Assembly (NCBI RefSeq): GCF_013376455.1
Contig: NZ_CP045504.1
Span: 2,129,001-2,193,000, forward strand
Reading direction: 5' to 3'
Length of the DNA: 64,000 nt
Source of the DNA: Desulfolutivibrio sulfodismutans DSM 3696
GTDB lineage: Bacteria > Desulfobacterota > Desulfovibrionia > Desulfovibrionales > Desulfovibrionaceae
Shown: piece by piece, positions 1 to 64,000 of the stretch
How the letters are laid out: each line of letters opens with the position of its first letter
How positions within the stretch are numbered: the stretch's first letter is position 1
Translations under genes and position numbers: made by a program
The notes under the pieces: model-generated
What the model was told of the DNA's origin: nothing
Database searches by the model: none
Seen by the model: only the letters and a program-made list of their open reading frames with translations

Positions 1-13
1 TATTATTCTTCAT
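1..13 (-). CDS. Start of a minus-strand gene running off the left edge
   Basis: On the minus strand an ATG at 13-11 follows a strong Shine-Dalgarno sequence (AAGGAGGAG, positions about 24-32) at a normal distance. Only four codons (Met-Lys-Asn-Asn) lie inside the window, so no product can be named. The upstream DNA is AT-rich, as expected for a promoter region. The call rests only on the start codon and ribosome-binding site. Confidence 0.45.
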
Positions 14-466
14 GGACGAGTTCTCCTCCTTTTTTGCATTCTAGAAAAGATATTCACCTGTCGCAAAAGTACCAGCAATATTCATGAACAAGACATTTTC
101 CATCATTACTTCTGAAAAATGCCGCACATAATATGTATGCTTAAAACAATCACCGTGGAATCTTCGAAATGCGCCGTACGTTTTTATGCGCGTTGCCCCA
201 TACACCCCATATCAGGCAGCACACATCTTCCGGTTCGCCGCGAGCGGGTCCGGCACATTTTCAGCTAGCGGAAAAGCAACGGCGGCGCTGTCCGGGAAAA
301 CCCCTACATTGCACAATGGAATCAGGGCATACGTCGCAGAATCGGAAGGAGAAGTGTGGGAGGGGCGTTTCCGCCGGGGGGGTCCGGGGGGAATCATTCC
401 CCCCGGGCGGGGTACGGGGCGGCAGCCCCGATTGTCTTACGTCGGCTGGCGGGGCGGCAGCCCCGA
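14..466. other. Intergenic region: AT-rich left part, palindromic repeat on the right
   Basis: No gene could be supported here. Positions 14-165 are clearly AT-richer than the surroundings and probably hold the promoter of the gene leaving the left edge. Positions 166-375 are GC-rich without a credible start or ribosome-binding site. The right end, 376-466, is a dispersed palindromic repeat listed separately. Confidence 0.6.
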
Positions 467-467
467 T
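376..467 (-). repeat. Dispersed palindromic repeat, copy 1 (family A)
   Basis: Read on the minus strand it begins immediately after the stop codon of the metallophosphoesterase gene. It contains two copies of ATCGGGGCTGCCGCCCCG separated by about 15 bases, then a C/G palindrome centred on an AATCATT-like core. The same order is found at 2897-3032, and a shorter version at 24163-24268. A short GGCG-TTTC-CGCC hairpin lies just beyond, at 364-375. Confidence 0.85.
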
Positions 468-934
468 TACAGCGACACAAACTCCGTCGAAATCTTCCCG
501 GCGTCGAGCGTCACGATGGCCAGGCTGCCTTCGCGCAGGCTGCCGGGGTTGATGCACCGCGTCCTGCCGTACTGCGAGTCCTCGCGGGCGTGGGTGTGCC
601 CAAAAAAGATGATGTCGTAGTCCGGCCCGAAGGCCTCGTAGATGCGCCGCGACAGCCCGGCCTTGTAGCCCCAGCCGTGGCACACCGCCACGTTCAGGCC
701 GTCCAGTCCCAGGTCCAGCCGGGGCGGCAGGTCCACGGCCAGTTGGTAGTCGTCCATGTTGCCCTGGACGCAGTAAAAACAGGGATGTTGCAGAAAATAC
801 GACCAGGCCGAACGCCCGGTCATGTCGCCGCAGTGGATGACCGCGTCGGCCGCCGCCAGATGGCGCGCGAAGGCCTTCTCCAGCCAGTCCGTCGGGGCCG
901 AGAGGTGGGTGTCCGAGACCACGCCGATACGCAT
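467..934 (-). CDS. YfcE/MJ0936-type metallophosphoesterase
   Basis: A 155-residue single-domain calcineurin-like phosphoesterase. The metal-binding signature is complete and in order: SDTH (7-10), GD (36-37), GNMD (58-61), CHG (85-87) and GHTH (112-115). The length and spacing fit the small YfcE/MJ0936 phosphodiesterases, which use two divalent metals to cleave phosphodiester bonds; the natural substrate is unknown. The start at 934 was chosen because AAGGAG lies just upstream and the protein then begins directly with the first beta-strand. It is the last gene of a minus-strand run after argJ and the HD gene, five bases beyond the HD stop codon. It is followed at once by a palindromic repeat. 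Confidence 0.88.
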   Translation of the reverse strand: MRIGVVSDTHLSAPTDWLEKAFARHLAAADAVIHCGDMTGRSAWSYFLQHPCFYCVQGNMDDYQLAVDLPPRLDLGLDGLNVAVCHGWGYKAGLSRRIYEAFGPDYDIIFFGHTHAREDSQYGRTRCINPGSLREGSLAIVTLDAGKISTEFVSL

Positions 935-939
935 TCCGG

Positions 940-1674
940 CTACTCCTTGCCGTTTTTTTTGGTCCACCACATCCTGTCGGGGCCCTGAAACCACCAGTCG
1001 GTGTGGTCGGTCTCCATGACGCTCTTGGCCAGGGCCCTGGCCTCGTCGGTCTTTAAGCGCTCAAGCGAGCAATCGAGCCACTTGGCGGCGTAGCGGTTGC
1101 CCAGGTCCAGCTCTTCCTTGAGGTTGACGATGAGGTCGAGTTGGTCCGCGTCGTGGGCCAGCACGGATTCGGGCGTGGCTCGCGACTCCAGTTCATCCCA
1201 GGCGTCGAGGATGTTTTCGCGCAGCCCCGTGCCGGTCAGGGCGTCGGTCAGGGCGCGTTTGTCGTCGCAGGTGTTGTAGAGCTTGTTGACGTAGTTGAAG
1301 TCGCCGGTTCGCGCCTCGTGCAGGTCGTGGAACAGGCACAGGGCCATGGTCTTAAGCGGGTCCGCGCCGCCCATCCCGGCCAGCACATAGCCGATGACCG
1401 CCGTGCGGAAGCTGTGTTCGGCCACGTTCTCCGCGCCCGAGCCCAGAAACTGGTAGCCCGTGCGCGGGGTCTTGCGCAGCATGCCGACCTCGAACAAAAA
1501 ATCGGCCAGCCGCGTTAGCCGGTCGCGGCCGGTCATGTCGAAGGCGGCCTGCCCCCCGGTCCCGCCTGCGGCCTGAGCCTCGGTGTCGCCTGCGGCCTGT
1601 GCGTCAACCCCGTTTGCGGCCTGCGCCTCGCCCCCGCCTGCGGCCTGCGCCTCGGTGTCGCCGGGCTTTTTCAC
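940..1674 (-). CDS. HD-domain 5'-nucleotidase-like protein (YfbR/HDDC2 type) with N-terminal octapeptide repeats
   Basis: The core (from about residue 47) is an HD phosphohydrolase with H at AEHSF, the HD pair in LFHDLHEAR and a further Asp in HDADQLD. This is the pattern of the YfbR/HDDC2 family, which dephosphorylates deoxynucleoside monophosphates. The longest frame starts with GTG at 1674, overlapping the argJ stop as GTGA, which suggests translational coupling. The first 46 residues then contain five imperfect 8-residue repeats of the type DTEAQAAG, encoded by a 24-base minisatellite. An ATG at 1536 directly before the HD core is the alternative start and would leave the repeats untranslated; neither start has a convincing ribosome-binding site. 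Confidence 0.8.
   Translation of the reverse strand: MKKPGDTEAQAAGGGEAQAANGVDAQAAGDTEAQAAGGTGGQAAFDMTGRDRLTRLADFLFEVGMLRKTPRTGYQFLGSGAENVAEHSFRTAVIGYVLAGMGGADPLKTMALCLFHDLHEARTGDFNYVNKLYNTCDDKRALTDALTGTGLRENILDAWDELESRATPESVLAHDADQLDLIVNLKEELDLGNRYAAKWLDCSLERLKTDEARALAKSVMETDHTDWWFQGPDRMWWTKKNGKE
1540..1659 (-). repeat. 24-base minisatellite, five units
   Basis: Five imperfect 24-base units lie at 1540-1563, 1564-1587, 1588-1611, 1612-1635 and 1636-1659. Read on the minus strand they encode octapeptides such as DTEAQAAG, GGEAQAAN and GVDAQAAG. They lie between the argJ stop and the conserved part of the HD gene and keep the reading frame open. Confidence 0.85.
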
Positions 1675-2870
1675 GAGCGGTAGTCCGCGTTGATCTTCAC
1701 GTAGTCGTAGCTCAAATCCGAGGCCAAAAGCACATACCGGCCCGGGCCGTCGCCCAGTTCGATGTCCACGGGGATCTCGCCCCGGCGCATGTGCGGGGCC
1801 AAAAGCCCGTCCAGGTCGCCGCCCGCAGGCATGCCCCGGGTGAAGACCGGCACGCCGCCCACGGTCACGCTGACCCGGGAGGGCTCGAAGATCGCGCCGC
1901 TTCTGCCGATGGCGCAGACGATGCGGCCCCAGTTGGCGTCCTCGCCGAACATGGCCGTCTTGACCAACGGCGAGTTGCCCACGGCCCGGGCCGCCAGCTC
2001 GGCCTGAGCGTTGTCCGCCGCTCCCTTGACCTTGATGCGGATGATCTTGGTGCCGCCCTCGGCGTCCTGCACGATCATGTAGGCCAAGGCCTGGCAGACC
2101 TCCATCATCACCGCCAAAAGCTCCTGGCGGCCCTCGGCGGAGTCGATGGTGACCTTCGAAGCCCCGTTGGACAGGGCCAACACGCAGTCGTTGGTGCTGG
2201 TGTCGCCGTCCACGGTCACGGAATTGAAGCTCGCATCGGCGCAGGCCGCCACGGCCTCATGCCACCACAGCGACCCCACGTCGGCGTCGCACAGAAGTAC
2301 GCCGATCATGGTGGCCATGTTCGGGGCGATCATGCCCGAGCCCTTGGCCATGCCCAAAACCCGCACCTCGCCCGAGGGCGTGGAAAGCGAACTCCAGGCC
2401 AGCTTGGGGAAGGTGTCCGTGGTCATGATGGCCCGGGCCGCCCGGCATGGTCCAATCTGCCCCAGACCGTCCAGAAGATCCGGCACGGCCGCCTTCCACT
2501 TGTCCAGATCCATGCGCGGCCCGATGACGCCCGTCGAGGCCGGAAGCACCTCGCGCGGCGCAATGCCCAGCCCCTCGGCCACAAGCTTCAAGGTCTGGCG
2601 GCAGTCCTCGATGCCCTCGTCTCCGGTGCAGGCGTTGGCCTGCCCGGCGTTGACCAGGATGGCCCGGGCCCGGCCGCCGGTCTTGGCCATATTGGCGCGG
2701 GCCACGGTGACCGGCGCGGCCTGGAAGGCGTTTTGGGTGAACACCCCGGCAGCCGAGGCCTCGGTCTCGCTGACGATGAGCATCAGATCGTCGCGGCCGG
2801 AATACTTGAATCCCGCGCCGACCGCGGCGAAGGAAAATCCCTTGGGAACAGGTACGATGTCGGAAGCCAT
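1671..2870 (-). CDS. argJ: Bifunctional ornithine acetyltransferase / N-acetylglutamate synthase
   Basis: ArgJ moves the acetyl group from N-acetylornithine to glutamate and can also acetylate glutamate from acetyl-CoA, giving a cyclic arginine pathway in the cytoplasm. The 399-residue length is normal. The autoprocessing site is visible as NMATM with Thr187, which becomes the N-terminal nucleophile of the beta chain. The GSGMIAPNM stretch before it and the VNAGQANACTG stretch near residue 75 are typical of the family. The start at 2870 has AAGGAC upstream and gives the usual N-terminus; the open frame continues further upstream without family similarity. It is the first gene of a minus-strand unit with the HD and phosphoesterase genes. 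Confidence 0.95.
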   Translation of the reverse strand: MASDIVPVPKGFSFAAVGAGFKYSGRDDLMLIVSETEASAAGVFTQNAFQAAPVTVARANMAKTGGRARAILVNAGQANACTGDEGIEDCRQTLKLVAEGLGIAPREVLPASTGVIGPRMDLDKWKAAVPDLLDGLGQIGPCRAARAIMTTDTFPKLAWSSLSTPSGEVRVLGMAKGSGMIAPNMATMIGVLLCDADVGSLWWHEAVAACADASFNSVTVDGDTSTNDCVLALSNGASKVTIDSAEGRQELLAVMMEVCQALAYMIVQDAEGGTKIIRIKVKGAADNAQAELAARAVGNSPLVKTAMFGEDANWGRIVCAIGRSGAIFEPSRVSVTVGGVPVFTRGMPAGGDLDGLLAPHMRRGEIPVDIELGDGPGRYVLLASDLSYDYVKINADYRS

Positions 2871-3231
2871 GGCGTGTCCTTGTGTGCGATGAAGTGATCG
2901 GGGCTGCCGCCCCGCCTGCGGCGTGACCAATCGGGGCTGCCGCCCCGTACCCCGCCCGGGGGGAATCATTCCCCCCGGACCCCCCGTCGCCGGGCGCTCC
3001 CGCCGACGCGTTGCGTCGGCGGGAGCGCCCGGAAGACGGACGGCGGGATGAAAGAGACGTGGAGAAGATATATATGAGTTTGTTGCGGCAGGCCAGAGGG
3101 GGGAGAGGGAACACCCGGAAACGCCGGGGTTGGGAAGGGGAGAGAAGAACGAGTGGAGCGGAAGAGTGATGACCGGAGTCGTCAGGGCAAAGAGGCTTGA
3201 CACCCGGGACGCGGCGGACCAGAAGGCGGGC
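2871..3231. other. Intergenic region between divergent genes
   Basis: It separates argJ (minus) from the TPR gene (plus). It contains palindromic repeat copy 2 (2897-3032), followed by about 200 bases that must hold the promoter of the TPR gene. No clear sigma-70 boxes could be picked, and no gene is supported. Confidence 0.6.
2897..3032 (+). repeat. Dispersed palindromic repeat, copy 2 (family A), with a 20-bp perfect hairpin
   Basis: Two copies of ATCGGGGCTGCCGCCCCG about 15 bases apart are followed by the C/G palindrome with an AATCATT core, as in copy 1. The element ends in a perfect 20-bp inverted repeat (2990-3009 and 3013-3032) with a GTT triloop. The stem sequence differs completely from the hairpin of the copy at 24163-24268. 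The copy lies between divergent promoters, so here it cannot be a simple terminator. Confidence 0.85.
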
Positions 3232-4233
3232 ATGGAACGCATGATGCGGATGTTGCTGACAGCCATGCTGGTCTTCGGGATGGCCGGGATGGCCGGGCCC
3301 TTTGCAGCCGGGGCGGCCAGCCTTGAAGACGAGCTTTTTTTCGCCGCCGACGCCTATTATCGCGGCCTGGACGCCCGGGCCATCGGCGGCTTCGAGGATG
3401 TCCTGAAAAAAGACCCGGCCAACGACTATGCCCTGGCCCGGCTGGGCGTGCTGTTGGCGGAAAAAGGCGACCTGGACGCCGCCACGCAACGCTTTCAAAA
3501 TGCCCTGGCCGTGGACCCGGAAAACCTGTTCGCCCTCAAATGGCTGGGCATCCTGGCCCTGCGCCGGGGTGACCAGGACCAAGCGGCCCGCCGCTTCCAG
3601 GCCATGCTCGACGCCGATCCGGGCAACGCCCAGGCCACAGCCTGGCAAGGCGTGGCCCTGATGCTCGAAGGCGACCCTGTCGCCGCCGTGGAGCGGTTTG
3701 CGGCAGCCTCGGCCGCCGACGCGGATGACCCCGGCCTGCATTATCTGCTGTCCCTGGCCTATGCCTCCCTGGGGCTGCCGGAAAACGCCCGCCTGGAACT
3801 GGAAACGACCCTGGAGCTTAGGCCCACGGACGTCCCGGCCCTGACCCGGCTAGGCACGCTGTTCTACCGCCAGGGACAGCGCGATCTGGCCGAGGCCTCC
3901 TGGCGGCAGGCCATGACCGTGGAACCGGGGTATGTCGAGGCCCGGTTCTGCCTGTCCCGCAGTCTGGCCGACGCAGCCCTGGCGGCCCAGGCCGAGGGCA
4001 ACGAGGCCAAGGCCGGACGGCTGTGGATGCTGGCCCTGGAGGCGGACCCCGCCAACGGCGAGGCCCTGGCGGCGCAAAACGCCGCCTCCCAGGAAGCGCG
4101 GCCGACCCCAGACGCGCAACGGCCAAACGACAAGGCCCAGGCCCCCCGAGCCGCCGAAGCCGCCTCTCAGAAGACCCGGACGGACACCGGCGTGTCCCAC
4201 TCCTCCGAGAAAACCGCGAACAACAAGAAATGA
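3232..4233 (+). CDS. Secreted TPR-repeat protein
   Basis: A 333-residue protein with a cleavable signal peptide (MLLTAMLVFGMAGMAG, ending around AGAAS). About six tetratricopeptide repeats follow, recognisable by phrases such as DPANDYALARLGVLLAEKG, DPENLFALKWLGILALRRG and DPGNAQATAWQGVALMLEG. The last 50 residues are polar and probably disordered (PTPDAQRPNDKAQAP region). TPR arrays mediate protein-protein contacts, so an assembly role in the periplasm is plausible, but no partner is evident. The ATG at 3232 has AAGGCGGG upstream and sits right before the signal peptide; an ATG at 3241 is a close alternative. Confidence 0.8.
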   Translation: MERMMRMLLTAMLVFGMAGMAGPFAAGAASLEDELFFAADAYYRGLDARAIGGFEDVLKKDPANDYALARLGVLLAEKGDLDAATQRFQNALAVDPENLFALKWLGILALRRGDQDQAARRFQAMLDADPGNAQATAWQGVALMLEGDPVAAVERFAAASAADADDPGLHYLLSLAYASLGLPENARLELETTLELRPTDVPALTRLGTLFYRQGQRDLAEASWRQAMTVEPGYVEARFCLSRSLADAALAAQAEGNEAKAGRLWMLALEADPANGEALAAQNAASQEARPTPDAQRPNDKAQAPRAAEAASQKTRTDTGVSHSSEKTANNKK

Positions 4234-4343
4234 ACTAGGAAATCAGCATATTGCGCAGGTATTGACGGACGCCGCCGTTTGCTACAATGTGCCCGCCAGA
4301 CGGCGGTTCGCGCCAATTCCCGCCTTGCCAAGGACGGTTTTTC

Positions 4344-4634
4344 ATGAAGCACCCTCTTTCCCGCCTCGTAGCCCTCGTCGGCCTGACCCTGTGTCCGGCC
4401 CTGGCCCAAGCCGCAGACTCCGGTTGCCCCATCTGCGACTGCAACACCCAGTCCACCCGCTGCATCCTGGGGTGCCAGAGCACCCCCGATTTCATCCGAC
4501 GCCAGCAATGCCAGATATCCTGCGACAAGAACTTTTCGCTTTGCCTCGATGCGGCCTACAAGGCCATCAGCGCCGCCGAGGAACAAAACAACGTGCAGAC
4601 CACCGCCGTCACCACCACGACCGTCACCCGTTGA
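4344..4634 (+). CDS. Small Cys-rich secreted protein, unknown function
   Basis: A 96-residue protein with a signal peptide ending at AQA-A. The mature part has eight cysteines in about 40 residues (CPICDC, RCILGC, QCQISC, SLC), arranged in close pairs that suggest disulfides or metal binding in the periplasm. The C-terminus is a Thr/Val-rich tail (TTAVTTTTVTR). The start at 4344 follows AAGGA at a good distance. I do not recognise the family. It lies 110 bases after the TPR gene on the same strand. Confidence 0.7.
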   Translation: MKHPLSRLVALVGLTLCPALAQAADSGCPICDCNTQSTRCILGCQSTPDFIRRQQCQISCDKNFSLCLDAAYKAISAAEEQNNVQTTAVTTTTVTR

Positions 4635-4998
4635 GCTGATTCGATATCCCCCCCTTTTCCAGGCCGCCCCGCACGGGCCCGGCCCGACGGTTCCTTTTGG
4701 CGCGTGCCTTCGCCGAAGAAAGAGCCCTCCCGGGCGCGGCCCGTTGGGCCATGCGGCCGCGCAAGCGCCGCCGGAGAGAGGCCGCCCCGCGCAGGCGCGC
4801 CCCAACGCTGCAATGCGTGGTCGGCGACGACCTGCTCACCGGCCGCCCCGCAGGGGCACGGCCCGATGGTCCATGCGGCCCATCAAGCGCCGACGACGAG
4901 CGACTGCCCGGCACGGGTCGTCCCGACCCCCTGCCCCCGCCCCAGGCCCACGCCGGTGATGCCCCCCGCGCCTTTCCCGAAACGCCGCACGCACAAAT

Positions 4999-5063
4999 GC
5001 GAAACGGCTCCTGGGAGCCACCCGGGAGCCGTTTCGCTTTGAAATTTCTTTCAGAGGAAGGAT
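4999..5063. repeat. Duplicated hairpin block, copy 1
   Basis: A 65-base block repeated at 5478-5542 with one mismatch. It starts with a 17-bp inverted repeat (4999-5015 and 5021-5037) around AGCCA. The single difference, T at 5012, gives a G-U pair in RNA, so the fold is kept. A conserved tail TTTGAAATTTCTTTCAGAGG follows. Confidence 0.85.
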
Positions 5064-5477
5064 GACTTCTTCTTAGCAGGGATCATGCCAACACCCAAGA
5101 AAGACCTTGTTTTATATTTTTATCCTGAAATACCAGCATAGTAGCAAACGCTGCCGACGCCCACGCCGTCCGGCAGCCCCGGGAACTGCCCCGAAAGGGT
5201 AAAAATTTTTGTATTCCGGGTTTCCGCCCTCGCCCAAAGGCGGGGACGGGACATCGCGCCGGAGGCGCTTGCCTCGGACCGCCGTCCCCGCCCCCCCCCG
5301 CCCTGCGAAGCCGGGGCGCATGGCGACAGGCCCATCGGGCGATCAAACGCCCCGGCCCGGAACCGGGCAGCGGCCATCGGCAGGGCGAGAGCCTGCCCTG
5401 GCAGGCCTTTCCGGGCAACGGCCCCCATGAGCGGCCACGCGGCAGGGCAGGAACCGGCCCCGGCTTTCCGCCACAAA

Positions 5478-5542
5478 GCGAAACGGCTCCCGGGAGCCAC
5501 CCGGGAGCCGTTTCGCTTTGAAATTTCTTTCAGAGGAAGGAT
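5478..5542. repeat. Duplicated hairpin block, copy 2
   Basis: The second copy of the 65-base block. The stem here is a perfect 17-bp inverted repeat (5478-5494 and 5500-5516) with loop AGCCA, followed by the same tail. Looser similarity continues downstream for about 80 bases (TGCCAAC, AATACCA and AGCATA elements). Confidence 0.85.
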
Positions 5543-5749
5543 AAGAGGTGAAAAGCAGATATCGTGCCAACCCCTGAAATTCCACCCCATCTCAATTAAA
5601 ATACCATTAATTCAGCATATTACGCTTCAACCCGACCGTTTTGGCCGATCCGTTGCCCCATCCAGGCCCCCGGGCGGTAAAAAAATTTGGCCCAAAGCCG
5701 GGGGTGTCCGGGCCAAGTACAGATTCTTGTACACCCGCAGGCCCAGGAC

Positions 5750-5917
5750 TCAATTCCGGTGGTCATCCTGCATCCAACGCAGCAGATCATCCTGCCGGGC
5801 CTGACGCTTGGGGTCGAAGCGGTCAGTGGACTGGGAGGGAACGCAGCCAATGCTCAGGGCGGCCAAGGCCAGGACAAGCACGGCGGCCGTCACCCGGGAG
5901 AAGAGACCTTTTTTCAT
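5750..5917 (-). CDS. Small lipoprotein, unknown function
   Basis: A 55-residue protein starting MKKGLFSRV with a hydrophobic stretch and a lipobox LSIGC, so it should be lipidated at that Cys and anchored in a membrane. The mature part is only about 30 residues, charged (RFDPKRQARQDD) and without further features. The start at 5917 has AGGCAGG upstream. Tiny lipoproteins of this kind are common and usually unnamed. Confidence 0.55.
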   Translation of the reverse strand: MKKGLFSRVTAAVLVLALAALSIGCVPSQSTDRFDPKRQARQDDLLRWMQDDHRN

Positions 5918-6298
5918 ATGCAACCTGCCTTTCTTTTTTTCCAACTCCTATCCCAGTTCGCCGCACAGCGCCACCATCCGCTGATGTCCCCCCGTCCCCA
6001 TGCCCCAGGCCGTGTTCCCCGCACGGCTGGCGGCGCGCTCCCGTTGTTTGTCGCCGACCATCGCGTCCCGCCATATTTCCGCGCGCCTGGGGGCATGATC
6101 CGTCCGTAGCCGTCGTGTCTGGTGACGGTATTTGCCCAAATGCGTGCCGTTTGTGAACCCGGTGCACATCATCCGCCTCAGGACTGCAAAAATATGCACA
6201 CAATCCCGGGATGTTGGCACCCTGGCAAAAGATTTGCTAGGAACATCGCAACATGGCGCCCGGCCCGCAACCGGCGTGCGCCACGAAAGGAGAACTTC
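5918..6298. other. Intergenic region between divergent small-protein genes
   Basis: It separates the small lipoprotein gene (minus) from the Pro/Tyr-rich protein gene (plus). The only clear signal is a sigma-54-like promoter at 6223-6238 directed at the plus-strand gene. No gene is supported. Confidence 0.6.
6223..6238 (+). promoter_or_regulatory. Sigma-54-like promoter
   Basis: TGGCAAAAGATTTGCT fits the -24/-12 consensus TGGCAC-N5-TTGCW, with GG and GC spaced correctly and one mismatch in the -24 box. Transcription would start near 6249, about 50 bases before the ATG at 6299. The bases after the -12 box (GCTAGGAA) are the same as in the candidate at 29244-29259. Confidence 0.65.
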
Positions 6299-6595
6299 AT
6301 GAAACCATTCGCTTTGGCGCTTGTATGTTTTGCAATGATCACGGCCATGATGGTCGGCGCGGGCGAGGCCCAGGCCAGAGGGCCCTGCCCGCCGGGATAT
6401 TTCTGGGACGGTCCCTATGGATGCATGCCCTACGCCCCGCCGCCCCCGCCGCCGGCCTATTATCCCTATTACCCTCCGGCCTGCCCGCCGGGAACCTTTT
6501 GGAGCTACGGCGCCTGCCGCACCGTGGTAGCCCCGCCGCCCCCGCCGCCCAGGTACGGCATCACCATCGACGTGCCGCCCATCATCATCCGCTAG
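6299..6595 (+). CDS. Secreted Pro/Tyr-rich small protein
   Basis: A 98-residue protein with a signal peptide ending at AQA-R. The mature part contains two similar Cys-containing blocks (CPPGYFWDGPYGC and CPPGTFWSYGAC), each followed by a poly-proline run (PPPPPP), and ends in a hydrophobic PPIIIR. GAAAGGAG lies just before the ATG. Poly-Pro/Tyr and paired Cys suggest an extended surface or periplasmic protein, but no function is known to me. A sigma-54-like promoter lies upstream and a terminator directly follows. Confidence 0.72.
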   Translation: MKPFALALVCFAMITAMMVGAGEAQARGPCPPGYFWDGPYGCMPYAPPPPPPAYYPYYPPACPPGTFWSYGACRTVVAPPPPPPRYGITIDVPPIIIR

Positions 6596-6617
6596 TCCCG
6601 CCCCGCTGAAACGACCA

Positions 6618-6659
6618 AACGCCCGCCCCGGAAGCTGTCCGGGACGGGCGTTCGTTTTT
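6618..6659. terminator. Rho-independent terminator
   Basis: A 15-bp stem with one mismatch (6618-6632 and 6638-6652) is followed by CGTTTTT on the plus strand. It ends the plus-strand gene at 6595 and lies just beyond the stop codon of secA, so it may serve both converging genes. Confidence 0.8.
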
Positions 6660-6678
6660 CGCCATGGCGCGGCCGGAG

Positions 6679-9192
<2,514 letters not shown>

Positions 9193-9330
9193 GGAAATCT
9201 CCTTGGCGCCTCTGGGAAGCCGCAGGAGGCGGCGTGCTGGTCGGGAGCGGGCATGGCCGCTTCGAGGCTGTGTTGTCGGGTGAACGCCGCGCGCCTGCCG
9301 GGCGGGCTCTGTTTCGTCGGGCGAACGATG

Positions 9331-9810
9331 CTAGCCGGGTTGGGTCGATGGGTCAACAGCGGGCTTTTTCATGGAAAAATCGACCTTGATCTTGAAAAGC
9401 TTTTCGGCCGGAAGGTTCAGGATCTCGATGCCCGTCGCGGCGTGTATGGCCGCCAGGGTGTCCCGCATGCTGTCCCGGCCGGGGCCGATCAGGGTGAACC
9501 AGACATTATAGGGATGGGCGCGCAGGTAGTTGTGGGTCACGCCGGGGTGCCGGTTGACCTCGGCCACGAAGGCCTCGATGCGGTCCTCGGGAACCTGGGC
9601 CGCGCACAGGGTGCTTAAAAACCCCAGCTTGCGGGACTGGAAGCTGGCCCCGATACGGCGGATGACGCCCTTTTGCTTGAGCGCCCGGACCCGGGCCAGG
9701 GTCTCGGCCTCGGTCAGGCCCACTTTTTCACCGATGGCGGCGTAGGGGCGCGCGCACAGGGGAAAGCCGGACTGAATCTCGGAGAGGATGTCGCGGTCGA
9801 TGGAATCCAT
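9331..9810 (-). CDS. Siroheme decarboxylase subunit (AhbA/AhbB type, Lrp/AsnC-like)
   Basis: A 159-residue protein with an AsnC/Lrp-like winged-helix N-terminus (MDSIDRDILSEIQSGFP) and a C-terminal alpha/beta domain. The phrases RRIGASFQSRKLGF and THNYLRAHPYNVWFT are typical of Ahb/NirD-L proteins. These decarboxylate siroheme to didecarboxysiroheme in the alternative heme pathway of sulfate reducers. The His in the LRAHPYN loop matches the position used for substrate binding in the family. Whether this is the A or the B subunit cannot be settled by eye, and the partner gene is not in the window. A plain Lrp-type regulator is the less likely alternative. Confidence 0.82.
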   Translation of the reverse strand: MDSIDRDILSEIQSGFPLCARPYAAIGEKVGLTEAETLARVRALKQKGVIRRIGASFQSRKLGFLSTLCAAQVPEDRIEAFVAEVNRHPGVTHNYLRAHPYNVWFTLIGPGRDSMRDTLAAIHAATGIEILNLPAEKLFKIKVDFSMKKPAVDPSTQPG

Positions 9811-9841
9811 CGGCGCTACATAGGGTCGGGATGGGCGGCTG

Positions 9842-11167
9842 TCAATTGATCCCGCCGGTTTTTGCAGGCTCGCCCGCCTCCCGCTCCACCCGGTTGCGGC
9901 CGCCCTCCTTGGCCCGGTACAGCGCCGCGTCGGCCCGCTTGACCAGCGGCTCCGGCGGTTCGCCCGGCCGGTACTGCGCCACCCCGAAGCTCGACGTCAC
10001 CCCGGGTACGCCCGGAAACGCCTGGGCCGCCACGGCCGCCCGCAGCCGTTCGGCCAATTCCGCCGCACCCTCAAGGCCCACCCCCGGGGCCACCACCAAA
10101 AATTCCTCGCCCCCCCACCGGGCCAGCCGGTCGTTTTCCCGCAAAAGCCCCATGACCAGCCGGGCCATCTCCGTCAGCACCACATCCCCGGCGTCGTGGC
10201 CGTAGGTGTCGTTGACCCGCTTGAAGTGGTCGATGTCAAAGAGGATGACCGACAGGGGCGTGGCGTAACGCCTAGCCCGGGAGGTCTCGTCGGCCAGGAT
10301 CTCCGAGAGCTTGCGCCGGTTGAAGGCCCGGGTCAGGGGGTCCACCGTGGCCAGGTCGATCAGGTCGCGTTTTTCGTATTCGAGCTCCGTGATGTCGGTC
10401 AGGGTAAGCATGAGGCGATCCGCCCCGGGCAGGCGGGCGGCCGCGGCCTGGAACACGTGGGCCGGGCGGCCGGGGTGGCGGGGATGCACGAGGCTGACGA
10501 TGTGCTCCCGGTCCAGGGGGTCGTCCAGGACGTCCCGGGCGAACCGGGCCGGGTCGGCCAGGGGCGCGTCCTCCACCTGGAAAAAATCGCTTAAGCCAAT
10601 CCCCATGGCCTGGAATTCATGGAAGGAGGACAGGCCCATGCAGCGCAGGAGCCCCCGGTTGACGTATTCCAGCCGCCCCCGGGAAAAAATGGCCTGGGGA
10701 TGGGGCGAGGCGTCCAGGAAAAAACGCACCAGCCGGTCGGATTCCCCGGCCGAGCGGCGCAGGGCCGCCACCCGGGCGGCGTCCTCCACCAGCGGCAAAA
10801 GCCGCACCGGGTCCACCGGGATGGGCACAAGCCGCACCGTGGGCAGAAAAAGGGCGCCCGCCAACTGCGTGACCTGCCTGGCCGTGCCCAAGAGGAAAAA
10901 CGGCACATGCGGATCCGTGTCGGCCGCCGTCAGAGCCATGCTCACGCCGTCAAGCCCCGGCATCTGGATCCTGGCCATCACCAGGTCCGGCTTGTGGCGG
11001 CCGAAAAGGGCCAGGGCCTCCACGCCGTTTTCAGCCTCAAGGACCAGGGAAAAGCGGGCCCGCAACAGCCGCCCCCACACGGCCCGGCCCACCGCGTCGG
11101 GATCGGCCAACAGCACGCTTTGATGCTTGCCCGGGGCGTAATGCTCCGCCGGATCGGTCATGTCCAT
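9842..11167 (-). CDS. Diguanylate cyclase with degenerate receiver and PAS domain
   Basis: A 441-residue three-domain protein. Residues about 15-130 form a receiver fold in which the phospho-acceptor Asp is replaced by Arg66 (LVMARIQMPG) and the conserved Lys near the end is also lost (VPIPVDP). Residues about 145-265 look like a PAS domain. The C-terminus is a GGDEF domain with the active GGEEF motif and an intact product-inhibition site RxxD (REND) five residues before it. It should make c-di-GMP, gated by something other than phosphorylation. The ATG at 11167 was chosen over an in-frame GTG at 11251; neither has a strong ribosome-binding site. Confidence 0.85.
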   Translation of the reverse strand: MDMTDPAEHYAPGKHQSVLLADPDAVGRAVWGRLLRARFSLVLEAENGVEALALFGRHKPDLVMARIQMPGLDGVSMALTAADTDPHVPFFLLGTARQVTQLAGALFLPTVRLVPIPVDPVRLLPLVEDAARVAALRRSAGESDRLVRFFLDASPHPQAIFSRGRLEYVNRGLLRCMGLSSFHEFQAMGIGLSDFFQVEDAPLADPARFARDVLDDPLDREHIVSLVHPRHPGRPAHVFQAAAARLPGADRLMLTLTDITELEYEKRDLIDLATVDPLTRAFNRRKLSEILADETSRARRYATPLSVILFDIDHFKRVNDTYGHDAGDVVLTEMARLVMGLLRENDRLARWGGEEFLVVAPGVGLEGAAELAERLRAAVAAQAFPGVPGVTSSFGVAQYRPGEPPEPLVKRADAALYRAKEGGRNRVEREAGEPAKTGGIN

Positions 11168-11491
11168 GCGCGGCTTTTTGGTTTCCGGGGTCGGCCCGGG
11201 TTGCTCCCATCGGACAGGGAACGTCCGATATGCCTTTGTCTTAGTTCCCACGACCCGTTTTGTAAACCTGACGAGGCGCGGCCCTCTGGCCGACGGTTGT
11301 TTTTGGACCGGAAATGGTTACATTCAAAAAAAGGCGCATCGCCTGCGCACAGCAACGTTCTCGCCCGTACTCGTATGGCGTTCACAAAAACATGCTAGCT
11401 TTTTGTGAATAAAAATAACAAATTCAATATGTTGATGCTTTCAAAGGCATAACGGAAATTCCCACTCGCCACACCAGGCAAGGAGGTCGCC
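11168..11491. other. Intergenic region between divergent genes
   Basis: It separates the diguanylate cyclase (minus) from the Pro-rich repeat protein (plus). The section 11380-11460 is AT-rich and holds a 10-bp inverted repeat. If the GTG at 11251 is the real cyclase start, the region shrinks to 240 bases. Confidence 0.55.
11381..11409. promoter_or_regulatory. Inverted repeat, possible operator
   Basis: TTCACAAAAA (11381-11390) and TTTTTGTGAA (11400-11409) form a perfect 10-bp inverted repeat around CATGCTAGC, about 85 bases upstream of the Pro-rich gene. There is no U-tract logic for a terminator between divergent genes, so an operator is the simpler reading. Confidence 0.45.
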
Positions 11492-11923
11492 ATGAGACGG
11501 CTCACCATTCTATGCGCCTTGGCGTGCATGGTTCTCGCGGCCGGCATCTGCGCGCCGCCTGCGTTCGACCTGGGCAGTCCCTTGGCCATCGGCATTACGC
11601 AGGCCTTCGCCCAACCCTGGGGTCCACCGCCTCCGCCGCCGCCTCCCGGCTACCGGCCGGGCTGGGGTCCGCCGCCTCCTCCGCCGCCGTATGGCTACCG
11701 GCCGGGCTGGGGCCCGCCGCCGCCTCCGCCGCCGTATGTCTATCGGCCGGGCTGGGGCCCGCCGCCACCGCCGCCTCCCTACTGGGGGGGCTACGGTCCC
11801 TGGCGGCCGGGACCGCCGCCGCCTCCGGGCTGGGGCCCGGGTCCAGGCCCGTGGCGACCGGGACCGCCGCCTCCGCCGCCCCCGCGCCCCGGTTGGGGGC
11901 CGAGGCCGGGACCGTGGCGTTGA
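11492..11923 (+). CDS. Secreted Pro/Gly/Trp repeat protein
   Basis: A 143-residue protein with a signal peptide (cleavage near AFA-Q, residue 40). The mature part is almost entirely repeats: three perfect-frame units YRPGWGPPPPPPPYx (residues 54-98), then shorter GPWRPGPPPPP-type units to the C-terminus. Such sequence is extended and unstructured and resembles cell-surface or matrix proteins. No enzymatic function is expected. AGGAGG precedes the ATG. A strong terminator follows. It shares its poly-proline style with the protein at 6299-6595. Confidence 0.75.
   Translation: MRRLTILCALACMVLAAGICAPPAFDLGSPLAIGITQAFAQPWGPPPPPPPPGYRPGWGPPPPPPPYGYRPGWGPPPPPPPYVYRPGWGPPPPPPPYWGGYGPWRPGPPPPPGWGPGPGPWRPGPPPPPPPRPGWGPRPGPWR
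11651..11785 (+). repeat. 45-base tandem repeat, three units, coding
   Basis: Three in-frame 45-base units encode the 15-residue repeat YRPGWGPPPPPPPY plus one variable residue (Gly, Val, Trp). The near identity of the DNA units suggests recent slippage or recombination, so copy number may vary between strains. Confidence 0.85.
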
Positions 11924-11941
11924 CGTCGAGAGCCGTATTGA

Positions 11942-11979
11942 CGCCCCCCGATGGAAACGCCATCATCGGGGGGCGTTTT
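11942..11979 (+). terminator. Rho-independent terminator
   Basis: A perfect 12-bp stem, CGCCCCCCGATG (11942-11953) with CATCGGGGGGCG (11964-11975), is followed by TTTT, 18 bases after the stop codon of the Pro-rich gene. Confidence 0.85.
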
Positions 11980-12087
11980 GTCGGCCATGCCGACCAGTCC
12001 CAGGACCGTCCCGTACCCGGCACGTCCGGCCGTTTCGAGTGAAAAGGGGCGGCCGTCCCTAACGTCAATTCCGGAGGAACACGCCGT

Positions 12088-12501
12088 ATGCCGCGCCTCG
12101 CCGCACTGCTCTGCCTTGTGGCCCTGACCGTCCTGGCCGTTCCGGCCCTGGCCATCGACAAAAAAGATCTCCAGACCGAGCCCACGGTCTACGCCCGGGT
12201 GGTGGAGACGCCCGACCCGGCCCTTCTGGGCTGCTTCACCCGGGTGCGCCCCTCGGAATTCAAACGCCCCAACACCTATTCCCTGTGTCTGGTGCAGCGC
12301 GGGGACAAATACGCCGTCTTCTACGACTGGCGGGACGGCAAGACCTATGAAAGCCACACGGGCTGGATGCCGTTCTCCATCATGAAGGACCGCCTGACCA
12401 GCGACACCGAGCCCAGTTCCTATATCCTCAAGGACGGCGAACTCTGGCACAGCTACGCCGGGCGCGACTCCACGCACCGCATGCGCCGGGAGACGCCCTG
12501 A
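12088..12501 (+). CDS. Secreted protein, unknown function
   Basis: A 137-residue protein with a clear signal peptide (MPRLAALLCLVALTVLAVPALA). GGAGGAA lies before the ATG. The mature domain is about 115 residues with two Cys residues and aromatic-rich segments (YAVFYDWRDGKTYESH, ELWHSYAGRDSTHR). I do not recognise the family. It stands alone between a terminator and a gene-free stretch. Confidence 0.65.
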   Translation: MPRLAALLCLVALTVLAVPALAIDKKDLQTEPTVYARVVETPDPALLGCFTRVRPSEFKRPNTYSLCLVQRGDKYAVFYDWRDGKTYESHTGWMPFSIMKDRLTSDTEPSSYILKDGELWHSYAGRDSTHRMRRETP

Positions 12502-12835
12502 ACCCAGTGGAGCTGCAACATCCTGAACGGGACGGGGAGCGGGCATGCCGTATTCGGGGCCGCCTGCGCTCCCCGTCGCCGGGCACGGCCGAAACGGGCC
12601 GCTTCCCTGCATTTCCGCCCCGCCTCGTCTCCCCCCTCCGGGCAAAGCGCCGCCGTCCCATGGCGACCGCGCGGCATGGCCGCAGCCGGACACGGCCCAA
12701 GGCTTTGGCCGCACCCCGGAATGCCCTCGTACGTGTCGCCATCCCCTTTCAAGCCCAGAGGATCATGAGCGCGCCCATCCTTACCCGCCCGCCCTCATCC
12801 CGCTTCGGCGCTTCGATCCCACACTGGAGACCGGC
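12502..12835. other. Gene-free GC-rich stretch
   Basis: No gene, hairpin or promoter could be supported. Open frames here are Arg/Pro-rich and lack ribosome-binding sites. The promoter of the DedA gene is presumably within the last 100 bases. Confidence 0.5.
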
Positions 12836-13489
12836 ATGTGGGACATAGTCATGCACCTGGACCGGCATGTGGCGGCCCTCGGCCTCGAATACGGCGTGTG
12901 GGCGTATGTGGTGCTCTTCGGGGTGGTGTTCGCCGAGACCGGGCTCATCGTGGCCACCATCCTGCCCAGCGATACGGTGCTTTTCGCAGCCGGGGCCCTG
13001 GCGGGCAAAGGCATCTTCCCGGTGTGGGGGCTCTATGCCGGGTTCGCCCTGGCAGCCTTCGCCGGGGACTACGTGAACTATCTGGCCGGGGTCTTTCTGG
13101 GGGAACGGTTCTTCGTCCGGGGCCGGGTTCCCTTTGTGAGCCCCGAGGCATTGATGAAGGCCCACGACTATTACGCCACACACGGCGGCATGACCGTGGT
13201 GGCGGCCCGGTTCGTGCCGGTGCTGCGGGCCGTGGCCCCGCTGGCCGGGGGCGTCGCGGGCATGGGCACGGGAAAGTTTCTGGCCTACAGCGCCATCGGC
13301 AAGGCCGTGTGGGCCGCCATCTACGTCTTCGGGGGCTATTTTTTCGGACAGATCCCGTGGATGGAGAAAAACTTCGCCGTGGTGGTGCTGGTGGCCATGG
13401 GCGTGCCGTTTGTGGTGGCCGGGCTGCGCGTGGCCTGGGAGATGGGGAAGCGGAAAGGCCGCCGGGAGGGGGGCGGGATCAGGATGTGA
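12836..13489 (+). CDS. DedA-family membrane protein (VTT domain)
   Basis: A 217-residue inner-membrane protein. The segments FGVVFAETGLIVATILPSD, the Gly-rich second stretch and RFVPVLRAVAPLAGG (the F-R-x-P-x-x-R signature) are diagnostic for DedA. Members act in envelope maintenance and include undecaprenyl-phosphate and lipid transporters or scramblases; the substrate here is unknown. The open frame extends upstream, but the ATG at 12836 has GGAGA in front and gives the standard N-terminus. The C-terminus ends in a basic tail (KRKGRREGG). It converges with the cyclase gene. Confidence 0.9.
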   Translation: MWDIVMHLDRHVAALGLEYGVWAYVVLFGVVFAETGLIVATILPSDTVLFAAGALAGKGIFPVWGLYAGFALAAFAGDYVNYLAGVFLGERFFVRGRVPFVSPEALMKAHDYYATHGGMTVVAARFVPVLRAVAPLAGGVAGMGTGKFLAYSAIGKAVWAAIYVFGGYFFGQIPWMEKNFAVVVLVAMGVPFVVAGLRVAWEMGKRKGRREGGGIRM

Positions 13490-13505
13490 AACAGGGACGG
13501 AGGGA

Positions 13506-14093
13506 TCAGCCGGAGCTGGCTTCGTCGGCCGTTTCGGCGATGACACGGCACGCAATCCCAGTCCCTCCGGCATCGAAGCACATGGTGTAGACCATCATTT
13601 TTTCCTTGGCAGGCAGGGCCTCCAGGTTGGTCATGTTCTCCACCACGTAGGTCCCCATCCGCTCGCATCGTTCGTCCACCTGGCGGTGCTCGGCGTTTGG
13701 CCGCAAGCCCCGCGCGTCAATGCCGATATAATGCACCTTCCGCTCCAAAAGACGATCCACAAGATCCCATGACACCGCCACATGGGCCTGCAGATAGTCC
13801 GGCGTTCCGTAGCCGGAGCGGGCCATGTACCCGGTGTGGAACATGACGAAATCCCCGGGACGGACGAACGCCATGTCGACATCCTCGGGCCGGATCTCGC
13901 GCTCACGGCAAAACGCGCGGACATCGAACCGCACGCCCCGGCTTTTGAAATAGTCCAGGGGGACGACGGTCCCGAGGATCCTGTCCAGGTGGGTGCCCAC
14001 ATGCCCAGAGGCCACGAGACGGGTGACATTCGCCTCGGACTGCACCGATTCCTCGATGCCTGCCCGAAGTGGAAGGGAAAGATCATGCAGCAT
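13506..14093 (-). CDS. Cyclase-family hydrolase (kynurenine formamidase-like)
   Basis: A 195-residue protein of the metal-dependent cyclase family (Pfam PF04199). The metal-binding HxGTHxD motif is present as GHVGTHLDRI around residue 32. Also typical are the DFVMFHTGY stretch and the HYIGIDARGL stretch near the middle. The family includes kynurenine formamidase, isatin hydrolase and polyketide-type cyclases, so the substrate cannot be read from sequence. AAAGGAG precedes the ATG at 14093. It is divergent from an AraC-type gene 171 bases away, a common arrangement for a regulator and its target. Confidence 0.82.
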   Translation of the reverse strand: MLHDLSLPLRAGIEESVQSEANVTRLVASGHVGTHLDRILGTVVPLDYFKSRGVRFDVRAFCREREIRPEDVDMAFVRPGDFVMFHTGYMARSGYGTPDYLQAHVAVSWDLVDRLLERKVHYIGIDARGLRPNAEHRQVDERCERMGTYVVENMTNLEALPAKEKMMVYTMCFDAGGTGIACRVIAETADEASSG

Positions 14094-14263
14094 GGCGTAC
14101 GCTCCTTTGGCGATGCGTTTTTCGGCTTGCCATCGCCCGTTTTCGTCGCCACCGTACGGCATTCCCTGCGGAGGGCGGTAACCGTGGCAAGCCAGACCAT
14201 GCCGCCCATCGGCCAAATCAGGATCCGGCAGGGCATCGCGAGCCCCGGTCACAAAGGAGGGGT

Positions 14264-15133
14264 ATGGCCCATATGATCCAGCCTGCCGATCTGTTGGTGA
14301 TCCCTCTGTCGCCTGAAGTCACGCTGGATGCGCTCCCCGGGGTGCGGACCAGAACCCTTGAGGCTGCACCGGTGACGGGCAGGGATCTGCACCGGCACGA
14401 CATGGGGCAACTCTATTGCCTCACGGCCGGACTATGCGTGATCGAGGATGCCGCCGAACGCCTGAGCCTGCCGCCGGGACAGATCGGGTGGATTCCCCCG
14501 GAAACGCCGCATGCGGCCCTGCGTCACGGCGACATCGTGGGTTGGGCGGCCTACATCGCCCCCGGCTGGTGCGGTATGCTGCCCTCCGTCCCCTGCACCC
14601 TGGAGTGCTCCCCCCTGATTCCCCTGATCATGGAACGATTCCTGCTGCAAAACGGCTGCGTCGCCATGGCCGCCGCCTCCGAAGCCCTTGACCCGCCAGC
14701 GACCGCTGATGACTCGCCGGAGGCCAGAACCCGTCGCCTGTTCCGCGTGCTTCTCGACGAGCTCGAAGACGCCCGACCGGTCTCCAAGCCTCTTCCCTTA
14801 CCGCGCGACCCCCGATTTTTACCCGTACTCCGCAGTCTTCTGCACAACCCGGCTGATCCGCGACACCTCGCCGCCTGGGCGCGGCAGGCCATGCTGAGCG
14901 AACGCAGCTTCAGCCGTCTTTTCGCCCGCGAAACCGGTATGCCGTTCAATCACTGGCGGCGGCGGGTCCGGCTCATGCGGGGACGCGAACTCCTCGCGGC
15001 GGGGGCCTCGGTGCAGGAGGCGGCGTGGGGCGTGGGGTACGAGAATGTCAGCGCGTTTATCGCCGGATTCCGGCAGCTTTTCGGAACCACACCCGGACAG
15101 GCGGCTGGAAGACAGCGGAAAAGGTCCGGCTGA
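14264..15133 (+). CDS. AraC-family transcriptional regulator
   Basis: A 289-residue regulator with an N-terminal cupin-like sensing domain (about residues 25-110, including LHRHDMGQLYCL and PPGQIGWIPPETPHAAL) and a C-terminal pair of helix-turn-helix motifs. The second HTH shows EAAWGVGYENVSAFIAGFRQ followed by FGTTPGQ, the AraC hallmark. AAAGGAGG lies directly upstream; the ATG at 14264 is very close to it and an ATG nine bases downstream is equally possible. It probably controls the divergent cyclase gene. Confidence 0.88.
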   Translation: MAHMIQPADLLVIPLSPEVTLDALPGVRTRTLEAAPVTGRDLHRHDMGQLYCLTAGLCVIEDAAERLSLPPGQIGWIPPETPHAALRHGDIVGWAAYIAPGWCGMLPSVPCTLECSPLIPLIMERFLLQNGCVAMAAASEALDPPATADDSPEARTRRLFRVLLDELEDARPVSKPLPLPRDPRFLPVLRSLLHNPADPRHLAAWARQAMLSERSFSRLFARETGMPFNHWRRRVRLMRGRELLAAGASVQEAAWGVGYENVSAFIAGFRQLFGTTPGQAAGRQRKRSG

Positions 15134-15147
15134 AAGGCCATATCCAC

Positions 15148-15168
15148 CCGTCCCCTGCGAAGGGACGG
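15148..15168. terminator. Small hairpin between convergent genes
   Basis: CCGTCCC (15148-15154) and GGGACGG (15162-15168) form a 7-bp stem between the converging AraC and paaK genes. There is no U-run on either side, so terminator activity is only possible. Confidence 0.3.
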
Positions 15169-15205
15169 AAAGAGAAAAGGAAGGGTGTCAGACCCATCCG
15201 TCCCG

Positions 15206-16525
15206 TCAGCCCGGGCAGGATGCGCCGGGCTGCTCCCGCCGGTCCAGGACGCGTTTGACCTTGCCGTCCGTGCGTTCCAGACTCTTGGGCTCCACCAGCC
15301 GCACCCGGAAGGACACCCCCAGTTCCGAGGCCAGGCGTTTCCTCAGACGTTCCACGAGATTTTGATGTTCGCTGATGCGGTCCAGGAACACGCTCTCCGT
15401 GGCCTCGACCTCGACCGTGGCCTCGTCCAGGGCCCCCTGGCGTTCCACCACCACCTGGTAATGGGGGGTGATGCCCTCCACCTCCAAAAGCACGGCCTCG
15501 ATCTGGGACGGGAAGACATTGGTGCCCCGGATGATCAGCATGTCGTCCGTGCGCCCCAGGATGCGCCCGATACGCCGGAAGGTGCGGCCGCAGGGGCACT
15601 CCCCGGGCATGATGCGGGTCAGGTCGCCGGTGCGGAAGCGGATCATGGGGAAGGCTTCCTTGGTCAACGTGGTCAGGACCAGCTCGCCGCACTCCCCCTC
15701 GGCCACGGGCTCGCCCGTGACCGGGTCCACGATCTCCATGAGAAAATGGTCCTCGCTGACATGCATGCCGCCGCGCTCCTGGCATTCCCCGGCCACTCCC
15801 GGCCCCATGATCTCGCTTAAGCCGTAGTTGTCCGTGGCCGTGACCTTCAGGCGCGACTCGATTTTCGCGCGCATGCCCTCGGTCCAGGTCTCGGCCCCGA
15901 ACAGGCCATGGCGCAGGGACAGGGCGTTGGCGTTGATGTCGAGTTCATCCAGGGCGTCGGCCAGGTGCAGGGCGTAACTCGGCGTGCACACCAGGGTGGT
16001 GGTGCGGTAGTCCTCCATGATCATGGCCTGGCGGCGGGTGTTGCCGCTCGAGGCCGGGATGACCGCCGCGCCGATGGCCTCGGCCCCGTAGTGGAACCCG
16101 ATGCCGCCGGTGAAAAGCCCGTAGCCCAGGGAGATCTGCACCACGTCGTCGCGGCCCGCGCCCCCGGCCGTGAGCACCCGGGCCACAAGCCCGGCCCAAC
16201 GTTTCACGTCGTTTCGGGTATACCCCACCACCGTGGGCTTGCCCGTGGTGCCGGAAGAGGCGTGCAGCCGCACCACGTCGCGAAGCGGCACGGCGAAAAG
16301 CCCGTAGGGATAGCTGTCGCGCAAATCCTTTTTGGTGGTGAAGGGCAGCCGCCGCACGTCGTCCAGGCTTAAGAACCCGTCGGGATCGATGCCCATTTCC
16401 GCGAACCGCTTGCGGTAATGGGGCACGTTGCGGGACACCCGGGTCAGCGTGGCCTGGAGCCGCTCCAGTTGCAGCCGCCGCAGATCCTCGCGGGCCATGG
16501 TCTCGATTTTCGGTTCAAAATACAT
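15206..16525 (-). CDS. paaK: Phenylacetate-CoA ligase family enzyme
   Basis: A 439-residue adenylate-forming enzyme that activates an aryl acid (phenylacetate or a relative) with ATP and CoA. The P-loop-like ASSGTTGKPTVVGYT is near residue 95. YGLSEIMGPGVAGEC is the A5-type motif. RTGDLTRIM and a Cys-containing CPCGRTF follow, then GRTDDMLIIRGTNVFPSQIE, the hinge of this family. The length fits. GAGGA precedes the ATG at 16525. Pairing with a branched-chain-type ABC transporter upstream is common in anaerobes and suggests scavenging of aromatic amino-acid breakdown products such as phenylacetate or indoleacetate. Confidence 0.9.
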   Translation of the reverse strand: MYFEPKIETMAREDLRRLQLERLQATLTRVSRNVPHYRKRFAEMGIDPDGFLSLDDVRRLPFTTKKDLRDSYPYGLFAVPLRDVVRLHASSGTTGKPTVVGYTRNDVKRWAGLVARVLTAGGAGRDDVVQISLGYGLFTGGIGFHYGAEAIGAAVIPASSGNTRRQAMIMEDYRTTTLVCTPSYALHLADALDELDINANALSLRHGLFGAETWTEGMRAKIESRLKVTATDNYGLSEIMGPGVAGECQERGGMHVSEDHFLMEIVDPVTGEPVAEGECGELVLTTLTKEAFPMIRFRTGDLTRIMPGECPCGRTFRRIGRILGRTDDMLIIRGTNVFPSQIEAVLLEVEGITPHYQVVVERQGALDEATVEVEATESVFLDRISEHQNLVERLRKRLASELGVSFRVRLVEPKSLERTDGKVKRVLDRREQPGASCPG

Positions 16526-16556
16526 GGAGTCCTCGCGCGGCCGAAACGGCCGCAGG

Positions 16557-17195
16557 TTACGTCCTGGCGGCCACCGGAACGTGGGCCAGTTCCAGGGCCA
16601 GTTCGCCCACGAAATGGGTGATGGCCTTGCGAAAGCCGCGATGCACCGAATCGAAGCGCAACCCCAGGTGCAGCACGCCGTCCCGGGTGGTGACATTGGT
16701 CACCTCGGTGAACACCGTATACTGGTTTTTGGGCTCAACGGCATAGAATTCGAGCTTGACCCGATCCCCCCCGGCGAAGGGGACGCCCTCTGCGCCGCGC
16801 AGGCTCACCCGGCAGCCGCTGGGAGACAGGTCCGTGAGGATGCCGGTTCGCGGCGTGTCGTCGTCCCGGACCAGGGTGGCCGGAAACAGGCAGGGCACGC
16901 GCGGCTCCCGACGCAACTCCAGAACCTCCACATGGGAGGGATATTCCAAAAACAGCAGGGAGGCCGGGTCCACGATGTAGTTCATGACCATGGCCCGAAA
17001 GCCGTAGACCGTGCCGCAGTGGACGTAGCGGCCGGTGACCACGTGCTTTTTTTTGGCCTTCTTCTTCATGGTGGCGGTGAACGGAATGGACAGGATCAGG
17101 TAGGCGTCGGGGAAAAGCCCCACCATGATGCCGCAGAACCGTTCCTCATCGCCGGGGAAGACCAGTTGCACCTTGGTGCCGCGTTCGATCTCCAT
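16557..17195 (-). CDS. PilZ-domain c-di-GMP receptor-like protein
   Basis: A 212-residue protein with an N-terminal YcgR-like domain (residues 1-95) and a C-terminal PilZ domain. The c-di-GMP-binding signature is present as RREPRVPC (RxxxR, residues 95-102) and DLSPSGC (D/NxSxxG). Such proteins alter motility, secretion or polysaccharide synthesis when c-di-GMP rises. GGGAGG lies before the ATG. It sits between livF (126 bases upstream) and paaK (31 bases downstream) on the same strand, an unusual place for a signalling protein. Confidence 0.88.
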   Translation of the reverse strand: MEIERGTKVQLVFPGDEERFCGIMVGLFPDAYLILSIPFTATMKKKAKKKHVVTGRYVHCGTVYGFRAMVMNYIVDPASLLFLEYPSHVEVLELRREPRVPCLFPATLVRDDDTPRTGILTDLSPSGCRVSLRGAEGVPFAGGDRVKLEFYAVEPKNQYTVFTEVTNVTTRDGVLHLGLRFDSVHRGFRKAITHFVGELALELAHVPVAART

Positions 17196-17321
17196 GTCCG
17201 CCTCCCGTGCGGGACCGCCAGGTCATGTCCCGGATGCGTGGTTTCCCGCCGCAGGGGCGAGACGTTCTCCGGCAGGATGGGCGAAATCTTTACGGACGGG
17301 CGAAATCGTTCACCGCCCGGG

Positions 17322-18053
17322 TCAGGTGGCGTCCCGCTCCCGGCCCAGGTAGGCCCGCTGCACGTCGCGGTTGGCCAAAAGCTCATCGCTTGGGCCCTGG
17401 AGCATGATGCGCCCGGTCTCCAGGACATAGCCCCGATCCGCCACGGCCAGGGCGCTTTTGGCGTTTTGCTCCACCAAAAGCACCGTCAGCCCGCGCTCGT
17501 CGCGAAGCTTCACGATGTGCTTAAATATCTCCTTGCACACGGCCGGGGCAAGCCCCATGCCCGGTTCGTCGAGCAGAAGCACCGAGGGCCGGGCCATGAG
17601 CGCCCGCCCGATGGCCAACATCTGCTGCTCCCCGCCGGAAAGCGTCCCGGCGGCCTGCTTTTTGCGGTCGCGAAGGACCGGAAACATCTCGTACACGGCC
17701 TCCCGGTCGGCGGCCACGGCGGCCTTGTGGGCCCGGCCGCGCCGGGTGTAGGCCCCAAGCAGCAGATTGTCCTCCACGGAAAGCGGCCCGAAGACCAGCC
17801 GCCGCTCCGGCACCTGGGAGACGCCCCGGCGCACCACGGCATCCGGCGAGAAGGCCTGGATCTCGTCCCCTTTGTGCAGGATGCGGCCGCCGCCGACCCG
17901 CACCAGCCCGGACACGGCCCCCAGAAGCGTGGTCTTGCCCGCGCCGTTGGCCCCGATCAGGGCCACGATCTCGCCCGCCTCCACATGCAGGGAGACCCGG
18001 CGCACGGCGTGAATGCGGCCGTGAAAGATGTCCACGTTTTCCAGGGCGAGCAT
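17322..18053 (-). CDS. livF: Branched-chain amino-acid ABC transporter ATPase LivF
   Basis: A 243-residue ATP-binding subunit. The Walker A motif GANGAGKTTLL is near residue 33, the signature LSGGEQQMLAIGRAL is in the middle, and the Walker B VLLLDEPGMGL follows, with the switch His in LVEQN-type context. LivF pairs with LivG beneath the membrane and drives uptake through LivHM. It starts 24 bases after the livG stop, within the liv operon. Substrates of this family include Leu/Ile/Val and also aromatic or other small acids, so the name gives the family rather than the proven substrate. Confidence 0.95.
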   Translation of the reverse strand: MLALENVDIFHGRIHAVRRVSLHVEAGEIVALIGANGAGKTTLLGAVSGLVRVGGGRILHKGDEIQAFSPDAVVRRGVSQVPERRLVFGPLSVEDNLLLGAYTRRGRAHKAAVAADREAVYEMFPVLRDRKKQAAGTLSGGEQQMLAIGRALMARPSVLLLDEPGMGLAPAVCKEIFKHIVKLRDERGLTVLLVEQNAKSALAVADRGYVLETGRIMLQGPSDELLANRDVQRAYLGRERDAT

Positions 18054-18077
18054 GCGTTCTCCAAGGGGCCGGGGGGA

Positions 18078-18848
18078 TCAGTCCCCCAGGTAGGCGGCCA
18101 CCACATCCGGGTCGGCCTGCACCTGGGCCGGGGTTCCCGTGGCCAAAACGGCCCCGAAATGCAGCACGGTCACGGCGTCGCTGATGCCCATGACCAGATC
18201 CATGTCGTGTTCCACAAGGCCCACGGTGATGCCGAGTTCGTCGCGCACCCGGGCGATGAGCCCGGCCAGGGCCTTGGTCTCCTGGGTGTTCAGGCCTGCG
18301 GCCGGTTCGTCCAAAAGAAGCAGCACGGGCTCGGCGGCCACGGCCCGGGCCATCTCCAGGAGGCGCTGGCTGCCGTAGGGCAACTCCCCGGCCAAAATGT
18401 CTTTTTTATCGGCCAGCCCCACGAATTCGAGTTTTTCGAGCGCCGCCTCGCGGCAGGCCCGCTCCCCGGCCCGGAAACGCGGGGTGCGCAGGATGCCGTC
18501 CAGGATGCCGTAGGGGACCAGGGCGTGGCGGCCGGTCATGACGTTTTCCAGAACCGTCATGTTGGCGAAGACCTCCAGGTTCTGGAAGGTGCGCACCACC
18601 CCGTGGCGGGCCCGGACATGGGGGGGCAGGGCCGTGATGTCCCGGCCGCAAAGAGCCACGCGTCCCTGGCTGATGCCCACCATGCCGGTGATGGCCCCCA
18701 AAAGGGTGGTCTTTCCCGCGCCGTTTGGGCCGATAAGCGCCGTCACCGTGCCCTTTTCGATGCAAAAATCCACATCGGCCAGGGCGCTCACCCCGCCGAA
18801 ACGCACGCTGACCTCGGACACGGCCAGAAGCGGCGCGCTATCCGGCAT
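18078..18848 (-). CDS. livG: Branched-chain amino-acid ABC transporter ATPase LivG
   Basis: A 256-residue ATPase with Walker A GPNGAGKTTLLGAITGM, a signature region ELPYGSQRLLEMARA and Walker B VLLLDEPAAGLN. The GLNTQET stretch and the C-terminal LHFGAVLATGTPAQVQ are typical of LivG rather than LivF. The start overlaps the end of livM by 11 bases, which fits translational coupling in the operon. Confidence 0.95.
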   Translation of the reverse strand: MPDSAPLLAVSEVSVRFGGVSALADVDFCIEKGTVTALIGPNGAGKTTLLGAITGMVGISQGRVALCGRDITALPPHVRARHGVVRTFQNLEVFANMTVLENVMTGRHALVPYGILDGILRTPRFRAGERACREAALEKLEFVGLADKKDILAGELPYGSQRLLEMARAVAAEPVLLLLDEPAAGLNTQETKALAGLIARVRDELGITVGLVEHDMDLVMGISDAVTVLHFGAVLATGTPAQVQADPDVVAAYLGD

Positions 18849-19830
18849 GGCCGCCCTCCCCCTGTCCGGAACTCCCGCGACGCCAGCGGCCGATCCTGCG
18901 CCAGGCCCCGGCGGAGGCCCCGGCCATGCCCATGGGCATGTACATGACGCAGGCCACCAGGATAGCCCCGTAGATCAGGATGTCCACCTCTTCGAAGCCG
19001 CGCAGGGCCTCGGGCAGGGCCGTCAGGAAAAAGGCCCCGGCCATGGACCCCCACACGCTGGCCATGCCGCCTAAGACCACCATGACCACCAGTTGCACGG
19101 AAAAATGGAACCCGAAGGACGACGGGGCCACGAAGCTTAAAAAATGGGCGTAGAGCACCCCGGCCACCCCGGCGAACACGGCCGAGAGCACGAAGACGAA
19201 GAGCTTGTACCCGGCGATGTCCACACCTGCGGTCTGGGCGGCGCGCTCGCTGGTGTGAATGGCCCGAAGCGCCCGCCCCAGGCGCGAGTCGATGAGGTTC
19301 AGGCTTAACAGCGCGGCCAGGGCCAACACGGCGGCCGTAAAATAATAATAGGAGCGGTCGGAGTCGAAGGCATAGCCGAAAAGGGCCAGCCTCGGGATGC
19401 CCACGAACCCGGACGGGCCGCCGGTGACCTCCACGGTCTCGTTCATGACGATATGCACGATGATGCCGAAGCCCAGGGTGGCCATGGCCAGATAGTTGCC
19501 GCGAAGGCGCAGGGTGGGCATGCCGATAAGCCAGGCCACCAGGGCGGAAAGCGACACCCCAAGGCCCATGCCCACGGGGATGGGCAGGCCCAGGCGGGTC
19601 GTGGCGTAGGCCGTGGCGTAGGCGGACAGCCCGAAAAAGGCGGCATGCCCGAGGGATATCTGCCCGGCGTAGCCCAGAAGCAGATTGAGCCCCAGGGCGA
19701 TCAGGGCGTTTATGGCCCCCAGGATCAGGATGTTGATGTAGTATTCGTTGGGCAGCACAAAGGGCGCCGCGCCAAGGGCCAGCGCCAGCAGGACCGCCTT
19801 GGCCGCATTGCGGGCGTACCAGGGCTTCAT
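18838..19830 (-). CDS. livM: Branched-chain amino-acid ABC transporter permease LivM
   Basis: A 330-residue permease with about eight to ten membrane segments. GLNLLLGYAGQISLGHAAFFGLSAY is the diagnostic LivM/LivH stretch (residues about 47-71), and GRALRAIHTSERAAQTAGVD is the ATPase-contacting loop. The ATG at 19830 forms an ATGA overlap with the livH stop, and GGAG lies upstream. The open frame extends far upstream in the livH region but that part is a shadow. The C-terminal tail is basic and Gly-rich. Confidence 0.94.
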   Translation of the reverse strand: MKPWYARNAAKAVLLALALGAAPFVLPNEYYINILILGAINALIALGLNLLLGYAGQISLGHAAFFGLSAYATAYATTRLGLPIPVGMGLGVSLSALVAWLIGMPTLRLRGNYLAMATLGFGIIVHIVMNETVEVTGGPSGFVGIPRLALFGYAFDSDRSYYYFTAAVLALAALLSLNLIDSRLGRALRAIHTSERAAQTAGVDIAGYKLFVFVLSAVFAGVAGVLYAHFLSFVAPSSFGFHFSVQLVVMVVLGGMASVWGSMAGAFFLTALPEALRGFEEVDILIYGAILVACVMYMPMGMAGASAGAWRRIGRWRRGSSGQGEGGHAG

Positions 19831-20705
19831 ACCCGCTCCACCCCGGCCTTGCCGAAAAGCCCCGAGGGCCGCACGAAGAGAAGCAAAAGAAGCACCACGA
19901 AGGCGAAGGCGTCCTTGTAGGCCGAGGACACGTACCCCGCGCCGAAGGATTCCATGATCCCGATGAGAAGCCCGCCCACGGCCGCGCCGAAGGGATTGCC
20001 CAGGCCGCCCAGGATGCAGGCCGCAAAGCCCTTGAGCCCCAGCATCATGCCCACGTCGTAGGAGGTCATGGTGATGGGGGCCAGGATCGCGCCGCCCACG
20101 GCCCCGGTGAAGGCCGACAGGGCGAAGGAGAAAAGCGACATGCGGGCGACGCTGATGCCCATGAGGCTGGCGGCCTTGCGGTTGCAGGCGCAGGCCAGCA
20201 TGGCCTTGCCGTGGATGGAGGCGGTGAAAAAGAGCTTGAGCGCCGTCAAAAGGGCCAACGTGATGGCCAGGGCCCACAGGCTTTGGGGCTGGACGGCCGC
20301 CCCGAAAATGGCGATGGGCGCGGCCTTGCCGAACGGCGGCAGGCTGAAGGTGTCCTTGCCCCACAAAAGCATGGCCGCGCCGCGAATCAGGATGGACACC
20401 CCGATGGTGGCGATGACCAGGTTGATGGGCGAGGAGCCCTGGATGGGCCGGATGGTCAGGCGCTCCATGGCCGCGCCCACCAGGGCCGTGACCGCCACGG
20501 CCAGCAGGATGGCCGAGAAAAGGTCAATGCCGAGCCAGGTGCGGAAAAACACGCTCATCATGCCGCCGAGCATCACAAACTCGCCCTGGGCGAAATTAAT
20601 GATGCCCGTGGTGTTGAAAATCATGGTGAACCCCAGGCCCGTCAGGCCGTAGGTGGCCCCCACGGTCAGTCCGGAGACGAGGTATTGGGCGGCGGCGGCA
20701 AACAT
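19827..20705 (-). CDS. livH: Branched-chain amino-acid ABC transporter permease LivH
   Basis: A 292-residue permease beginning MFAAAAQYLVSGLTVGATYG. The stretch GLGFTMIFNTTGIINFAQGE is the LivH signature, and NRKAASLMGISVARM is the coupling-loop region. About eight hydrophobic segments are visible. The gene overlaps livM by four bases. It follows a livJ-type gene after a 100-base gap that contains a stem-loop. Confidence 0.94.
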   Translation of the reverse strand: MFAAAAQYLVSGLTVGATYGLTGLGFTMIFNTTGIINFAQGEFVMLGGMMSVFFRTWLGIDLFSAILLAVAVTALVGAAMERLTIRPIQGSSPINLVIATIGVSILIRGAAMLLWGKDTFSLPPFGKAAPIAIFGAAVQPQSLWALAITLALLTALKLFFTASIHGKAMLACACNRKAASLMGISVARMSLFSFALSAFTGAVGGAILAPITMTSYDVGMMLGLKGFAACILGGLGNPFGAAVGGLLIGIMESFGAGYVSSAYKDAFAFVVLLLLLFVRPSGLFGKAGVERV

Positions 20706-20755
20706 CGGCGGCTGGCGGTTCCTGGTGCAAAACGGTTGGTTGCGGCGAAGCGCAC

Positions 20756-20788
20756 GCCGGTCCCCGGGGCCACGCCCCGGAGACCGGC
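20756..20788 (-). other. Intercistronic stem-loop between livJ and livH
   Basis: A 15-bp stem with one mismatch (20756-20770 and 20774-20788) and a CAC loop lies 18 bases after the livJ stop. There is no U-run. Stem-loops after binding-protein genes are known (malE-malF is the classic case) to stabilise the upstream message so that binding protein exceeds permease; that function is inferred here. Confidence 0.55.
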
Positions 20789-20805
20789 GGCAGGAATGCA
20801 GGGCG

Positions 20806-21954
20806 CTACTTGGTCATGATCTTCCAGTCGGCCCCGGCCACCTCGATCATCACGAAGGCCGTGGCGTCCAGGCCGTTATGGTCCGTGGGGCTGAAGCTGA
20901 AGACGCCGCCGATGCCCACGAAGTCCTTGATCTTCTCCAGGTTGTCCCGGATGTCCTTGGGCTCGGCCGAATTCCCCATCTGCACGGCCTTGGCCAAAAG
21001 CATGACCCCGTCCCAGCCATGCCCGCCAAAGGTGGACACGGGCTGGTTGAACTTCTCGGTGTACTGCTTGGTATAATCCAGGAGCACCTTTTTCTGCGGA
21101 TCGCTGTCCGGAAGCTGGCTGGCCACGATGAGCTTGCCCGCCGGGAGCATGACGCCCTCGGCGGCCTCACCGGCCAGTTCGATGAATTTTTTGGAGGCCA
21201 CCCCATGGCTCATGTACAGCGGCGTGGCCATGCCCAGCTGCACCCGGTTCTTGGCCACCACGGCCGGGCCGGGGTTGGTGCCCCAGCAGACGATGGCGTC
21301 CGGGGCAGCGGCCTTGATCTTGGTCAGTTGGGCGGTCATGTCCGTGTCTTTCGGGCCATAGACCTCGTCGGCGATCAGTTCGAAGCCGCCCGCCGGGACA
21401 AGTTCCTTGAGGACTTCGCGCCCGGCCTGCCCATAGCCGTCGGACACGGTCAGGATGGCGATTTTTTTATACCCCCGCCCCTTGGCGTGCTCCAGGATGC
21501 GGGCCACAGCGTGGCGGTCGGACTGGGGGTTTTTAAAGATCCAGGGATTGACGGGGTTGACGATTTTCTCGGCGGCCGAGAACGAGACCAGGGGAACCTC
21601 GGCGGCGGCCACGTTCTGCATGATGGCCAGGGTGTTGCCCGAGGTGGTGGGGCCCATGACGGCCACCACCTTGTCCATGCGGATCAGGCGCTGGGCCCCG
21701 AGCACGGCCTTGTTCACGTCGGTCTCGTCGTCCAGGATGACCACTTCGAGCTTTTTGCCCAAAAGCCCCCCGGCGGCGTTGACCTGGTCGACCATCATCT
21801 GCACCGTGTTCTTTTCGGGTTCGCCGAGAAAGGACGCCGGGCCGGTGACGGACAGCACGGCCCCGACCTTGACGGTGTCCGACTGGGCGGCCGCAAGGCC
21901 GGGCAGGCAAAGGGCGGCAAGGGCCACAAGCAAAGTGGTCAACACACGGTTCAT
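20806..21954 (-). CDS. livJ: Branched-chain amino-acid-type periplasmic binding protein LivJ (copy 2)
   Basis: A 382-residue type-I periplasmic binding protein. The signal peptide ends near AAA-Q. Then follows TVKVGAVLSVTGPASFLGE, the typical LivJ opening. The ATG at 21954 was chosen because AAGGAG lies seven bases before it; a start five codons earlier would fall inside that site. It is a close paralog of the next gene upstream: long stretches such as SVTGPASFLGEPEKNT, DGYGQAGREVLKEL and YMSHGVASKKFIELAGEAAEG match exactly. It lies directly before livH. Confidence 0.93.
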   Translation of the reverse strand: MNRVLTTLLVALAALCLPGLAAAQSDTVKVGAVLSVTGPASFLGEPEKNTVQMMVDQVNAAGGLLGKKLEVVILDDETDVNKAVLGAQRLIRMDKVVAVMGPTTSGNTLAIMQNVAAAEVPLVSFSAAEKIVNPVNPWIFKNPQSDRHAVARILEHAKGRGYKKIAILTVSDGYGQAGREVLKELVPAGGFELIADEVYGPKDTDMTAQLTKIKAAAPDAIVCWGTNPGPAVVAKNRVQLGMATPLYMSHGVASKKFIELAGEAAEGVMLPAGKLIVASQLPDSDPQKKVLLDYTKQYTEKFNQPVSTFGGHGWDGVMLLAKAVQMGNSAEPKDIRDNLEKIKDFVGIGGVFSFSPTDHNGLDATAFVMIEVAGADWKIMTK

Positions 21955-22183
21955 GCCTTTCTCCTTCAAGTCGTCGCGGGTGTCCGGAAAAACTCCCGAC
22001 GCCGCGCGGCCGGGCGCGGCAGGGACGCCGCGCCGTTTCCACTAGGATGGCCCCCTGCCAGCGGCCGCCTCACCGTATCCCGCCTCGCGCCCCGGCCTCG
22101 AAATCCCCCGGGGCGACTTCATGGACAAGACGTTTCCCCGACGCGGCCGGGGAAAACCGGCGCGCCCTTTCGGGAAGAAAGCC

Positions 22184-23326
22184 CTATGGCACGATGCTCC
22201 AGTCGCCGTTTTTGATGGTGACCATGACAAAGGCGGACTGGTCCAGGCCGTTGTGGTCCTCGGGGGTGAAGTTGAACACGCCGCTTATGCCCACAAAACC
22301 TTTGATCTTCTCCAGATTGTCGCGGATGGCCTGCGCATCGGCCGAATTCCCGGCCTCAATGGCCTGCTTGACCAGATAAAACGCGTCATAGCCGTAGCCG
22401 CCAAACGACGACACGGGCTGTTTGAACGCGGCTTCGTAGTCCTTGGCATAGGCCAAAAGCACCGGCTTCTGGGGATCGGCGTCGGGCAGCATGGCGGCCA
22501 CGGTGAGCTTTCCGGCCGGGAGCAACAGCCCCTCGGCGGCCTCGCCGGCCAGCTCGATGAATTTCTTGGAGGCCACGCCATGGCTCATGTACAGCGGCGT
22601 GTCCATGCCCAACTGCATCCGGTTTCTGGCGATGACCGCCGGGCCCGGATTGGTGCCCCAGCAGATGATGGCGTCCGGGGCGGCGGACTTGAGCTTGGTC
22701 AACTGGGCGGACATGTCCGTGTCTTTCGGGCCGTAGACCTCGTCGGCCACGATCTCGAAGCCGCCCGCCGGAATGAGCTCCTTGAGGACTTCCCGCCCGG
22801 CCTGGCCGTAGCCGTCGGACACGGTGATGATGGCCAGCTTCTTGTATCCCTGCTTCTTGGCGTGCTCCAGGATGCTCAAGACCGCATGGCGGTCGGACTG
22901 GGCGGTCTTAAATATCCAGGGATTGACCGGGGAGACGATCTTCTCCGCTGCGGCGCAGGAAACCAGGGGAACCTTGGCGGCCGGAAAGGAATTCATGATG
23001 GCCAGGGTGTTGCCCGACACCGTGGGGCCAAGCACGGCCGCCACGTTGTCTTTTTTCAGCAACCGCTGGGCGGCCAGCACGGCCTTGTTCACATCGGTTT
23101 CGTCGTCGAGAATGATCATCTCCACTGGGCGGCCGAGGATGCCGCCTGCGGCGTTGATTTTTTCTTCAAGCATGGTCAGGGTGTTTTTCTCGGGTTCACC
23201 CAGAAAGGACGCGGGCCCGGTGACCGACAACACGGCTCCGATCTTGATCGGTTCCCCCCCGGCCAGGGCCGTCCCCGCCATGGCGAACAAGGCCATTGCC
23301 AACACGGCGAGCATCTTGGATTTCAT
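22184..23326 (-). CDS. livJ: Branched-chain amino-acid-type periplasmic binding protein LivJ (copy 1)
   Basis: A 380-residue binding protein with a signal peptide ending near ALA-G and then EPIKIGAVLSVTGPASFLGE. AAGGAGG lies before the ATG. It is the first gene of the liv operon and is followed after 229 bases by its paralog. Differences between the two cluster in loops (for example MIILDDETD against VVILDDETD, and SCAAAEKIVSP against SFSAAEKIVNP), so the pair may differ in ligand preference while sharing one membrane complex. Confidence 0.93.
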   Translation of the reverse strand: MKSKMLAVLAMALFAMAGTALAGGEPIKIGAVLSVTGPASFLGEPEKNTLTMLEEKINAAGGILGRPVEMIILDDETDVNKAVLAAQRLLKKDNVAAVLGPTVSGNTLAIMNSFPAAKVPLVSCAAAEKIVSPVNPWIFKTAQSDRHAVLSILEHAKKQGYKKLAIITVSDGYGQAGREVLKELIPAGGFEIVADEVYGPKDTDMSAQLTKLKSAAPDAIICWGTNPGPAVIARNRMQLGMDTPLYMSHGVASKKFIELAGEAAEGLLLPAGKLTVAAMLPDADPQKPVLLAYAKDYEAAFKQPVSSFGGYGYDAFYLVKQAIEAGNSADAQAIRDNLEKIKGFVGISGVFNFTPEDHNGLDQSAFVMVTIKNGDWSIVP

Positions 23327-23628
23327 GGAGCCTCCTTGCGAGACGGTTGACGGGCGTGACGCGACCAGGCGCCACGCACAACCGCTGTTTCTTGTCCCGG
23401 CCGGGCCTGGACGGAAAAAACATGCCTACGCGAAATATCCACGGCGCTCAAGCCCGCGCGGCAACGGAAAGCCCTTCCCGGGCGCGGTTTTTCCGCGCTC
23501 CCTGATCCGGGCCGGTTGAAAGACGGCACGCTCTCGTTTACCGTGGCCGGGCATCACGCCATCCCTGGCGCCTGCGCGCCGCCGGTCAAAGCCCCCGGCC
23601 GCCACACCAAAAAAAAGAGGAGGCTCCC
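23327..23628. other. Intergenic region between divergent genes
   Basis: It separates the liv operon (minus) from a secreted-protein gene (plus) and must hold both promoters. I see no convincing -35/-10 pair, sigma-54 site, riboswitch or repeat. Confidence 0.5.
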
Positions 23629-24162
23629 ATGCCGCCCGGATTTTTCCCCCGCTTCCCGGCCCGCCTGGCCGTCCTGGCCGTGGTGTTCGCCCTGGCCCTT
23701 TTGGCCGCCCCGGCGGCCGGACAGGCCCAACAGCAGGCCAAGACCGCGCCAGAGGCCAAACCCGAGGGGCAGGCCATCCCCGATACCCCCAAAAAAGACA
23801 CGGGCGTGGACGGCAGGCGCACGCCGGTTGGCATCGAACACACGGATACGGACGTGGTGGGAACGCGTCTGGCCTACCACCTCAAGGAACTCCTCGGCCG
23901 GTCGTCGCTCATGACCCTGACCACCAAGGATGAAAAGAAACTGGTGCTGGTCATCCACACCCGGGAGGAATTCACCGGACGCCCGGCGGTCAGCTCCATC
24001 TATTCCGTGGCCTGGCTCTACTCCGCCAAGGACGGAACCCTGCGCTATTTTCTGTCCGGAGACACCGGCATCGTGGACGCCGTGACCCTGGAGCAGACCG
24101 TGGAGGCCATCCTGGTCAAGACGGACAAGATGGCCGCGACCTACGGCTACCTGTTCCAATAA
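23629..24162 (+). CDS. Secreted protein, unknown function
   Basis: A 177-residue protein with a signal peptide ending near GQA-Q, a Gln/Ala/Pro/Lys-rich linker (residues 33-60) and a compact C-terminal domain of about 115 residues. That domain contains VGTRLAYHLKELLGRSSLM and KLVLVIHTREEF. GAGGAGG lies before the ATG. I do not recognise the family. The gene is single and is followed immediately by a palindromic repeat that starts right after its stop codon. Confidence 0.7.
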   Translation: MPPGFFPRFPARLAVLAVVFALALLAAPAAGQAQQQAKTAPEAKPEGQAIPDTPKKDTGVDGRRTPVGIEHTDTDVVGTRLAYHLKELLGRSSLMTLTTKDEKKLVLVIHTREEFTGRPAVSSIYSVAWLYSAKDGTLRYFLSGDTGIVDAVTLEQTVEAILVKTDKMAATYGYLFQ

Positions 24163-24268
24163 TTCGGGGCTGCCGCCCCGAACCCCGCCCGGGGGAAATC
24201 ATTTCCCCCGGACCCCCTGATATCACTGGCGTTTCCGGCGCAGCTTCGCTGCGCCGGAAACGCCAGTG
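24163..24268 (+). repeat. Dispersed palindromic repeat, copy 3 (family A), with a 21-bp perfect hairpin
   Basis: It starts directly after the TAA stop with TTCGGGGCTGCCGCCCCG, then the C/G palindrome with an AATCATTT core. It ends with a perfect 21-bp inverted repeat (24224-24244 and 24248-24268) with a TTC triloop. It shares the head module with the copies at 376-467 and 2897-3032 but has only one CTGCCG unit and an unrelated hairpin stem. Confidence 0.85.
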
Positions 24269-24343
24269 AAAATCAGGGCGGCCTGGAGAACGTGTCTCCC
24301 GCCACACGGACGCGAAGCGTGACGAAGTTTTTTGAAGAGGGGT

Positions 24344-24383
24344 CCAGGGGGGAAACTTTTTTTCAAAAAAGTTTCCCCCCTGG
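24344..24383. repeat. Hairpin repeat (family B), likely terminator of the M99 gene
   Basis: CCAGGGGGGAAACTTTTTT (24344-24362) pairs with 24365-24383 to form a 19-bp perfect stem with almost no loop. It lies 27 bases after the stop of the minus-strand carboxypeptidase gene and reads as G/C stem plus A/T end in both directions, so it can act as a bidirectional terminator. Confidence 0.75.
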
Positions 24384-24410
24384 CCGCCGGAGACATCCCG
24401 CGGCTCTGCG

Positions 24411-25850
24411 TCAGCGCGAGGCCCCGGTGGGCGGTTCGGCGGCCACGCGGGAAAAGAGGTTGGTGCGGCTGTCTATGGCCTTGTCCAGGGATTGCGCCAC
24501 GCGTGCATCCCCCCTGCCGTCATCGAAGCGCACCAGGACCATGCCCGCGAAGCGCTCCTTTTTGTAGACTTCCACCCGGTACACCCGCCCGGCCTTGTCC
24601 ACGGAAAAGCGGTCCATGACGTCTTCACGCCGCACGGGCGTCCCGGACTCGCTGGCCTGTCCGGGCTTGGAAAAACCGATGATGTTCACCCGGCATTCGG
24701 CGCGATCCGCCACCGTAAAACTTTTCCCCACGGAGACGATGCGCCCGAAGGGCACGGTTCGGGGCGTTCCGTCCACCACCATCTCCAGGTCGCGTTCCGT
24801 GTCGTCGTATTCGAAATAGGCCGGTTCCAGTTCGGTCAGGTTGCGGTTGCCGTAGTAGATACGGAAGGCGTCGCCCCCTCCCACCACGGCCATCAGCGGA
24901 TTGCTCGGCACATATTCCACGGCCGCGTCTTTTTTAAACGGCACATAGCCCAGCCGCGCCCTGGCGTCGGCCAGGTCGAAAAAGATCTTGTTGTTGTAGA
25001 AGGAGAGGGCCACGTTGCTGTTGGCGGCCTGATCCACGCCCTCGGCGGTCAGGGGGAAACGGCGCTCGAAGCCGATGCCGAGTTCGTCCATGAAGCCCTC
25101 CACGGCGCGCAGGTGGTAATAGGAGCGCATGGCCGTGGGAAATTCCTTGCTGGCCTCGATGCCGAAGGCGGGCTTGCCGTTGTTGATGGCGTAATAGGTC
25201 AGGGTCTTGGCCATTTCCTTGGCCATGACCGTGTCTTTTTTCCGGGTCAGGGTATTTTTGACGTGGTAGACGTGCTCGGGGTCGTAGAGCCCGGTATTGA
25301 CCTGGGAAACCACCCGATCGGCCAGGGCCGCCAGTTCCAGATAGCGGGGTTCGCCGGTGCGCTCCTCGTCGATGACCACGCACTGGCCCCACCGCTCCGG
25401 GCAGCGCATGGCGTCCTCCCGCTCGGGCCGGTAGAAGCCGCTGCCGTCGTGCAGATGCACGATGGCGTCCACGCGCTCGTCGGTGATGATTTTCTTGATC
25501 TTGGCGATCGTCGCATATTCGGGATCGGAGGGGTCCAGCTCCTCGAACTTGCGGTTCATGTCCCCGTAGATGCCCCGGGAATTTTTGATGATGCTGGGAA
25601 AATTGAGATTGGGAACCACCCACACGCTGCCCGAGGTGATCCGGTATTGGGAAATGACCAGCGCGGCGGTGGTGAACCCCCCGGGTTCGTCACCCTGGAT
25701 GCCGCCGACGACCAGGAGGGTCTTGCCGGGCTTTCCGGATTCGAGCTTGTGCAGGGTGAAGTCGAGCCCGGCCTGGACCGTTCCCGCCGTCAGAAGGACC
25801 ATCACGATCCATATGGCGCACATCGTCGATTTCATGGCCTGTCCGCTCAT
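24411..25850 (-). CDS. M99-family (Csd4-like) peptidoglycan carboxypeptidase
   Basis: A 479-residue secreted metallopeptidase with a signal peptide ending at VQA-G. The zinc site is the unusual Gln-type: GGIQGDEPGG gives Gln52 and Glu55, and HLHDGSGF gives His134. The spacing agrees with Helicobacter Csd4, where I recall Gln46, Glu49 and His128 as ligands. FGIEASKEF gives the catalytic Glu232. Csd4 and Campylobacter Pgp1 trim murein tripeptides to dipeptides and are needed for helical or curved shape. A like role in a vibrioid cell is a reasonable inference. The C-terminal 200 residues would be the two accessory beta domains. ATG 25850 was chosen; 25835 is also possible. Confidence 0.82.
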   Translation of the reverse strand: MSGQAMKSTMCAIWIVMVLLTAGTVQAGLDFTLHKLESGKPGKTLLVVGGIQGDEPGGFTTAALVISQYRITSGSVWVVPNLNFPSIIKNSRGIYGDMNRKFEELDPSDPEYATIAKIKKIITDERVDAIVHLHDGSGFYRPEREDAMRCPERWGQCVVIDEERTGEPRYLELAALADRVVSQVNTGLYDPEHVYHVKNTLTRKKDTVMAKEMAKTLTYYAINNGKPAFGIEASKEFPTAMRSYYHLRAVEGFMDELGIGFERRFPLTAEGVDQAANSNVALSFYNNKIFFDLADARARLGYVPFKKDAAVEYVPSNPLMAVVGGGDAFRIYYGNRNLTELEPAYFEYDDTERDLEMVVDGTPRTVPFGRIVSVGKSFTVADRAECRVNIIGFSKPGQASESGTPVRREDVMDRFSVDKAGRVYRVEVYKKERFAGMVLVRFDDGRGDARVAQSLDKAIDSRTNLFSRVAAEPPTGASR

Positions 25851-26171
25851 GTCCCCGCCCCTGGTTTTCCTTTCGCGGGTCCATCCCACCTTTACAACTC
25901 GCGATCATACAAAGATCGGCAAGGTTTGTCACCCACTCCCCACGGTCCGGACGAACCATTGGAAGAAGGCGCATCAGGCGGACGAGATGACGGGCCCGCG
26001 GGCCTGGGGAACGCCCAGGCGATGTCCGGAGCCAGGGCATCGGAGATCTGCGCGTCCAGGGCGGGCCGCAGGTTCGCGGCGCGGTGCAGCGGCCGGCCAG
26101 GTCGGAGGATACGGGGCCGCCCCCTGACGACGAGGGTCGAAGAGGCTGGCCGCCGCGCGGACATCCCGGCC
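25851..26171. other. Gene-free stretch
   Basis: GC-rich DNA between the small minus-strand gene at 26172-26432 and the M99 gene. The open frames crossing it on both strands are Arg/Pro/Gly-rich and have no ribosome-binding site, so I see no gene. The promoter of the M99 gene should be near its right-hand part. Confidence 0.5.
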
Positions 26172-26432
26172 TCAGGCCGGGAGGGCCAGGCTGCGGGGAG
26201 ACCGCAGACGCTCCAGGCGTTCGCCCAGGGATTCGGACAGGCTGCCCGGGCTGGCGGCAGAATCCGGGAGGGCCGCCTCGCCGTGGCGGCGCGCAGCGGC
26301 CTGCCTGGCCATCCTGGCGGCCTCGGCGTCGGGCAGGCCCGAGGCGTGGCGGTAGATGGTGTACAAAAGGGAGCGGCCGTAGTCGAATCTCCGCTCGTCT
26401 CCGATCCGTGGTGTCTTTTCCGAAGCAAACAT
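26172..26432 (-). CDS. Small hypothetical cytoplasmic protein
   Basis: An 86-residue protein starting MFASEKTPRIGDERRFDYG. GGGAGG lies at a good distance before the ATG at 26432. The middle (LLYTIYRHASGLPDAEAARMARQAAARRHG) looks like one or two helices; the C-terminus is Ser/Leu/Arg-rich. There is no signal peptide. I do not recognise it. The support is the ribosome-binding site and composition only. Confidence 0.5.
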   Translation of the reverse strand: MFASEKTPRIGDERRFDYGRSLLYTIYRHASGLPDAEAARMARQAAARRHGEAALPDSAASPGSLSESLGERLERLRSPRSLALPA

Positions 26433-26665
26433 GGGGGAACCTCCCGCCAGGGTGAATGATCCGGCCCGGCCGCCTGTCCCGCCCGGGCGGGACAAGGGAT
26501 GTGAAGCAAACGCCGGGCCATTGTGGATGGCCCGGGTTTACGCGGGATTTCACGGGGAGGGATGACGGGCGTGCGACATTTTTGTCGCATCAAACGACAG
26601 TTTCGCATGCCCCGCCTGTCCGGACGGCCGGCCCGGGACCGGACAGGACAGGCGGGGAAGACGGA

Positions 26666-27331
26666 TCAGACGGACGGAGCGATGGTGGCCATGATCCGGG
26701 CGAACACCCCGTCGATGTCCAGGTCCGAGGTGTCGATGACCACCGCGTCCGGGGCGGGCCGCAGGGGGGCCTCGGCCCGGGTGCGGTCCTGGGCGTCGCG
26801 CCGGGTGATGTCGGCCAGGATGGCGGCGTGGTCGGCGGGTTTGCCCATGGCCGCCAGTTGCTCCACCCGTCTGGCGGCGCGCACCTGGGCCGTGGCGTCC
26901 AGGAAAAACTTGTGCGCCGCGCCTGGAAAAATCACCGTGCCCATGTCCCGGCCCTCGGCCACAAGCTCGATGTCCCGGCCGAGTCGCTGCTGGGCGGCGC
27001 GCAAGAAGGCCCGCACCTCGGGCCGGGTGGCCAGGGTGGAGGCGGCATAGGCCACGGCCTCGGTGCGGATCTCGTCGCCCACGGGCGCGCCGTCCGCCAG
27101 AAGCGCCGTGTCCGCGCCGACCCCGCGCAGGGAGAAGTCCAGGCCCGAGAGGGCGGCGGCGATCTCCCCGGAGGGGGTGTCGGCGTCAACCGGCGAAAGG
27201 CGCAGGGCCAAAACGCGGAACATGGCCCCGGTGTCCAGATAGGCCACGCCAAGGGCCTGGGCCACCCGCTTGGCCAGGGTGGTCTTGCCCACCCCGGCCG
27301 GACCGTCGATGGTCACAACCAGAGGTTTCAT
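26666..27331 (-). CDS. cmk: Cytidylate kinase
   Basis: A 221-residue (d)CMP kinase that makes (d)CDP from (d)CMP and ATP. The P-loop is DGPAGVGKTTLAKRVA at the N-terminus, followed by LDTGAMFRVLAL, the CMP-binding stretch of the family. VAEGRDMGTVIFPGA and FLDATAQVRAARR are further hallmarks. The start overlaps the hisC stop as ATGA, so the two genes are translationally coupled; this hisC-cmk pairing links histidine synthesis and nucleotide metabolism in one unit. Confidence 0.95.
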   Translation of the reverse strand: MKPLVVTIDGPAGVGKTTLAKRVAQALGVAYLDTGAMFRVLALRLSPVDADTPSGEIAAALSGLDFSLRGVGADTALLADGAPVGDEIRTEAVAYAASTLATRPEVRAFLRAAQQRLGRDIELVAEGRDMGTVIFPGAAHKFFLDATAQVRAARRVEQLAAMGKPADHAAILADITRRDAQDRTRAEAPLRPAPDAVVIDTSDLDIDGVFARIMATIAPSV

Positions 27332-28452
27332 GCGCCGCCCGCCGCACCGGCTTGGCCCAGAATCTCCCGCATGGCCGCCACGAAGGCCGCGTTCTCTTCG
27401 TCCGAGCCAAGGCTGACCCGCAGCCTGTCCGGCAGGCCGTAGCTGGCCAGGGGGCGCACGATAATGCCCCGGCCAAGCAGCGCCTCGAAGACCCGGGCCG
27501 CGGCCAGGGGCGGGGTGAACATGAGGAAGTTGGCCATGGAGGGGCAGACCTGGCAGCCAAGGCCCGCCAGGGCCGCCGCCACGCCCGCCCGGCCGCGCAG
27601 CACGGTCTCCCGGGTGGCCGCGATGAACTGGCCGTCCTGCATGGCGGCCAGTCCGGCGGCCTCGGCCATGAGGTTGACGCTAAACGGCAGCCGCACCCGG
27701 CGCAGATAGTCGGCCAGGGCCGGGGACATGGCCCCGAAGCCCAGGCGCAGCCCGGCCAGGCCGTACATCTTGGAAAAGGTGCGCAACACGGCCACATTGG
27801 GAAAATCTTTCAGGCGCGGCAGCAGGGTATAGTCCTTGGCCGGATCGGCGAAGTCGGCATAGGCCTCGTCCACCACCAGGATGGTCCGGGCGGGCAGGCG
27901 ACCGGACAGGGCGGCCAGTTCGTCGGCGGGCACGGCGCGCCCCGAGGGGTTGTCCGGGTTGGTGACGAAGACCAGGGCCGTATTTTCGTCCACCACGGAC
28001 AAAAGCGCCTCGAAATCGAAAGAGAAATCCCCGGCCAGGGGAACCTGGCGCATGTCCACGCCGCACAGCCGGGACTGATGCACGTAGATGGAAAAACAGG
28101 GATTGAAGGCCACCACATTGTCCAACCCGGGCCGGGCCGCGACCCGGATCAACAGATCGATGATCTCGTCCGATCCGTTGCCCGCCGCCACCCCGGCCGG
28201 GTCCAGGCCGAAATGGTCGGCGATGCCTGCGGTCAGGACCGGATTCCCCCCCCGGGGATAGCGGAAGGCCAGGGGGGCGGTGCGCTCAAGGGCCCGCACC
28301 ACCAGGGGCGAGACGCCCAGGGGGTTTTCGTTGCTGGCCAGTTTTATGACCCGGGCCAGCCCGTATTTCTCCCGGATCTCATCAATGGACAGCCCGGGCG
28401 CATAGGGCGTGAACCCACGCACCTCGTCCCGGACAAACGGCAGATCGGACAT
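27328..28452 (-). CDS. hisC: Histidinol-phosphate aminotransferase
   Basis: A 374-residue class-I PLP aminotransferase that converts imidazole-acetol phosphate to histidinol phosphate. SNENPLG (residues 40-46), GNGSDEIIDLL (91-101), VTNPDNPSGR, VVDEAYADF and the PLP-lysine motif RTFSKMYGLAGLR with Lys228 are all present. The ATG at 28452 gives the standard N-terminus; the open frame further upstream overlaps the stress-protein gene and is not coding. A G-rich stretch serves as a weak ribosome-binding site. Confidence 0.95.
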   Translation of the reverse strand: MSDLPFVRDEVRGFTPYAPGLSIDEIREKYGLARVIKLASNENPLGVSPLVVRALERTAPLAFRYPRGGNPVLTAGIADHFGLDPAGVAAGNGSDEIIDLLIRVAARPGLDNVVAFNPCFSIYVHQSRLCGVDMRQVPLAGDFSFDFEALLSVVDENTALVFVTNPDNPSGRAVPADELAALSGRLPARTILVVDEAYADFADPAKDYTLLPRLKDFPNVAVLRTFSKMYGLAGLRLGFGAMSPALADYLRRVRLPFSVNLMAEAAGLAAMQDGQFIAATRETVLRGRAGVAAALAGLGCQVCPSMANFLMFTPPLAAARVFEALLGRGIIVRPLASYGLPDRLRVSLGSDEENAAFVAAMREILGQAGAAGGA

Positions 28453-28522
28453 GACGGCAGCCCCCCGCGATAGTGGTGCAGACAAAGCGCAGGAAGATAT
28501 CGCCAAAGCGGCGGATGGTAAA

Positions 28523-28549
28523 GGGCGTCGCGACAATCGCACAACGCCC
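28523..28549 (-). terminator. Possible terminator after the stress-protein gene
   Basis: On the minus strand GGGCGT and ACGCCC enclose an inner GCGA-TTG-TCGC stem and are followed by TTT. It lies just beyond the stress-protein stop and before hisC, so it may separate the two transcripts. Confidence 0.4.
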
Positions 28550-28556
28550 CCGGCGG

Positions 28557-29009
28557 TTATTTCTCTACAGGTTCTGGACGGATGGTCAGCACCGGGCAGG
28601 AGGCGCTCTTGACCACCTTCTCGGCCACGGACCCGAACAAAATGCGGTCGATGCCCTTGCGGCCGTGGGTGCCCATGACCAAAAGGTCGGCCTTCTCGCT
28701 CTTGACGGCGGCCAGGATCTCCTCGGCGGCGTAGCCGGTGAGCACCTTGCCGGTGCAGGCGACGCCCTCGAAGCGCTTGGCCACGAACTCCTCCATGGTG
28801 GTGTCCGCCCCGGCCACGATCTCGCCCACAAAATTCTCGATGGAGCTCGGCGGCACATGGAACCCCAGGTATTCGCTCAAGGATGGGGCCACGTACAGGC
28901 ACAGCACCTTGGCCCCGAAGGCCTTGGCCAGTGTGGCCGCATAGTCCGCCACATGGGGACTGTGTTCCGAGAAATCCACGGCGCACAAAATTTTTTCGAT
29001 CTTGGCCAT
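28557..29009 (-). CDS. Universal stress protein (UspA family)
   Basis: A 150-residue single Usp domain. The N-terminal KILCAVDFSEHS and the C-terminal GTHGRKGIDRILFGSVAEKV match the ATP-binding G-2x-G-9x-G-S motif, so it is probably an ATP-binding Usp of the MJ0577 type. Such proteins help cells survive starvation or stress. AAGGAG precedes the ATG. It lies upstream of hisC on the same strand and is divergent from the flagellum-associated gene. Confidence 0.92.
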   Translation of the reverse strand: MAKIEKILCAVDFSEHSPHVADYAATLAKAFGAKVLCLYVAPSLSEYLGFHVPPSSIENFVGEIVAGADTTMEEFVAKRFEGVACTGKVLTGYAAEEILAAVKSEKADLLVMGTHGRKGIDRILFGSVAEKVVKSASCPVLTIRPEPVEK

Positions 29010-29047
29010 GCGTTCGTCTCCTTTTTGTCCGCGCCGGGCGGGCGTGA

Positions 29048-29074
29048 TAAAGTTTTTGCCGCAGGCGTCGAAAA
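29048..29074 (+). promoter_or_regulatory. Possible sigma-28 (FliA) promoter
   Basis: TAAAGTTT (29048-29055), an 11-base spacer and GTCGAAAA (29067-29074) resemble the enterobacterial FliA consensus TAAAGTTT-N11-GCCGATAA with a perfect -35 and six of eight -10 bases. It faces the flagellum-associated gene but lies about 220 bases upstream, so a chance match is possible. Confidence 0.35.
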
Positions 29075-29243
29075 GATCAGCACGGGGCCGTATTTTGTAT
29101 GCCCAATCCAGGGGAAATAGACAAGCCGCCCGCCAGGGCCTATACGTTCAGCATACTCGGGGGGACATCCTGGCCGGGGAAAATTCTTCCCCGGCCCGGC
29201 CACAAATTTCCAATGATTTCAGTGCAAGAAATTGCACAGCTCT

Positions 29244-29259
29244 TGGCAGGATACTTGCT
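29244..29259 (+). promoter_or_regulatory. Sigma-54-like promoter
   Basis: TGGCAGGATACTTGCT matches TGGCAC-N5-TTGCW with one mismatch and correct spacing. Transcription would begin near 29270, about 25 bases before the ATG at 29295. The downstream GCTAGGAA is shared with the candidate at 6223-6238. Confidence 0.7.
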
Positions 29260-29294
29260 AGGAAAAGGCAAAACGTCGCAACGAGGTGAAGGCC

Positions 29295-29789
29295 ATGAAG
29301 ATCACGCAGGAACAGATAAACGCTCTGCGGCAGGCCGACAGCCAGGACCAATCCAGGACGACAGCGGAGGCCGGAGTCTTTGAGAGCCTGCTGAACCGGG
29401 AAGTCCAGGGAATCGAGGCACAGGACGCGGGCACGATCTCGGCGCCGCCCATCAGCGGCGGGATGCATGAGATCGCCTCCCTGCTTCAGGCCGAGGGCAC
29501 GGCCCCGGCCCAGGATCTGACAGAAAAAGAGCGCACGGCCATGGAAAACGTGGATAGCTTGCTGACCGAATGGGAAAATTATGCCGACCAGCTGGCCTCG
29601 GGCAGCCAGGAAGGCGGACTGCGCGAGGCCTACGGCGTGCTTGAGCACATCGAAAGCGGCGTGCAAAAGCTCAAGCAGGACTGGCCGGGCATGTCCGAGG
29701 ACAATCCCGGCATGGGCTCCCTGGTCAATGAACTGGAAGTGATGGCCGTCACCGAAAAGATCAAGTTCAACCGGGGCGACTACATCTAA
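29295..29789 (+). CDS. DVU0524-family FlgM-associated protein
   Basis: A 164-residue, acidic, cytoplasmic protein beginning MKITQEQINALRQADSQDQ. The second half (from about residue 75) is helical, with KERTAMENVDSLLTEWENYADQL and ending in KIKFNRGDYI. It looks like the Desulfovibrio family found next to flgM, here without flgM in view. The precise function is unknown; a link with flagellar gene expression is inferred from that association and from the sigma-54-like promoter. The ATG at 29295 has GAGGTGAA upstream; a GTG nine bases earlier falls inside that site. Confidence 0.62.
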   Translation: MKITQEQINALRQADSQDQSRTTAEAGVFESLLNREVQGIEAQDAGTISAPPISGGMHEIASLLQAEGTAPAQDLTEKERTAMENVDSLLTEWENYADQLASGSQEGGLREAYGVLEHIESGVQKLKQDWPGMSEDNPGMGSLVNELEVMAVTEKIKFNRGDYI

Positions 29790-29933
29790 CCCCGTCCGCA
29801 CTCCGCGAACCGGCCCGGCGGGTTGGATCGGCCTTACGCCGCATCCGTCGGGCCGACACCCCCCGCTTCATTCGCTGCGCCCGTCCCAGCGGGCCGGGAA
29901 CGCCCCTGTCCGGGCCGCCCCACCCTTCCCTCG

Positions 29934-30536
29934 TCACGTCCGCCCGTCCCGGCGGGCCGGAAATTCCCGCAGGGCCTCATGTCGCGCCCCTGCGGGGCCG
30001 AGCACGCTTTGGTACAGCACGAACCGGTCCATGCGGCACGCGGGCCACACGGCCCCGGCCAACTGGTCGGCCACGCCGCGCCAGTCGCCCCGGCCCGGGG
30101 CGTCTTTTACCCGGGCCACGGTCAGATGCGGGGTGAAGACCCTGGCCTCGCGGGGATAGCCCACAGCGGCCAGGGCGGCATCCACGGCCCCGGCCAGTTC
30201 CCGGCAGGCCGGGCCCCCGGCGGCCAGCCCCACGGCGACCACCCGGGGACGGGCCGGACCAGGGAAAAACACGCCCCCCCCGGGCGACAGGTCGAAGGGC
30301 GAAAAATCCACGCCAGCCAGGGCCTGGATCAGGGCCGAAAGGCCCATGGGGCCCTCCAGGGGAACGTCGCCCAGAAATTTGAGCGTCAGGTGCCAGGTCT
30401 CGGGCCGCACAAAGGCCAGTTTCGTCGGGGCGACCCGGTGCAGCGCGGGCAGAAGCCCGGCCAGGGCGGCCTTCATGTCCTTCGGCAGGGGCAGGGCCAC
30501 AAAGGCCCGCAGGTGTGAGGCAGGGTCCATGTCCAT
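29934..30536 (-). CDS. thpR: RNA 2',3'-cyclic phosphodiesterase (2'-5' RNA ligase family)
   Basis: A 200-residue 2H phosphoesterase. The two catalytic HxT motifs are WHLTLKFLG (His49) and TPHLTVARV (His137). The opening RAFVALPLPKDM is typical. Enzymes of this family hydrolyse RNA 2',3'-cyclic phosphates and can join RNA ends in vitro. The start may be 30536 or 30530 (MDMDP or MDP). It begins 33 bases beyond the stop of the AlgJ-like gene on the same strand. Confidence 0.88.
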   Translation of the reverse strand: MDMDPASHLRAFVALPLPKDMKAALAGLLPALHRVAPTKLAFVRPETWHLTLKFLGDVPLEGPMGLSALIQALAGVDFSPFDLSPGGGVFFPGPARPRVVAVGLAAGGPACRELAGAVDAALAAVGYPREARVFTPHLTVARVKDAPGRGDWRGVADQLAGAVWPACRMDRFVLYQSVLGPAGARHEALREFPARRDGRT

Positions 30537-30568
30537 CCCCCGATGCGGGTGCGGACGCGGCCGGTTCG

Positions 30569-31744
30569 TCAGTGCGGGGCCGCAAGAGGTACGGTGAAAT
30601 ACCGCTCCACGATCTCGTCCACCACCACATCCGGCTTCTCGGCCAGGACCAGTTCCCGGTCGAAGCGGCGTGGCGCCTTTGCCGTGGTGGGAAACGGCCA
30701 CTGGTAGACCACCCGGGAAAAGTGCTCGGACAAAAAGGGGATCAGATTCTGGCCGAAGGAATCCCGAACGATCACGGCCCGGGGCAGGCCGGAGCCCGGC
30801 CGCTCGAAGGCGTCGGCGGGACCAATGTCCCCGGGGCCGGCGAGCCCAGAGGCGTCCACCCGCACGGCCCGAAAGCCGTCCTTGGGAACCAGGGAGAACT
30901 TGTCCTCGACGAAGCAGTCGCCAAGCCCCAGCATGGCCGCCAGATCGCCGCCCACGCCGGGTATGGGGACCACCTGAAGGTCCGTTTGGGCCGCCGCGTC
31001 CAGGCCGGGGAAATATTTCGCCAAGGCCGCCAGAATGCCCCCGGCGGCCGCCCGGGCCCCCACCGGGGTCCAATGGCTGTCCGTGCGGTAATAGGCCTGG
31101 GTGGTTTTTTTAAGGTCGAGAAGGACCGGCCGCAGGTCCGCCACGGCCACCCCCGCCCCGGTCAAGGCGGCGATGAGCTGGTCCGTGCGGGTCGCGGGGC
31201 TGACCCGGTTGTACCGGGCAGGCAGCTTTTCGGGATAGATGGTCTGCTTGTTGGGGGCCACGACCACCAGGTAGGGGATGTCGCGCGCCGCCAGCCAGTC
31301 CCGCCGGGCCGTGAATTCCGCCGTCCAGGCCGCAAGCTCCTGCGGGGTAAAAAGCCGCGTCCCACGGTAATCCTCCACCGTGTTCAGCGTGGGGCCCTCC
31401 TTGGCCAGAAAAAGCCAGCCCCCGGGACCGGCCACCACGGAGAGGTCCGCCGTGGAGGAGTCCAGCAGGCAATAATCCAGGTAGTTTTCGTATTTGACCA
31501 AAAGCTTGCGAAACCCGAAGGCCTTTTCCACATAGCCGCCGCGCAGGATGTTGAAGGCCCGCAGCACCCCGGCCGGGCCGAGGCCGTCAAAGGGCGAGGG
31601 CCCGGGACCGGCCTCCATGACGTTGACCTCCGGGGCCACACGAAACGCGGCGTTGAAAAGGGGCAGGCAGATCAGGCAGGCAAAGACGGCGGTCCCGAGC
31701 AGATGGATGGCCCAGGCGGGCCGGGAGACGGGCAGTACGGTCAT
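30569..31744 (-). CDS. AlgJ/AlgX-like SGNH O-acetyltransferase
   Basis: A 391-residue protein with one N-terminal membrane anchor (WAIHLLGTAVFACLICLPLF) and a periplasmic SGNH-like domain. The motif TDSHWTP carries the catalytic Asp-His pair and RDSFGQ the Ser, as in AlgJ/AlgX. These proteins receive acetyl groups from an MBOAT partner and transfer them to an exported polysaccharide. The partner gene lies 100 bases upstream. No alginate genes are nearby, so the acceptor polysaccharide is unknown. Confidence 0.85.
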   Translation of the reverse strand: MTVLPVSRPAWAIHLLGTAVFACLICLPLFNAAFRVAPEVNVMEAGPGPSPFDGLGPAGVLRAFNILRGGYVEKAFGFRKLLVKYENYLDYCLLDSSTADLSVVAGPGGWLFLAKEGPTLNTVEDYRGTRLFTPQELAAWTAEFTARRDWLAARDIPYLVVVAPNKQTIYPEKLPARYNRVSPATRTDQLIAALTGAGVAVADLRPVLLDLKKTTQAYYRTDSHWTPVGARAAAGGILAALAKYFPGLDAAAQTDLQVVPIPGVGGDLAAMLGLGDCFVEDKFSLVPKDGFRAVRVDASGLAGPGDIGPADAFERPGSGLPRAVIVRDSFGQNLIPFLSEHFSRVVYQWPFPTTAKAPRRFDRELVLAEKPDVVVDEIVERYFTVPLAAPH

Positions 31745-31844
31745 GGGCGCTGTTTGTGGATGGCGCGGGGGGACGCCTCACGGGATTCATGAGGCGTCCC
31801 GGGTCGCATCAAGCCTGTGTGAGTCGCCAAGATTCCGGCCATGG

Positions 31845-33296
31845 CTAGAATTGGAAATAAATAAACGGGTTGTGGGTGCCGCTGGCCAGGGACATGACGC
31901 ACAGGATAAAAATGGCCGGGGTCGCCACCAGACTCACCAGGGCCTCAATGACGTCGTCCAGGCCCGCCGTGCGGCGGTTGGCCGCAAGCTTCTCGCGCCA
32001 GGCCTTGATCCTGGGGATGATGGGCATGGAGCCCACAACCCCGACGCACAGCGCCAAAATGACCTTGGGGTTCACAAAAAGTCCCACATGCCATTCCAAC
32101 CCCGACCCGGTCCCGAACCCGGCCATGGCCTGAATATAGGCCAGGGCCGTGGACAGATCGGCGGCCCGGAAAAAGACCCAGCCCACCATGAACACCAGGA
32201 TGGCGTACGCGTGGGAGAAAATCCGGGGTCCTTCGTCCAGGAACTTCCCGAACCGTCCCCTCTCCATGACCAGAAAGGCCCCGTGAAAAAGACCCCAGAC
32301 GATGAAGCTCCAACTGGCCCCGTGCCACAGGCCGGTCAGAAAAAACACGATCACCAGATTCAGGCGCACCCGGCCCGGGCTGCACCGGCTGCCGCCCAGG
32401 GGGATGTACAGATAGTCCCGAAACCAGGTGGACAGGGAGATGTGCCAGCGCCGCCAGAACTCGCGCAGGGACCGGGAGATGTAGGGATAATTGAAGTTTT
32501 CCATGAACTTGAATCCGAACATGTTGGCCAGGCCGATGGCCATGTCCGAATATCCCGAAAAATCGAAATAAATCTGAAGCGTATAGCACAGGATGCCCAG
32601 CCAGGCCACGGGCGCCGTGAGCTGGTCCGGGGGGATGCTGAAGATCTTGTCCGCCGGCATGGCCACCACGTTGGCCAGAAGCACCTTCTTGCCGAGTCCG
32701 GCCACGAAGCGGTTGATGCCCCTGGAGAAGCGGGCCATGTCCACATGGCGGCTCAGGAGCTGTCCGGCGATGTCCTTGTAGCGGACGATGGGACCGGCCA
32801 CGAGCTGGGGAAAAAGCGAGATGTACAGGGCCGTGTTGGGCAGGGACATCTGGGGCGGCGTCTGCCTGCGGTAGATGTCCATGATGTAGGAGATGCAATG
32901 GAAGGTGAAGAAAGAGATGCCGATGGGCAGATGCACCCGGCCGATGACGATGGGGTCGATGCCCAGTCCGGCCGTGAACCCGTTTACGTTGTCCACGATG
33001 AAGTTGGTGTATTTGAAGATGACCAAAAGGACGATATTGAAGGCGATGGCGCAGGAAATGGCCAGCTTGGACTCGGAACGCTGGTGCTCCCTGTAGACCC
33101 AGATGCCGAAAAGGTAATTGGCCATGATGGACACAAGCATGATGGCCACGTATTCGCCCTCGCCCCAGGCATAAAAAAACAGGCTGGCCGCCAGAAGCAG
33201 CCAGTTGCGGGCCCGGCCGAAGGAAACCAGCATAAAGTAGCCGGCCAGGACCAGGGGCAGGAAATAGAACAAAAACGCAGCGGAGCTAAATACCAT
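31845..33296 (-). CDS. MBOAT-family membrane O-acyltransferase (AlgI-like)
   Basis: A 483-residue polytopic membrane protein. The AlgI/DltB-type opening VFSSAAFLFYFLPLVLAGYF, the stretch FLTGLWHGASWSFIVWGLFHG with the catalytic His, and the NFNYPYISRSLREFWRRWHISLSTW region all point to an acetyl carrier of the AlgI branch. It would bring acetyl across the inner membrane for the AlgJ-like enzyme encoded next. The ribosome-binding site is weak. Confidence 0.93.
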   Translation of the reverse strand: MVFSSAAFLFYFLPLVLAGYFMLVSFGRARNWLLLAASLFFYAWGEGEYVAIMLVSIMANYLFGIWVYREHQRSESKLAISCAIAFNIVLLVIFKYTNFIVDNVNGFTAGLGIDPIVIGRVHLPIGISFFTFHCISYIMDIYRRQTPPQMSLPNTALYISLFPQLVAGPIVRYKDIAGQLLSRHVDMARFSRGINRFVAGLGKKVLLANVVAMPADKIFSIPPDQLTAPVAWLGILCYTLQIYFDFSGYSDMAIGLANMFGFKFMENFNYPYISRSLREFWRRWHISLSTWFRDYLYIPLGGSRCSPGRVRLNLVIVFFLTGLWHGASWSFIVWGLFHGAFLVMERGRFGKFLDEGPRIFSHAYAILVFMVGWVFFRAADLSTALAYIQAMAGFGTGSGLEWHVGLFVNPKVILALCVGVVGSMPIIPRIKAWREKLAANRRTAGLDDVIEALVSLVATPAIFILCVMSLASGTHNPFIYFQF

Positions 33297-33678
33297 AGGA
33301 ATTGCGCATGCAGCCGGTTTTTACGGTTGGAGGGGGCGTGCGGTTCGTCGCGCACGTCTTGCCGGGGTGACCGCTCTTACCCAAGCGGGCCGGTTTTGAC
33401 AACTCCCGCCCCCCGGCCATGGCGCACGCCTCCCCGGCCCGGCATGGCCGCAGGGAGAAACGAACAGGTCCGGTCGGCCGCAGGCCCCGCTCCCGCGCCT
33501 CCCTCGGCCATGGCGGCGCCTGGGCAACTCCTGCTTTGGTTTTTTCGGCCAAGGGGGTATGCTGTCCGACCGGGCGGCGCGGGCAGCCCACGGCAGCCAT
33601 TTTTTGCCGCCGGACACCAGGACGCCGATGCTCCGGCCCCCCATCCGGCTCCACATCCGATTCCACGAGGCGATCCCC
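33297..33678. other. Intergenic region between divergent genes
   Basis: It separates the MBOAT gene (minus) from the methyltransferase gene (plus). No promoter, hairpin or repeat stands out. If the methyltransferase starts at 33559 or 33628 instead of 33679, part of this region is coding. Confidence 0.5.
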
Positions 33679-34356
33679 ATGGACGAGACCCAGCGGCTGC
33701 GCGACATCCTGCAACGCCTTCCCCAGGGCACGGTGTGGCGTCCCGTGCGCGACGCCTCGGGCGAGCTTTTGGCCGAGGGCTCGGGGCTGGGGGAGGACGG
33801 CCTTTCGGACTATCTCCCCGGGGTGAGCTTTGCGGGCAAGACCGTGTGCGACCTGGGCTGCAACCTGGGGTATTTTTCCTTCATGGCCGCACGGGGAGGC
33901 GCGGCGAGCGTGACCGGGTTCGATGTGGACCCCCTGGTGGTGGAGGGGGCCACGCTTCTGGCCGCCATGCAGGGATATGGCAACGTGCGCTTCCAGGTGG
34001 CCGATTTCACCAACGTCCCGCCGCAGGTGCGCTACGACCTGGTGCTGGTCATCGACTTCATCGGCCGGGGGACCATCGTCAAAGGCCGCCTGGACGCGGT
34101 GCTGGACGCGGCCGCGCTCCACTGCCGGGAACGCATGGTCTTCACCCTGCGCCCCATTTATCCCCTGGCCGACCTGACCGGCAGCGATCCCCGCTCCCTG
34201 GCCGCCCGCTACGGCGACGAGTTCGTGCACGACGGCCGTTTTCACCTGCTGGACTACGCCGCACACCGGTTGGCGGACTTCAGCCCGACCCTGCTGACCC
34301 CGCCCGGGGATCCGGCCAGGCGCTTCAAGCACGCGGTGCTTTTTCGAAAAATATGA
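33679..34356 (+). CDS. SAM-dependent methyltransferase
   Basis: A 225-residue class-I methyltransferase. The SAM-binding motif I is VCDLGCNLGYFSFMAA (around residue 55) and the acidic end of strand 2 is GFDVDPL. RYDLVLVIDFIGRG is motif IV-like. The overall style is that of the TylF/FkbM or tRNA-mo5U34 CmoB type, but the substrate cannot be named. GAGGCGAT precedes the ATG at 33679. A terminator follows directly after the stop. Confidence 0.78.
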   Translation: MDETQRLRDILQRLPQGTVWRPVRDASGELLAEGSGLGEDGLSDYLPGVSFAGKTVCDLGCNLGYFSFMAARGGAASVTGFDVDPLVVEGATLLAAMQGYGNVRFQVADFTNVPPQVRYDLVLVIDFIGRGTIVKGRLDAVLDAAALHCRERMVFTLRPIYPLADLTGSDPRSLAARYGDEFVHDGRFHLLDYAAHRLADFSPTLLTPPGDPARRFKHAVLFRKI

Positions 34357-34392
34357 CGGGCCGCCCGGCGCATGTCCGGTCGGCCCGCTTTT
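34357..34392 (+). terminator. Rho-independent terminator
   Basis: A 12-bp stem with one mismatch (34357-34368 and 34376-34387) is followed by CTTTT immediately after the methyltransferase stop. The envelope operon converges on it from the other side. Confidence 0.75.
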
Positions 34393-34413
34393 CTCCAGGC
34401 GATGGCCGCGCCC

Positions 34414-35232
34414 CTATTGGGCCGGGGCCGTGGGCGCGTCGATGGACATGTACTTGGTCTTTGAACCCGAATCCCGGACCATGCCGCCGGGGTTGTCCGA
34501 CAGTTCGTCGGTCTGGGAGCCGCGTCCGGTGACCTCGAGGATGTTGGGGCCCTTGTAGATGATGAGGTTGCCCAGTACGTCGCGCACCTTGCGGGCGTCC
34601 ACCTCAAGCTTGACGAAGGCGTTGCCGGACTCGTCCCAGCCCCAGCCCCGGTTGGGGCTGTTTAAGCCGGGGTTTGGCACATAGGCCCCGAAGATGGCGG
34701 CGCAGACCTTGGAGCGGTTGACGTCCTTGGTCAGGATGAAATTCTCCATGGTGCTTTGGCTTAAGATCTTCTCCCCCACCAACAGCTTGGCCAGTTCGTC
34801 GTGGGCGTTGACCAGGGCCGCGCGCAGGGCCATGAGCGGCGGCCTCGAGGCCTCGGTCATGGTGCCGAAGCCGAAGCCCTCCACGGTGACGCCCTTGAAA
34901 CGCACCAGATCGCCCACCACGTTGACCACGTCGCCCAGTTCGATGTGCCCGAAACACAGGGCGATGTCGCGTTCCTTGTCGTAGATCATCTTGTCGACTT
35001 TGATGCCCTTGATGACCGCCGCGGCCTTGGTCTCGGCCTTGTAGCTGGGGTCTTCGGTCAGCCCCAGGCGACTCTCGCTTTTCACCTTGTAGCCGATGAC
35101 CGCCTCCACGATGTTGCGCTTGAGGTCCTGCTCGGCCATTTTTTCGGTCATAAGCTGCTTGTTCCCGGCCAGGGCCGCCTGGGCCGCGAACGCCAGGATC
35201 ACCGCCATGGCCAGAATTCCCGCTTTTTTCAT
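34414..35232 (-). CDS. Secreted LPP20/FlgP-like protein, copy 2 of duplicated cassette
   Basis: A 272-residue secreted protein (signal peptide ending ALA-G). The mature start NKQLMTEKMAEQDLKRNIVEAVIGYKV resembles LPP20/FlgP-type domains, where an Ala-rich helix precedes V-x-G-Y/x-V. The protein is nearly the same as the one encoded at 35961-36848 over about 210 residues, for example ESRLGLTEDPSYK, IKGIKVDKMIYDKERDIAL and FGAYVPNPGLNSPNRGWGWDESG. No lipobox is present. AAGGAG precedes the ATG at 35232. It is the last gene of the eight-gene unit. Function unknown; an outer-membrane or periplasmic assembly part is likely. Confidence 0.75.
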   Translation of the reverse strand: MKKAGILAMAVILAFAAQAALAGNKQLMTEKMAEQDLKRNIVEAVIGYKVKSESRLGLTEDPSYKAETKAAAVIKGIKVDKMIYDKERDIALCFGHIELGDVVNVVGDLVRFKGVTVEGFGFGTMTEASRPPLMALRAALVNAHDELAKLLVGEKILSQSTMENFILTKDVNRSKVCAAIFGAYVPNPGLNSPNRGWGWDESGNAFVKLEVDARKVRDVLGNLIIYKGPNILEVTGRGSQTDELSDNPGGMVRDSGSKTKYMSIDAPTAPAQ

Positions 35233-35258
35233 GATATCGCTCCTTGTGCTGCCCGACC

Positions 35259-35927
35259 CTAGAGGCCGAAATAGCCCACGATCCGTTTCCAGACCCGCTG
35301 CACCTCTCCCCACACGCCGCCGTCGGCCCCGGAGCCCCCTGCCGCGCCGCCGCCCTGAATCCCGGCCGGGGCAGGGGGCGGGGCAAAGGCCGGTGCCTCC
35401 TCCACGCGCCCTTCCCGGATGGTCACCGTCTCCTTGAAGGGGGCGGCCATGGGAATGTTCAGGGTGGTCAGTTCCGTCCGGCCGGGGACGGCCATGGGGG
35501 CCAGGGCCAGATCAATGGCCTGGGTTCCGGCCGCTCCCTGCACATGCTCGGGTTTGCCCGGGGCCTTGGAGGGGGGTAGCGGCGTCACCCGCACGGCGTC
35601 CACGGCCACGAACAGCCTGGACGGATCCTTGGGGTCCGGTTTGAACCGGGCCTCGAACTCGATGGTCCCGTCCCGGGGAACCTTGCCCTGCTCCTTCAGC
35701 CGTTCCAGCACCTTGTCCCGCACCTGGCGGCGGCTGGCCGCCCATTCGTCCATGAGCGCCTTGTTGCCGCCCACCACCGCACCCTGGCCCGGCTGGCCCG
35801 GCTGAACGGCAGGGGCCGGTTGCCCGGGATTGGCCGGTTGGCCGCCCCCCGGGCCGGTCTGGGCTGAAGCCGGAACCGGCAGGCCCAGCAGGGCCGACAC
35901 GGCCAGGACCGAAAGGATTTTTTTCAT
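35259..35927 (-). CDS. Secreted Pro-rich protein, copy 2 of duplicated cassette
   Basis: A 222-residue protein with a signal peptide ending ASA-Q, a Gly/Pro/Gln-rich linker (residues 24-52), a core domain starting NKALMDEWAASRRQVRDKVLERLKE, and a second Pro/Gly-rich stretch before an amphipathic C-terminal helix (EVQRVWKRIVGYFGL). The core resembles the protein at 36857-37357 (NAALMERWGAERRLIRDEVLDLL). The latter lacks both linkers and the terminal helix. It precedes its LPP20-like partner by 26 bases. Family unknown to me. Confidence 0.7.
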   Translation of the reverse strand: MKKILSVLAVSALLGLPVPASAQTGPGGGQPANPGQPAPAVQPGQPGQGAVVGGNKALMDEWAASRRQVRDKVLERLKEQGKVPRDGTIEFEARFKPDPKDPSRLFVAVDAVRVTPLPPSKAPGKPEHVQGAAGTQAIDLALAPMAVPGRTELTTLNIPMAAPFKETVTIREGRVEEAPAFAPPPAPAGIQGGGAAGGSGADGGVWGEVQRVWKRIVGYFGL

Positions 35928-35960
35928 GGCATGCCTGTCGTGTTGCGCCTTTTTTGAAGG

Positions 35961-36848
35961 CTACTGGGCCTGTCCGGCGCCCGTCTGGGTGTTGCCCGGC
36001 GTACCCGGGGCCGGGGCCGTGGGCACGTCGAGGTTCATGTACTTGGTCTTGGACCCGGAATCGCGGATCATGCTGGCCGCGCCGGACCCTTCCTGCAGGG
36101 GCGTCAGGTCGTCGGTCTGGGAGCCCCGTCCCGTGACCTCCAGGATCTCCGCTCCCTTGTAAATGATGAGGTTGCCCAGGATGTCCTGCACCTTGCGCGG
36201 ATCGAGTTCGAGCTTGACGAAGGCGTTGCCGGATTCGTCCCAGCCCCAGCCCCGGTTGGGGCTGTTTAAGCCCGGATTGGGGATGTAGGCCCCGAAGATG
36301 GCGGCGCAGACCTTGGACCGGTTGATGTCCTCGGTCAAAAGGAAGTTTTCCATCTTGCTCTTGCTTAAGATCTTTTCACCCACCAAAAGGGCCGCCATCT
36401 GGTTGTAGGCGTCGAGCGTCGCCGCACGCAGGGCCATAAGCGGCGGCCGGGCCGCCTCGGTCATGGTCCCGAACCCGAACCCCTCCACGGTGACACCCTT
36501 GAAACGCACCAACTCGCCCACCACATTGACCACGTCGCCCAGGTCGATGTGCCCGAAGCACAAGGCGATGTCGCGTTCCTTGTCGTAGATCATCTTGTCG
36601 ACTTTGATGCCCTTGATCACCGCCGCAGCCTTGGTCTCGACCTTGTAGCTGGGGTCTTCGGTCAGGCCCAGGCGGCTCTCGCTTCGGACCTTGTAGCCGA
36701 TGACCGACTCCATGATGGCCCGCTTCATGTCCTGCTCGGCCATTTTTTCGGTCATAAGCTGCCTGTTTCCGGCCAGGGCCAGGGCGGGCACGAGCCATGC
36801 GGCCCAAAAAACAGCCCAGAACAGGGAGAAAGCGGCGTTACGTTTCAT
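35961..36848 (-). CDS. Secreted LPP20/FlgP-like protein, copy 1 of duplicated cassette
   Basis: A 295-residue secreted protein; the signal peptide runs to about LALA-G. It is the paralog of the 34414-35232 product, with a longer C-terminal tail (TAPAPGTPGNTQTGAGQAQ). The start at 36848 was chosen because the GTG four codons earlier lies within the ribosome-binding region GTGAGGAC. Conserved blocks shared with copy 2 (ERDIALCFGHI, VRFKGVTVEGFGFGTMTEA, ILEVTGRGSQTD) suggest strong constraint on the fold. Confidence 0.75.
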   Translation of the reverse strand: MKRNAAFSLFWAVFWAAWLVPALALAGNRQLMTEKMAEQDMKRAIMESVIGYKVRSESRLGLTEDPSYKVETKAAAVIKGIKVDKMIYDKERDIALCFGHIDLGDVVNVVGELVRFKGVTVEGFGFGTMTEAARPPLMALRAATLDAYNQMAALLVGEKILSKSKMENFLLTEDINRSKVCAAIFGAYIPNPGLNSPNRGWGWDESGNAFVKLELDPRKVQDILGNLIIYKGAEILEVTGRGSQTDDLTPLQEGSGAASMIRDSGSKTKYMNLDVPTAPAPGTPGNTQTGAGQAQ

Positions 36849-36856
36849 GGTCGTCC

Positions 36857-37357
36857 TCACTTGCCTTGTTCGGCAGGGGGGTCGGCGACAACCGGCCTGC
36901 CCTCTTTCATGTTCACGGTCTCCTGCACGGTCCCGCCCACGGGCACATCCAGCCCTTCCAGCTCAACGTACCGGGAGATGTCCAGCGGGGCGAAGGCCTG
37001 GGCCATGTCCCGGGCCGGATCGTCCGCGCCGGGAGTTCCGGCCCCGGCCATCCCGGGGAGCAAAACGATCTCCAGGGATTCGACGGAAATCCGCAGATGG
37101 CCATGACGGTCGGGATCCGGCGCGGCCTTCGCCGTAAAGCTCACCGTGCCGTCGGCAGGCAACCGGCCCTGTCGACGCAGGAGGTCGAGCACCTCGTCGC
37201 GGATCAGGCGGCGCTCTGCGCCCCAACGCTCCATGAGCGCGGCGTTGCCGCCCAGGGGCTGTGCGCCGTCCTCGGCCCGCAGGGTTGCGTCCGGGAGCGG
37301 CCCACACAGGCACCCAGCCGTAAGCGCCAGGGCGCATGCCCACGATCTCGCATCCAT
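36857..37357 (-). CDS. Secreted protein, copy 1 of duplicated cassette
   Basis: A 166-residue protein with a signal peptide (MDARSWACALALTAGCLCG). The core NAALMERWGAERRLIRDEVLDLLRRQGRLPADGTV matches the larger paralog at 35259-35927 (read in pieces of similar spacing). GGAGG precedes the ATG at 37357; the longer open frame has no better start. A Cys at the end of the hydrophobic stretch (TAGC) could be a lipobox, so it may be a lipoprotein. It lies eight bases before its LPP20-like partner. Confidence 0.68.
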   Translation of the reverse strand: MDARSWACALALTAGCLCGPLPDATLRAEDGAQPLGGNAALMERWGAERRLIRDEVLDLLRRQGRLPADGTVSFTAKAAPDPDRHGHLRISVESLEIVLLPGMAGAGTPGADDPARDMAQAFAPLDISRYVELEGLDVPVGGTVQETVNMKEGRPVVADPPAEQGK

Positions 37358-37531
37358 TGCCGCCTCCGCCCGGGGAAACCCCATCCCCTGTCCGTCCGCC
37401 GTCCGTCCGCCAGCCGTCTGGGAAACCGGTCCCCTGCCGCCGCGTGCAACCATCGCCGAGCCCAGGCCTCCCACCCGGGAGACGCCGCCAGCAGGCGACG
37501 CCTTCCGGATGCGGGGATGCCGAGGCGCGGG

Positions 37532-38173
37532 CTAGAACTCACTCGGATCGATGGCCTTGCCGCCGCCCTTGAAGGACTTTTCAATCCGGGGCTGGGGCGC
37601 AGGCTTGGCCGGGCCCTTGCCGCAGGAACGCTTGGCCTCGTCATATCCCTGCCTGGCCGGAAGGGAGGCGGGATCGAGCTCCAGGGCCCGGGTGAACATG
37701 GCCAGGGCCGCCGGGCAGTTGCCCTCGGCCAGATAAATGTTGCCCAGATAATAATAGACCTGGGGGTTGGTGGAATACATGGCCCGGCACTGTTCCAGCT
37801 CGCGCCTGGCCTGGAAGTAGTCGCCCTTGGTGTAGAAAAGAATGCCCAGGGCCTCCCGGGCGCGAACCAGGCCCGGGTTGTAGCGCAGGGCGGTGGCCAG
37901 GGAGTCCTCGGCCTTGCGCAGCATGTTCTGCTTCAGGTAGCACAGGCCCAGATAATAATGGGCGTCGGCCATGGACGGCGACATGCTCACGGCGGCCTCG
38001 AAAAGCTGGGTGGCCTGCACGAAATCCTCGGCAGTAAAGGCCTGCATGCCCATGTCGTAGTACTGCTGGGCGGTGTAGGCGGGATAGGGCTCCTCCACCT
38101 GCTTTTTGCATCCCACGGCGAGCATGGACAGGCACATGAGTGTGACGAAAACGTACGCCATGCGGGTTTTCAT
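37532..38173 (-). CDS. TPR-repeat lipoprotein
   Basis: A 213-residue lipoprotein: lipobox LAVGC, then KKQVEEPYPAYT. Three to four TPR units follow, for example PSMADAHYYLGLCYLKQN, NPGLVRAREALGILFYTKG and NPQVYYYLGNIYLAEGN, resembling PilF/PilW and other pilotin-like proteins. The C-terminus is Lys/Pro-rich. AAAGGAG precedes the ATG. Within the envelope operon it may be the assembly or pilot protein for an outer-membrane component, by analogy with PilF. Confidence 0.82.
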   Translation of the reverse strand: MKTRMAYVFVTLMCLSMLAVGCKKQVEEPYPAYTAQQYYDMGMQAFTAEDFVQATQLFEAAVSMSPSMADAHYYLGLCYLKQNMLRKAEDSLATALRYNPGLVRAREALGILFYTKGDYFQARRELEQCRAMYSTNPQVYYYLGNIYLAEGNCPAALAMFTRALELDPASLPARQGYDEAKRSCGKGPAKPAPQPRIEKSFKGGGKAIDPSEF

Positions 38174-38219
38174 GGTGATTTCTCCTTTGATTTTTGCGCG
38201 TTGCGCCGGAACTCCGTCC

Positions 38220-38984
38220 CTACTTCATCTTGTCCAGATCCTGGACGCACTTTTGCACCAAACGCTGGGTCATGGTGTCCAGGGTCACCTGCTTGGCCTC
38301 GGAGCGCGAAATGCCCAGCGCCCCGCCGCCGGAAGAACCCATCTCCATCTTGTCCTCGAAATAGCCCGTGGCCTTTTGTTCGCCGGTGTTGGCGTCGAGA
38401 ACCTTGTAGCGCATGCCGATGATCCAGATGCCCGTGGCGTCATGGGCGTGGACGGAGCCCACGGCCGCGCCGGTGGCCACTCCGGCCGCCCAGCTATCGG
38501 TGGCCGAGCCCACGGCGCTCCCGGCGATGGCCCCCAGCCAGGCTCCGTCGAAGCTGGTCTTGACCTCGGCCACGGGTTCGGCCTTGAGGATGTCGAAGCG
38601 CACCAGCCAGTTGGTGGCCTGGAACTTGCCCTTCTTGAATTTTTTGAGCTGCGTGGCGTCGCCCAGATTGGCCGCGATCTCCAACTCCTGGAGCATGGGG
38701 CCCAGATCCGAGCGCTCGAGCACCTGAAATTTGGCCTGCCCCAGCTCCAGTTCGGCATAGTCGGCGATGTTGTTGGCCCCGACCTTCTGGGTATAGGTGG
38801 CGTTGGCGCTCTTGATTTCGCCGGGGATGACCACCAACACCGGCCCGGGTTTGTCCGAATAGACGATGGGCTGATACATGGTCTGGTCGGCGATTTCATT
38901 GGCCCGCCTGGACGACGACTTGCAGCCCGAGACCATGACCAAGGCCAGCGCGACCACGACCAACACGGAAACTCTGCCCCTCAT
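38220..38984 (-). CDS. CsgG-like lipoprotein
   Basis: A 254-residue lipoprotein with lipobox VMVSGC. The stretch QAKFQVLERSDLGPMLQELEI resembles the CsgG phrase around VLER, and the Gly-rich LGAIAGSAVGSATDSWAAGVATGAAVGS segment could insert in a membrane. RYKVLDANTGEQKATGYFEDK is like the CsgG beta-strands. CsgG forms an outer-membrane secretion pore for curli. No curli subunit gene is in the window, so export of another protein or an organelle role is possible. GGAGGTAGGG precedes the ATG at 38984. Confidence 0.65.
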   Translation of the reverse strand: MRGRVSVLVVVALALVMVSGCKSSSRRANEIADQTMYQPIVYSDKPGPVLVVIPGEIKSANATYTQKVGANNIADYAELELGQAKFQVLERSDLGPMLQELEIAANLGDATQLKKFKKGKFQATNWLVRFDILKAEPVAEVKTSFDGAWLGAIAGSAVGSATDSWAAGVATGAAVGSVHAHDATGIWIIGMRYKVLDANTGEQKATGYFEDKMEMGSSGGGALGISRSEAKQVTLDTMTQRLVQKCVQDLDKMK

Positions 38985-39182
38985 TTTCCCTACCTCCTCC
39001 GATTTTCCTGGTTTCGAAAATGCTCCCGCCCCGTCCGCCTCCCTCTCCCGCGTCGGCGTCCCCACCCGGCGAACCGGCCTCCCTCGTCCGGCCTTCGCCG
39101 CACACCGGGCAGCAACGCACCGCATGGCCGCCCCACCAGCCCGACACGCTGCATCATGCCGCGCCATGCAAAACAGCCGGGC

Positions 39183-40685
39183 CTAGAAATTTTTCACCGC
39201 GTCCAGCCCCGTCTTGCTCCCCGGCTGCGGCTCCTCGGACAGCTTTTTGACGATCTCCGGCGACACCTCGGCCAGCTTCTGCTTCGTCTCCTCGGACTTG
39301 ACGACTTCCTTCAGGCGGGCCGGGGCGGCCGTGCCCAGGGCGGCCGGAGGCACGGTGTTGAGCTTCTCCGTCAGGGCCGCCGCATCCAGGCTGGCGGCAT
39401 ACTTCAGGCGCACCACGTTTCCCTTGGCCGACTCCAGGGAAAAGGCCCCCTGCCCCACCTTCTGATTCAAAGGCTCAATGATGGCGCTGACCAGAAGATC
39501 GTTGAAGTTGCCCCGGGAACCGGTGAACTCCACCTCGTAAAGCGACAGCCCGGTCTTGTCGAACTCCCGGAAGTCGATGTTGAGCACCGGCCGAAGCCCG
39601 ATGAACTCCTTGCGCAGAAGCTGGCCCAGGTCGTAGCTGGGCAGTCCCGCCACCTCGAGTTGGAACATCTTGGACGGGGCCTGCAGGTGCTCTTCAAAAA
39701 ACTCCCGGGAGAACTCGCCGCCGATCAGCCGCCCAATCTCCTCGATGGCCTGGTCCTCGTCGGCCCAACTCTGCTTCTTGGGCACCTGGTTGTTGAAATA
39801 GATCTCCTCACCCGTGTGGTTGTCCATGCATTTGACGCTCCAGGAGGTGAGCACGTACTTGGTCACGGTCAGCCCCGAGGCCGGAAGCCTGGCGCTGACG
39901 GTCTTGAACTTGGCCTCGCCCATGATGGAGAAGTCCGCAGCCTTGGGGGCCGACGCCGTCAGCGTGGCCTCCACGGCATTGCCGTCGGTCTTTTTCTCGA
40001 ACCGGGCCTTGAGCTGGTCCACATGCTCATCTGACCACACCCGGTAGCCGAAGCTTTTGATGTGTTCCTTGAGCACGTTCTCGGCGATTTCCGAACGCTC
40101 GGTCACCACCTCCGGGCCGCGCTCGGCGTCGCGGATGAAGATGGCCACGGACACGCGCGGGTTGCCGTGTTCCTTGAGCAGGGCCACCCGCTCCCCCCGG
40201 GACATCTCGGCCAGGGCCTCGGTGATGGGAACCACCGACACCTCGGCCTTCATGAGCATGTGCGCAAATCCGTCCTCGCCGATCCAGGGCTCGGACTCCT
40301 TGATGACCCGCTTGATGAGCCCCTGGGAGCGGGACAACACCCGGTCGCTGATCAGGGTGTAGTTCTCGACCAGGGTGGAGGTCTCCACGTAGGCCCCCAC
40401 GGCCTTCTCCAGGATCTGGGCCTTGGCGTCGCGGCGCAGATCCTCGATCATCAGCGCCTTGTCGCGCTTGTAGGCGTCGGCGTTGGGATCGGCCAACCCC
40501 TCGGCGGTGATCACGATGAAGGCGTCTTTTTCCTCGGCGGCCGGGGCGGCCTGAATCTCCAGGGGCTTTTTGGCGGCCTTGTCCGCCGCCGCAACCGGGG
40601 CAGGCAGGGCGCCAAGCCAGACGCATCCGGCGAAAACGGCCACGACAAGCGCCGCCAGGGCCTTTGTTTTGCGAACTCGCTTCAT
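39183..40685 (-). CDS. Secreted FlgT-N-like protein
   Basis: A 500-residue protein with a signal peptide ending VAA-A. Residues about 60-160 (DLRRDAKAQILEKAVGAYVE, then ENYTLISDRVLSRSQGLI) look like the FlgT N-terminal domain, in which an Ala-rich helix is followed by v-x-n-x-x-l-x-x-d-x-i-x-x-x-s-x-G. The middle (residues 180-330) is a CsgG/FlgO-like alpha/beta stretch. The C-terminus is charged. Vibrio FlgT builds the H-ring around the flagellar basal body with FlgO and FlgP. This is a similarity by eye, not a proven assignment. GAGGATG precedes the ATG. Confidence 0.6.
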   Translation of the reverse strand: MKRVRKTKALAALVVAVFAGCVWLGALPAPVAAADKAAKKPLEIQAAPAAEEKDAFIVITAEGLADPNADAYKRDKALMIEDLRRDAKAQILEKAVGAYVETSTLVENYTLISDRVLSRSQGLIKRVIKESEPWIGEDGFAHMLMKAEVSVVPITEALAEMSRGERVALLKEHGNPRVSVAIFIRDAERGPEVVTERSEIAENVLKEHIKSFGYRVWSDEHVDQLKARFEKKTDGNAVEATLTASAPKAADFSIMGEAKFKTVSARLPASGLTVTKYVLTSWSVKCMDNHTGEEIYFNNQVPKKQSWADEDQAIEEIGRLIGGEFSREFFEEHLQAPSKMFQLEVAGLPSYDLGQLLRKEFIGLRPVLNIDFREFDKTGLSLYEVEFTGSRGNFNDLLVSAIIEPLNQKVGQGAFSLESAKGNVVRLKYAASLDAAALTEKLNTVPPAALGTAAPARLKEVVKSEETKQKLAEVSPEIVKKLSEEPQPGSKTGLDAVKNF

Positions 40686-40701
40686 GGGGTCATCCTCGTC
40701 G

Positions 40702-41346
40702 TTATCTGCCCGCACGGGAGCAGTAGTCGGCATAGAGTTGGGCCACGGCCGGGCCCGCGCTGTCCCGGACCAGTTCCAGGGCCACCCCCAACACGTCCTG
40801 TCCGGCCCAGGACTCGGCGCTGATGGTCTGGCTCGATATCACCCGGCCCCGGCCGTCGGTGAGGGTGAGCAGGATGGTCACGGCCACTTCGTTGGCGTTG
40901 ACCATCATGTTCTTGCCGCTTCGGCTGCTGATGATGCCGTTGAGAAAGAACGACGCCCCCATGCGGCCTGAGGCGGCAATGGCGGCGTCGGGGTCGTTGT
41001 TCAAAATGGCCTTCATCTCCGCCGCCGCGATCTGGGAGTTGATCTGGGCCTGGGACACGGTGTTCAGGCCCATGGCCGCCAACTGCCGGTTGAATTCCTG
41101 ATGCAGCAGGCCGTGGCCGCCGCCGGTTTGCAGTTTCCCGGAATGGCGCTCGGCAATGAGCACGGCGATCTTTTTCCCCCGCAGGCTCTCCCGGCAGGGG
41201 GTGGACATGTTGGCATACATCTGGGCGGCCTTGGCCTGTCCCGCCTGGGCATCCTTTTGCGCCTCTTCGGAAAAGGAGAAGGCGTGGACGCTCCCGGCGG
41301 CGGCAACACAACCCAGGACGAGAAACAAAGAGATGCCGTATTTCAT
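40702..41346 (-). CDS. Secreted FlgO/LpoB-like protein
   Basis: A 214-residue protein with a signal peptide ending VHA-F. KKIAVLIAERHSGK followed later by QEFNRQLAAMGLNTVSQAQI is the style of FlgO, LpoB and CsgG-N domains (a beta-strand, a long helix, then a strand naming an index). The following RMGASFFLNGIISSRSGK and VAVTILLTLTDGRGRVI fit the next strands. GGGGAG precedes the ATG. It is the first gene of the eight-gene minus-strand envelope unit; gaps between the genes are 8-198 bases. Confidence 0.6.
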   Translation of the reverse strand: MKYGISLFLVLGCVAAAGSVHAFSFSEEAQKDAQAGQAKAAQMYANMSTPCRESLRGKKIAVLIAERHSGKLQTGGGHGLLHQEFNRQLAAMGLNTVSQAQINSQIAAAEMKAILNNDPDAAIAASGRMGASFFLNGIISSRSGKNMMVNANEVAVTILLTLTDGRGRVISSQTISAESWAGQDVLGVALELVRDSAGPAVAQLYADYCSRAGR

Positions 41347-41792
41347 GTCGTCTCCCCTGCGCCACGATGAGGTCGAAGCTCCTCCACGACGCCAAAAAAT
41401 GCCTTTTACACCATTTCTGTACTAGGTGAAGGGGGGTGTGCTGTCAATGCGGACGCGCAGTTGCAAACCATAAGCGGTTCCCCGCCCCCCGGGACATGCC
41501 CCAGGCGGGCCATACGCCCGGCCAGCCCGCCCCCTTTGTGAATAGCCAGGACCGTGCCAAACGGCCTCGCCCGTTCGAGGCATCCAACACGTTGATTTCA
41601 TAAATTATTTTCTGGGAAAATCATCCCCCCCCGATACGGCCATCCGCACGATACGGCATATCATGGCTTTGCCGACATTTCATTACGACAAACCGCCAGC
41701 CGCAGGCCGCCACCGCTCCGGAGCAGACGGCGAAATTTCTGACCCTGATGACAACGCCCGCATTTCGGGCTAGTTGTCGCAATGGAGGCATC
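41347..41792. other. Intergenic region between the envelope operon and pyrF
   Basis: It holds a sigma-70-like promoter for the minus-strand operon (listed separately). The section 41590-41625 is AT-rich and probably belongs to the pyrF promoter. A small hairpin GCCCG-CATTT-CGGGC lies at 41756-41770 just before pyrF. No gene is supported. Confidence 0.55.
41419..41447 (-). promoter_or_regulatory. Possible sigma-70 promoter of the envelope operon
   Basis: On the minus strand a perfect TTGACA (41447-41442) is followed after 17 bases by TAGTAC (41424-41419), a weak -10 match. It would start transcription about 65 bases before the ATG at 41346. Confidence 0.4.
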
Positions 41793-42566
41793 ATGAAAAA
41801 AACCATTCCCCTGGCCCAGCGGATCATTGTAGCCCTGGACGTTCCCGATGCGCAGGCGGCGATTTCCCTGGCCGGGCGGCTCGGCGAGAAGGTGGACTTC
41901 TACAAGGTGGGCCTGGAGCTTTTCCTGGCCGCCGGATTCGCCGTGCCGGACAGGCTGGCCGCCATGGGCCGCAAGGTCATGCTGGACCTCAAATTCCACG
42001 ACATCCCGGAGACGGTGAAGCGCGCCGTGGCCAGGCTTAGCGACCACGATATCGCGCTTTTCACGGCCCATGCCGCCCCGGGGGTCATCGACGCGGCGGC
42101 CCAGACCAAAGGCGCGGCCCGGCTTTTGGCCGTGACCGTGCTCACCAGCCACGATCCGGCCCAGGCCCGCAACATGCTGTCCGGCGGCGAGGTGGTCGGC
42201 GTGGGCAGCCCGGAGCCGGGCGAGGACTGGGTGGGAAATCTGGTGCTGACCAGGGCCCGGGACGCCCTGAAAAGCGGCGCGGACGGCGTGGTGTGCTCGG
42301 GCCGCGAGGCGGCGCTTTTGCGGCGCGAGTTGGGCGAGGATTTTCTGATCGTCACCCCGGGCATCCGGCCGACCGGCGCCAAGCCGGACGACCAACGCCG
42401 GGCCGTGACCGCCGCAGAGGCCATCCGGGCCGGGGCGGACCATCTGGTTGTGGGGCGGCCCATCACCCGGGCGGCGGACCCCCTGGCTGCGGCCGAGGCC
42501 ATGCTGGCCGAAATCGCCATCGCCGGGGGATGCGTCTTCGAAGAGGCCGGGGCGGGCGGAAAATAA
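41793..42566 (+). CDS. pyrF: Orotidine 5'-phosphate decarboxylase
   Basis: A 257-residue decarboxylase that makes UMP from OMP in the last step of pyrimidine synthesis. The catalytic DLKFHDIP (Asp65, Lys67, Asp70) is intact, as are the ALDVP opening and the phosphate-binding TPGIRP and VVGRPITRA. The length is slightly above the usual 230-240 because of a Gly/Glu-rich C-terminal tail. GGAGG precedes the ATG at 41793. It is convergent with the MerR-like gene. Confidence 0.96.
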   Translation: MKKTIPLAQRIIVALDVPDAQAAISLAGRLGEKVDFYKVGLELFLAAGFAVPDRLAAMGRKVMLDLKFHDIPETVKRAVARLSDHDIALFTAHAAPGVIDAAAQTKGAARLLAVTVLTSHDPAQARNMLSGGEVVGVGSPEPGEDWVGNLVLTRARDALKSGADGVVCSGREAALLRRELGEDFLIVTPGIRPTGAKPDDQRRAVTAAEAIRAGADHLVVGRPITRAADPLAAAEAMLAEIAIAGGCVFEEAGAGGK

Positions 42567-42624
42567 GGCGGCGCGTCGGCCGCGAGTTCAGGGCGCGCGA
42601 TTCCGGGGAAACCGGGACGCGGCC

Positions 42625-43203
42625 TCAGGCCTTGGTCGAAAGCGCGGCCTTGATTTTGTCCACCAGATATTTTTCAAGCTCCCGGCCGTCCTTGCGCAGG
42701 CGCATGAGCTCGGATTCGAGCACGCCAAGCTTTGCCTCCAGGGCTTGGTTTTTTTCCCGCAAAGTCTCGATCTCGCCCGCCACCTCCGGCCCGCCGCCCT
42801 CTGGAAGGGCCGTCTCCGGGGTCGGACGCTCCCGCAGAAAGGTCGACAACACCTTGGCCATCTCCCGCCCGAACACCGCCGCCACCTCCTCCAGGCCGGG
42901 CCCCGGGGCGACTGCGGCCACGGGCACGGTCCTGGGCTTGGCCGGGGAACGGATCGGGGAGACATTGACCGGGAAACGGTCGGCCAGGTCCGCCTTGACC
43001 TCATCCACGGACATGCCCCGCCCCAGGCCCTCGGCAATGGCCCGGAAGATCTCCAGAGCCTCGGGCCGAAAGCGTCGCCCCCGGCCCTCGCCAAGGCACG
43101 GCAGATGGTCGCGGAAGCGGTTTTTCCAATAATGCAGGGTGGATTCCGGGACATCCAGCTGGCGGGCCACGGCCGCAATGGAATAGAGGCGATTGTCCGG
43201 CAC
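42625..43203 (-). CDS. MerR-like transcriptional regulator with coiled coil
   Basis: A 192-residue protein. The N-terminal winged helix is recognisable from YSIAAVARQLDVPESTLHYWKNRF and RRFRPEALEIFRAI, the MerR/HTH_17 pattern. After a Pro-rich linker comes a C-terminal coiled coil (ETLREKNQALEAKLGVLESELMR in a heptad pattern), which would dimerise it. The GTG at 43203 is preferred because GGAG lies six bases before it; an ATG at 43284 is possible but adds a non-conserved leader. It lacks the metal-binding Cys of classic MerR proteins. Confidence 0.78.
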   Translation of the reverse strand: MPDNRLYSIAAVARQLDVPESTLHYWKNRFRDHLPCLGEGRGRRFRPEALEIFRAIAEGLGRGMSVDEVKADLADRFPVNVSPIRSPAKPRTVPVAAVAPGPGLEEVAAVFGREMAKVLSTFLRERPTPETALPEGGGPEVAGEIETLREKNQALEAKLGVLESELMRLRKDGRELEKYLVDKIKAALSTKA

Positions 43204-43533
43204 CGGTCGACTCCGCGTTGAATTCGATGGGGCTGGGAAGACGGACCCGGGATGCGGGCGCGCCTCCCCAGCACTGGAAAACATGCCCTGGCGTTCCGGT
43301 CAAGTCGCCGATCCCGATTCGCGGCCCGGCCCGGGATGATTCCCGTACAGGCGCGGGCATGCCGCGCCACCGCCCCCCGGCTCACCCCGCCGCGTCCCGG
43401 GGTCGCCCCAGGCCGGAAACGGCGATGGCTCCTCCGGGGGGGGCATCGGCCCACCCGCTTCCAAGAAAATTTTCCCGGACCCGGCATTATCGCTTGCCAA
43501 GCCCGGGGGGTTCGGCTAGATACCACTGCTCGG
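43204..43533. other. Intergenic region between the MerR-like gene and tRNA-Leu
   Basis: No gene is supported. The tRNA promoter should lie in the last 60 bases; no clear boxes could be assigned. If the MerR-like gene starts at 43284, the first 80 bases are coding. Confidence 0.5.
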
Positions 43534-43620
43534 GCCGAAGTGGTGGAATTGGTAGACACGCTAGGTTCAGGGTCTAGTGGTCGCAAGGCCGTGGGAGTTC
43601 GAGTCTCCCCTTCGGCACCA
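43534..43620 (+). tRNA. tRNA-Leu (anticodon CAG)
   Basis: An 87-base tRNA with encoded CCA. The acceptor stem is GCCGAAG / CTTCGGC. The D-arm is GTGGAATTGGTAGACAC, the anticodon loop TTCAGGG carries CAG, a long variable arm (TGGTCGCAAGGCCGTGG region) marks a class II tRNA, and GTTCGAGTC is the T-loop. These features fit leucine. Confidence 0.97.
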
Positions 43621-43628
43621 TCTTTTCA

Positions 43629-43665
43629 GGGGTTGCAGCGAAATGGCTGCAACCCCTTCTTTTTT
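43629..43665 (+). terminator. Rho-independent terminator of tRNA-Leu
   Basis: A perfect 11-bp stem GGGGTTGCAGC (43629-43639) with GCTGCAACCCC (43646-43656), loop GAAATG, followed by TTCTTTTTT. Confidence 0.92.
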
Positions 43666-43785
43666 ATGCGGCGCATGCCCATGACCCGGGTAGAAAACGC
43701 GCAGGCGCGATCCACATCGGCCACGGTCAGCACCAGATGATCCAGGCAGAGTGCGGCAGCGGGCATCACGCGCTCCTGGCCGGGC

Positions 43786-46700
43786 CTATGCCGCCGCCTC
43801 AGCGGAAGGACGCTGTTTGGGCAGCGTGAAGGTGAATGTCGTCCCCTGGCCCGGGACCGAGACGACCTGGACCGTCCCCCCCAGGCGTGTCAGCTGCTCC
43901 CTGACGGCGAACAGGCCGACCCCCCTGCCGGAGAGGACATCGGAGGCCTTTTGCGTGGTCATGCCGCGTTCAAACACAAGGTTCAGATCCTGGAGCGTAT
44001 CCCCCGTGGCGCTGACGCCCATCTCCCTGGCCTTGTCCTGCACGGCCTGGACGCCAATGCCCCGGCCGTCGTCCTCCACCACGATCCGCACCCTGTCGCC
44101 CAGATCCGTCACCCGGCAGGCCAGACGCCCGGCCTCGGGCTTGCTTGCGTCCAGGCGGATCTCCGGCTCCTCGATGCCGTGGACCACGGCGTTGCGAAAG
44201 ACGTGCACCAGCGCGGAGACAAACGGGGCATACGTCTTGGGCGGCACCCGGACGGCATCGCCTTCCACCGCAAAGGGCTGCACGATCTTGCCCGTGCGTT
44301 CGGCCAGTTTGCGGGCCGATTCGGGATACGCCGCCAGCATGTGGCGCAGATCGCGCTCCCGCAGACGGCGCACCTCCTGCAAAAGGACGCCATCCCCGGC
44401 CGTGAGCCCGATCTCCCCGGCCCGGGCCGCCAGTCGGACGGCCAGCCCCTCCAGGCGTTCCACCAGGTCCACGGAAACCGGGACATGGCGGGCCTGTTCG
44501 AAAAACGCCTCCCCCAGGGCCGCCCGGATGATCCCCAGGTCGTCGTCCAGGGCCGATCCGCAGCCGCTTTCCTCCCAGGCGGCCCTAAGCCGGGCCTGAT
44601 CCCACCGCCGCTCCCCTGCGGCCAGCCGCGCGGCCAGGGCGGTTTCCAGCCGATGCAGGGCCTGCGGGGAATGGATGAACTCCAGTTGCAGAAAAAGCCC
44701 CTTGAAGGTGTGGACGTGGCGATAGAGGGTCGGCAGGCCATAGCCGCCGTCCCCGTCGTCCATATCGCCCACATCGTCCGTGCCGTCCGGGCCGTCTGGG
44801 CCGCCGGGGGCTCGGGGGGGCTCGCCGCGCACCCTGGTCCGGGCGAAACGTTCGTAGTCGGCCAAAACGCTCATGAAGTCGTCCCTGTCGCGCGCCGCCG
44901 CCACGATCATGGCCAGGCGTTTGCGCTCCCGCTCCACCTCGGCCTCCAGGGCGCACTTGTCGGTCACGTCCGTGAGCACGAGCATGATCCGCCCGCCCTC
45001 CAGAAACCGGTATTGCGCGTCCACCTGGGTGTCGCCCAGGACGAAATGCCTGGGCATGAGCGTCAGGAGCAGATCGCGCTTGAAGGCGTCCTCCTGGGCC
45101 AGGATGCGCCTGACGTTGTGCCCGAAGACCTCCCCGGCCTTGGCGTCGGCAGGATACAGAAGGGCCGGGATGGGCGACCCGGCGGCCGGTTTGCCGAACA
45201 GTCGGTCGCATTCCCTGGACAGCTCCGGCTCGACCAGTCCGTCGGCGGCAAAGGAGAGAAATCCCTGGCCGGAGTTGTCGAGCAGGGTGGATATCTTGGC
45301 ATGGGCCCGGCCCAGATTGTCGCTGGCCAGGGTCACGGCCCGGTTCAGGCGCACGAGCTTGCGGTTCCAAAAGACGATGGCCGCCACGGCCACGGCCAGC
45401 CCGGCCAGGATCTTCCAAAACAATTCGTAGTCGAACCCGTGCTCGAAGGTGATGGATATCCAACGCGAAAAGATGTCGCGGCGCTCGTTCTCGGTCAGCG
45501 AGGCCACGGCCATGTCGAAGACCTGGGTCAGGTCGGGATTTTGCTGGCTGACGCCGACCGCCAGGGACAGGTCGCCCTCCAGCTTGCCCGCGATCTTGAT
45601 GTCGGCGAAACGGCCTTGGCCGATGGCGTAGCTGATGGCGGCCAGAGTATCCACAAAGGCGAATATCTCCCCGCTTTGGAGCATCCGCAGCCCGTCCTCC
45701 ACGCTTGGCGCCCTGACCACCTCCACCTCGGGATAGTCGCGCAGGGCGTCCTCGATCCAGGCCTGCCCGGCGACCGCGCCGATGCGTTTCCCGGCCAGGG
45801 AGGCCATGTCGGGCACGAACATGGTGTCGGTCAGGGTGGCCGCCACCACGGGAAAGGTCAGGTAGGGACGGGTGAACGACATGGACCGCCTGCGTTCGTC
45901 CGTGGGGGGGATAGCCGGGATGATGTCGCACAGGCCCTCGGCCAGGCCCTCCAGGCTCTGCTCCCAGGTCTTCGTGGGAACCAGCTTCAGGTCCACGCCG
46001 ATGCGCTCGGCCATCAGGCGGACGTAGTCGGCGGCCATGCCCTCGAAGTTCCCCTGTTCGTCGATGCGGCCAAACGGCATCCAGTTGGGATGCACGCACA
46101 GGCGCACCGCGCCCAGCCGGGAGAGCATCTCCTGCTCCGACGGGGTCAGGGGGATGTATTCCTTGTCCATCCGGTCAGCGGCAAGCCACTTTTGCCTAAG
46201 CTCCGACATCTGCCGTTCGCCCACCGTGGCCATGGCCTTGGCCAGGATGCGGGCCAGGACAGGCTTGTTTTTGCTTACGCCGAACCGGATGTTGACGGTG
46301 GGGAAATGCCTGTTGTCCACCAGGGCCCGGGTCTGCAAATTGAGCAGGAAATGTTTGCGGATCAGGTAGTTTTGTACCGGAAGGCTGTCGATGGCCGCAT
46401 CGGTCTCGCCCGTGGCCACCGCCTGCAGGCAGCTGAGGGCGTCCGGCAGGGCCTTGAGCCTGATGTCCGGGTAGTTGGCCGCAAGCACTTTCTCCGTGAA
46501 AAACCCCTTGGAGACGGCCACGGTGCGTCCCGCCAGACTCTCCAGGGTCGGCGGGGGCCCCTTGCCCTCCCGCGAGGCGATGCCGTGGACCAGGGTGGCG
46601 TAAGGGGGCGTAAAATCCGTATAGGCCTCGCGCTCCGGAGTCGAGGCCATGTTCATGAGGACGTCCAGGGTTCCGCCTTGCAGCCGGTGCTCGAACTCGT

Positions 46701-47694
46701 CCCATTCCGGCCCGATCACATACCTGACCTTGAGCCCGGCCATCCTGGCCAGCATGTTCATGTAGTCCACGGAATAGCCCTGGGGCAGGCCGTTGACGTT
46801 GAAGTTGAAAGGCGGCCAGTTGGATTCGTTGGAGGCGGTGAACACGGGATTGTCCCTGATGTAGCGCCGCTCCTCGGCCGTGAGGTTCAGGCGCGCCGCG
46901 CCGGATGCGGAAACGTCGGGGCGCAGCCAGTCGTCTTCCATGGCGTGCATGGCCTCAGGCGGCAGGGCGGCCTGGGCCTTGGCCAGGATGGAGGCCAAAA
47001 GGGGCCAATCCTCGCGGATCAGGGCATAGACCTCGAAGCTGTGCTCGGGAAGGCTCAAGACGCGGATGTCGTCGCGGCCCATTTCCCGGATGGTCCGGGT
47101 CAGCCCGGCCATGTCGCCGAGCATGGCCGCCGCCTTGCCGGTGGCCGCCATGTCCACGGCCTGGCGCGGGGTGTCCGCAACGAGCAGGTCCATGCCCGGA
47201 TGTCCTTCGCGGGCGAACTCCGCCGCCAACGAGCCCCTGACCACCGCAACAGGGCGGCCCGAAAGCTCCTCCAGGCTCTTCGCCTGGCTGGTCGCCAGAC
47301 AGGCAAGGCCCATGGGGACATGAAACAGGGGACCGGAAAAAAGGGCGAAAGCGGCCTGGCCCGGGATTATGCCCGAGCCGCCGACCATGTCGATGCCCTT
47401 TTTTTTCAGGGCGTCGAACACGGGCTGGATGTCTTTTCCGTCGCCTATGGGCGTGAAACGGAACTCCATGCCGGTGAGCCCGGCCATCTGCCGGTAATAG
47501 TCATGGAGGATGCCGTCGGAGCGTCCTTTCTCCATGATGGAGAGCGGCGGCCTGTCGGCGTCCGACCACGTGACGACGGGGTGGGCCGCAACGAATGCCT
47601 GCTCTTCAGGGGTGAGATTGAGTTTCTGGGCGTCGGCCAGACCGGCCCACAGGACGACAACAAAGACGTACATCAAGGCCACACGTGTTTTCAT
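43786..47694 (-). CDS. Giant membrane CheA-like kinase with three periplasmic solute-binding domains
   Basis: A 1302-residue protein. After a signal peptide come three type-3 solute-binding (HisJ-like) domains at about residues 30-255, 270-505 and 520-755, each introduced by a TPEEQAFVAAHPVV-like phrase. One membrane helix follows near 765-785, then a PAS-like domain at about 815-920. An Hpt domain has the phosphorylatable His995 in HVHTFKGLF. A CheA-like ATPase follows, with N-box HVFRNAVVHGIEEP, G1 VEDDGRGI and G2 SGRGVGL. There is no CheW-like regulatory domain and no HisKA dimer domain, so it is neither a standard sensor kinase nor a standard CheA. It lies 107 bases beyond the GGDEF gene and may belong to the same unit. 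The start has no clear ribosome-binding site. Confidence 0.85.
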   Translation of the reverse strand: MKTRVALMYVFVVVLWAGLADAQKLNLTPEEQAFVAAHPVVTWSDADRPPLSIMEKGRSDGILHDYYRQMAGLTGMEFRFTPIGDGKDIQPVFDALKKKGIDMVGGSGIIPGQAAFALFSGPLFHVPMGLACLATSQAKSLEELSGRPVAVVRGSLAAEFAREGHPGMDLLVADTPRQAVDMAATGKAAAMLGDMAGLTRTIREMGRDDIRVLSLPEHSFEVYALIREDWPLLASILAKAQAALPPEAMHAMEDDWLRPDVSASGAARLNLTAEERRYIRDNPVFTASNESNWPPFNFNVNGLPQGYSVDYMNMLARMAGLKVRYVIGPEWDEFEHRLQGGTLDVLMNMASTPEREAYTDFTPPYATLVHGIASREGKGPPPTLESLAGRTVAVSKGFFTEKVLAANYPDIRLKALPDALSCLQAVATGETDAAIDSLPVQNYLIRKHFLLNLQTRALVDNRHFPTVNIRFGVSKNKPVLARILAKAMATVGERQMSELRQKWLAADRMDKEYIPLTPSEQEMLSRLGAVRLCVHPNWMPFGRIDEQGNFEGMAADYVRLMAERIGVDLKLVPTKTWEQSLEGLAEGLCDIIPAIPPTDERRRSMSFTRPYLTFPVVAATLTDTMFVPDMASLAGKRIGAVAGQAWIEDALRDYPEVEVVRAPSVEDGLRMLQSGEIFAFVDTLAAISYAIGQGRFADIKIAGKLEGDLSLAVGVSQQNPDLTQVFDMAVASLTENERRDIFSRWISITFEHGFDYELFWKILAGLAVAVAAIVFWNRKLVRLNRAVTLASDNLGRAHAKISTLLDNSGQGFLSFAADGLVEPELSRECDRLFGKPAAGSPIPALLYPADAKAGEVFGHNVRRILAQEDAFKRDLLLTLMPRHFVLGDTQVDAQYRFLEGGRIMLVLTDVTDKCALEAEVERERKRLAMIVAAARDRDDFMSVLADYERFARTRVRGEPPRAPGGPDGPDGTDDVGDMDDGDGGYGLPTLYRHVHTFKGLFLQLEFIHSPQALHRLETALAARLAAGERRWDQARLRAAWEESGCGSALDDDLGIIRAALGEAFFEQARHVPVSVDLVERLEGLAVRLAARAGEIGLTAGDGVLLQEVRRLRERDLRHMLAAYPESARKLAERTGKIVQPFAVEGDAVRVPPKTYAPFVSALVHVFRNAVVHGIEEPEIRLDASKPEAGRLACRVTDLGDRVRIVVEDDGRGIGVQAVQDKAREMGVSATGDTLQDLNLVFERGMTTQKASDVLSGRGVGLFAVREQLTRLGGTVQVVSVPGQGTTFTFTLPKQRPSAEAAA

Positions 47695-47801
47695 GAAAGC
47701 GACCGCCGGTTGTCATGTTCGGCACAGCCTGAAAAAGCCGTCCTCTCTTCCACGGGGCGGAACACGCGCCTTGGCCGACCGGAAAAACACGCCCGGGCCG
47801 T

Positions 47802-48713
47802 TTAGCCGCTTTCCTCCGCCAGGCACACCCGGTCCCGGCCCAGGGTCTTGGCCCGGTACAGGGCCGCGTCGGCCCGGCTCACCAAGCGCGAGGGCAGCTC
47901 GCCGGGTTGCGATTCCGCCACCCCGAAGCTCATGGTCAGCTTCGAGCCAGCGGCGTACTCCCGCGCAACCACCGCCCGGCGCAACTTTTCGGCCAGCTTT
48001 CCGGCCCCGGCCAGACCCGTTTCCGGACACACCACCAAAAACTCCTCCCCGCCAAACCGCCCCACCACATCCGTGCCCCGCACCCCTGCGGACAGCACCC
48101 CGGCCACGGCCTGAAGCGCTTCGTCGCCCACGGCGTGGCCGTGCTGATCATTAATGAGCTTGAAATGGTCGATGTCGCTGATGATGACCGAAAAGGCCCG
48201 GCCATGCCGATCCCGGCGCGCGGCCTCCTCGGTCAAAACGCGGTCCAGGTTCAGCCGGTTGGCCAGACCCGTCAGGGGATCGGTGGACGAAAGACGGCCC
48301 AGCTCCTTATTTTTGAGGGCCAGTTGGGCATGGGCCTCGGCCAGCCGGTTCTGGGTCTCCTTGAGTTCGGAGATGTCCACGGCGATGGAATACTTGACCA
48401 CCCTCCCGTCGGGCCAGCTCATGGCCCTTTCCTGGAGCTGGAACCAGCCGTCGGCGGCGTCGTTGAAATGCTCAAAAACCAGGGTCTTGCCGTTGGGCAG
48501 GCCGTCTTTGGTGATCAGCTCCCGGATGCGGCAATAGGAGCAGGGCTTGTCCAGGTCGTAGAGGGTCTTGTGGCAGGGTTTGCCCACATGGTCGCCGAAA
48601 AGCTCCCGAAAATGCTTGTTGCTGAAAATAATCTCGTAGGTGGTCACATCCACGGCATAGATGCCGAACGGAATGAGGTCGAAATGGGACTCGAACAGGC
48701 TGCTCTCGATCAT
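47802..48713 (-). CDS. PAS-GGDEF diguanylate cyclase
   Basis: A 303-residue cytoplasmic protein. Residues 1-125 are a PAS domain; 126-300 a GGDEF domain with the active GGEEF motif and an intact RxxD inhibition site (RGTD) five residues before it. The PAS domain carries a Cys triad C47-x10-C58-x2-C61 that is also found at equal spacing in the next protein. It overlaps the histidine-kinase gene upstream by four bases (ATGA), so the two are coupled. It probably converts the phosphorelay signal to c-di-GMP. Confidence 0.92.
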   Translation of the reverse strand: MIESSLFESHFDLIPFGIYAVDVTTYEIIFSNKHFRELFGDHVGKPCHKTLYDLDKPCSYCRIRELITKDGLPNGKTLVFEHFNDAADGWFQLQERAMSWPDGRVVKYSIAVDISELKETQNRLAEAHAQLALKNKELGRLSSTDPLTGLANRLNLDRVLTEEAARRDRHGRAFSVIISDIDHFKLINDQHGHAVGDEALQAVAGVLSAGVRGTDVVGRFGGEEFLVVCPETGLAGAGKLAEKLRRAVVAREYAAGSKLTMSFGVAESQPGELPSRLVSRADAALYRAKTLGRDRVCLAEESG

Positions 48714-49882
48714 TGCGGCGGTTCACCCCCTTCGCTGGCTGCGGCTGTTGCGGGTACGGGAAAACAGACCGTGACCGTGGTGAACCCGGGCCGTGAGGCG
48801 TCGAGGGAGGCCCGGCCGCCGTGGGCCGTGACCGCAAGCATGGCCGAATAGGCCCCCAGGCCCGTGCCGTCGCGCTTGCCCGAGGTGACGTATTTCTGGA
48901 AAAAGCGTCCCCGGATGTCCTCGGGCACCTCTCCGGCGTTGTGGATGGACACCACGGCCTCATCCCCCACCCGGTCGAGGGACACCGTGATCTCCTGGCC
49001 GGGGGGCGAGGCCTCCACGGCGTTTTTCACCAGGTTGGAGAGCATGCTGTAGCACAACAGCTCCTCGCCCTGGACCGCCAGCACATCGCCATCCGCCGCA
49101 GGCCTGCCCTGAAAGAGCACCCGCACCGGACGATCCGCAAAAAAGACATCGGCGGCCACATCCTGGGCGGCCTTGCGGGCCACGGCCACCAGGTTCACCT
49201 CCACCGGCCGCAGATGGTAGGTACCGGTCTCCAGGCGGTACAGGTCGAAGGTCCGGTTGATCATGTTGAGCATGGTGATCCCGGCCTCCTCCATCATGTG
49301 CGCCAACTTCACCCCTTCCGCGTTGAGGCCGTAGTCCGGCAAAAGGGGCGGAATGCCGATCAGGGCGTTGAGCGGGGTCTTGAGGTCGTGGCGGGCAATG
49401 CGGTCCACATGCTCTCGAAGGCGCACGTTTTCCTGCAACAGCTCGTTTTGCCGCGACAGCTCGCGATTTTTCAGGGCCAGCTCGGCATGGGCCTCGGCCA
49501 GCCGGTTCTGCACCTCTTTAAGCTCCGTGATGTCCACGGCGATGGAATACTTGACCACCCTCCCGTCGGGCCAGCTCATGGACTTCTCCTGGAGCTGGTA
49601 CCAGCGGTCGTCCTTGTCGTTGAAATGCTCGAAGATATAGGTCTTGCCGTTGGGCAGGCCGTCGCGATCCACCAGATTGCGTATCTTGCAGAACAGGCAG
49701 GGTTGGGGGGACTCATAAATGGCTTCGTGGCATCTGCGCCCGGCCAAGTCGCCCAGCCGGTCCCGGAAGTGGCGGTTGACGAAGATCAGATTCAGAGTGG
49801 CCACGTCCACCACGTAGATGCCGAAGGGGATGACGTCGAAATGCGTCTCCAGGAGGCTGCTTTCCAGCATGTTGCCGCTCAT
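48710..49882 (-). CDS. PAS-domain sensor histidine kinase
   Basis: A 390-residue soluble kinase. Its PAS domain (1-125) is clearly related to that of the GGDEF protein (WPDGRVVKYSIAVDI occurs in both) and has the Cys triad C51-x10-C62-x2-C65. A coiled coil follows, then a HisKA-type dimerisation helix with RHDLKTPLN (His165), then an HATPase with LVKNAVEASPPG and TSGKRDGTGLG. It has no membrane segment. The gene overlaps both neighbours by four bases, and the CheY-like gene upstream may supply its receiver. Confidence 0.9.
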   Translation of the reverse strand: MSGNMLESSLLETHFDVIPFGIYVVDVATLNLIFVNRHFRDRLGDLAGRRCHEAIYESPQPCLFCKIRNLVDRDGLPNGKTYIFEHFNDKDDRWYQLQEKSMSWPDGRVVKYSIAVDITELKEVQNRLAEAHAELALKNRELSRQNELLQENVRLREHVDRIARHDLKTPLNALIGIPPLLPDYGLNAEGVKLAHMMEEAGITMLNMINRTFDLYRLETGTYHLRPVEVNLVAVARKAAQDVAADVFFADRPVRVLFQGRPAADGDVLAVQGEELLCYSMLSNLVKNAVEASPPGQEITVSLDRVGDEAVVSIHNAGEVPEDIRGRFFQKYVTSGKRDGTGLGAYSAMLAVTAHGGRASLDASRPGFTTVTVCFPVPATAAASEGGEPPQ

Positions 49883-50256
49883 TCGAGGTATTTCCCGGCC
49901 ACGGCCTCCAGGTGCTCGGCCAGTTTTTCCATCTTCACGGGTTTGAGGACATAGCCCTTGGCCCCGGCCTCGATGGCGTCCATGACCATCTGCTCCTGGC
50001 CGTGGGAGGTGACCATGACGATGACCGCCTTGTCGTCCACGGCCATGATGCGCTTGGTGGCCTCGATGCCGTCCATGTCCGGCATGGTGATGTCCATGGT
50101 CACCAGATCAGGCTTCACGCGCGGATAGTCCTCGGCGGCCTGGCGGCCGTTTGAGGCCACATGGACCACCTTGTGCCCCAGATCCTCAATCATCTTGACC
50201 ATCTTTTTGATGGTCAGATTGGAATCGTCCACCACCATGATCGTCAGCGGTCTCAT
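49879..50256 (-). CDS. Single-domain CheY-like response regulator
   Basis: A 125-residue receiver with all active residues: Asp10/Asp11 for the metal, phospho-acceptor Asp55 (MDITMPDMDG), Thr83 (VMVTSHG) and Lys105 (VLKPVK). There is no output domain, so it acts by binding a partner or by passing the phosphoryl group on. GGAGG precedes the ATG. It lies three bases after the CheX-like gene and overlaps the kinase gene, giving the order kinase, phosphatase, receiver. Confidence 0.95.
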   Translation of the reverse strand: MRPLTIMVVDDSNLTIKKMVKMIEDLGHKVVHVASNGRQAAEDYPRVKPDLVTMDITMPDMDGIEATKRIMAVDDKAVIVMVTSHGQEQMVMDAIEAGAKGYVLKPVKMEKLAEHLEAVAGKYLE

Positions 50257-50259
50257 GGT

Positions 50260-50784
50260 TTATGCCTCCACGTAGTCGAGGGTGTCGTCAAAAAGCTCCC
50301 CCGGGCCGATGAGATGGATGTTCAGGCCCCCGAAAGCCGTCGCCAGGCTGGCCGAGGCGAACTTGGCCCCCCGGTGGCGCATGACGCTTTTGGCCTCGGT
50401 GATCACGATGGGCGGCGACAGGCCGATGACCCGGCCCTGGGCCGACATGTCGGCCAAAGCGTTGCCCACGATGATGTTGATGATGTCCCCGGCGGTTTCC
50501 TCGACATACGTCTCGCGTTCCTCTTCGGCAATATCCAATTCCTGGCAATAGACCTCGAAGGCCTTGATGATCAGCGATTCGTCGAAGCTATAGGCCAGGT
50601 AGAGCTTCATGTTGTCCGTGGCGCTCATGATCGCGGTCAGATGCTTGAGGTCGAGTTTTTGCACGTCGTCGAGGTGCTGGGACTGGGTCGTAACCTCGAT
50701 GCCCAGCTCCTCGCCCAAAAAACCCACCGTGCGCACGGTGAGGGCCTGCAAGAGCCGATGGATGTCCACGGAGGGGGCGCTCAT
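50260..50784 (-). CDS. CheX-like phosphatase
   Basis: A 174-residue protein of the CheC/CheX/FliY fold. The catalytic helix is EETAGDIINIIVGNAL. The family consensus ExxN appears as DxxN (Asp100, Asn103). IGLSPPIVI and FASASLATAFGGLNIHL fit the later CheX strands. CheX removes the phosphoryl group from CheY. The start overlaps the stop of the big kinase gene as ATGA and AAAGGAG lies upstream. Its position directly before the CheY-like gene supports the role. Confidence 0.85.
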   Translation of the reverse strand: MSAPSVDIHRLLQALTVRTVGFLGEELGIEVTTQSQHLDDVQKLDLKHLTAIMSATDNMKLYLAYSFDESLIIKAFEVYCQELDIAEEERETYVEETAGDIINIIVGNALADMSAQGRVIGLSPPIVITEAKSVMRHRGAKFASASLATAFGGLNIHLIGPGELFDDTLDYVEA

Positions 50785-53700
50785 GACTGCTCCTTTCCCT
50801 TCTCGGTTGCTGACAGCGGTACACGCACGGTAAACGTCGTCCCCCGGCCGGGACGGCTTTCGATGTCCATATCCCCGCCAAGCCGTTTGGCCGCCTCCAG
50901 CACGGCGGCCAGCCCCACGCCGCGTCCGGCGGCGCCTGCGGCCTTGGCGTCCCCGTCGGCGGTGCTCAGGCCCTGGGCCAGCACCAGGCGCACCACCTGG
51001 CCGCCGTCCATGGCCGCGAGCTCGTCCTTTTCGGCGATCCCCAGGGCGGCGGCCTTGTCCCGCACGGCCACGGGATCGATCCCGGCCCCGTCGTCGGACA
51101 CCCGAAGACACAGCAGGCCGTCCTTTTTCTCCACGGACACGGCCACGGTCCCGGCCTCGGGCTTGCCAAGCCGGAGGCGCTCCTGGGGAGGCTCGATGCC
51201 GTGGGCCACGGCGTTGCGCACCAGATGCACCATGCGCCGGGCCAGCGGGCCGAACAGGTCCGGGTCCACGGGCACGGCCTGGCCGGACACCGGCGGCACG
51301 GTCACCGCCTTGCCCAGGCGCTCGGCCAGTTGGACGGCGGTTCCCAGGGGAACGGCCAGCAGCTCCCGCATGTCTACATGCCTAAGGGTCCGGGCCCGTT
51401 CAAGAAGCGCATGCAGACGCGGGTCCGGAGTCGGCAGGGCGGCGGCCAGGCCCTCGGCCAGGCCCTCCAGTTCCCGGGCCGCCTCCTCGCCGATGCACAC
51501 CGCGTCGCGCCGCTTGAAAAAGTCGTCGCCAAGCGTCTGGCGCAAAAGGGCCAGATCGGCCTCCAGTTCCGCCAGCACCGGGGAAAGACGCATCACCCCG
51601 CCAAGCGAGGCCGCCGTGGCCTGCTCCGGGTTAAGGCCCGACAACCGCGATTCCAGGTCGTGCAGGGCGGCGGACACCCGGCGGCATCCGAACAACTGAA
51701 ACAGCCCCTTGAAAGTATGCACCCGGCGGTAGTGGCGGCGCAAGGCCTCACCCGGGGTCTCGCCCGGAGCGACCGGGGTCCGGCAGGTGGACGCAAAGTC
51801 CCGAAAGGAGTCCGCCACCTGGAAAAAATCGCGCGGATCGCGGGCCACGGCCACCACGTTGGCCAGCCGCCCGCGCTCCTTCTCCACCTCGCTCTCCAGG
51901 CGGCGGGCATTCGTGACGTCGGTTAAGACCAGCATCAGCCGCCCGGGCCCGGACATCCGGTATTCCACCTCCAGGTCGCGGTTCCCCAGATGCACGGACG
52001 CAGGCATCAGCGACAGGTACAGCGACCGCCGGAAATCGTCGTCCTCGGCCAGGATGCGGCCGACGTTTTTGGCGAAGTCCCCGCAGGCCCGGGCATCGTC
52101 CGGGAAAAGCAGGGTCTGGATGGTCTCGCCTGCGGGATCGCGGCCGAAGATGTCCAGGCATTCATGGCTGAAGCGGGGCTGCACCCGGCAATCGACCCCA
52201 AAGGACAAGAACCCCTGGCCGGAATTGTCCAGAAGTGCTGACAGCTCCTCCTGGGCCTGTCTGATGGTCCGGTTCAGACGGGTGAGCTTGCGGTTCCACC
52301 ACACGATGAGCACAATGACCAGGGCCGCGCCCGCCGCCACCCGCCACACCAGGGTGTAGTCGAAGCCATGCTCGAAGCGCACGGCCACCCACTTTTTGAA
52401 AATGGCGTCCAGCTCCTCGGCGGCCAGGCTGCTTATGCCCTTCTGGAAAATGGACAAAACCTCCGTCTTCCCCCGGGGTACGGCCAGGGACAGATCCAGA
52501 TGGTCTTCCAGGCGACCCGCGATCTTGAGGCCCGTCAGCCGCTCCTTGTCGATGCGGTAGGCCACGGCCGGAAGCACGTCCACAAAGGCCCCAAGCCCTC
52601 CGGAGGCCACCTGGGACAGGCCTTCGGCCTCGGTGGGCATGTCCACCACGTCCAGGGACGGATACTTGGAGCGCAGGATGGCCGCCGTGGCATGGCTCCG
52701 GACCACGCCCACCCGGTCGTGCATCAGGGCCTTTGGCCCGTCTACGAAGGGATGGTCGGCGCGGGTGGCCACCACCAGGGGCAGACGCAGATAGGGGCTG
52801 GTGAAATCGAGAAAGCGACGGCGCTCGGGCGTTTCCACGGCGGCGGCAATGAAGTCGCAGCCGCCTTTTTCGGCCGTCTCCAAGGTCTGGGACCAGGAGG
52901 CGGTGGGAACCAGGCGGGTCTCCACCCCAAGCCGCTCGGACAAAAGGGCCAGGACGTCGGCCGCCATGCCCTCGAACCGACCGGTTTCGCTGATCCGCTC
53001 GATGGGCGGCCAGTCCGGGTCCACGCAATAGCGCAGCGAACCCTTGTTTTGCACGAACTCGCGCTCCCGGCGGTTCAGGGTCACCCGGGCCGGGGCCGGG
53101 CCCGCAACGCCCGCAGAGCCGCCCGCCGCGTCGGCCCGGGCCGCCGCCTGCCCCGAGGCGTACAGGGGCAGCCACTTGGCCATGATGGCCGCCTTGTCCC
53201 ACACCGGAATGGCCTTCAGGGCCTTGTCCAGGATGGAGGCCAATTCCGGCATGTCGTCGCGCACCAGGGTGTAGATGTCGAAGGCGAAATCCGTCAGGCC
53301 CGAGACCTTGAGGTTGCTGAGTCCCGCCTTGCGGATGCCGTAGGTGACCACGGCCAGGTTGTCGAGCATGGCCTGGGCCTGCCCCGAGGACACGGCCAGG
53401 AGGGCCTCGGCGGGATCCTCCACCACCAGGAGGTCCACGTCGGGATGGTTGTCCCGGACATATTCGTAGGCCGTGGAGCCGCTGGCCACAGCCACCCGCT
53501 TGCCCTGCAACTCAAGGATGGAACCGGCCATGACGTCGTCCCGGGAGACGATGGCCAGGGGGAAGCGCAAATAGGGACCAGCGAACAGGGCGTATTTTTC
53601 ACGCTCGGCGCTCCGGCCCGTGCCGTCGATCATGTCGATGCGCTTGTCGCGAAGGGCCGCCAAGACCTTGCCGAAGTTCCGGGAATCGCCCTGGGCCTCG

Positions 53701-53978
53701 AACTTGAAGGCCAGGCCCGTCATGGCCGAGACGATTTCGTAGAAGTCGTGGAAGATACCCTGGTACTTCCCGTTCTCCACCATGGCCAGTGGCTCCCAGA
53801 TGGAGTCGCTGAAGGTGATGACCGGATGGGCCTCGATAAAGGCCTTTTCCTCGTCAGTCAGGCCCAGTTCGGGGAGAGTGTCGGCGACAGCCAGGGACGA
53901 TCCGGAAAAAACGGTCGCCAGGACCGCCAGGACCGCCAAAACGCGCCGAAGCGCCGCAACGGGAACAAATGAAGCCAT
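50781..53978 (-). CDS. Membrane CheA-like kinase with two periplasmic solute-binding domains
   Basis: A 1065-residue paralog of the 43786-47694 kinase. Signal peptide (VLAVLAVLATVFSGSSLAVA), two type-3 solute-binding domains at about residues 35-285 and 310-545, one membrane helix, a PAS-like domain, an Hpt domain with His754 (RRVHTFKGLF), and a CheA-like ATPase (N-box HLVRNAVAHGIEPP, G1 VSDDGAGID, G2 AGRGVGLAAV). It lacks P2, HisKA and CheW domains. The ATG at 53978 has GGTGAG upstream and starts right at the signal peptide; longer frames exist. It is first in a coupled set with the CheX-like, CheY-like, kinase and GGDEF genes. Confidence 0.85.
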   Translation of the reverse strand: MASFVPVAALRRVLAVLAVLATVFSGSSLAVADTLPELGLTDEEKAFIEAHPVITFSDSIWEPLAMVENGKYQGIFHDFYEIVSAMTGLAFKFEAQGDSRNFGKVLAALRDKRIDMIDGTGRSAEREKYALFAGPYLRFPLAIVSRDDVMAGSILELQGKRVAVASGSTAYEYVRDNHPDVDLLVVEDPAEALLAVSSGQAQAMLDNLAVVTYGIRKAGLSNLKVSGLTDFAFDIYTLVRDDMPELASILDKALKAIPVWDKAAIMAKWLPLYASGQAAARADAAGGSAGVAGPAPARVTLNRREREFVQNKGSLRYCVDPDWPPIERISETGRFEGMAADVLALLSERLGVETRLVPTASWSQTLETAEKGGCDFIAAAVETPERRRFLDFTSPYLRLPLVVATRADHPFVDGPKALMHDRVGVVRSHATAAILRSKYPSLDVVDMPTEAEGLSQVASGGLGAFVDVLPAVAYRIDKERLTGLKIAGRLEDHLDLSLAVPRGKTEVLSIFQKGISSLAAEELDAIFKKWVAVRFEHGFDYTLVWRVAAGAALVIVLIVWWNRKLTRLNRTIRQAQEELSALLDNSGQGFLSFGVDCRVQPRFSHECLDIFGRDPAGETIQTLLFPDDARACGDFAKNVGRILAEDDDFRRSLYLSLMPASVHLGNRDLEVEYRMSGPGRLMLVLTDVTNARRLESEVEKERGRLANVVAVARDPRDFFQVADSFRDFASTCRTPVAPGETPGEALRRHYRRVHTFKGLFQLFGCRRVSAALHDLESRLSGLNPEQATAASLGGVMRLSPVLAELEADLALLRQTLGDDFFKRRDAVCIGEEAARELEGLAEGLAAALPTPDPRLHALLERARTLRHVDMRELLAVPLGTAVQLAERLGKAVTVPPVSGQAVPVDPDLFGPLARRMVHLVRNAVAHGIEPPQERLRLGKPEAGTVAVSVEKKDGLLCLRVSDDGAGIDPVAVRDKAAALGIAEKDELAAMDGGQVVRLVLAQGLSTADGDAKAAGAAGRGVGLAAVLEAAKRLGGDMDIESRPGRGTTFTVRVPLSATEKGKEQS

Positions 53979-54221
53979 GATGCTCACCAAAACATGTTCC
54001 TTGGGCTGGTTTTGCAAGGACATCGGATAGCACCCCTTGGCAGGACAGGCAAGCCGGAGGCCTCGCGCCGGGGTCGCGTCCGGACACCCTGCCGCCCCCC
54101 TGCCAATGACAAAGAAAAAGACCGGTTGAGGCAGCACGCGAATTGACCGATCACCCCGGGGCCAAGGCCGACGCGGCGAACTCCTTGCCAGCCGTGCTCC
54201 CAGGCTTTAGGCTCGACGCCT

Positions 54222-55295
54222 ATGAAACGCTACGACGCCCTTTCCCTTTTCTCCGGAGGCCTGGACAGCGTCCTGGCCGCGCGGACCCTCATGGACCAGG
54301 GCCTTTCCGTCCTGTGCCTGCACTTCGTGAGCCCCTTTTTCGGCAAGCCCGGGCGTCTTGTCCACTGGCGCGAGGCCTTCGGCCTGGACATCCTGGCCCT
54401 GGACGTGGGGCAGGAATACGTGCGCATGCTTTCCGACGGCCCGGCCCACGGCCTGGGCAAGTTCCTCAATCCCTGCATCGACTGCAAGATCTTCATGCTC
54501 GACCGGGCCGTGGCCCTTTTGCCGGAGTATGGGGCCAAATTTGTGGCCACGGGCGAGGTGGTGGGCCAACGCCCCATGTCCCAGCGCCTGGACGCCCTGC
54601 ACGTCATCCGCCGCGACTCCGTCGCCCGGGAGGTGCTGTTGCGCCCGCTGTGCGCCAAGCGCCTGCCCGTGACCCCCATGGAGCAAAGCGGCCTGGTGGA
54701 CCGGGAACGCCTGCACGCCATGAGCGGCCGAAGCCGCAAGGAACAGCTTGAGCTGGCCGGACGCATGGGCCTGCCCGAGGTCCCCACCCCGGCCGGGGGC
54801 TGCATGCTCACGGAGATGGAATCGGTCAGGCGATATTTTCCGATCTTCATACACCATCCCGAACCCGGGGCCACGGATTTCGAACTGGCCAACATCGGCC
54901 GACAATATTGGGCGGGCCCCCTGTGGCTGACCATCGGCCGAAACCAGTCCGACAACGCCAGACTGGAGGCGGCCCTGGCCGAAAACGACCTGGTGTTCAA
55001 GGTCCGCGACCATCCCGGCCCCCTGGCCCTGGCCCGACGCCTGCCCGGCGCGGTCTGGGACGAGGCCGCCATCCGCGACGCGGCCGCCTTCGTGGCCTCG
55101 TTCTCGCCCAAGGCCCGGCTGGCCGGAAAGGAAACGGCCGTCTCCGTCGGCGGCGCGGCCATGAGCCCGGTGTGGGCCGTCCCCGCCCGGGAAACCCCGC
55201 TGTCCTGGCGCGAACCCGCCTGGGACGAGGCCGCAGGCGACAAGGCCGCGCTTTTCGCCGCCAGACGGCGCAACCGGGAGCTGGGCCTCGCCTGA
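54222..55295 (+). CDS. PP-loop ATP-pyrophosphatase (ThiI/MnmA-like) with NFACT-R-like tail
   Basis: A 357-residue protein. The N-terminal PP-loop SGGLDSVLAART activates a substrate with ATP as in tRNA 2-thiouridine and 4-thiouridine enzymes. NPCIDCKIFML gives a Cys pair suited to sulfur or metal handling. The middle TPAGGCMLTE and the section WLTIGRNQSDNARLEAALAE, VFKVRDHPGP resemble the NFACT-R RNA-binding module. It is therefore likely a tRNA-thiolation-type enzyme, but the exact base cannot be told. The C-terminal 70 residues are Ala/Arg-rich. Confidence 0.8.
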   Translation: MKRYDALSLFSGGLDSVLAARTLMDQGLSVLCLHFVSPFFGKPGRLVHWREAFGLDILALDVGQEYVRMLSDGPAHGLGKFLNPCIDCKIFMLDRAVALLPEYGAKFVATGEVVGQRPMSQRLDALHVIRRDSVAREVLLRPLCAKRLPVTPMEQSGLVDRERLHAMSGRSRKEQLELAGRMGLPEVPTPAGGCMLTEMESVRRYFPIFIHHPEPGATDFELANIGRQYWAGPLWLTIGRNQSDNARLEAALAENDLVFKVRDHPGPLALARRLPGAVWDEAAIRDAAAFVASFSPKARLAGKETAVSVGGAAMSPVWAVPARETPLSWREPAWDEAAGDKAALFAARRRNRELGLA

Positions 55296-55438
55296 CGCCC
55301 CCGGGACTGGCGCCCGGCCCCGGGAAAGGATTCTGATGACCGCTATCGGTTTCCTCCCCTTTTCCAGGAACATCCGAAGTCCCCGACCCGTACTCACAAT
55401 CCGTTGCCAATTCGCCGCCCGTGTCCTACATCCGCGAT

Positions 55439-56050
55439 ATGAATACACATGACCTGAAAGGTGTATTCGGTCGAAGATTGCGCCATCTGCGGCAATCCCG
55501 CGATCTCACCCAGGCCGCCCTCTCCGAACGTATCGGCATCTCCCTGGACTACCTGTCCAAGATCGAACGTGGGCTGGCCTCCCCTTCCTTTTTCGTCATC
55601 GAAAAGCTCTCCCGGCATTTCCAGATCTCCCCGGCCGTCCTGTTTCTTTCCCCGCGCGACTTCGCCGCCGGGGCCGACCAGGAGGACGGCGAGGCCGCCG
55701 CCTACCGGGCCCTGGCCTTCATGCATTGCGTTGACCCGATATTTGTCGCCAACACCGACGCCATCATCGTGGATGTCAACACCGTGGCCGAACGGGAATT
55801 CGGCTGGCAGGCCAGGGAGCTCCTGGGACGCCCCCTGCTGTCGCTGGTGGCCGACGACTGCCTGGCCTACGTGACCGAAATCGTGTCCCTGTGCGGCAAG
55901 GGCACGGATCTGCGCAACGCCAGGGCCTCCCTGTTGGCCCGGGATGGCAAGCATATCCCGGTCATGGTGTCCGTCACCCTTTTGCGAGACAAAAAGGACT
56001 CATCGTCCCGCATCGTCTTCGTGGCCAAAACCATGCCGGCGGGGGGGTAG
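55439..56050 (+). CDS. XRE-family regulator with PAS domain
   Basis: A 203-residue protein. Residues 7-65 are a Cro/CI-type helix-turn-helix (FGRRLRHLRQSRDLTQAALS, then ISLDYLSKIERGLASPS). A PAS domain fills residues about 95-200 (DPIFVANTDAIIVDVNTVAE, LLGRPLLSLV, RDGKHIPVMVSV). The combination suggests a DNA-binding regulator that senses a small molecule or redox state directly. No ribosome-binding site is visible for the ATG at 55439 or for a GTG at 55421. Confidence 0.85.
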   Translation: MNTHDLKGVFGRRLRHLRQSRDLTQAALSERIGISLDYLSKIERGLASPSFFVIEKLSRHFQISPAVLFLSPRDFAAGADQEDGEAAAYRALAFMHCVDPIFVANTDAIIVDVNTVAEREFGWQARELLGRPLLSLVADDCLAYVTEIVSLCGKGTDLRNARASLLARDGKHIPVMVSVTLLRDKKDSSSRIVFVAKTMPAGG

Positions 56051-56094
56051 ACGCCCCGTTTCGCGACAACGGCAGCCTGGGAGAATGACGGAGC

Positions 56095-56304
56095 ATGGCT
56101 TCTTTCAAAAAATGCGGACATTGCGGCTGCACCCGGGCGGGGACGGCGGTTTTCTGCTGCCCGGCCTGCCAGTTGCTTTTTTGCGAGCGTTGCGGGCTGG
56201 CCCTCTCCGTCAATACCTTCACCTATTGTCCGCGGTGCGCCAGCATGAAGCACCGCGACACCGCGTTGGCCGGATACATCGGCACGCCGGGCGACCAGGC
56301 CTGA
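56095..56304 (+). CDS. Cys-rich zinc-ribbon-like small protein
   Basis: A 69-residue protein with ten cysteines, eight of them in CxxC-type pairs (CGHCGC, CCPAC, CERC, CPRC). This can bind two zinc ions, as in small treble-clef or ribbon proteins. There is no signal peptide. GGAGC lies shortly before the ATG. No family name can be given. It lies 44 bases after the XRE-PAS gene and 55 before the metallo-hydrolase gene on the same strand. Confidence 0.62.
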   Translation: MASFKKCGHCGCTRAGTAVFCCPACQLLFCERCGLALSVNTFTYCPRCASMKHRDTALAGYIGTPGDQA

Positions 56305-56359
56305 CCCCACGGCTTGCCCCCGGCCCCCGGCAGGGATACACCACGTCCCGGAGGCCGCC

Positions 56360-57235
56360 ATGAAGCTCACGGTCCTTGCCGACAACACCACCCTCATCGA
56401 ACGCTATTTCCTAGGCGAGCCCGGCCTGTCCTTGTTTCTGGAGGCGGACGGCTCACGCATCCTTTTCGACGCGGGCTATTCGGACGTCTTTTTGCGAAAC
56501 GCCGAAAGGCTGCGCATCGACCTCTCGAACCTCGACCATGTGGCCCTGTCCCACGGCCACCTCGACCACATCTGGGGCCTGGAGCACCTCCTGCGGCGCC
56601 TGACCGAGGACGCCTGCGAGGACCGCCCTGTGGCGCGTCCCGTGCTCACGGCCCATCCCGACGCCTTGTCCCGGCGGGGCATGGGCCGGGTTCCGGCCAT
56701 CGGCAACCACCTCTCCCCGGCCGTGCTGGCCGATTTTTTCACCCTGCGCCTGAGCAAAGCTCCCGTGGCCCTGACCGAGCGCCTGATCTTTCTGGGCGAG
56801 ATCCCCCGCCACTTCGACTTCGAGTCCGCCTCGAGCCCGGGAGATCCTCTGCGCCACGCCGACCACGATCTGCCCGCCCCGGGCCAGGCCGCGGCCCCGG
56901 GCCTCCCGGACACCCTGGCCGACGACACGGCCCTGGCCTATGCCAGCCCCGCCGGGCTGGTGATCCTGGTCGGCTGCTCCCACGCGGGCATCTGCAACAT
57001 CGTGCGCCACGCCCGCCAGGTCTGCGGCGAGACGCGCATCCGGGACATCGTGGGCGGCCTGCACCTGCTTTGCGCCCCGGCCGCCAGGCTTGAGGCCACG
57101 GGCCGCTGTCTGGCCGAATTCGCCCCGGCGGCCGTGCATCCCTGCCACTGCACGGACCTTGCGGCCAAGATCGCCCTGTCCCGGTTCGTGCCGGTTCTGG
57201 AAACCGGCTCGGGACTTGTCCTGGACTATCCGTAA
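56360..57235 (+). CDS. Metallo-beta-lactamase-fold hydrolase
   Basis: A 291-residue protein. The zinc motif is SHGHLDHIWGLEHL (HxHxDH), with GCSHAGICNIVRHA later and a final HPCHCTD. This matches the subfamily annotated as dihydropterin-type phosphate synthase-like hydrolases, in which SHGHxDH and GCSHxG are typical. The substrate is unknown. GGAGG precedes the ATG. It is 117 bases upstream of glgB. Confidence 0.85.
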   Translation: MKLTVLADNTTLIERYFLGEPGLSLFLEADGSRILFDAGYSDVFLRNAERLRIDLSNLDHVALSHGHLDHIWGLEHLLRRLTEDACEDRPVARPVLTAHPDALSRRGMGRVPAIGNHLSPAVLADFFTLRLSKAPVALTERLIFLGEIPRHFDFESASSPGDPLRHADHDLPAPGQAAAPGLPDTLADDTALAYASPAGLVILVGCSHAGICNIVRHARQVCGETRIRDIVGGLHLLCAPAARLEATGRCLAEFAPAAVHPCHCTDLAAKIALSRFVPVLETGSGLVLDYP

Positions 57236-57352
57236 CGCCTCCCGCCGCCGACGTGTTTGCCTCCGGAGGGCACTTCGTCTAGGGTGTGGCCCCGCGCGGC
57301 GGCCAGCCCCATTGCCGCGCGTCCATCCCGCACACCCCCAAGGAGCCACATC

Positions 57353-59284
57353 ATGCGGCGTCCCCATGAACCACGATACGGCGCAAGCCTTCTGACCGAC
57401 CACGACATCTATCTTTTCAAGGAAGGCAACCACTTCGATCTGCACGACAAGCTCGGATCGCACCCCATGACCGTGGACGGCGAGCCCGGAACCCTGTTCG
57501 CCGTCTGGGCCCCCAACGCCGCCGCCGTGTCCGTGGTGGGCGACTTCAACGAGTGGGACGCCGAAAGCCATCCCCTGGCCGTGCGCCACGACTCCTCGGG
57601 GATCTGGGAGGGTTTTTTACCGGGCATCGGCCGGGGCGCCCTCTACAAGTACCACATCGTCTCCGCCACCGGGCAGTACCATGGCGACAAGGGGGACCCC
57701 TTCGCCCGGTTCTGGGAGACCTCCCCGAAAACCGCCTCCATCGTCTGGGATCTGGACTACGGCTGGGGCGACGGGGACTGGATGGCCGGACGGGGCGAAA
57801 AAAACGCCCTGGACGCCCCCATCTCCATCTACGAGGTGCATCTGGGCTCGTTTGCCCGGGAAATGGGCGACAGGTACCGCTCCCTGTCCTATCTGGAGCT
57901 GGCCGACCGCCTGACCGAGCATGTCCTGGCCTGCGGCTTCACCCATGTGGAGTTTTTGCCGGTCATGGAGCATCCCTTCTTCGGCTCCTGGGGCTACCAG
58001 ACCCTGGGCTATTTCGCCCCCACCAGCCGGTTCGGCACGCCCCAGGACTTCATGGCCCTGATCGACCGCCTGCACCAGGCGGGCATCGGGGTCATCCTGG
58101 ACTGGGTGCCCTCCCATTTCCCCACGGACGGCCACGGCCTGTCCTATTTCGACGGCACCCACCTCTTCGAGCACGCCGACCCCCGGCGCGGCTACCACCC
58201 CGACTGGAACTGCTACATCTTCAACACCGGCCGCTACGAGGTGCGGGCCTTCCTCATCTCCAGCGCCATGTTCTGGCTGGAAAAGTACCACATCGACGGC
58301 CTGCGGGTGGACGCCGTGGCCTCCATGCTCTACCTGGACTATTCGCGCAAAGACGGCGAATGGATCCCCAACATCCACGGCGGCCGGGAAAACCTGGACA
58401 ACATCACCTTTTTCCAGAAGCTCAACGAGGCCGCCTACACCCGCTTCCCGGACATCCAGACCATGGCCGAGGAATCCACGGCCTGGCCCATGGTGTCGCG
58501 TCCGCCCTACATCGGGGGCCTGGGGTTCGGCATGAAGTGGAACATGGGCTGGATGCACGACACCCTGCGCTATTTTTCCCGCGACCCCATCCACCGCAAA
58601 TTCCACCACGGCGAACTGACGTTCGGCATCTGGTACGCCTTCACGGAAAACTTCATCCTGCCCCTGTCCCATGACGAGGTGGTCTACGGAAAGGGCTCGC
58701 TTCTGGGCAAAATGCCCGGCGACGACTGGCAGAAGTTCGCCAACCTGCGCCTTCTGTACGCCCTGATGTACGCCCATCCCGGGAAAAAACTCCTGTTCAT
58801 GGGCGCGGAAATCGCCCAATGGAGCGAATGGAACCACGATGCCGAGATCGACTGGCGGCTTCTGGAATACCGCCACCACCGGGGGGTCATGACCTGGGTG
58901 AAGGACTTAAACGCCCTGTATCGCCGCGAGCCCGCCCTGCACGAACGGGATTTCGAGCCGTCGGGCTTCGAATGGGTCGATTTCCGGGACGCCGAGGCCA
59001 GCGTGGTGGCCTTTCTGCGCAAGGGCGCGCGACCCCAGGATATGGTGCTGGGGGTCTTTAACTTCACCCCCGTGGCCCGGCCCGCCTACCGGGTGGGCGT
59101 GCCCGTGGGCGGGGTGTGGACCGAACTCTTAAACAGCGACGCCGATGTCTACGGCGGCTCGGGCCTGGGCAACGCCGGGGCCGTGGCCGCCCAGGACGCG
59201 CCCGGGCACGGGCATCCCTACAGCCTGGAGATGGTTCTGCCGCCCCTGTCGGCCGTGCTGCTGACGCCGCAAAACTGGCTCTAG
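57353..59284 (+). CDS. glgB: 1,4-alpha-glucan branching enzyme
   Basis: A 643-residue GH13 enzyme that makes alpha-1,6 branches in glycogen. An N-terminal CBM48-like domain (FAVWAPNAAAVSVVGDFNEWD) precedes the barrel. The nucleophile is Asp320 (GLRVDAVASMLYLDYSR), the acid/base Glu373 (MAEESTAW) and the third acid Asp441 (LSHDEVVYGK). The start at 57353 has AAGGAG upstream and gives the normal N-terminus. It is the only glycogen gene in the window. Confidence 0.97.
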   Translation: MRRPHEPRYGASLLTDHDIYLFKEGNHFDLHDKLGSHPMTVDGEPGTLFAVWAPNAAAVSVVGDFNEWDAESHPLAVRHDSSGIWEGFLPGIGRGALYKYHIVSATGQYHGDKGDPFARFWETSPKTASIVWDLDYGWGDGDWMAGRGEKNALDAPISIYEVHLGSFAREMGDRYRSLSYLELADRLTEHVLACGFTHVEFLPVMEHPFFGSWGYQTLGYFAPTSRFGTPQDFMALIDRLHQAGIGVILDWVPSHFPTDGHGLSYFDGTHLFEHADPRRGYHPDWNCYIFNTGRYEVRAFLISSAMFWLEKYHIDGLRVDAVASMLYLDYSRKDGEWIPNIHGGRENLDNITFFQKLNEAAYTRFPDIQTMAEESTAWPMVSRPPYIGGLGFGMKWNMGWMHDTLRYFSRDPIHRKFHHGELTFGIWYAFTENFILPLSHDEVVYGKGSLLGKMPGDDWQKFANLRLLYALMYAHPGKKLLFMGAEIAQWSEWNHDAEIDWRLLEYRHHRGVMTWVKDLNALYRREPALHERDFEPSGFEWVDFRDAEASVVAFLRKGARPQDMVLGVFNFTPVARPAYRVGVPVGGVWTELLNSDADVYGGSGLGNAGAVAAQDAPGHGHPYSLEMVLPPLSAVLLTPQNWL

Positions 59285-59348
59285 CGGCGTCTCCCCGGAA
59301 CTCGAGGCCCCATCCCCCGTCACCGCCAACCCAACTACGGAGCTTCCC

Positions 59349-59678
59349 ATGTCCCAAGGCATCCCGGCAGAATTTTCAGGCGTCACCGCCGTGTGCAAGG
59401 CCAACATCTATTTCGACGGCAAGGTCATAAGCCACACCCTGGTGGACGGCGCGGGAAAAAAGATCACCCTGGGCCTCATCTTTGCCGGCAGCTATGCCTT
59501 CAATACCGGCGCGCCCGAGCGCATGGACATGGTGGCCGGGGTTTGCCGGGTGAAGCTGGCCGGGCAGGAGGGATTTGTCGCCTATCCGGCCGGGACCACC
59601 TTTTTCGTGCCTGGCGACTCGTCGTTCGAAATCGCCGTCGACGAGGGGATCGCCGAATATATCTGCTCCTTCGGCTAA
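59349..59678 (+). CDS. ppnP: Pyrimidine/purine nucleoside phosphorylase
   Basis: A 109-residue cupin-type protein of the PpnP (formerly DUF1255/YaiE) family, which splits nucleosides with phosphate. The phrases ANIYFDGKVISHT, KKITLGLIFAGSYAFNT, PERMDMVAGVCRVKL and FFVPGDSSFEI follow the family order over its full length. GGAG precedes the ATG. A decayed copy of its 3' end lies 65 bases downstream. Confidence 0.93.
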   Translation: MSQGIPAEFSGVTAVCKANIYFDGKVISHTLVDGAGKKITLGLIFAGSYAFNTGAPERMDMVAGVCRVKLAGQEGFVAYPAGTTFFVPGDSSFEIAVDEGIAEYICSFG

Positions 59679-59704
59679 AGCGCGTCCCATGCGCCAGGTT
59701 TTTT

Positions 59705-59731
59705 CAGCAAAAACACAGGGTGTTTTTGCTG
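59705..59731. terminator. 12-bp perfect inverted repeat after ppnP
   Basis: CAGCAAAAACAC (59705-59716) and GTGTTTTTGCTG (59720-59731) form a perfect stem with loop AGG, 27 bases after the ppnP stop. It lacks a trailing U-run but contains a U-rich right arm, so it may stop or stabilise the transcript. Confidence 0.45.
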
Positions 59732-59742
59732 GTGGCGCCCCC

Positions 59743-59780
59743 GACGACGGCATCGCCGAACATAGCTGCTCCTTCGGCTA
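59743..59780 (+). pseudogene. Partial duplicate of the ppnP 3' end
   Basis: This 38-base stretch matches the last codons of ppnP (about 59639-59676) with four mismatches. It encodes DDGIAEHSCSFG where ppnP has DEGIAEYICSFG, then reads through because the stop is changed to TAC. There is no start or remaining domain. Confidence 0.75.
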
Positions 59781-59807
59781 CGGGGTGCGGCATTGGCGCC
59801 GGGAGGA

Positions 59808-59842
59808 AAAGCCTCCGGCGGCCAAAGGGCTTCGCCCTTTGG
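59808..59842. repeat. Short palindromic repeat with GGGCTTCGCCC core
   Basis: AAAGCCTCCGGCGG leads into the perfect palindrome CCAAAGGGC-TTC-GCCCTTTGG (59822-59842). I associate elements of this shape with intergenic regions of Desulfovibrio genomes; only one copy is in this window. Confidence 0.6.
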
Positions 59843-59970
59843 AATCCCGTACTATTTTGACCTCGTTGTTTTTTGAAAGAGTGGCGCACAGGTCGGGGCC
59901 TCTTTCGGCGCATGCCCAGGCGGGATCGACGCGTTTTTTCCTTGGACTTTCCGGGTATTGCCCGTAGCCT

Positions 59971-60014
59971 GTCCTTGAACGGGGGCGACCACACCTTTCG
60001 CCCCGTTCAAGGAC
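59971..60014. promoter_or_regulatory. Long inverted repeat upstream of the Cys-rich gene
   Basis: GTCCTTGAACGGGGGCG (59971-59987) pairs with CGCCCCGTTCAAGGAC (59999-60014), 16 bp with one bulged G, loop of 11 bases. It lies about 135 bases before the gene at 60149 and could be an operator, an attenuator or a terminator. Confidence 0.4.
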
Positions 60015-60148
60015 GTGCATGACGCACCTGTTTTGCCCACACACACCGCCCGCCCGGTTCCGGCCGGTCCCAGCCTGGACCGCGCCGAACGACCGGACCT
60101 CCTGCCTCACGATCTTCAGCGCCCCGCCCGGTGTTGTCGCGGGGCGGC

Positions 60149-60829
60149 ATGGCCCCTGAAGCCTGGCTCGACGCCCTTCCCCAGAAACGCGGCACGGCCG
60201 CCGACGGCGACCTGTCGGCCCTGTGCTCCACGGCCTATCCCTTCCTGTCCGATGCGGCCGTCAGGCGCCAGATCACCCGGCTAAGCGGCTACCTGTCGAA
60301 GCTTGCCGAGTCCATGCGCCGCCGGGTCATCGCCTATTCCCTCTACGTCCGCCAACTCGACGTCATCCAGGCCGCCGCCACCCGGGATTTCTGCCGCGAC
60401 GGCTGTACGCGTCCCCCCGTGGGCTGCTGCAACGCCAACCATTTCGAGATCCTGTCCCTGGCCGACATGATGGTCTCCCGGCCCTCCCCGGCGGCCCTGG
60501 AGCTCTCCCACGTCATCGGCCAGTTGCAACGCCTGGAGACCTCTTTCGAAGTCGAGCACGGCCGCTGCCTCACCCCCGGCCACTGCGACTGCCTGGCCGC
60601 CGACGGCTGCACCCTGCGCCTGTTCAAGTCCCCGCGCTGCGTCCATTTCCTGTGCGCCGAACTGGGCCGCGCCCTGGAGACCCGCTTTGGGCAGGCGGCG
60701 ACGCCCTTTTGCGCGGCCATGGGCCAGGTGGCCGTCCAGACCATCGCCACCACGGCTGATTTCACCGACCCGGGCATCCTGGACGCGGCCGGGTCGCTTT
60801 TCGCCGCAGCGCCCCCTGCCCGGACGTAA
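60149..60829 (+). CDS. Cys-rich protein with YkgJ-like motifs
   Basis: A 226-residue protein without signal peptide. It has twelve cysteines. The arrangement DFCRDGCTRPPVGCCN and then CDCLAADGCTLRLFKSPRCV with HFLC resembles the YkgJ/UPF0153 Zn- or Fe-chelating family, whose pattern is C-x-x-x-C-x-x-C-C followed by g-C-x-x-y-x-x-R-P-x-x-C. Those proteins are often near Fe-S or flagellin-methylating enzymes. The function is unknown. ATG 60149 is preceded by GGGGCGG; an in-frame GTG at 60131 is an alternative. Confidence 0.65.
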   Translation: MAPEAWLDALPQKRGTAADGDLSALCSTAYPFLSDAAVRRQITRLSGYLSKLAESMRRRVIAYSLYVRQLDVIQAAATRDFCRDGCTRPPVGCCNANHFEILSLADMMVSRPSPAALELSHVIGQLQRLETSFEVEHGRCLTPGHCDCLAADGCTLRLFKSPRCVHFLCAELGRALETRFGQAATPFCAAMGQVAVQTIATTADFTDPGILDAAGSLFAAAPPART

Positions 60830-61138
60830 GCGCCACGCGTGTTGCGGCTGTCGCTGCGCGGAGTTTTTTTTCTCCCCCCACGCGTCTTCATGCCTGCCGC
60901 CGACACGCCGCAGATCAAATCCCACATCGGTTTCACCGTATTGGCCCGTAGCGGCAAACCCGTCATTGCGTTGCCCAGAATCGATCCTGCCGCCTTTTGT
61001 TTCTCGACAGCGATATCGCTTTGTGATGTATTCTGCACGTCGTTGGAGTTCCCGCTCCTTTCCTGGCAAAGTCGGATGCTCCCCTTCTGGGTCGACACGG
61101 CATGCCGTTGGCATGGCAAAGGAAATAGGGTCGAACCC
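60830..61138. other. Intergenic region before the tandem hybrid kinase
   Basis: It contains a perfect 12-bp palindrome AGCGATATCGCT at 61009-61020 that could be an operator. No -10/-35 pair is clear, and no gene is supported. Confidence 0.5.
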
Positions 61139-64000
61139 ATGAAAACACCCTCCTGGGTCTCGCCTCCCCAACTGCTGGCGGCCCTGGCCATTCCCTTCGC
61201 CGCCCTGGCCATACAGTGGCTTTTCTGGGGCGCGATCAAGCCCTACGTCTGGTTCCTGTTCTTCCCGGCGGTCTTTTTCAGTTCCTGGGTGGGCGGCCTG
61301 CCCGGCGGCCTTGTCTCGACGGTCCTGTCGGCCGCCATGGTGGCCGTCTTCTTCATGGAGGCGAACCTCGGGCAGATGCTGAGAAATCCCATGAGCCTTC
61401 TGTCCATCGGGGTGTTTTTGTGCATGGGGGTGCTTTTCAGCCTGTCCCACGGTCGGCTGCGCCGGGCCAACCGGCTGGCCGCCGAGGCCCTGGAGTCCGC
61501 CCGCCAGGCCAACGACAAACTCCTGGCGGCCAACGCCGACATCACCCGGCTCTACGAGAAGACCCGGGAGCTCGACGAGCTCAAGACCCGCTTTTTCGCC
61601 AACGTCAGCCACGAATTGCGCACCCCCCTGACCCTGATCCTGGCCCCGGTGGACAGCCTCCTGCGCGACCCCGGACTTGCGCCCGCCCCCCGGGCCAACC
61701 TTGAACTCGTCGCCCGCAACGCCCGCCTGCTCCACCATCACGTCAGCAATCTGCTCGATGTGGCCAAGCTCGACGCCGGACGCATGGCCATGCGCTATTC
61801 CCGGGTCGACATGGCCCATCTGGTCCGATTTTCAGCCTCGCTTTTCGAAATCCTGGCCCGGGACCGGCGTATCCGCTTCACCATGTCCGTCCCCGAATCC
61901 CTGCCGGCCCAGGTCGATGCGGAAAAAACCCAACGCATCCTGCAAAACCTCCTGTCCAACGCCTTCAAATTCACCCCCGACGGCGGGCTCATCGAACTGG
62001 CCCTGGAAGAACGGGACGGACAGGCCGTCCTGATCGTTGCGGACAGCGGGCCGGGCGTTCCCCACGACATGCGCCAGACCGTTTTCGAACGCTTCCGGCA
62101 GGCCGACGACAGCTCCCGCCGCCGCCACGGCGGCACAGGTCTTGGACTGGCCATTGTCCAGGAATTCGTCACGCTGCATGGCGGCGCAATCCTTCTGGAC
62201 GACTCGCCCGACAAGGGTGCCCGGTTCACCGTGACCCTGCCCCTGTGCGCGCCGGAGGGGGCCGCCATCGTGGAGGAACCAAGCTTTTCGGACGAGGCCA
62301 TCTCCCGGCAGATCGTGGAGGAACTCACCCCGGGCCCCGCCAATCCGGCGTCTCCGCTCCCAGACCCTGACCCGTCCCGGGAACTGGTCCTCATCGTCGA
62401 GGACAACCCGGACATGAACGCCTTTCTGGTCGACGCCCTGAACAACGAATTCCGGACGGCCTCGGCCCTCGACGGCCGGGAGGGCCTGGACACGGCCCTG
62501 GCCCTCCGGCCAAGGCTGATCATAAGCGACGTCATGATGCCCGGCATGGACGGCGAGGAGATGGTCCGCCAACTCCGCGACCACCCGGAGACTGCGGACG
62601 TGCCGGTGATCATGCTCACGGCCAAGGCTGACGAAGCCCTGCAAACCCGGCTTTTACGGGACATGGTCCAGGATTTTCTGACCAAGCCCTTTTCCGTCGC
62701 GGAGCTCATGGCCCGTGTCCATGCGCTTCTCAAGGATCGTCGACGCCTGGAAGCCGAGAAAAGAAAAACCCAGGCCCGCTTCGAGGCCACCTTCGAGCAG
62801 GCCGCCGTGGGCATCGCCCATGTGGCCCCGGACGGCCGCTGGCTGCGGGTGAACCGCAAGCTGTGCGATACCCTGGGCTACAGCCGCGATGATCTGCGCC
62901 GCAAAACCTTCCAGGAGATCACCCATCCCGACGACCTGGAGACCGACGTGGGCCACATGGCCCGGCTGCTGTCTGGCGAAATTCCGTCCTACACCATGGA
63001 GAAGCGGTATGTCCGGGCCGACGGCGGCACGGTGTGGGCCCAGCTCACGGTCTCCCTGGTGCGTGATGGCGCCGGACGGCCGGACTATTTCATCTCCGTG
63101 GTGGAGGACATTGGCCGCCGCAAGGGCGTCGAGGCGGCCCTGCGGGAAACCCGGGAACGTTTCACGGTGCTGGTGGAAAACGCCCCGGAGGCCATCTGCA
63201 TCCTGGAGGACGGCCAGGTGATCTACGCCAACACGGCCAGCCAGAGCCTTTTCGGCCTGCCCCGGGAACATGCCCGCGCGGCCCCCTCCATTCTTGACTC
63301 GGTCACGCCCGGGCACCGGGACCGGTTCCAGGCCTGGATCGCCATGCGGGAGGGTGCTGCGGCGGATTCCTCCACCAGCGAGCCCGCCCTGGCGGAGGAA
63401 TTCCGTTTCCTGAAAAAAGGCGGCGGGAGCGTGGACATCGAGGTCTCGGCCGTTCCCCTGTTCTTAAACGGGCGGCGGGACGTGTTGCTGTTCGCCCGGG
63501 ACATCAGCGAACGCAAGCGGGCCTACGAGGAAATCCAAAGCCTGGCCCGGTTCCCCGGGGAAAACCCCAATCCGGTCCTGCGGGTGGCCCCGGACATGAC
63601 CGTTTTGCACGCCAACAAGGCCAGCGCGGCCTTCCTCGACCATTTCCAAAGCGGCCTGGGGCAGCCCTTTCCCGCCCCGCACCAGGAGGACGTGGCCACG
63701 GCCTTCGCCACGGACAGGCCGGTGGTCTTTGAGACGATGGTGGGAAAACGGGCATTCGCCATGACCGTCCACCCCATCCTGAAAAGCGGCTACGTCAACA
63801 TCTACGGACAGGACATCACCGACCGCAAACGGGCCCAGTCCCAACTGGTGGCCGCCAAGGAGGCGGCCGAGGCCGCCAACCTGGCAAAGAGCGAGTTTCT
63901 GGCCACCATGAGCCACGAGATACGCACGCCCCTAAACGGCGTGCTGGGCATGCTCCAACTGGCCCAGACCACCGCCCTGGACGAGGAGCAGGCCCAATAC
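61139..64000 (+). CDS. Large tandem hybrid histidine kinase, truncated by the window edge
   Basis: An open frame of 954 codons with no stop before 64000. The N-terminus has three to four membrane helices ([32 protein letters not shown]) like the DUF4118/KdpD sensor region. A first HisKA ([12 protein letters not shown], His158) with HATPase ([23 protein letters not shown]) follows, then a receiver with Asp464 ([12 protein letters not shown]). At least two PAS domains come next, then a weaker PAS-like stretch, and a second HisKA ([14 protein letters not shown], His926) begins as the window ends. The missing part should hold a second ATPase and possibly more receivers. ATG 61139 follows AAAGGAAATAGGG. 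It is a double-kinase relay protein with unknown ligand. Confidence 0.9.

Follow-up and report, generated by a model that had tools for sequence, protein, structure and literature searches.

A putative array-free CheA-type pathway with fused periplasmic sensors in Desulfolutivibrio sulfodismutans

Introduction

The chemotaxis kinase CheA is held to require receptors and CheW for sensing. An operon of Desulfolutivibrio sulfodismutans DSM 3696 raises the question of whether a CheA-type kinase can be controlled directly by a sensor. In this operon, sensors are joined directly to the phosphotransfer engine of a CheA-type kinase that has a CheY and a CheX of its own, and relatives show several exchanges of the sensor. 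The operon lies in the window, the 64,000-nucleotide stretch of DNA that was analyzed (NZ_CP045504.1, positions 2,129,001 to 2,193,000); positions below are counted from its first letter, and all features are on the minus strand. The operon probably encodes an array-free CheA-type pathway that runs from ligand through kinase to phosphorylated CheY, is reset by CheX and has a PAS-GGDEF protein as its likely output here.

Such a pathway bears on how chemosensory arrays arose out of two-component kinases. It offers a minimal chemotaxis-like circuit for reconstitution, and the natural set of sensor fusions could be used to test direct control over a CheA-type ATPase. In sulfate reducers, it may also be a route from periplasmic ligands to c-di-GMP. 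No description of this gene set was found in the titles and abstract openings of the openly licensed papers searched.

A sensor kinase with a CheA-type core

The operon consists of five packed genes whose junctions are 4-base overlaps in three cases and a 3-base gap in the fourth, as the sequence-only reading had described. Their Pfam content is, in order, two SBP_bac_3 with HATPase_c and a borderline Hpt; CheX; Response_reg; HisKA with HATPase_c; and GGDEF. Promoter and terminator scans returned nothing above chance expectation. Gene calls, Pfam and comparisons of sequence and structure define the first gene product, KIN1 (50781-53978), as a membrane sensor kinase of 1065 aa. It is composed of a signal peptide, two periplasmic solute-binding (VFT) domains, one transmembrane segment, a PAS-like linker, an Hpt domain and a CheA-type ATPase; the signal peptide and transmembrane segment were assigned by reading the sequence. 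The first VFT domain (53154-53867, residues ~38-275) contains two SBP_bac_3 stretches by Pfam and matches EvgS over 37-271. The second (52383-53075, residues 302-532), located by Pfam and sequence search, has 7ejg chain C and BvgS as its best solved relatives. The linker, which starts LLDNSGQGFLSF (51909-52235, residues ~582-690), is a signature of the kinase family and holds residues that are invariant across 10 kinases. Reading and the secondary structure of the model suggest that it is PAS-like, and the database comparison gave no PAS match for it.

The Hpt domain (51537-51743, residues 746-814) was recognized by a Pfam match below cut-off, its motif and the helices in the model. Its profile match is borderline (20.5 bits vs. 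a cut-off of 24.6; in the genome-wide search 23.9 bits, or 24.6 with neighbours, against the same cut-off). The phosphoacceptor had been proposed to be His754 (51717-51719), and this was correct: the histidine is invariant in 7/7 aligned kinases, and the motif HT[FLYC]KG occurs in 35/35 kinase rows, duplicates included. The ATPase (50811-51329, residues 884-1056; Pfam HATPase_c, phmmer and fold) is nearest to the CheA P4 domain in both sequence (phmmer) and fold, ahead of ordinary histidine kinases. Its model aligned to the CheA P4 structure 1i59 with a VIA-align Z of 21.8 (2.2 Å, 178 aligned), above the Z of 16.5 to HK853 (2c2a). The matches listed in the structure search for KIN1 were filled by this domain. 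For the P3 region, 4xiv P3P4 aligned over 257-497 at 5.1 Å, and H-kinase_dim was not among the Pfam matches listed. Pfam found no CheW domain, HisKA or fused receiver in KIN1. From the G2 box to the C-terminus, 40-58 residues remain in 33 of 35 kinase rows (the rows in which the box was found), and the CheAs of the same genome have 136-291 residues after P4 (n = 5, C-terminus inside the locus). The claim that a single chain carries the sensor, the membrane span, the Hpt and the CheA-type ATPase and has no CheW domain was borne out by Pfam and comparison.

Partner genes and a second kinase

CheX (50260-50784, 174 aa), identified by Pfam (41.1 bits vs. a cut-off of 27) and its model, carries the motif DxxN (D100, N103). 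The top 8 structure matches of the model are all CheX or CheC-like phosphatase entries (Z 17.6-14.3). The motif Asn is present in 26/26 rows; its first position is Asp in 21/26 and Glu in 5/26, Glu being the residue of characterised CheX. CheY (49879-50256, 125 aa) is a single receiver by Pfam Response_reg and alignment, with phosphoacceptor Asp55 and the receiver residues DD, Asp, Thr/Ser and Lys all kept. Pfam identified the fourth product as a PAS-HisKA-HATPase histidine kinase (PAS-HK; 48710-49882, 390 aa; His165; Cys51/62/65). The last, a PAS-GGDEF diguanylate cyclase (47802-48713, 303 aa; Cys47/58/61), was assigned by Pfam and alignment and has GGEEF at 221-225 and an I-site at R212/D215. 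The PAS domains of these two proteins are 68% identical, a likeness that the earlier reading had missed. In the same genome this PAS domain is almost restricted to the operon, giving two matches near 1e-73 and the next at 8e-11. Its three cysteines are invariant in 44/44 PAS rows, and the domains may sense redox or a cofactor independently. The row tallies for CheX/CheY, kinases and PAS domains include duplicates (L062 and L068 belong to one genome and L070 and L164 to one contig; others may be duplicates).

A paralogous sensor kinase with the same core as KIN1 by Pfam and comparison, KIN2 (43786-47694, 1302 aa), starts 107 bases downstream of the operon and had been omitted. It contains three SBP_bac_3 stretches and HATPase_c, and its Hpt scores just 13.6 bits by Pfam. 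KIN2 was also found in G002, behind an operon's cyclase (two cases in all, both without their own CheX and CheY); none was seen in the remaining operon stretches compared.

Conservation across genomes

The proposed synteny check was run, and the five genes were found to co-occur in several genera. The set stands together in the window's genus and in Solidesulfovibrio (CheX in 13/14 genomes). In other genera it is rearranged twice: in G017, and in L173, where the same five genes are arranged divergently and a dCache_3-type sensor replaces the solute-binding domains. Because the set is co-conserved, a gene order unique to this genome was rejected.

A linker-Hpt profile search, blind to neighbours, was run over two Desulfobacterota draws and recovered at least 33 kinases, per-genome tallies being lower bounds because the number of initial candidates scored in each genome was capped. 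An own CheY and CheX neighbour accompany 28/33 of those found. In 21 of these the CheX is clear; the other 7 are CheX-like proteins of 302-371 aa whose CheX match (17.5-24.8 bits) is below the Pfam cut-off of 27 in 7/7. CheX is above this cut-off in the window and in 7/7 modules with other sensors. The kinases without their own CheX and CheY are KIN2 (twice), L064, L176 (at a contig end) and L187. Among the distant kin in Pseudomonadota, 7/8 kinases found have CheX and CheY, each CheX above cut-off. The most distant kinases, in Planctomycetota, have both in 1/5, and 4/5 are without CheX by the profiles used. Over the three phyla, 36/46 kinases found have a CheY and, as a neighbour, a CheX or CheX-like protein, and the chance presence of CheX is ~1% per 14-kb context by arithmetic from the own-genome CheX matches.

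The output varies. An own PAS-GGDEF accompanies 20/33 Desulfobacterota kinases found, 11/33 have none nearby and the other 2 are KIN2 behind an operon cyclase; none was seen beside the 13 Pseudomonadota and Planctomycetota kinases. c-di-GMP therefore does not serve as the output everywhere. The kinases next to PAS-GGDEF carry sensors of four recognised types (solute-binding, dCache_3, dCache_2 and receiver) or, in some cases, of an unrecognised type. In L174, CheX and CheY are fused. Distances among kinases, CheX and CheY correlate (r 0.88-0.91; 0/5000 permutations) over the 20 modules with operon-type CheX, a set that omits the 7 longer CheX-like modules, L172 and the kinases without CheX; correlated trees can stem from shared vertical descent, and the correlation is not proof of interaction. 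As support, 59 loci from another search were mostly rejected, 52/59 having no linker-Hpt or CheX match (blastp 1e-6); ATPase matches were left unreported in this check, and the tblastn range of L125 reaches residue 1055. The kinases recovered with the linker-Hpt profile place the five-gene set as a single branch of a wider family, in which CheX and CheY are the usual partners and sensor and output vary.

Proposed pathway and alternatives

From the computed anatomy, absence of CheW, folds, co-conservation and sensor swapping, we infer the following phosphoryl and c-di-GMP steps. A periplasmic ligand bound in the tandem solute-binding domains would alter KIN1 across the membrane. The PAS-like linker would couple the sensor to the CheA-type ATPase, which, judging from the anatomy, would phosphorylate His754 in the same chain or dimer. 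The pairing of the genes and the CheX-CheY fusion in a relative suggest that the phosphoryl group would pass to Asp55 of CheY. By fold and motif, CheX may dephosphorylate CheY-P and reset the switch, as CheC, CheX and CheZ do in chemotaxis. In the least certain steps, the most likely target of CheY-P is the module-specific PAS domain common to PAS-GGDEF and PAS-HK; its action there would change c-di-GMP and feed back on CheY phosphorylation. From its position, KIN2 may provide the same CheY with a second input that is tuned differently. The earlier interpretation of the locus as a phosphorelay and a self-contained unit is partly supported. Dedicated CheX and CheY genes accompany the kinase and the set is co-conserved. 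The proposed transfer runs from His to Asp and need not amount to a phosphorelay, and a second sensor kinase stands directly downstream.

It is possible, though rather unlikely, that KIN1, CheX and CheY make up the array-free pathway but that the target of CheY-P is the flagellar motor or something else. PAS-GGDEF and PAS-HK would then form an independent pair that senses redox or a cofactor and has only the transcript in common with the pathway. The invariant cysteines and the 11 Desulfobacterota kinases without PAS-GGDEF nearby are in line with this, as is motility, which is likely given the seven CheW-bearing CheAs of the genome. However, PAS-GGDEF recurs in rearranged operons and beside kinases with four recognised and some unrecognised sensor types, and its PAS domain hardly occurs elsewhere in the genome. 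The roles of the kinases could also be reversed: PAS-HK, whose HisKA H-box is intact and which lacks a receiver, would be the main CheY kinase and KIN1, with its borderline Hpt, would mainly modulate or drain CheY, with two kinases and a phosphatase all acting to tune a single receiver. This is very unlikely, since PAS-HK was found in 1/7 modules with other sensors (L173) while the kinase core, CheX and CheY persist, and the Hpt histidine is retained in every kinase row.

Seven canonical CheAs in the genome might suggest that the operon is an accessory to a canonical array, with CheX and CheY serving those CheAs and KIN1 an ordinary kinase located there incidentally. The genomic context makes this highly improbable. 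The genome has 21 CheW matches and the nearest is ~59 kb from the operon, which agrees with the earlier claim that the locus has no CheW gene. Its four CheX matches all lie more than 180 kb from any CheW-bearing CheA, and two of them adjoin CheW-less kinases. The pairing with CheY and CheX or CheX-like neighbours across three phyla also argues against an incidental location. The array-free pathway with a likely PAS-GGDEF output is preferred here.

Evolutionary position

A much broader reading is that the kinases represent an undescribed class, spread over at least three phyla, in which any sensor is joined to a linker-Hpt-P4 kinase with CheX, CheY and often PAS-GGDEF, and that this class reflects a stage before CheW and arrays, with canonical CheAs arising from or beside it. 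This is unlikely. In the P4 tree, six CheW-bearing CheAs form one branch among the CheW-less kinases (support 81, not starred). An alternative tree with all CheW-less kinases in one clade scores 3.7 log units higher (p-AU 0.736); a sister-group relation therefore fits no worse, which lowers the probability of the broader reading. The tree has a very long branch to the HisKA outgroup and three rows with long ends; it omits the kinases of L060, L067, L070, L071, L073, L074, L161, L162, L166, L167, L172 and L176, together with a canonical CheA truncated at the end of its locus (L012).

Comparison with known systems

KIN1 resembles CheA in its Hpt phosphoacceptor set apart from the ATPase, its P4-type ATPase and its CheY and CheX partners; a P3-P4 chain is among its best structural matches. 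It differs from CheA in having no CheW/P5 domain, in its fused periplasmic sensors and membrane span, and in the absence of a CheW gene nearby. In a survey, the CheA set (class II chemotaxis histidine kinase) has CheW in 100% and is without a sensor domain; as the MiST database was the source of this set, the presence of CheW may itself have been a selection criterion (PMC10782961). KIN1 has two SBP_bac_3 in its chain and, when tested, lacked the CheW feature. Its assignment as a CheA was therefore rejected: it works like CheA but is not filed as one. The CheX of Thermotoga, Borrelia and Desulfovibrio (1squ, 3hzh, 3h4y) have the same fold (Z 17.6-14.3) and the same motif Asn, whereas in this clade Asp mostly replaces Glu and the neighbouring kinase has no CheW domain.

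Like KIN1, the hybrid kinases of the BvgS/EvgS family carry periplasmic solute-binding domains in tandem and span the membrane once (PMC8534201). Unlike them, KIN1 has a CheA-type core, and HisKA and receiver are unmatched by Pfam.

In Wsp, a chemosensory system with an alternative cellular function, a CheA-type kinase feeds a diguanylate cyclase, as may be the case here. Wsp relies on a receptor, CheW proteins and methylation enzymes, and its receiver is fused to GGDEF; the receiver of the operon is a separate CheY accompanied by CheX.

Operon architecture and domain folds

Within G000:C1:2129001-2193000, part of a 4.44-Mb genome in two contigs, five minus-strand genes run from position 53978 to 47802; three of their junctions are 4-base overlaps and the fourth is a 3-base gap. 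Gene coordinates and junctions bear out the compact operon that a sequence-only reading had described. The first gene encodes the sensor kinase KIN1 (1065 aa, minus strand), which consists of a signal-peptide-like N-terminus, two SBP_bac_3 domains, a linker with the opening residues LLDNSGQGFLSF, an Hpt domain and an ATPase; a single hydrophobic span was judged by eye. The two solute-binding domains and the CheA-like ATPase of that reading were recovered, as was the Hpt domain with His754, but the Pfam match of the latter is borderline. KIN1 has no CheW domain; its chain ends shortly past the ATPase, and the CheW match closest to the operon lies ~59 kb away. Downstream follow CheX, CheY, a PAS-HisKA kinase (PAS-HK) and a PAS-GGDEF cyclase; PAS-HK and the cyclase have PAS domains that are 68% identical. 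The earlier gene list was correct for these five genes and omitted KIN2 (43786-47694, minus strand; 1302 aa, three SBP_bac_3), a KIN1 paralogue that starts 107 bases past the cyclase and shares 41% identity with KIN1 across residues 36-1055.

Among solved structures, the relatives of the KIN1 ATPase are CheA P4 domains. An AlphaFold model of the linker-Hpt-P4 core (506 aa, pLDDT 80, 8 sequences) matched CheA P4 best (1i59; Z 21.8, 2.2 Å, 178 residues), as against Z 16.5 for HK853 (2c2a), an ordinary kinase. The Thermotoga CheA P3P4 chain aligned with the model over 257-497 (213 residues) at 5.1 Å, so a part resembling P3, the dimerisation domain, is only suggested. For the CheX model (pLDDT 75), the top eight structures are titled CheX, CheC-like or putative chemotaxis protein (Z 17.6 to 14.3), and FliM and CheC come next. 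The operon CheX carries DxxN where Borrelia CheX carries ExxN.

Chemotaxis-like genes elsewhere in the genome

Seven frames of the genome combine Hpt and CheW matches and represent canonical CheAs. A CheW-bearing CheA (594-aa frame) is located on the 52-kb second contig (G000:C2:47334-48989). CheX was matched four times, twice above the cut-off, and none of the four lies within 180 kb of a canonical CheA. Two of them adjoin CheW-less kinases, namely KIN1 and the third such kinase of this genome (L063:7117-10666; G000:C1 ~4340116-4343665). The latter has a CBS-like, sub-threshold N-terminus; it is accompanied by a CheY of its own and by a protein of 328 aa whose C-terminus matches CheX weakly. 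A weak CheX match (15.7 bits) at G000:C1:2347517 (L185 6422-7138) closely follows a hybrid kinase that contains Hpt and receivers. The operon PAS yielded two matches near 1e-73, both in the operon, and one more at 8e-11.

Conservation and the wider family

The conserved synteny proposed as a check of the sequence-only reading was found. All five genes recur in unchanged order in two further genomes of this genus (G001 and G002) and in a probable Solidesulfovibrio genome (G027), so the gene order is not unique to this genome; in a further genome (G017) the kinase is inverted and the other genes run PAS-HK, CheX, CheY, PAS-GGDEF. Scanning contigs of named genomes for KIN1 relatives gave 59 loci, seven of them with at least 48% identity (five Solidesulfovibrio, one Desulfovibrio sp., one Desulfovibrionaceae MAG). 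Six of these seven hold the whole set, and in the seventh the contig ends inside KIN1. The remaining 52 loci were rejected as support, having neither a linker-Hpt match nor a CheX match. Within the genus of G027, probably Solidesulfovibrio, the operon CheX is present in 13 of 14 genomes, including 11/11 of good quality.

A profile of the linker and Hpt of ten kinases (A5) was searched blind to neighbouring genes, and CheW-less kinases matching it are referred to as the family. Matches occurred in at least 8/297 genomes drawn from the Desulfobacterota and at least 20/247 drawn from the order, giving at least 33 kinases in 25 genomes after removal of overlap. Gene surroundings were read for all 33, and 28 have their own CheY and CheX neighbour; the chance of one CheX per 14-kb context is ~1%, by arithmetic from four CheX matches in the 4.44 Mb of this genome. 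Sensors are swapped among these linked kinases: 14 are of KIN1 type (L172 among them, with a CheY frame that is missing its first residues), seven carry dCache_2, dCache_3, an N-terminal receiver or nothing recognised, and seven have CBS-like or no sensor matches. CheX exceeds the Pfam cut-off in 7/7 modules of the second type. In the third, CBS-like matches were sub-threshold only (3/4 kinases scanned), and the protein next to the kinase is 302-371 aa long and matches CheX below the cut-off in 7/7, yet ExxN is kept in all seven. A CheX-CheY fusion (301 aa) adjoins one family kinase (L174:7409-8314). Another locus, L173, holds all five genes in divergent arrangement, with a dCache_3-type sensor replacing the solute-binding domains.

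The five kinases without the CheY and CheX pair are two copies of KIN2, each behind a full operon, and those at L064, L176 (at a contig end, PAS-GGDEF present) and L187 (a weak match on a short contig). A PAS-GGDEF of its own accompanies 20/33 kinases and stands ahead of KIN2 in two more; none was found near 11. At L178, a family kinase with an N-terminal receiver (7014-8852) adjoins a hybrid kinase with two receivers (8849-11923), which may form a relay feeding the Hpt-ATPase core.

In Pseudomonadota, A5 matched in at least 6/398 genomes and in 2/27 genomes behind the named loci (one shared). Seven of the eight kinases have CheY and CheX above the Pfam cut-off within a few genes, and one has CheY alone; 4HB_MCP, HAMP, GAF or PAS sensors, some sub-threshold, were matched in six and none in two. 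At L191 and L203, kinase and CheX are separated by a small protein that carries part of an MCP signalling domain. Such proteins of 255-305 aa near CheW-less kinases are encoded at L191:7843-8610, L203:7900-8682 and L212:7847-8764. Planctomycetota matched in at least 4/294 genomes, with five kinases, of which one adjoins CheX and three a single CheY-like receiver. No PAS-GGDEF of the operon's kind was seen next to these 13 kinases. Across the three phyla, 36 of the 46 kinases come with CheY and have CheX or a CheX-like protein as a neighbour. In two phyla (L187:3029-4141, L213:7534-8607), a divergent kinase relative adjoins a nitrite/sulfite reductase-domain (NIR_SIR) protein, possibly a redox-enzyme-like partner.

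Proposed mechanism

The favoured reading is an array-free CheA-type pathway in which sensor input would drive KIN1 to phosphorylate CheY, CheX would reset CheY-P and PAS-GGDEF would probably provide the output. An indirect case can be made that CheY-P might target the PAS domain of PAS-GGDEF and PAS-HK: this domain is nearly confined to the operon, forms part of the cyclase as well as of the extra kinase, and reappears in modules whose sensors are unrelated. The absence of such a cyclase near many family members argues against this target. So would a sensing role of the PAS itself, suggested by its three invariant cysteines: C-x(8-13)-C-x2-C is present in 44/44 PAS rows of kinase and cyclase (window 47802-49882 and relatives) and could bind a metal or haem or form a disulfide. 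A side observation on the PAS-GGDEF of L061, L161-L164, L166, L167, L169, L170 and L172 concerns the RxxD inhibitory site of the cyclase: this genus and distant modules have it, but the Solidesulfovibrio rows lack it.

Comparison with known systems

A search of open-licence papers (titles and abstract openings) found no description of the gene set, and the excerpted texts of PMC2577667, PMC9321776, PMC5231405 and PMC4618731 describe nothing of its kind. A P4 tree of 47 rows groups the CheW-less kinases with the CheAs, apart from HisKA kinases, and one of its branches holds six canonical CheAs (support 81, not starred). A tree constrained to a single CheW-less clade scored 3.7 log units above the free quick search (p-AU 0.736). 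From these sequences, the CheW-less kinases could be either ancestral to the CheAs or their sister group. The sensor half of KIN1 resembles that of BvgS/EvgS, whereas DHp, receiver and Hpt domains are features of BvgS/EvgS in the excerpted text of PMC8534201. According to excerpts of a survey of 13,673 CheA sequences, drawn via the MiST database, P1, P3, P4 and P5 occur in all, CheW in 100%, and CheA lacks a sensor domain (PMC10782961). KIN1 differs in failing the P5 feature and carrying sensors in its chain, and for these reasons it was not filed as a CheA, though it probably works like one.
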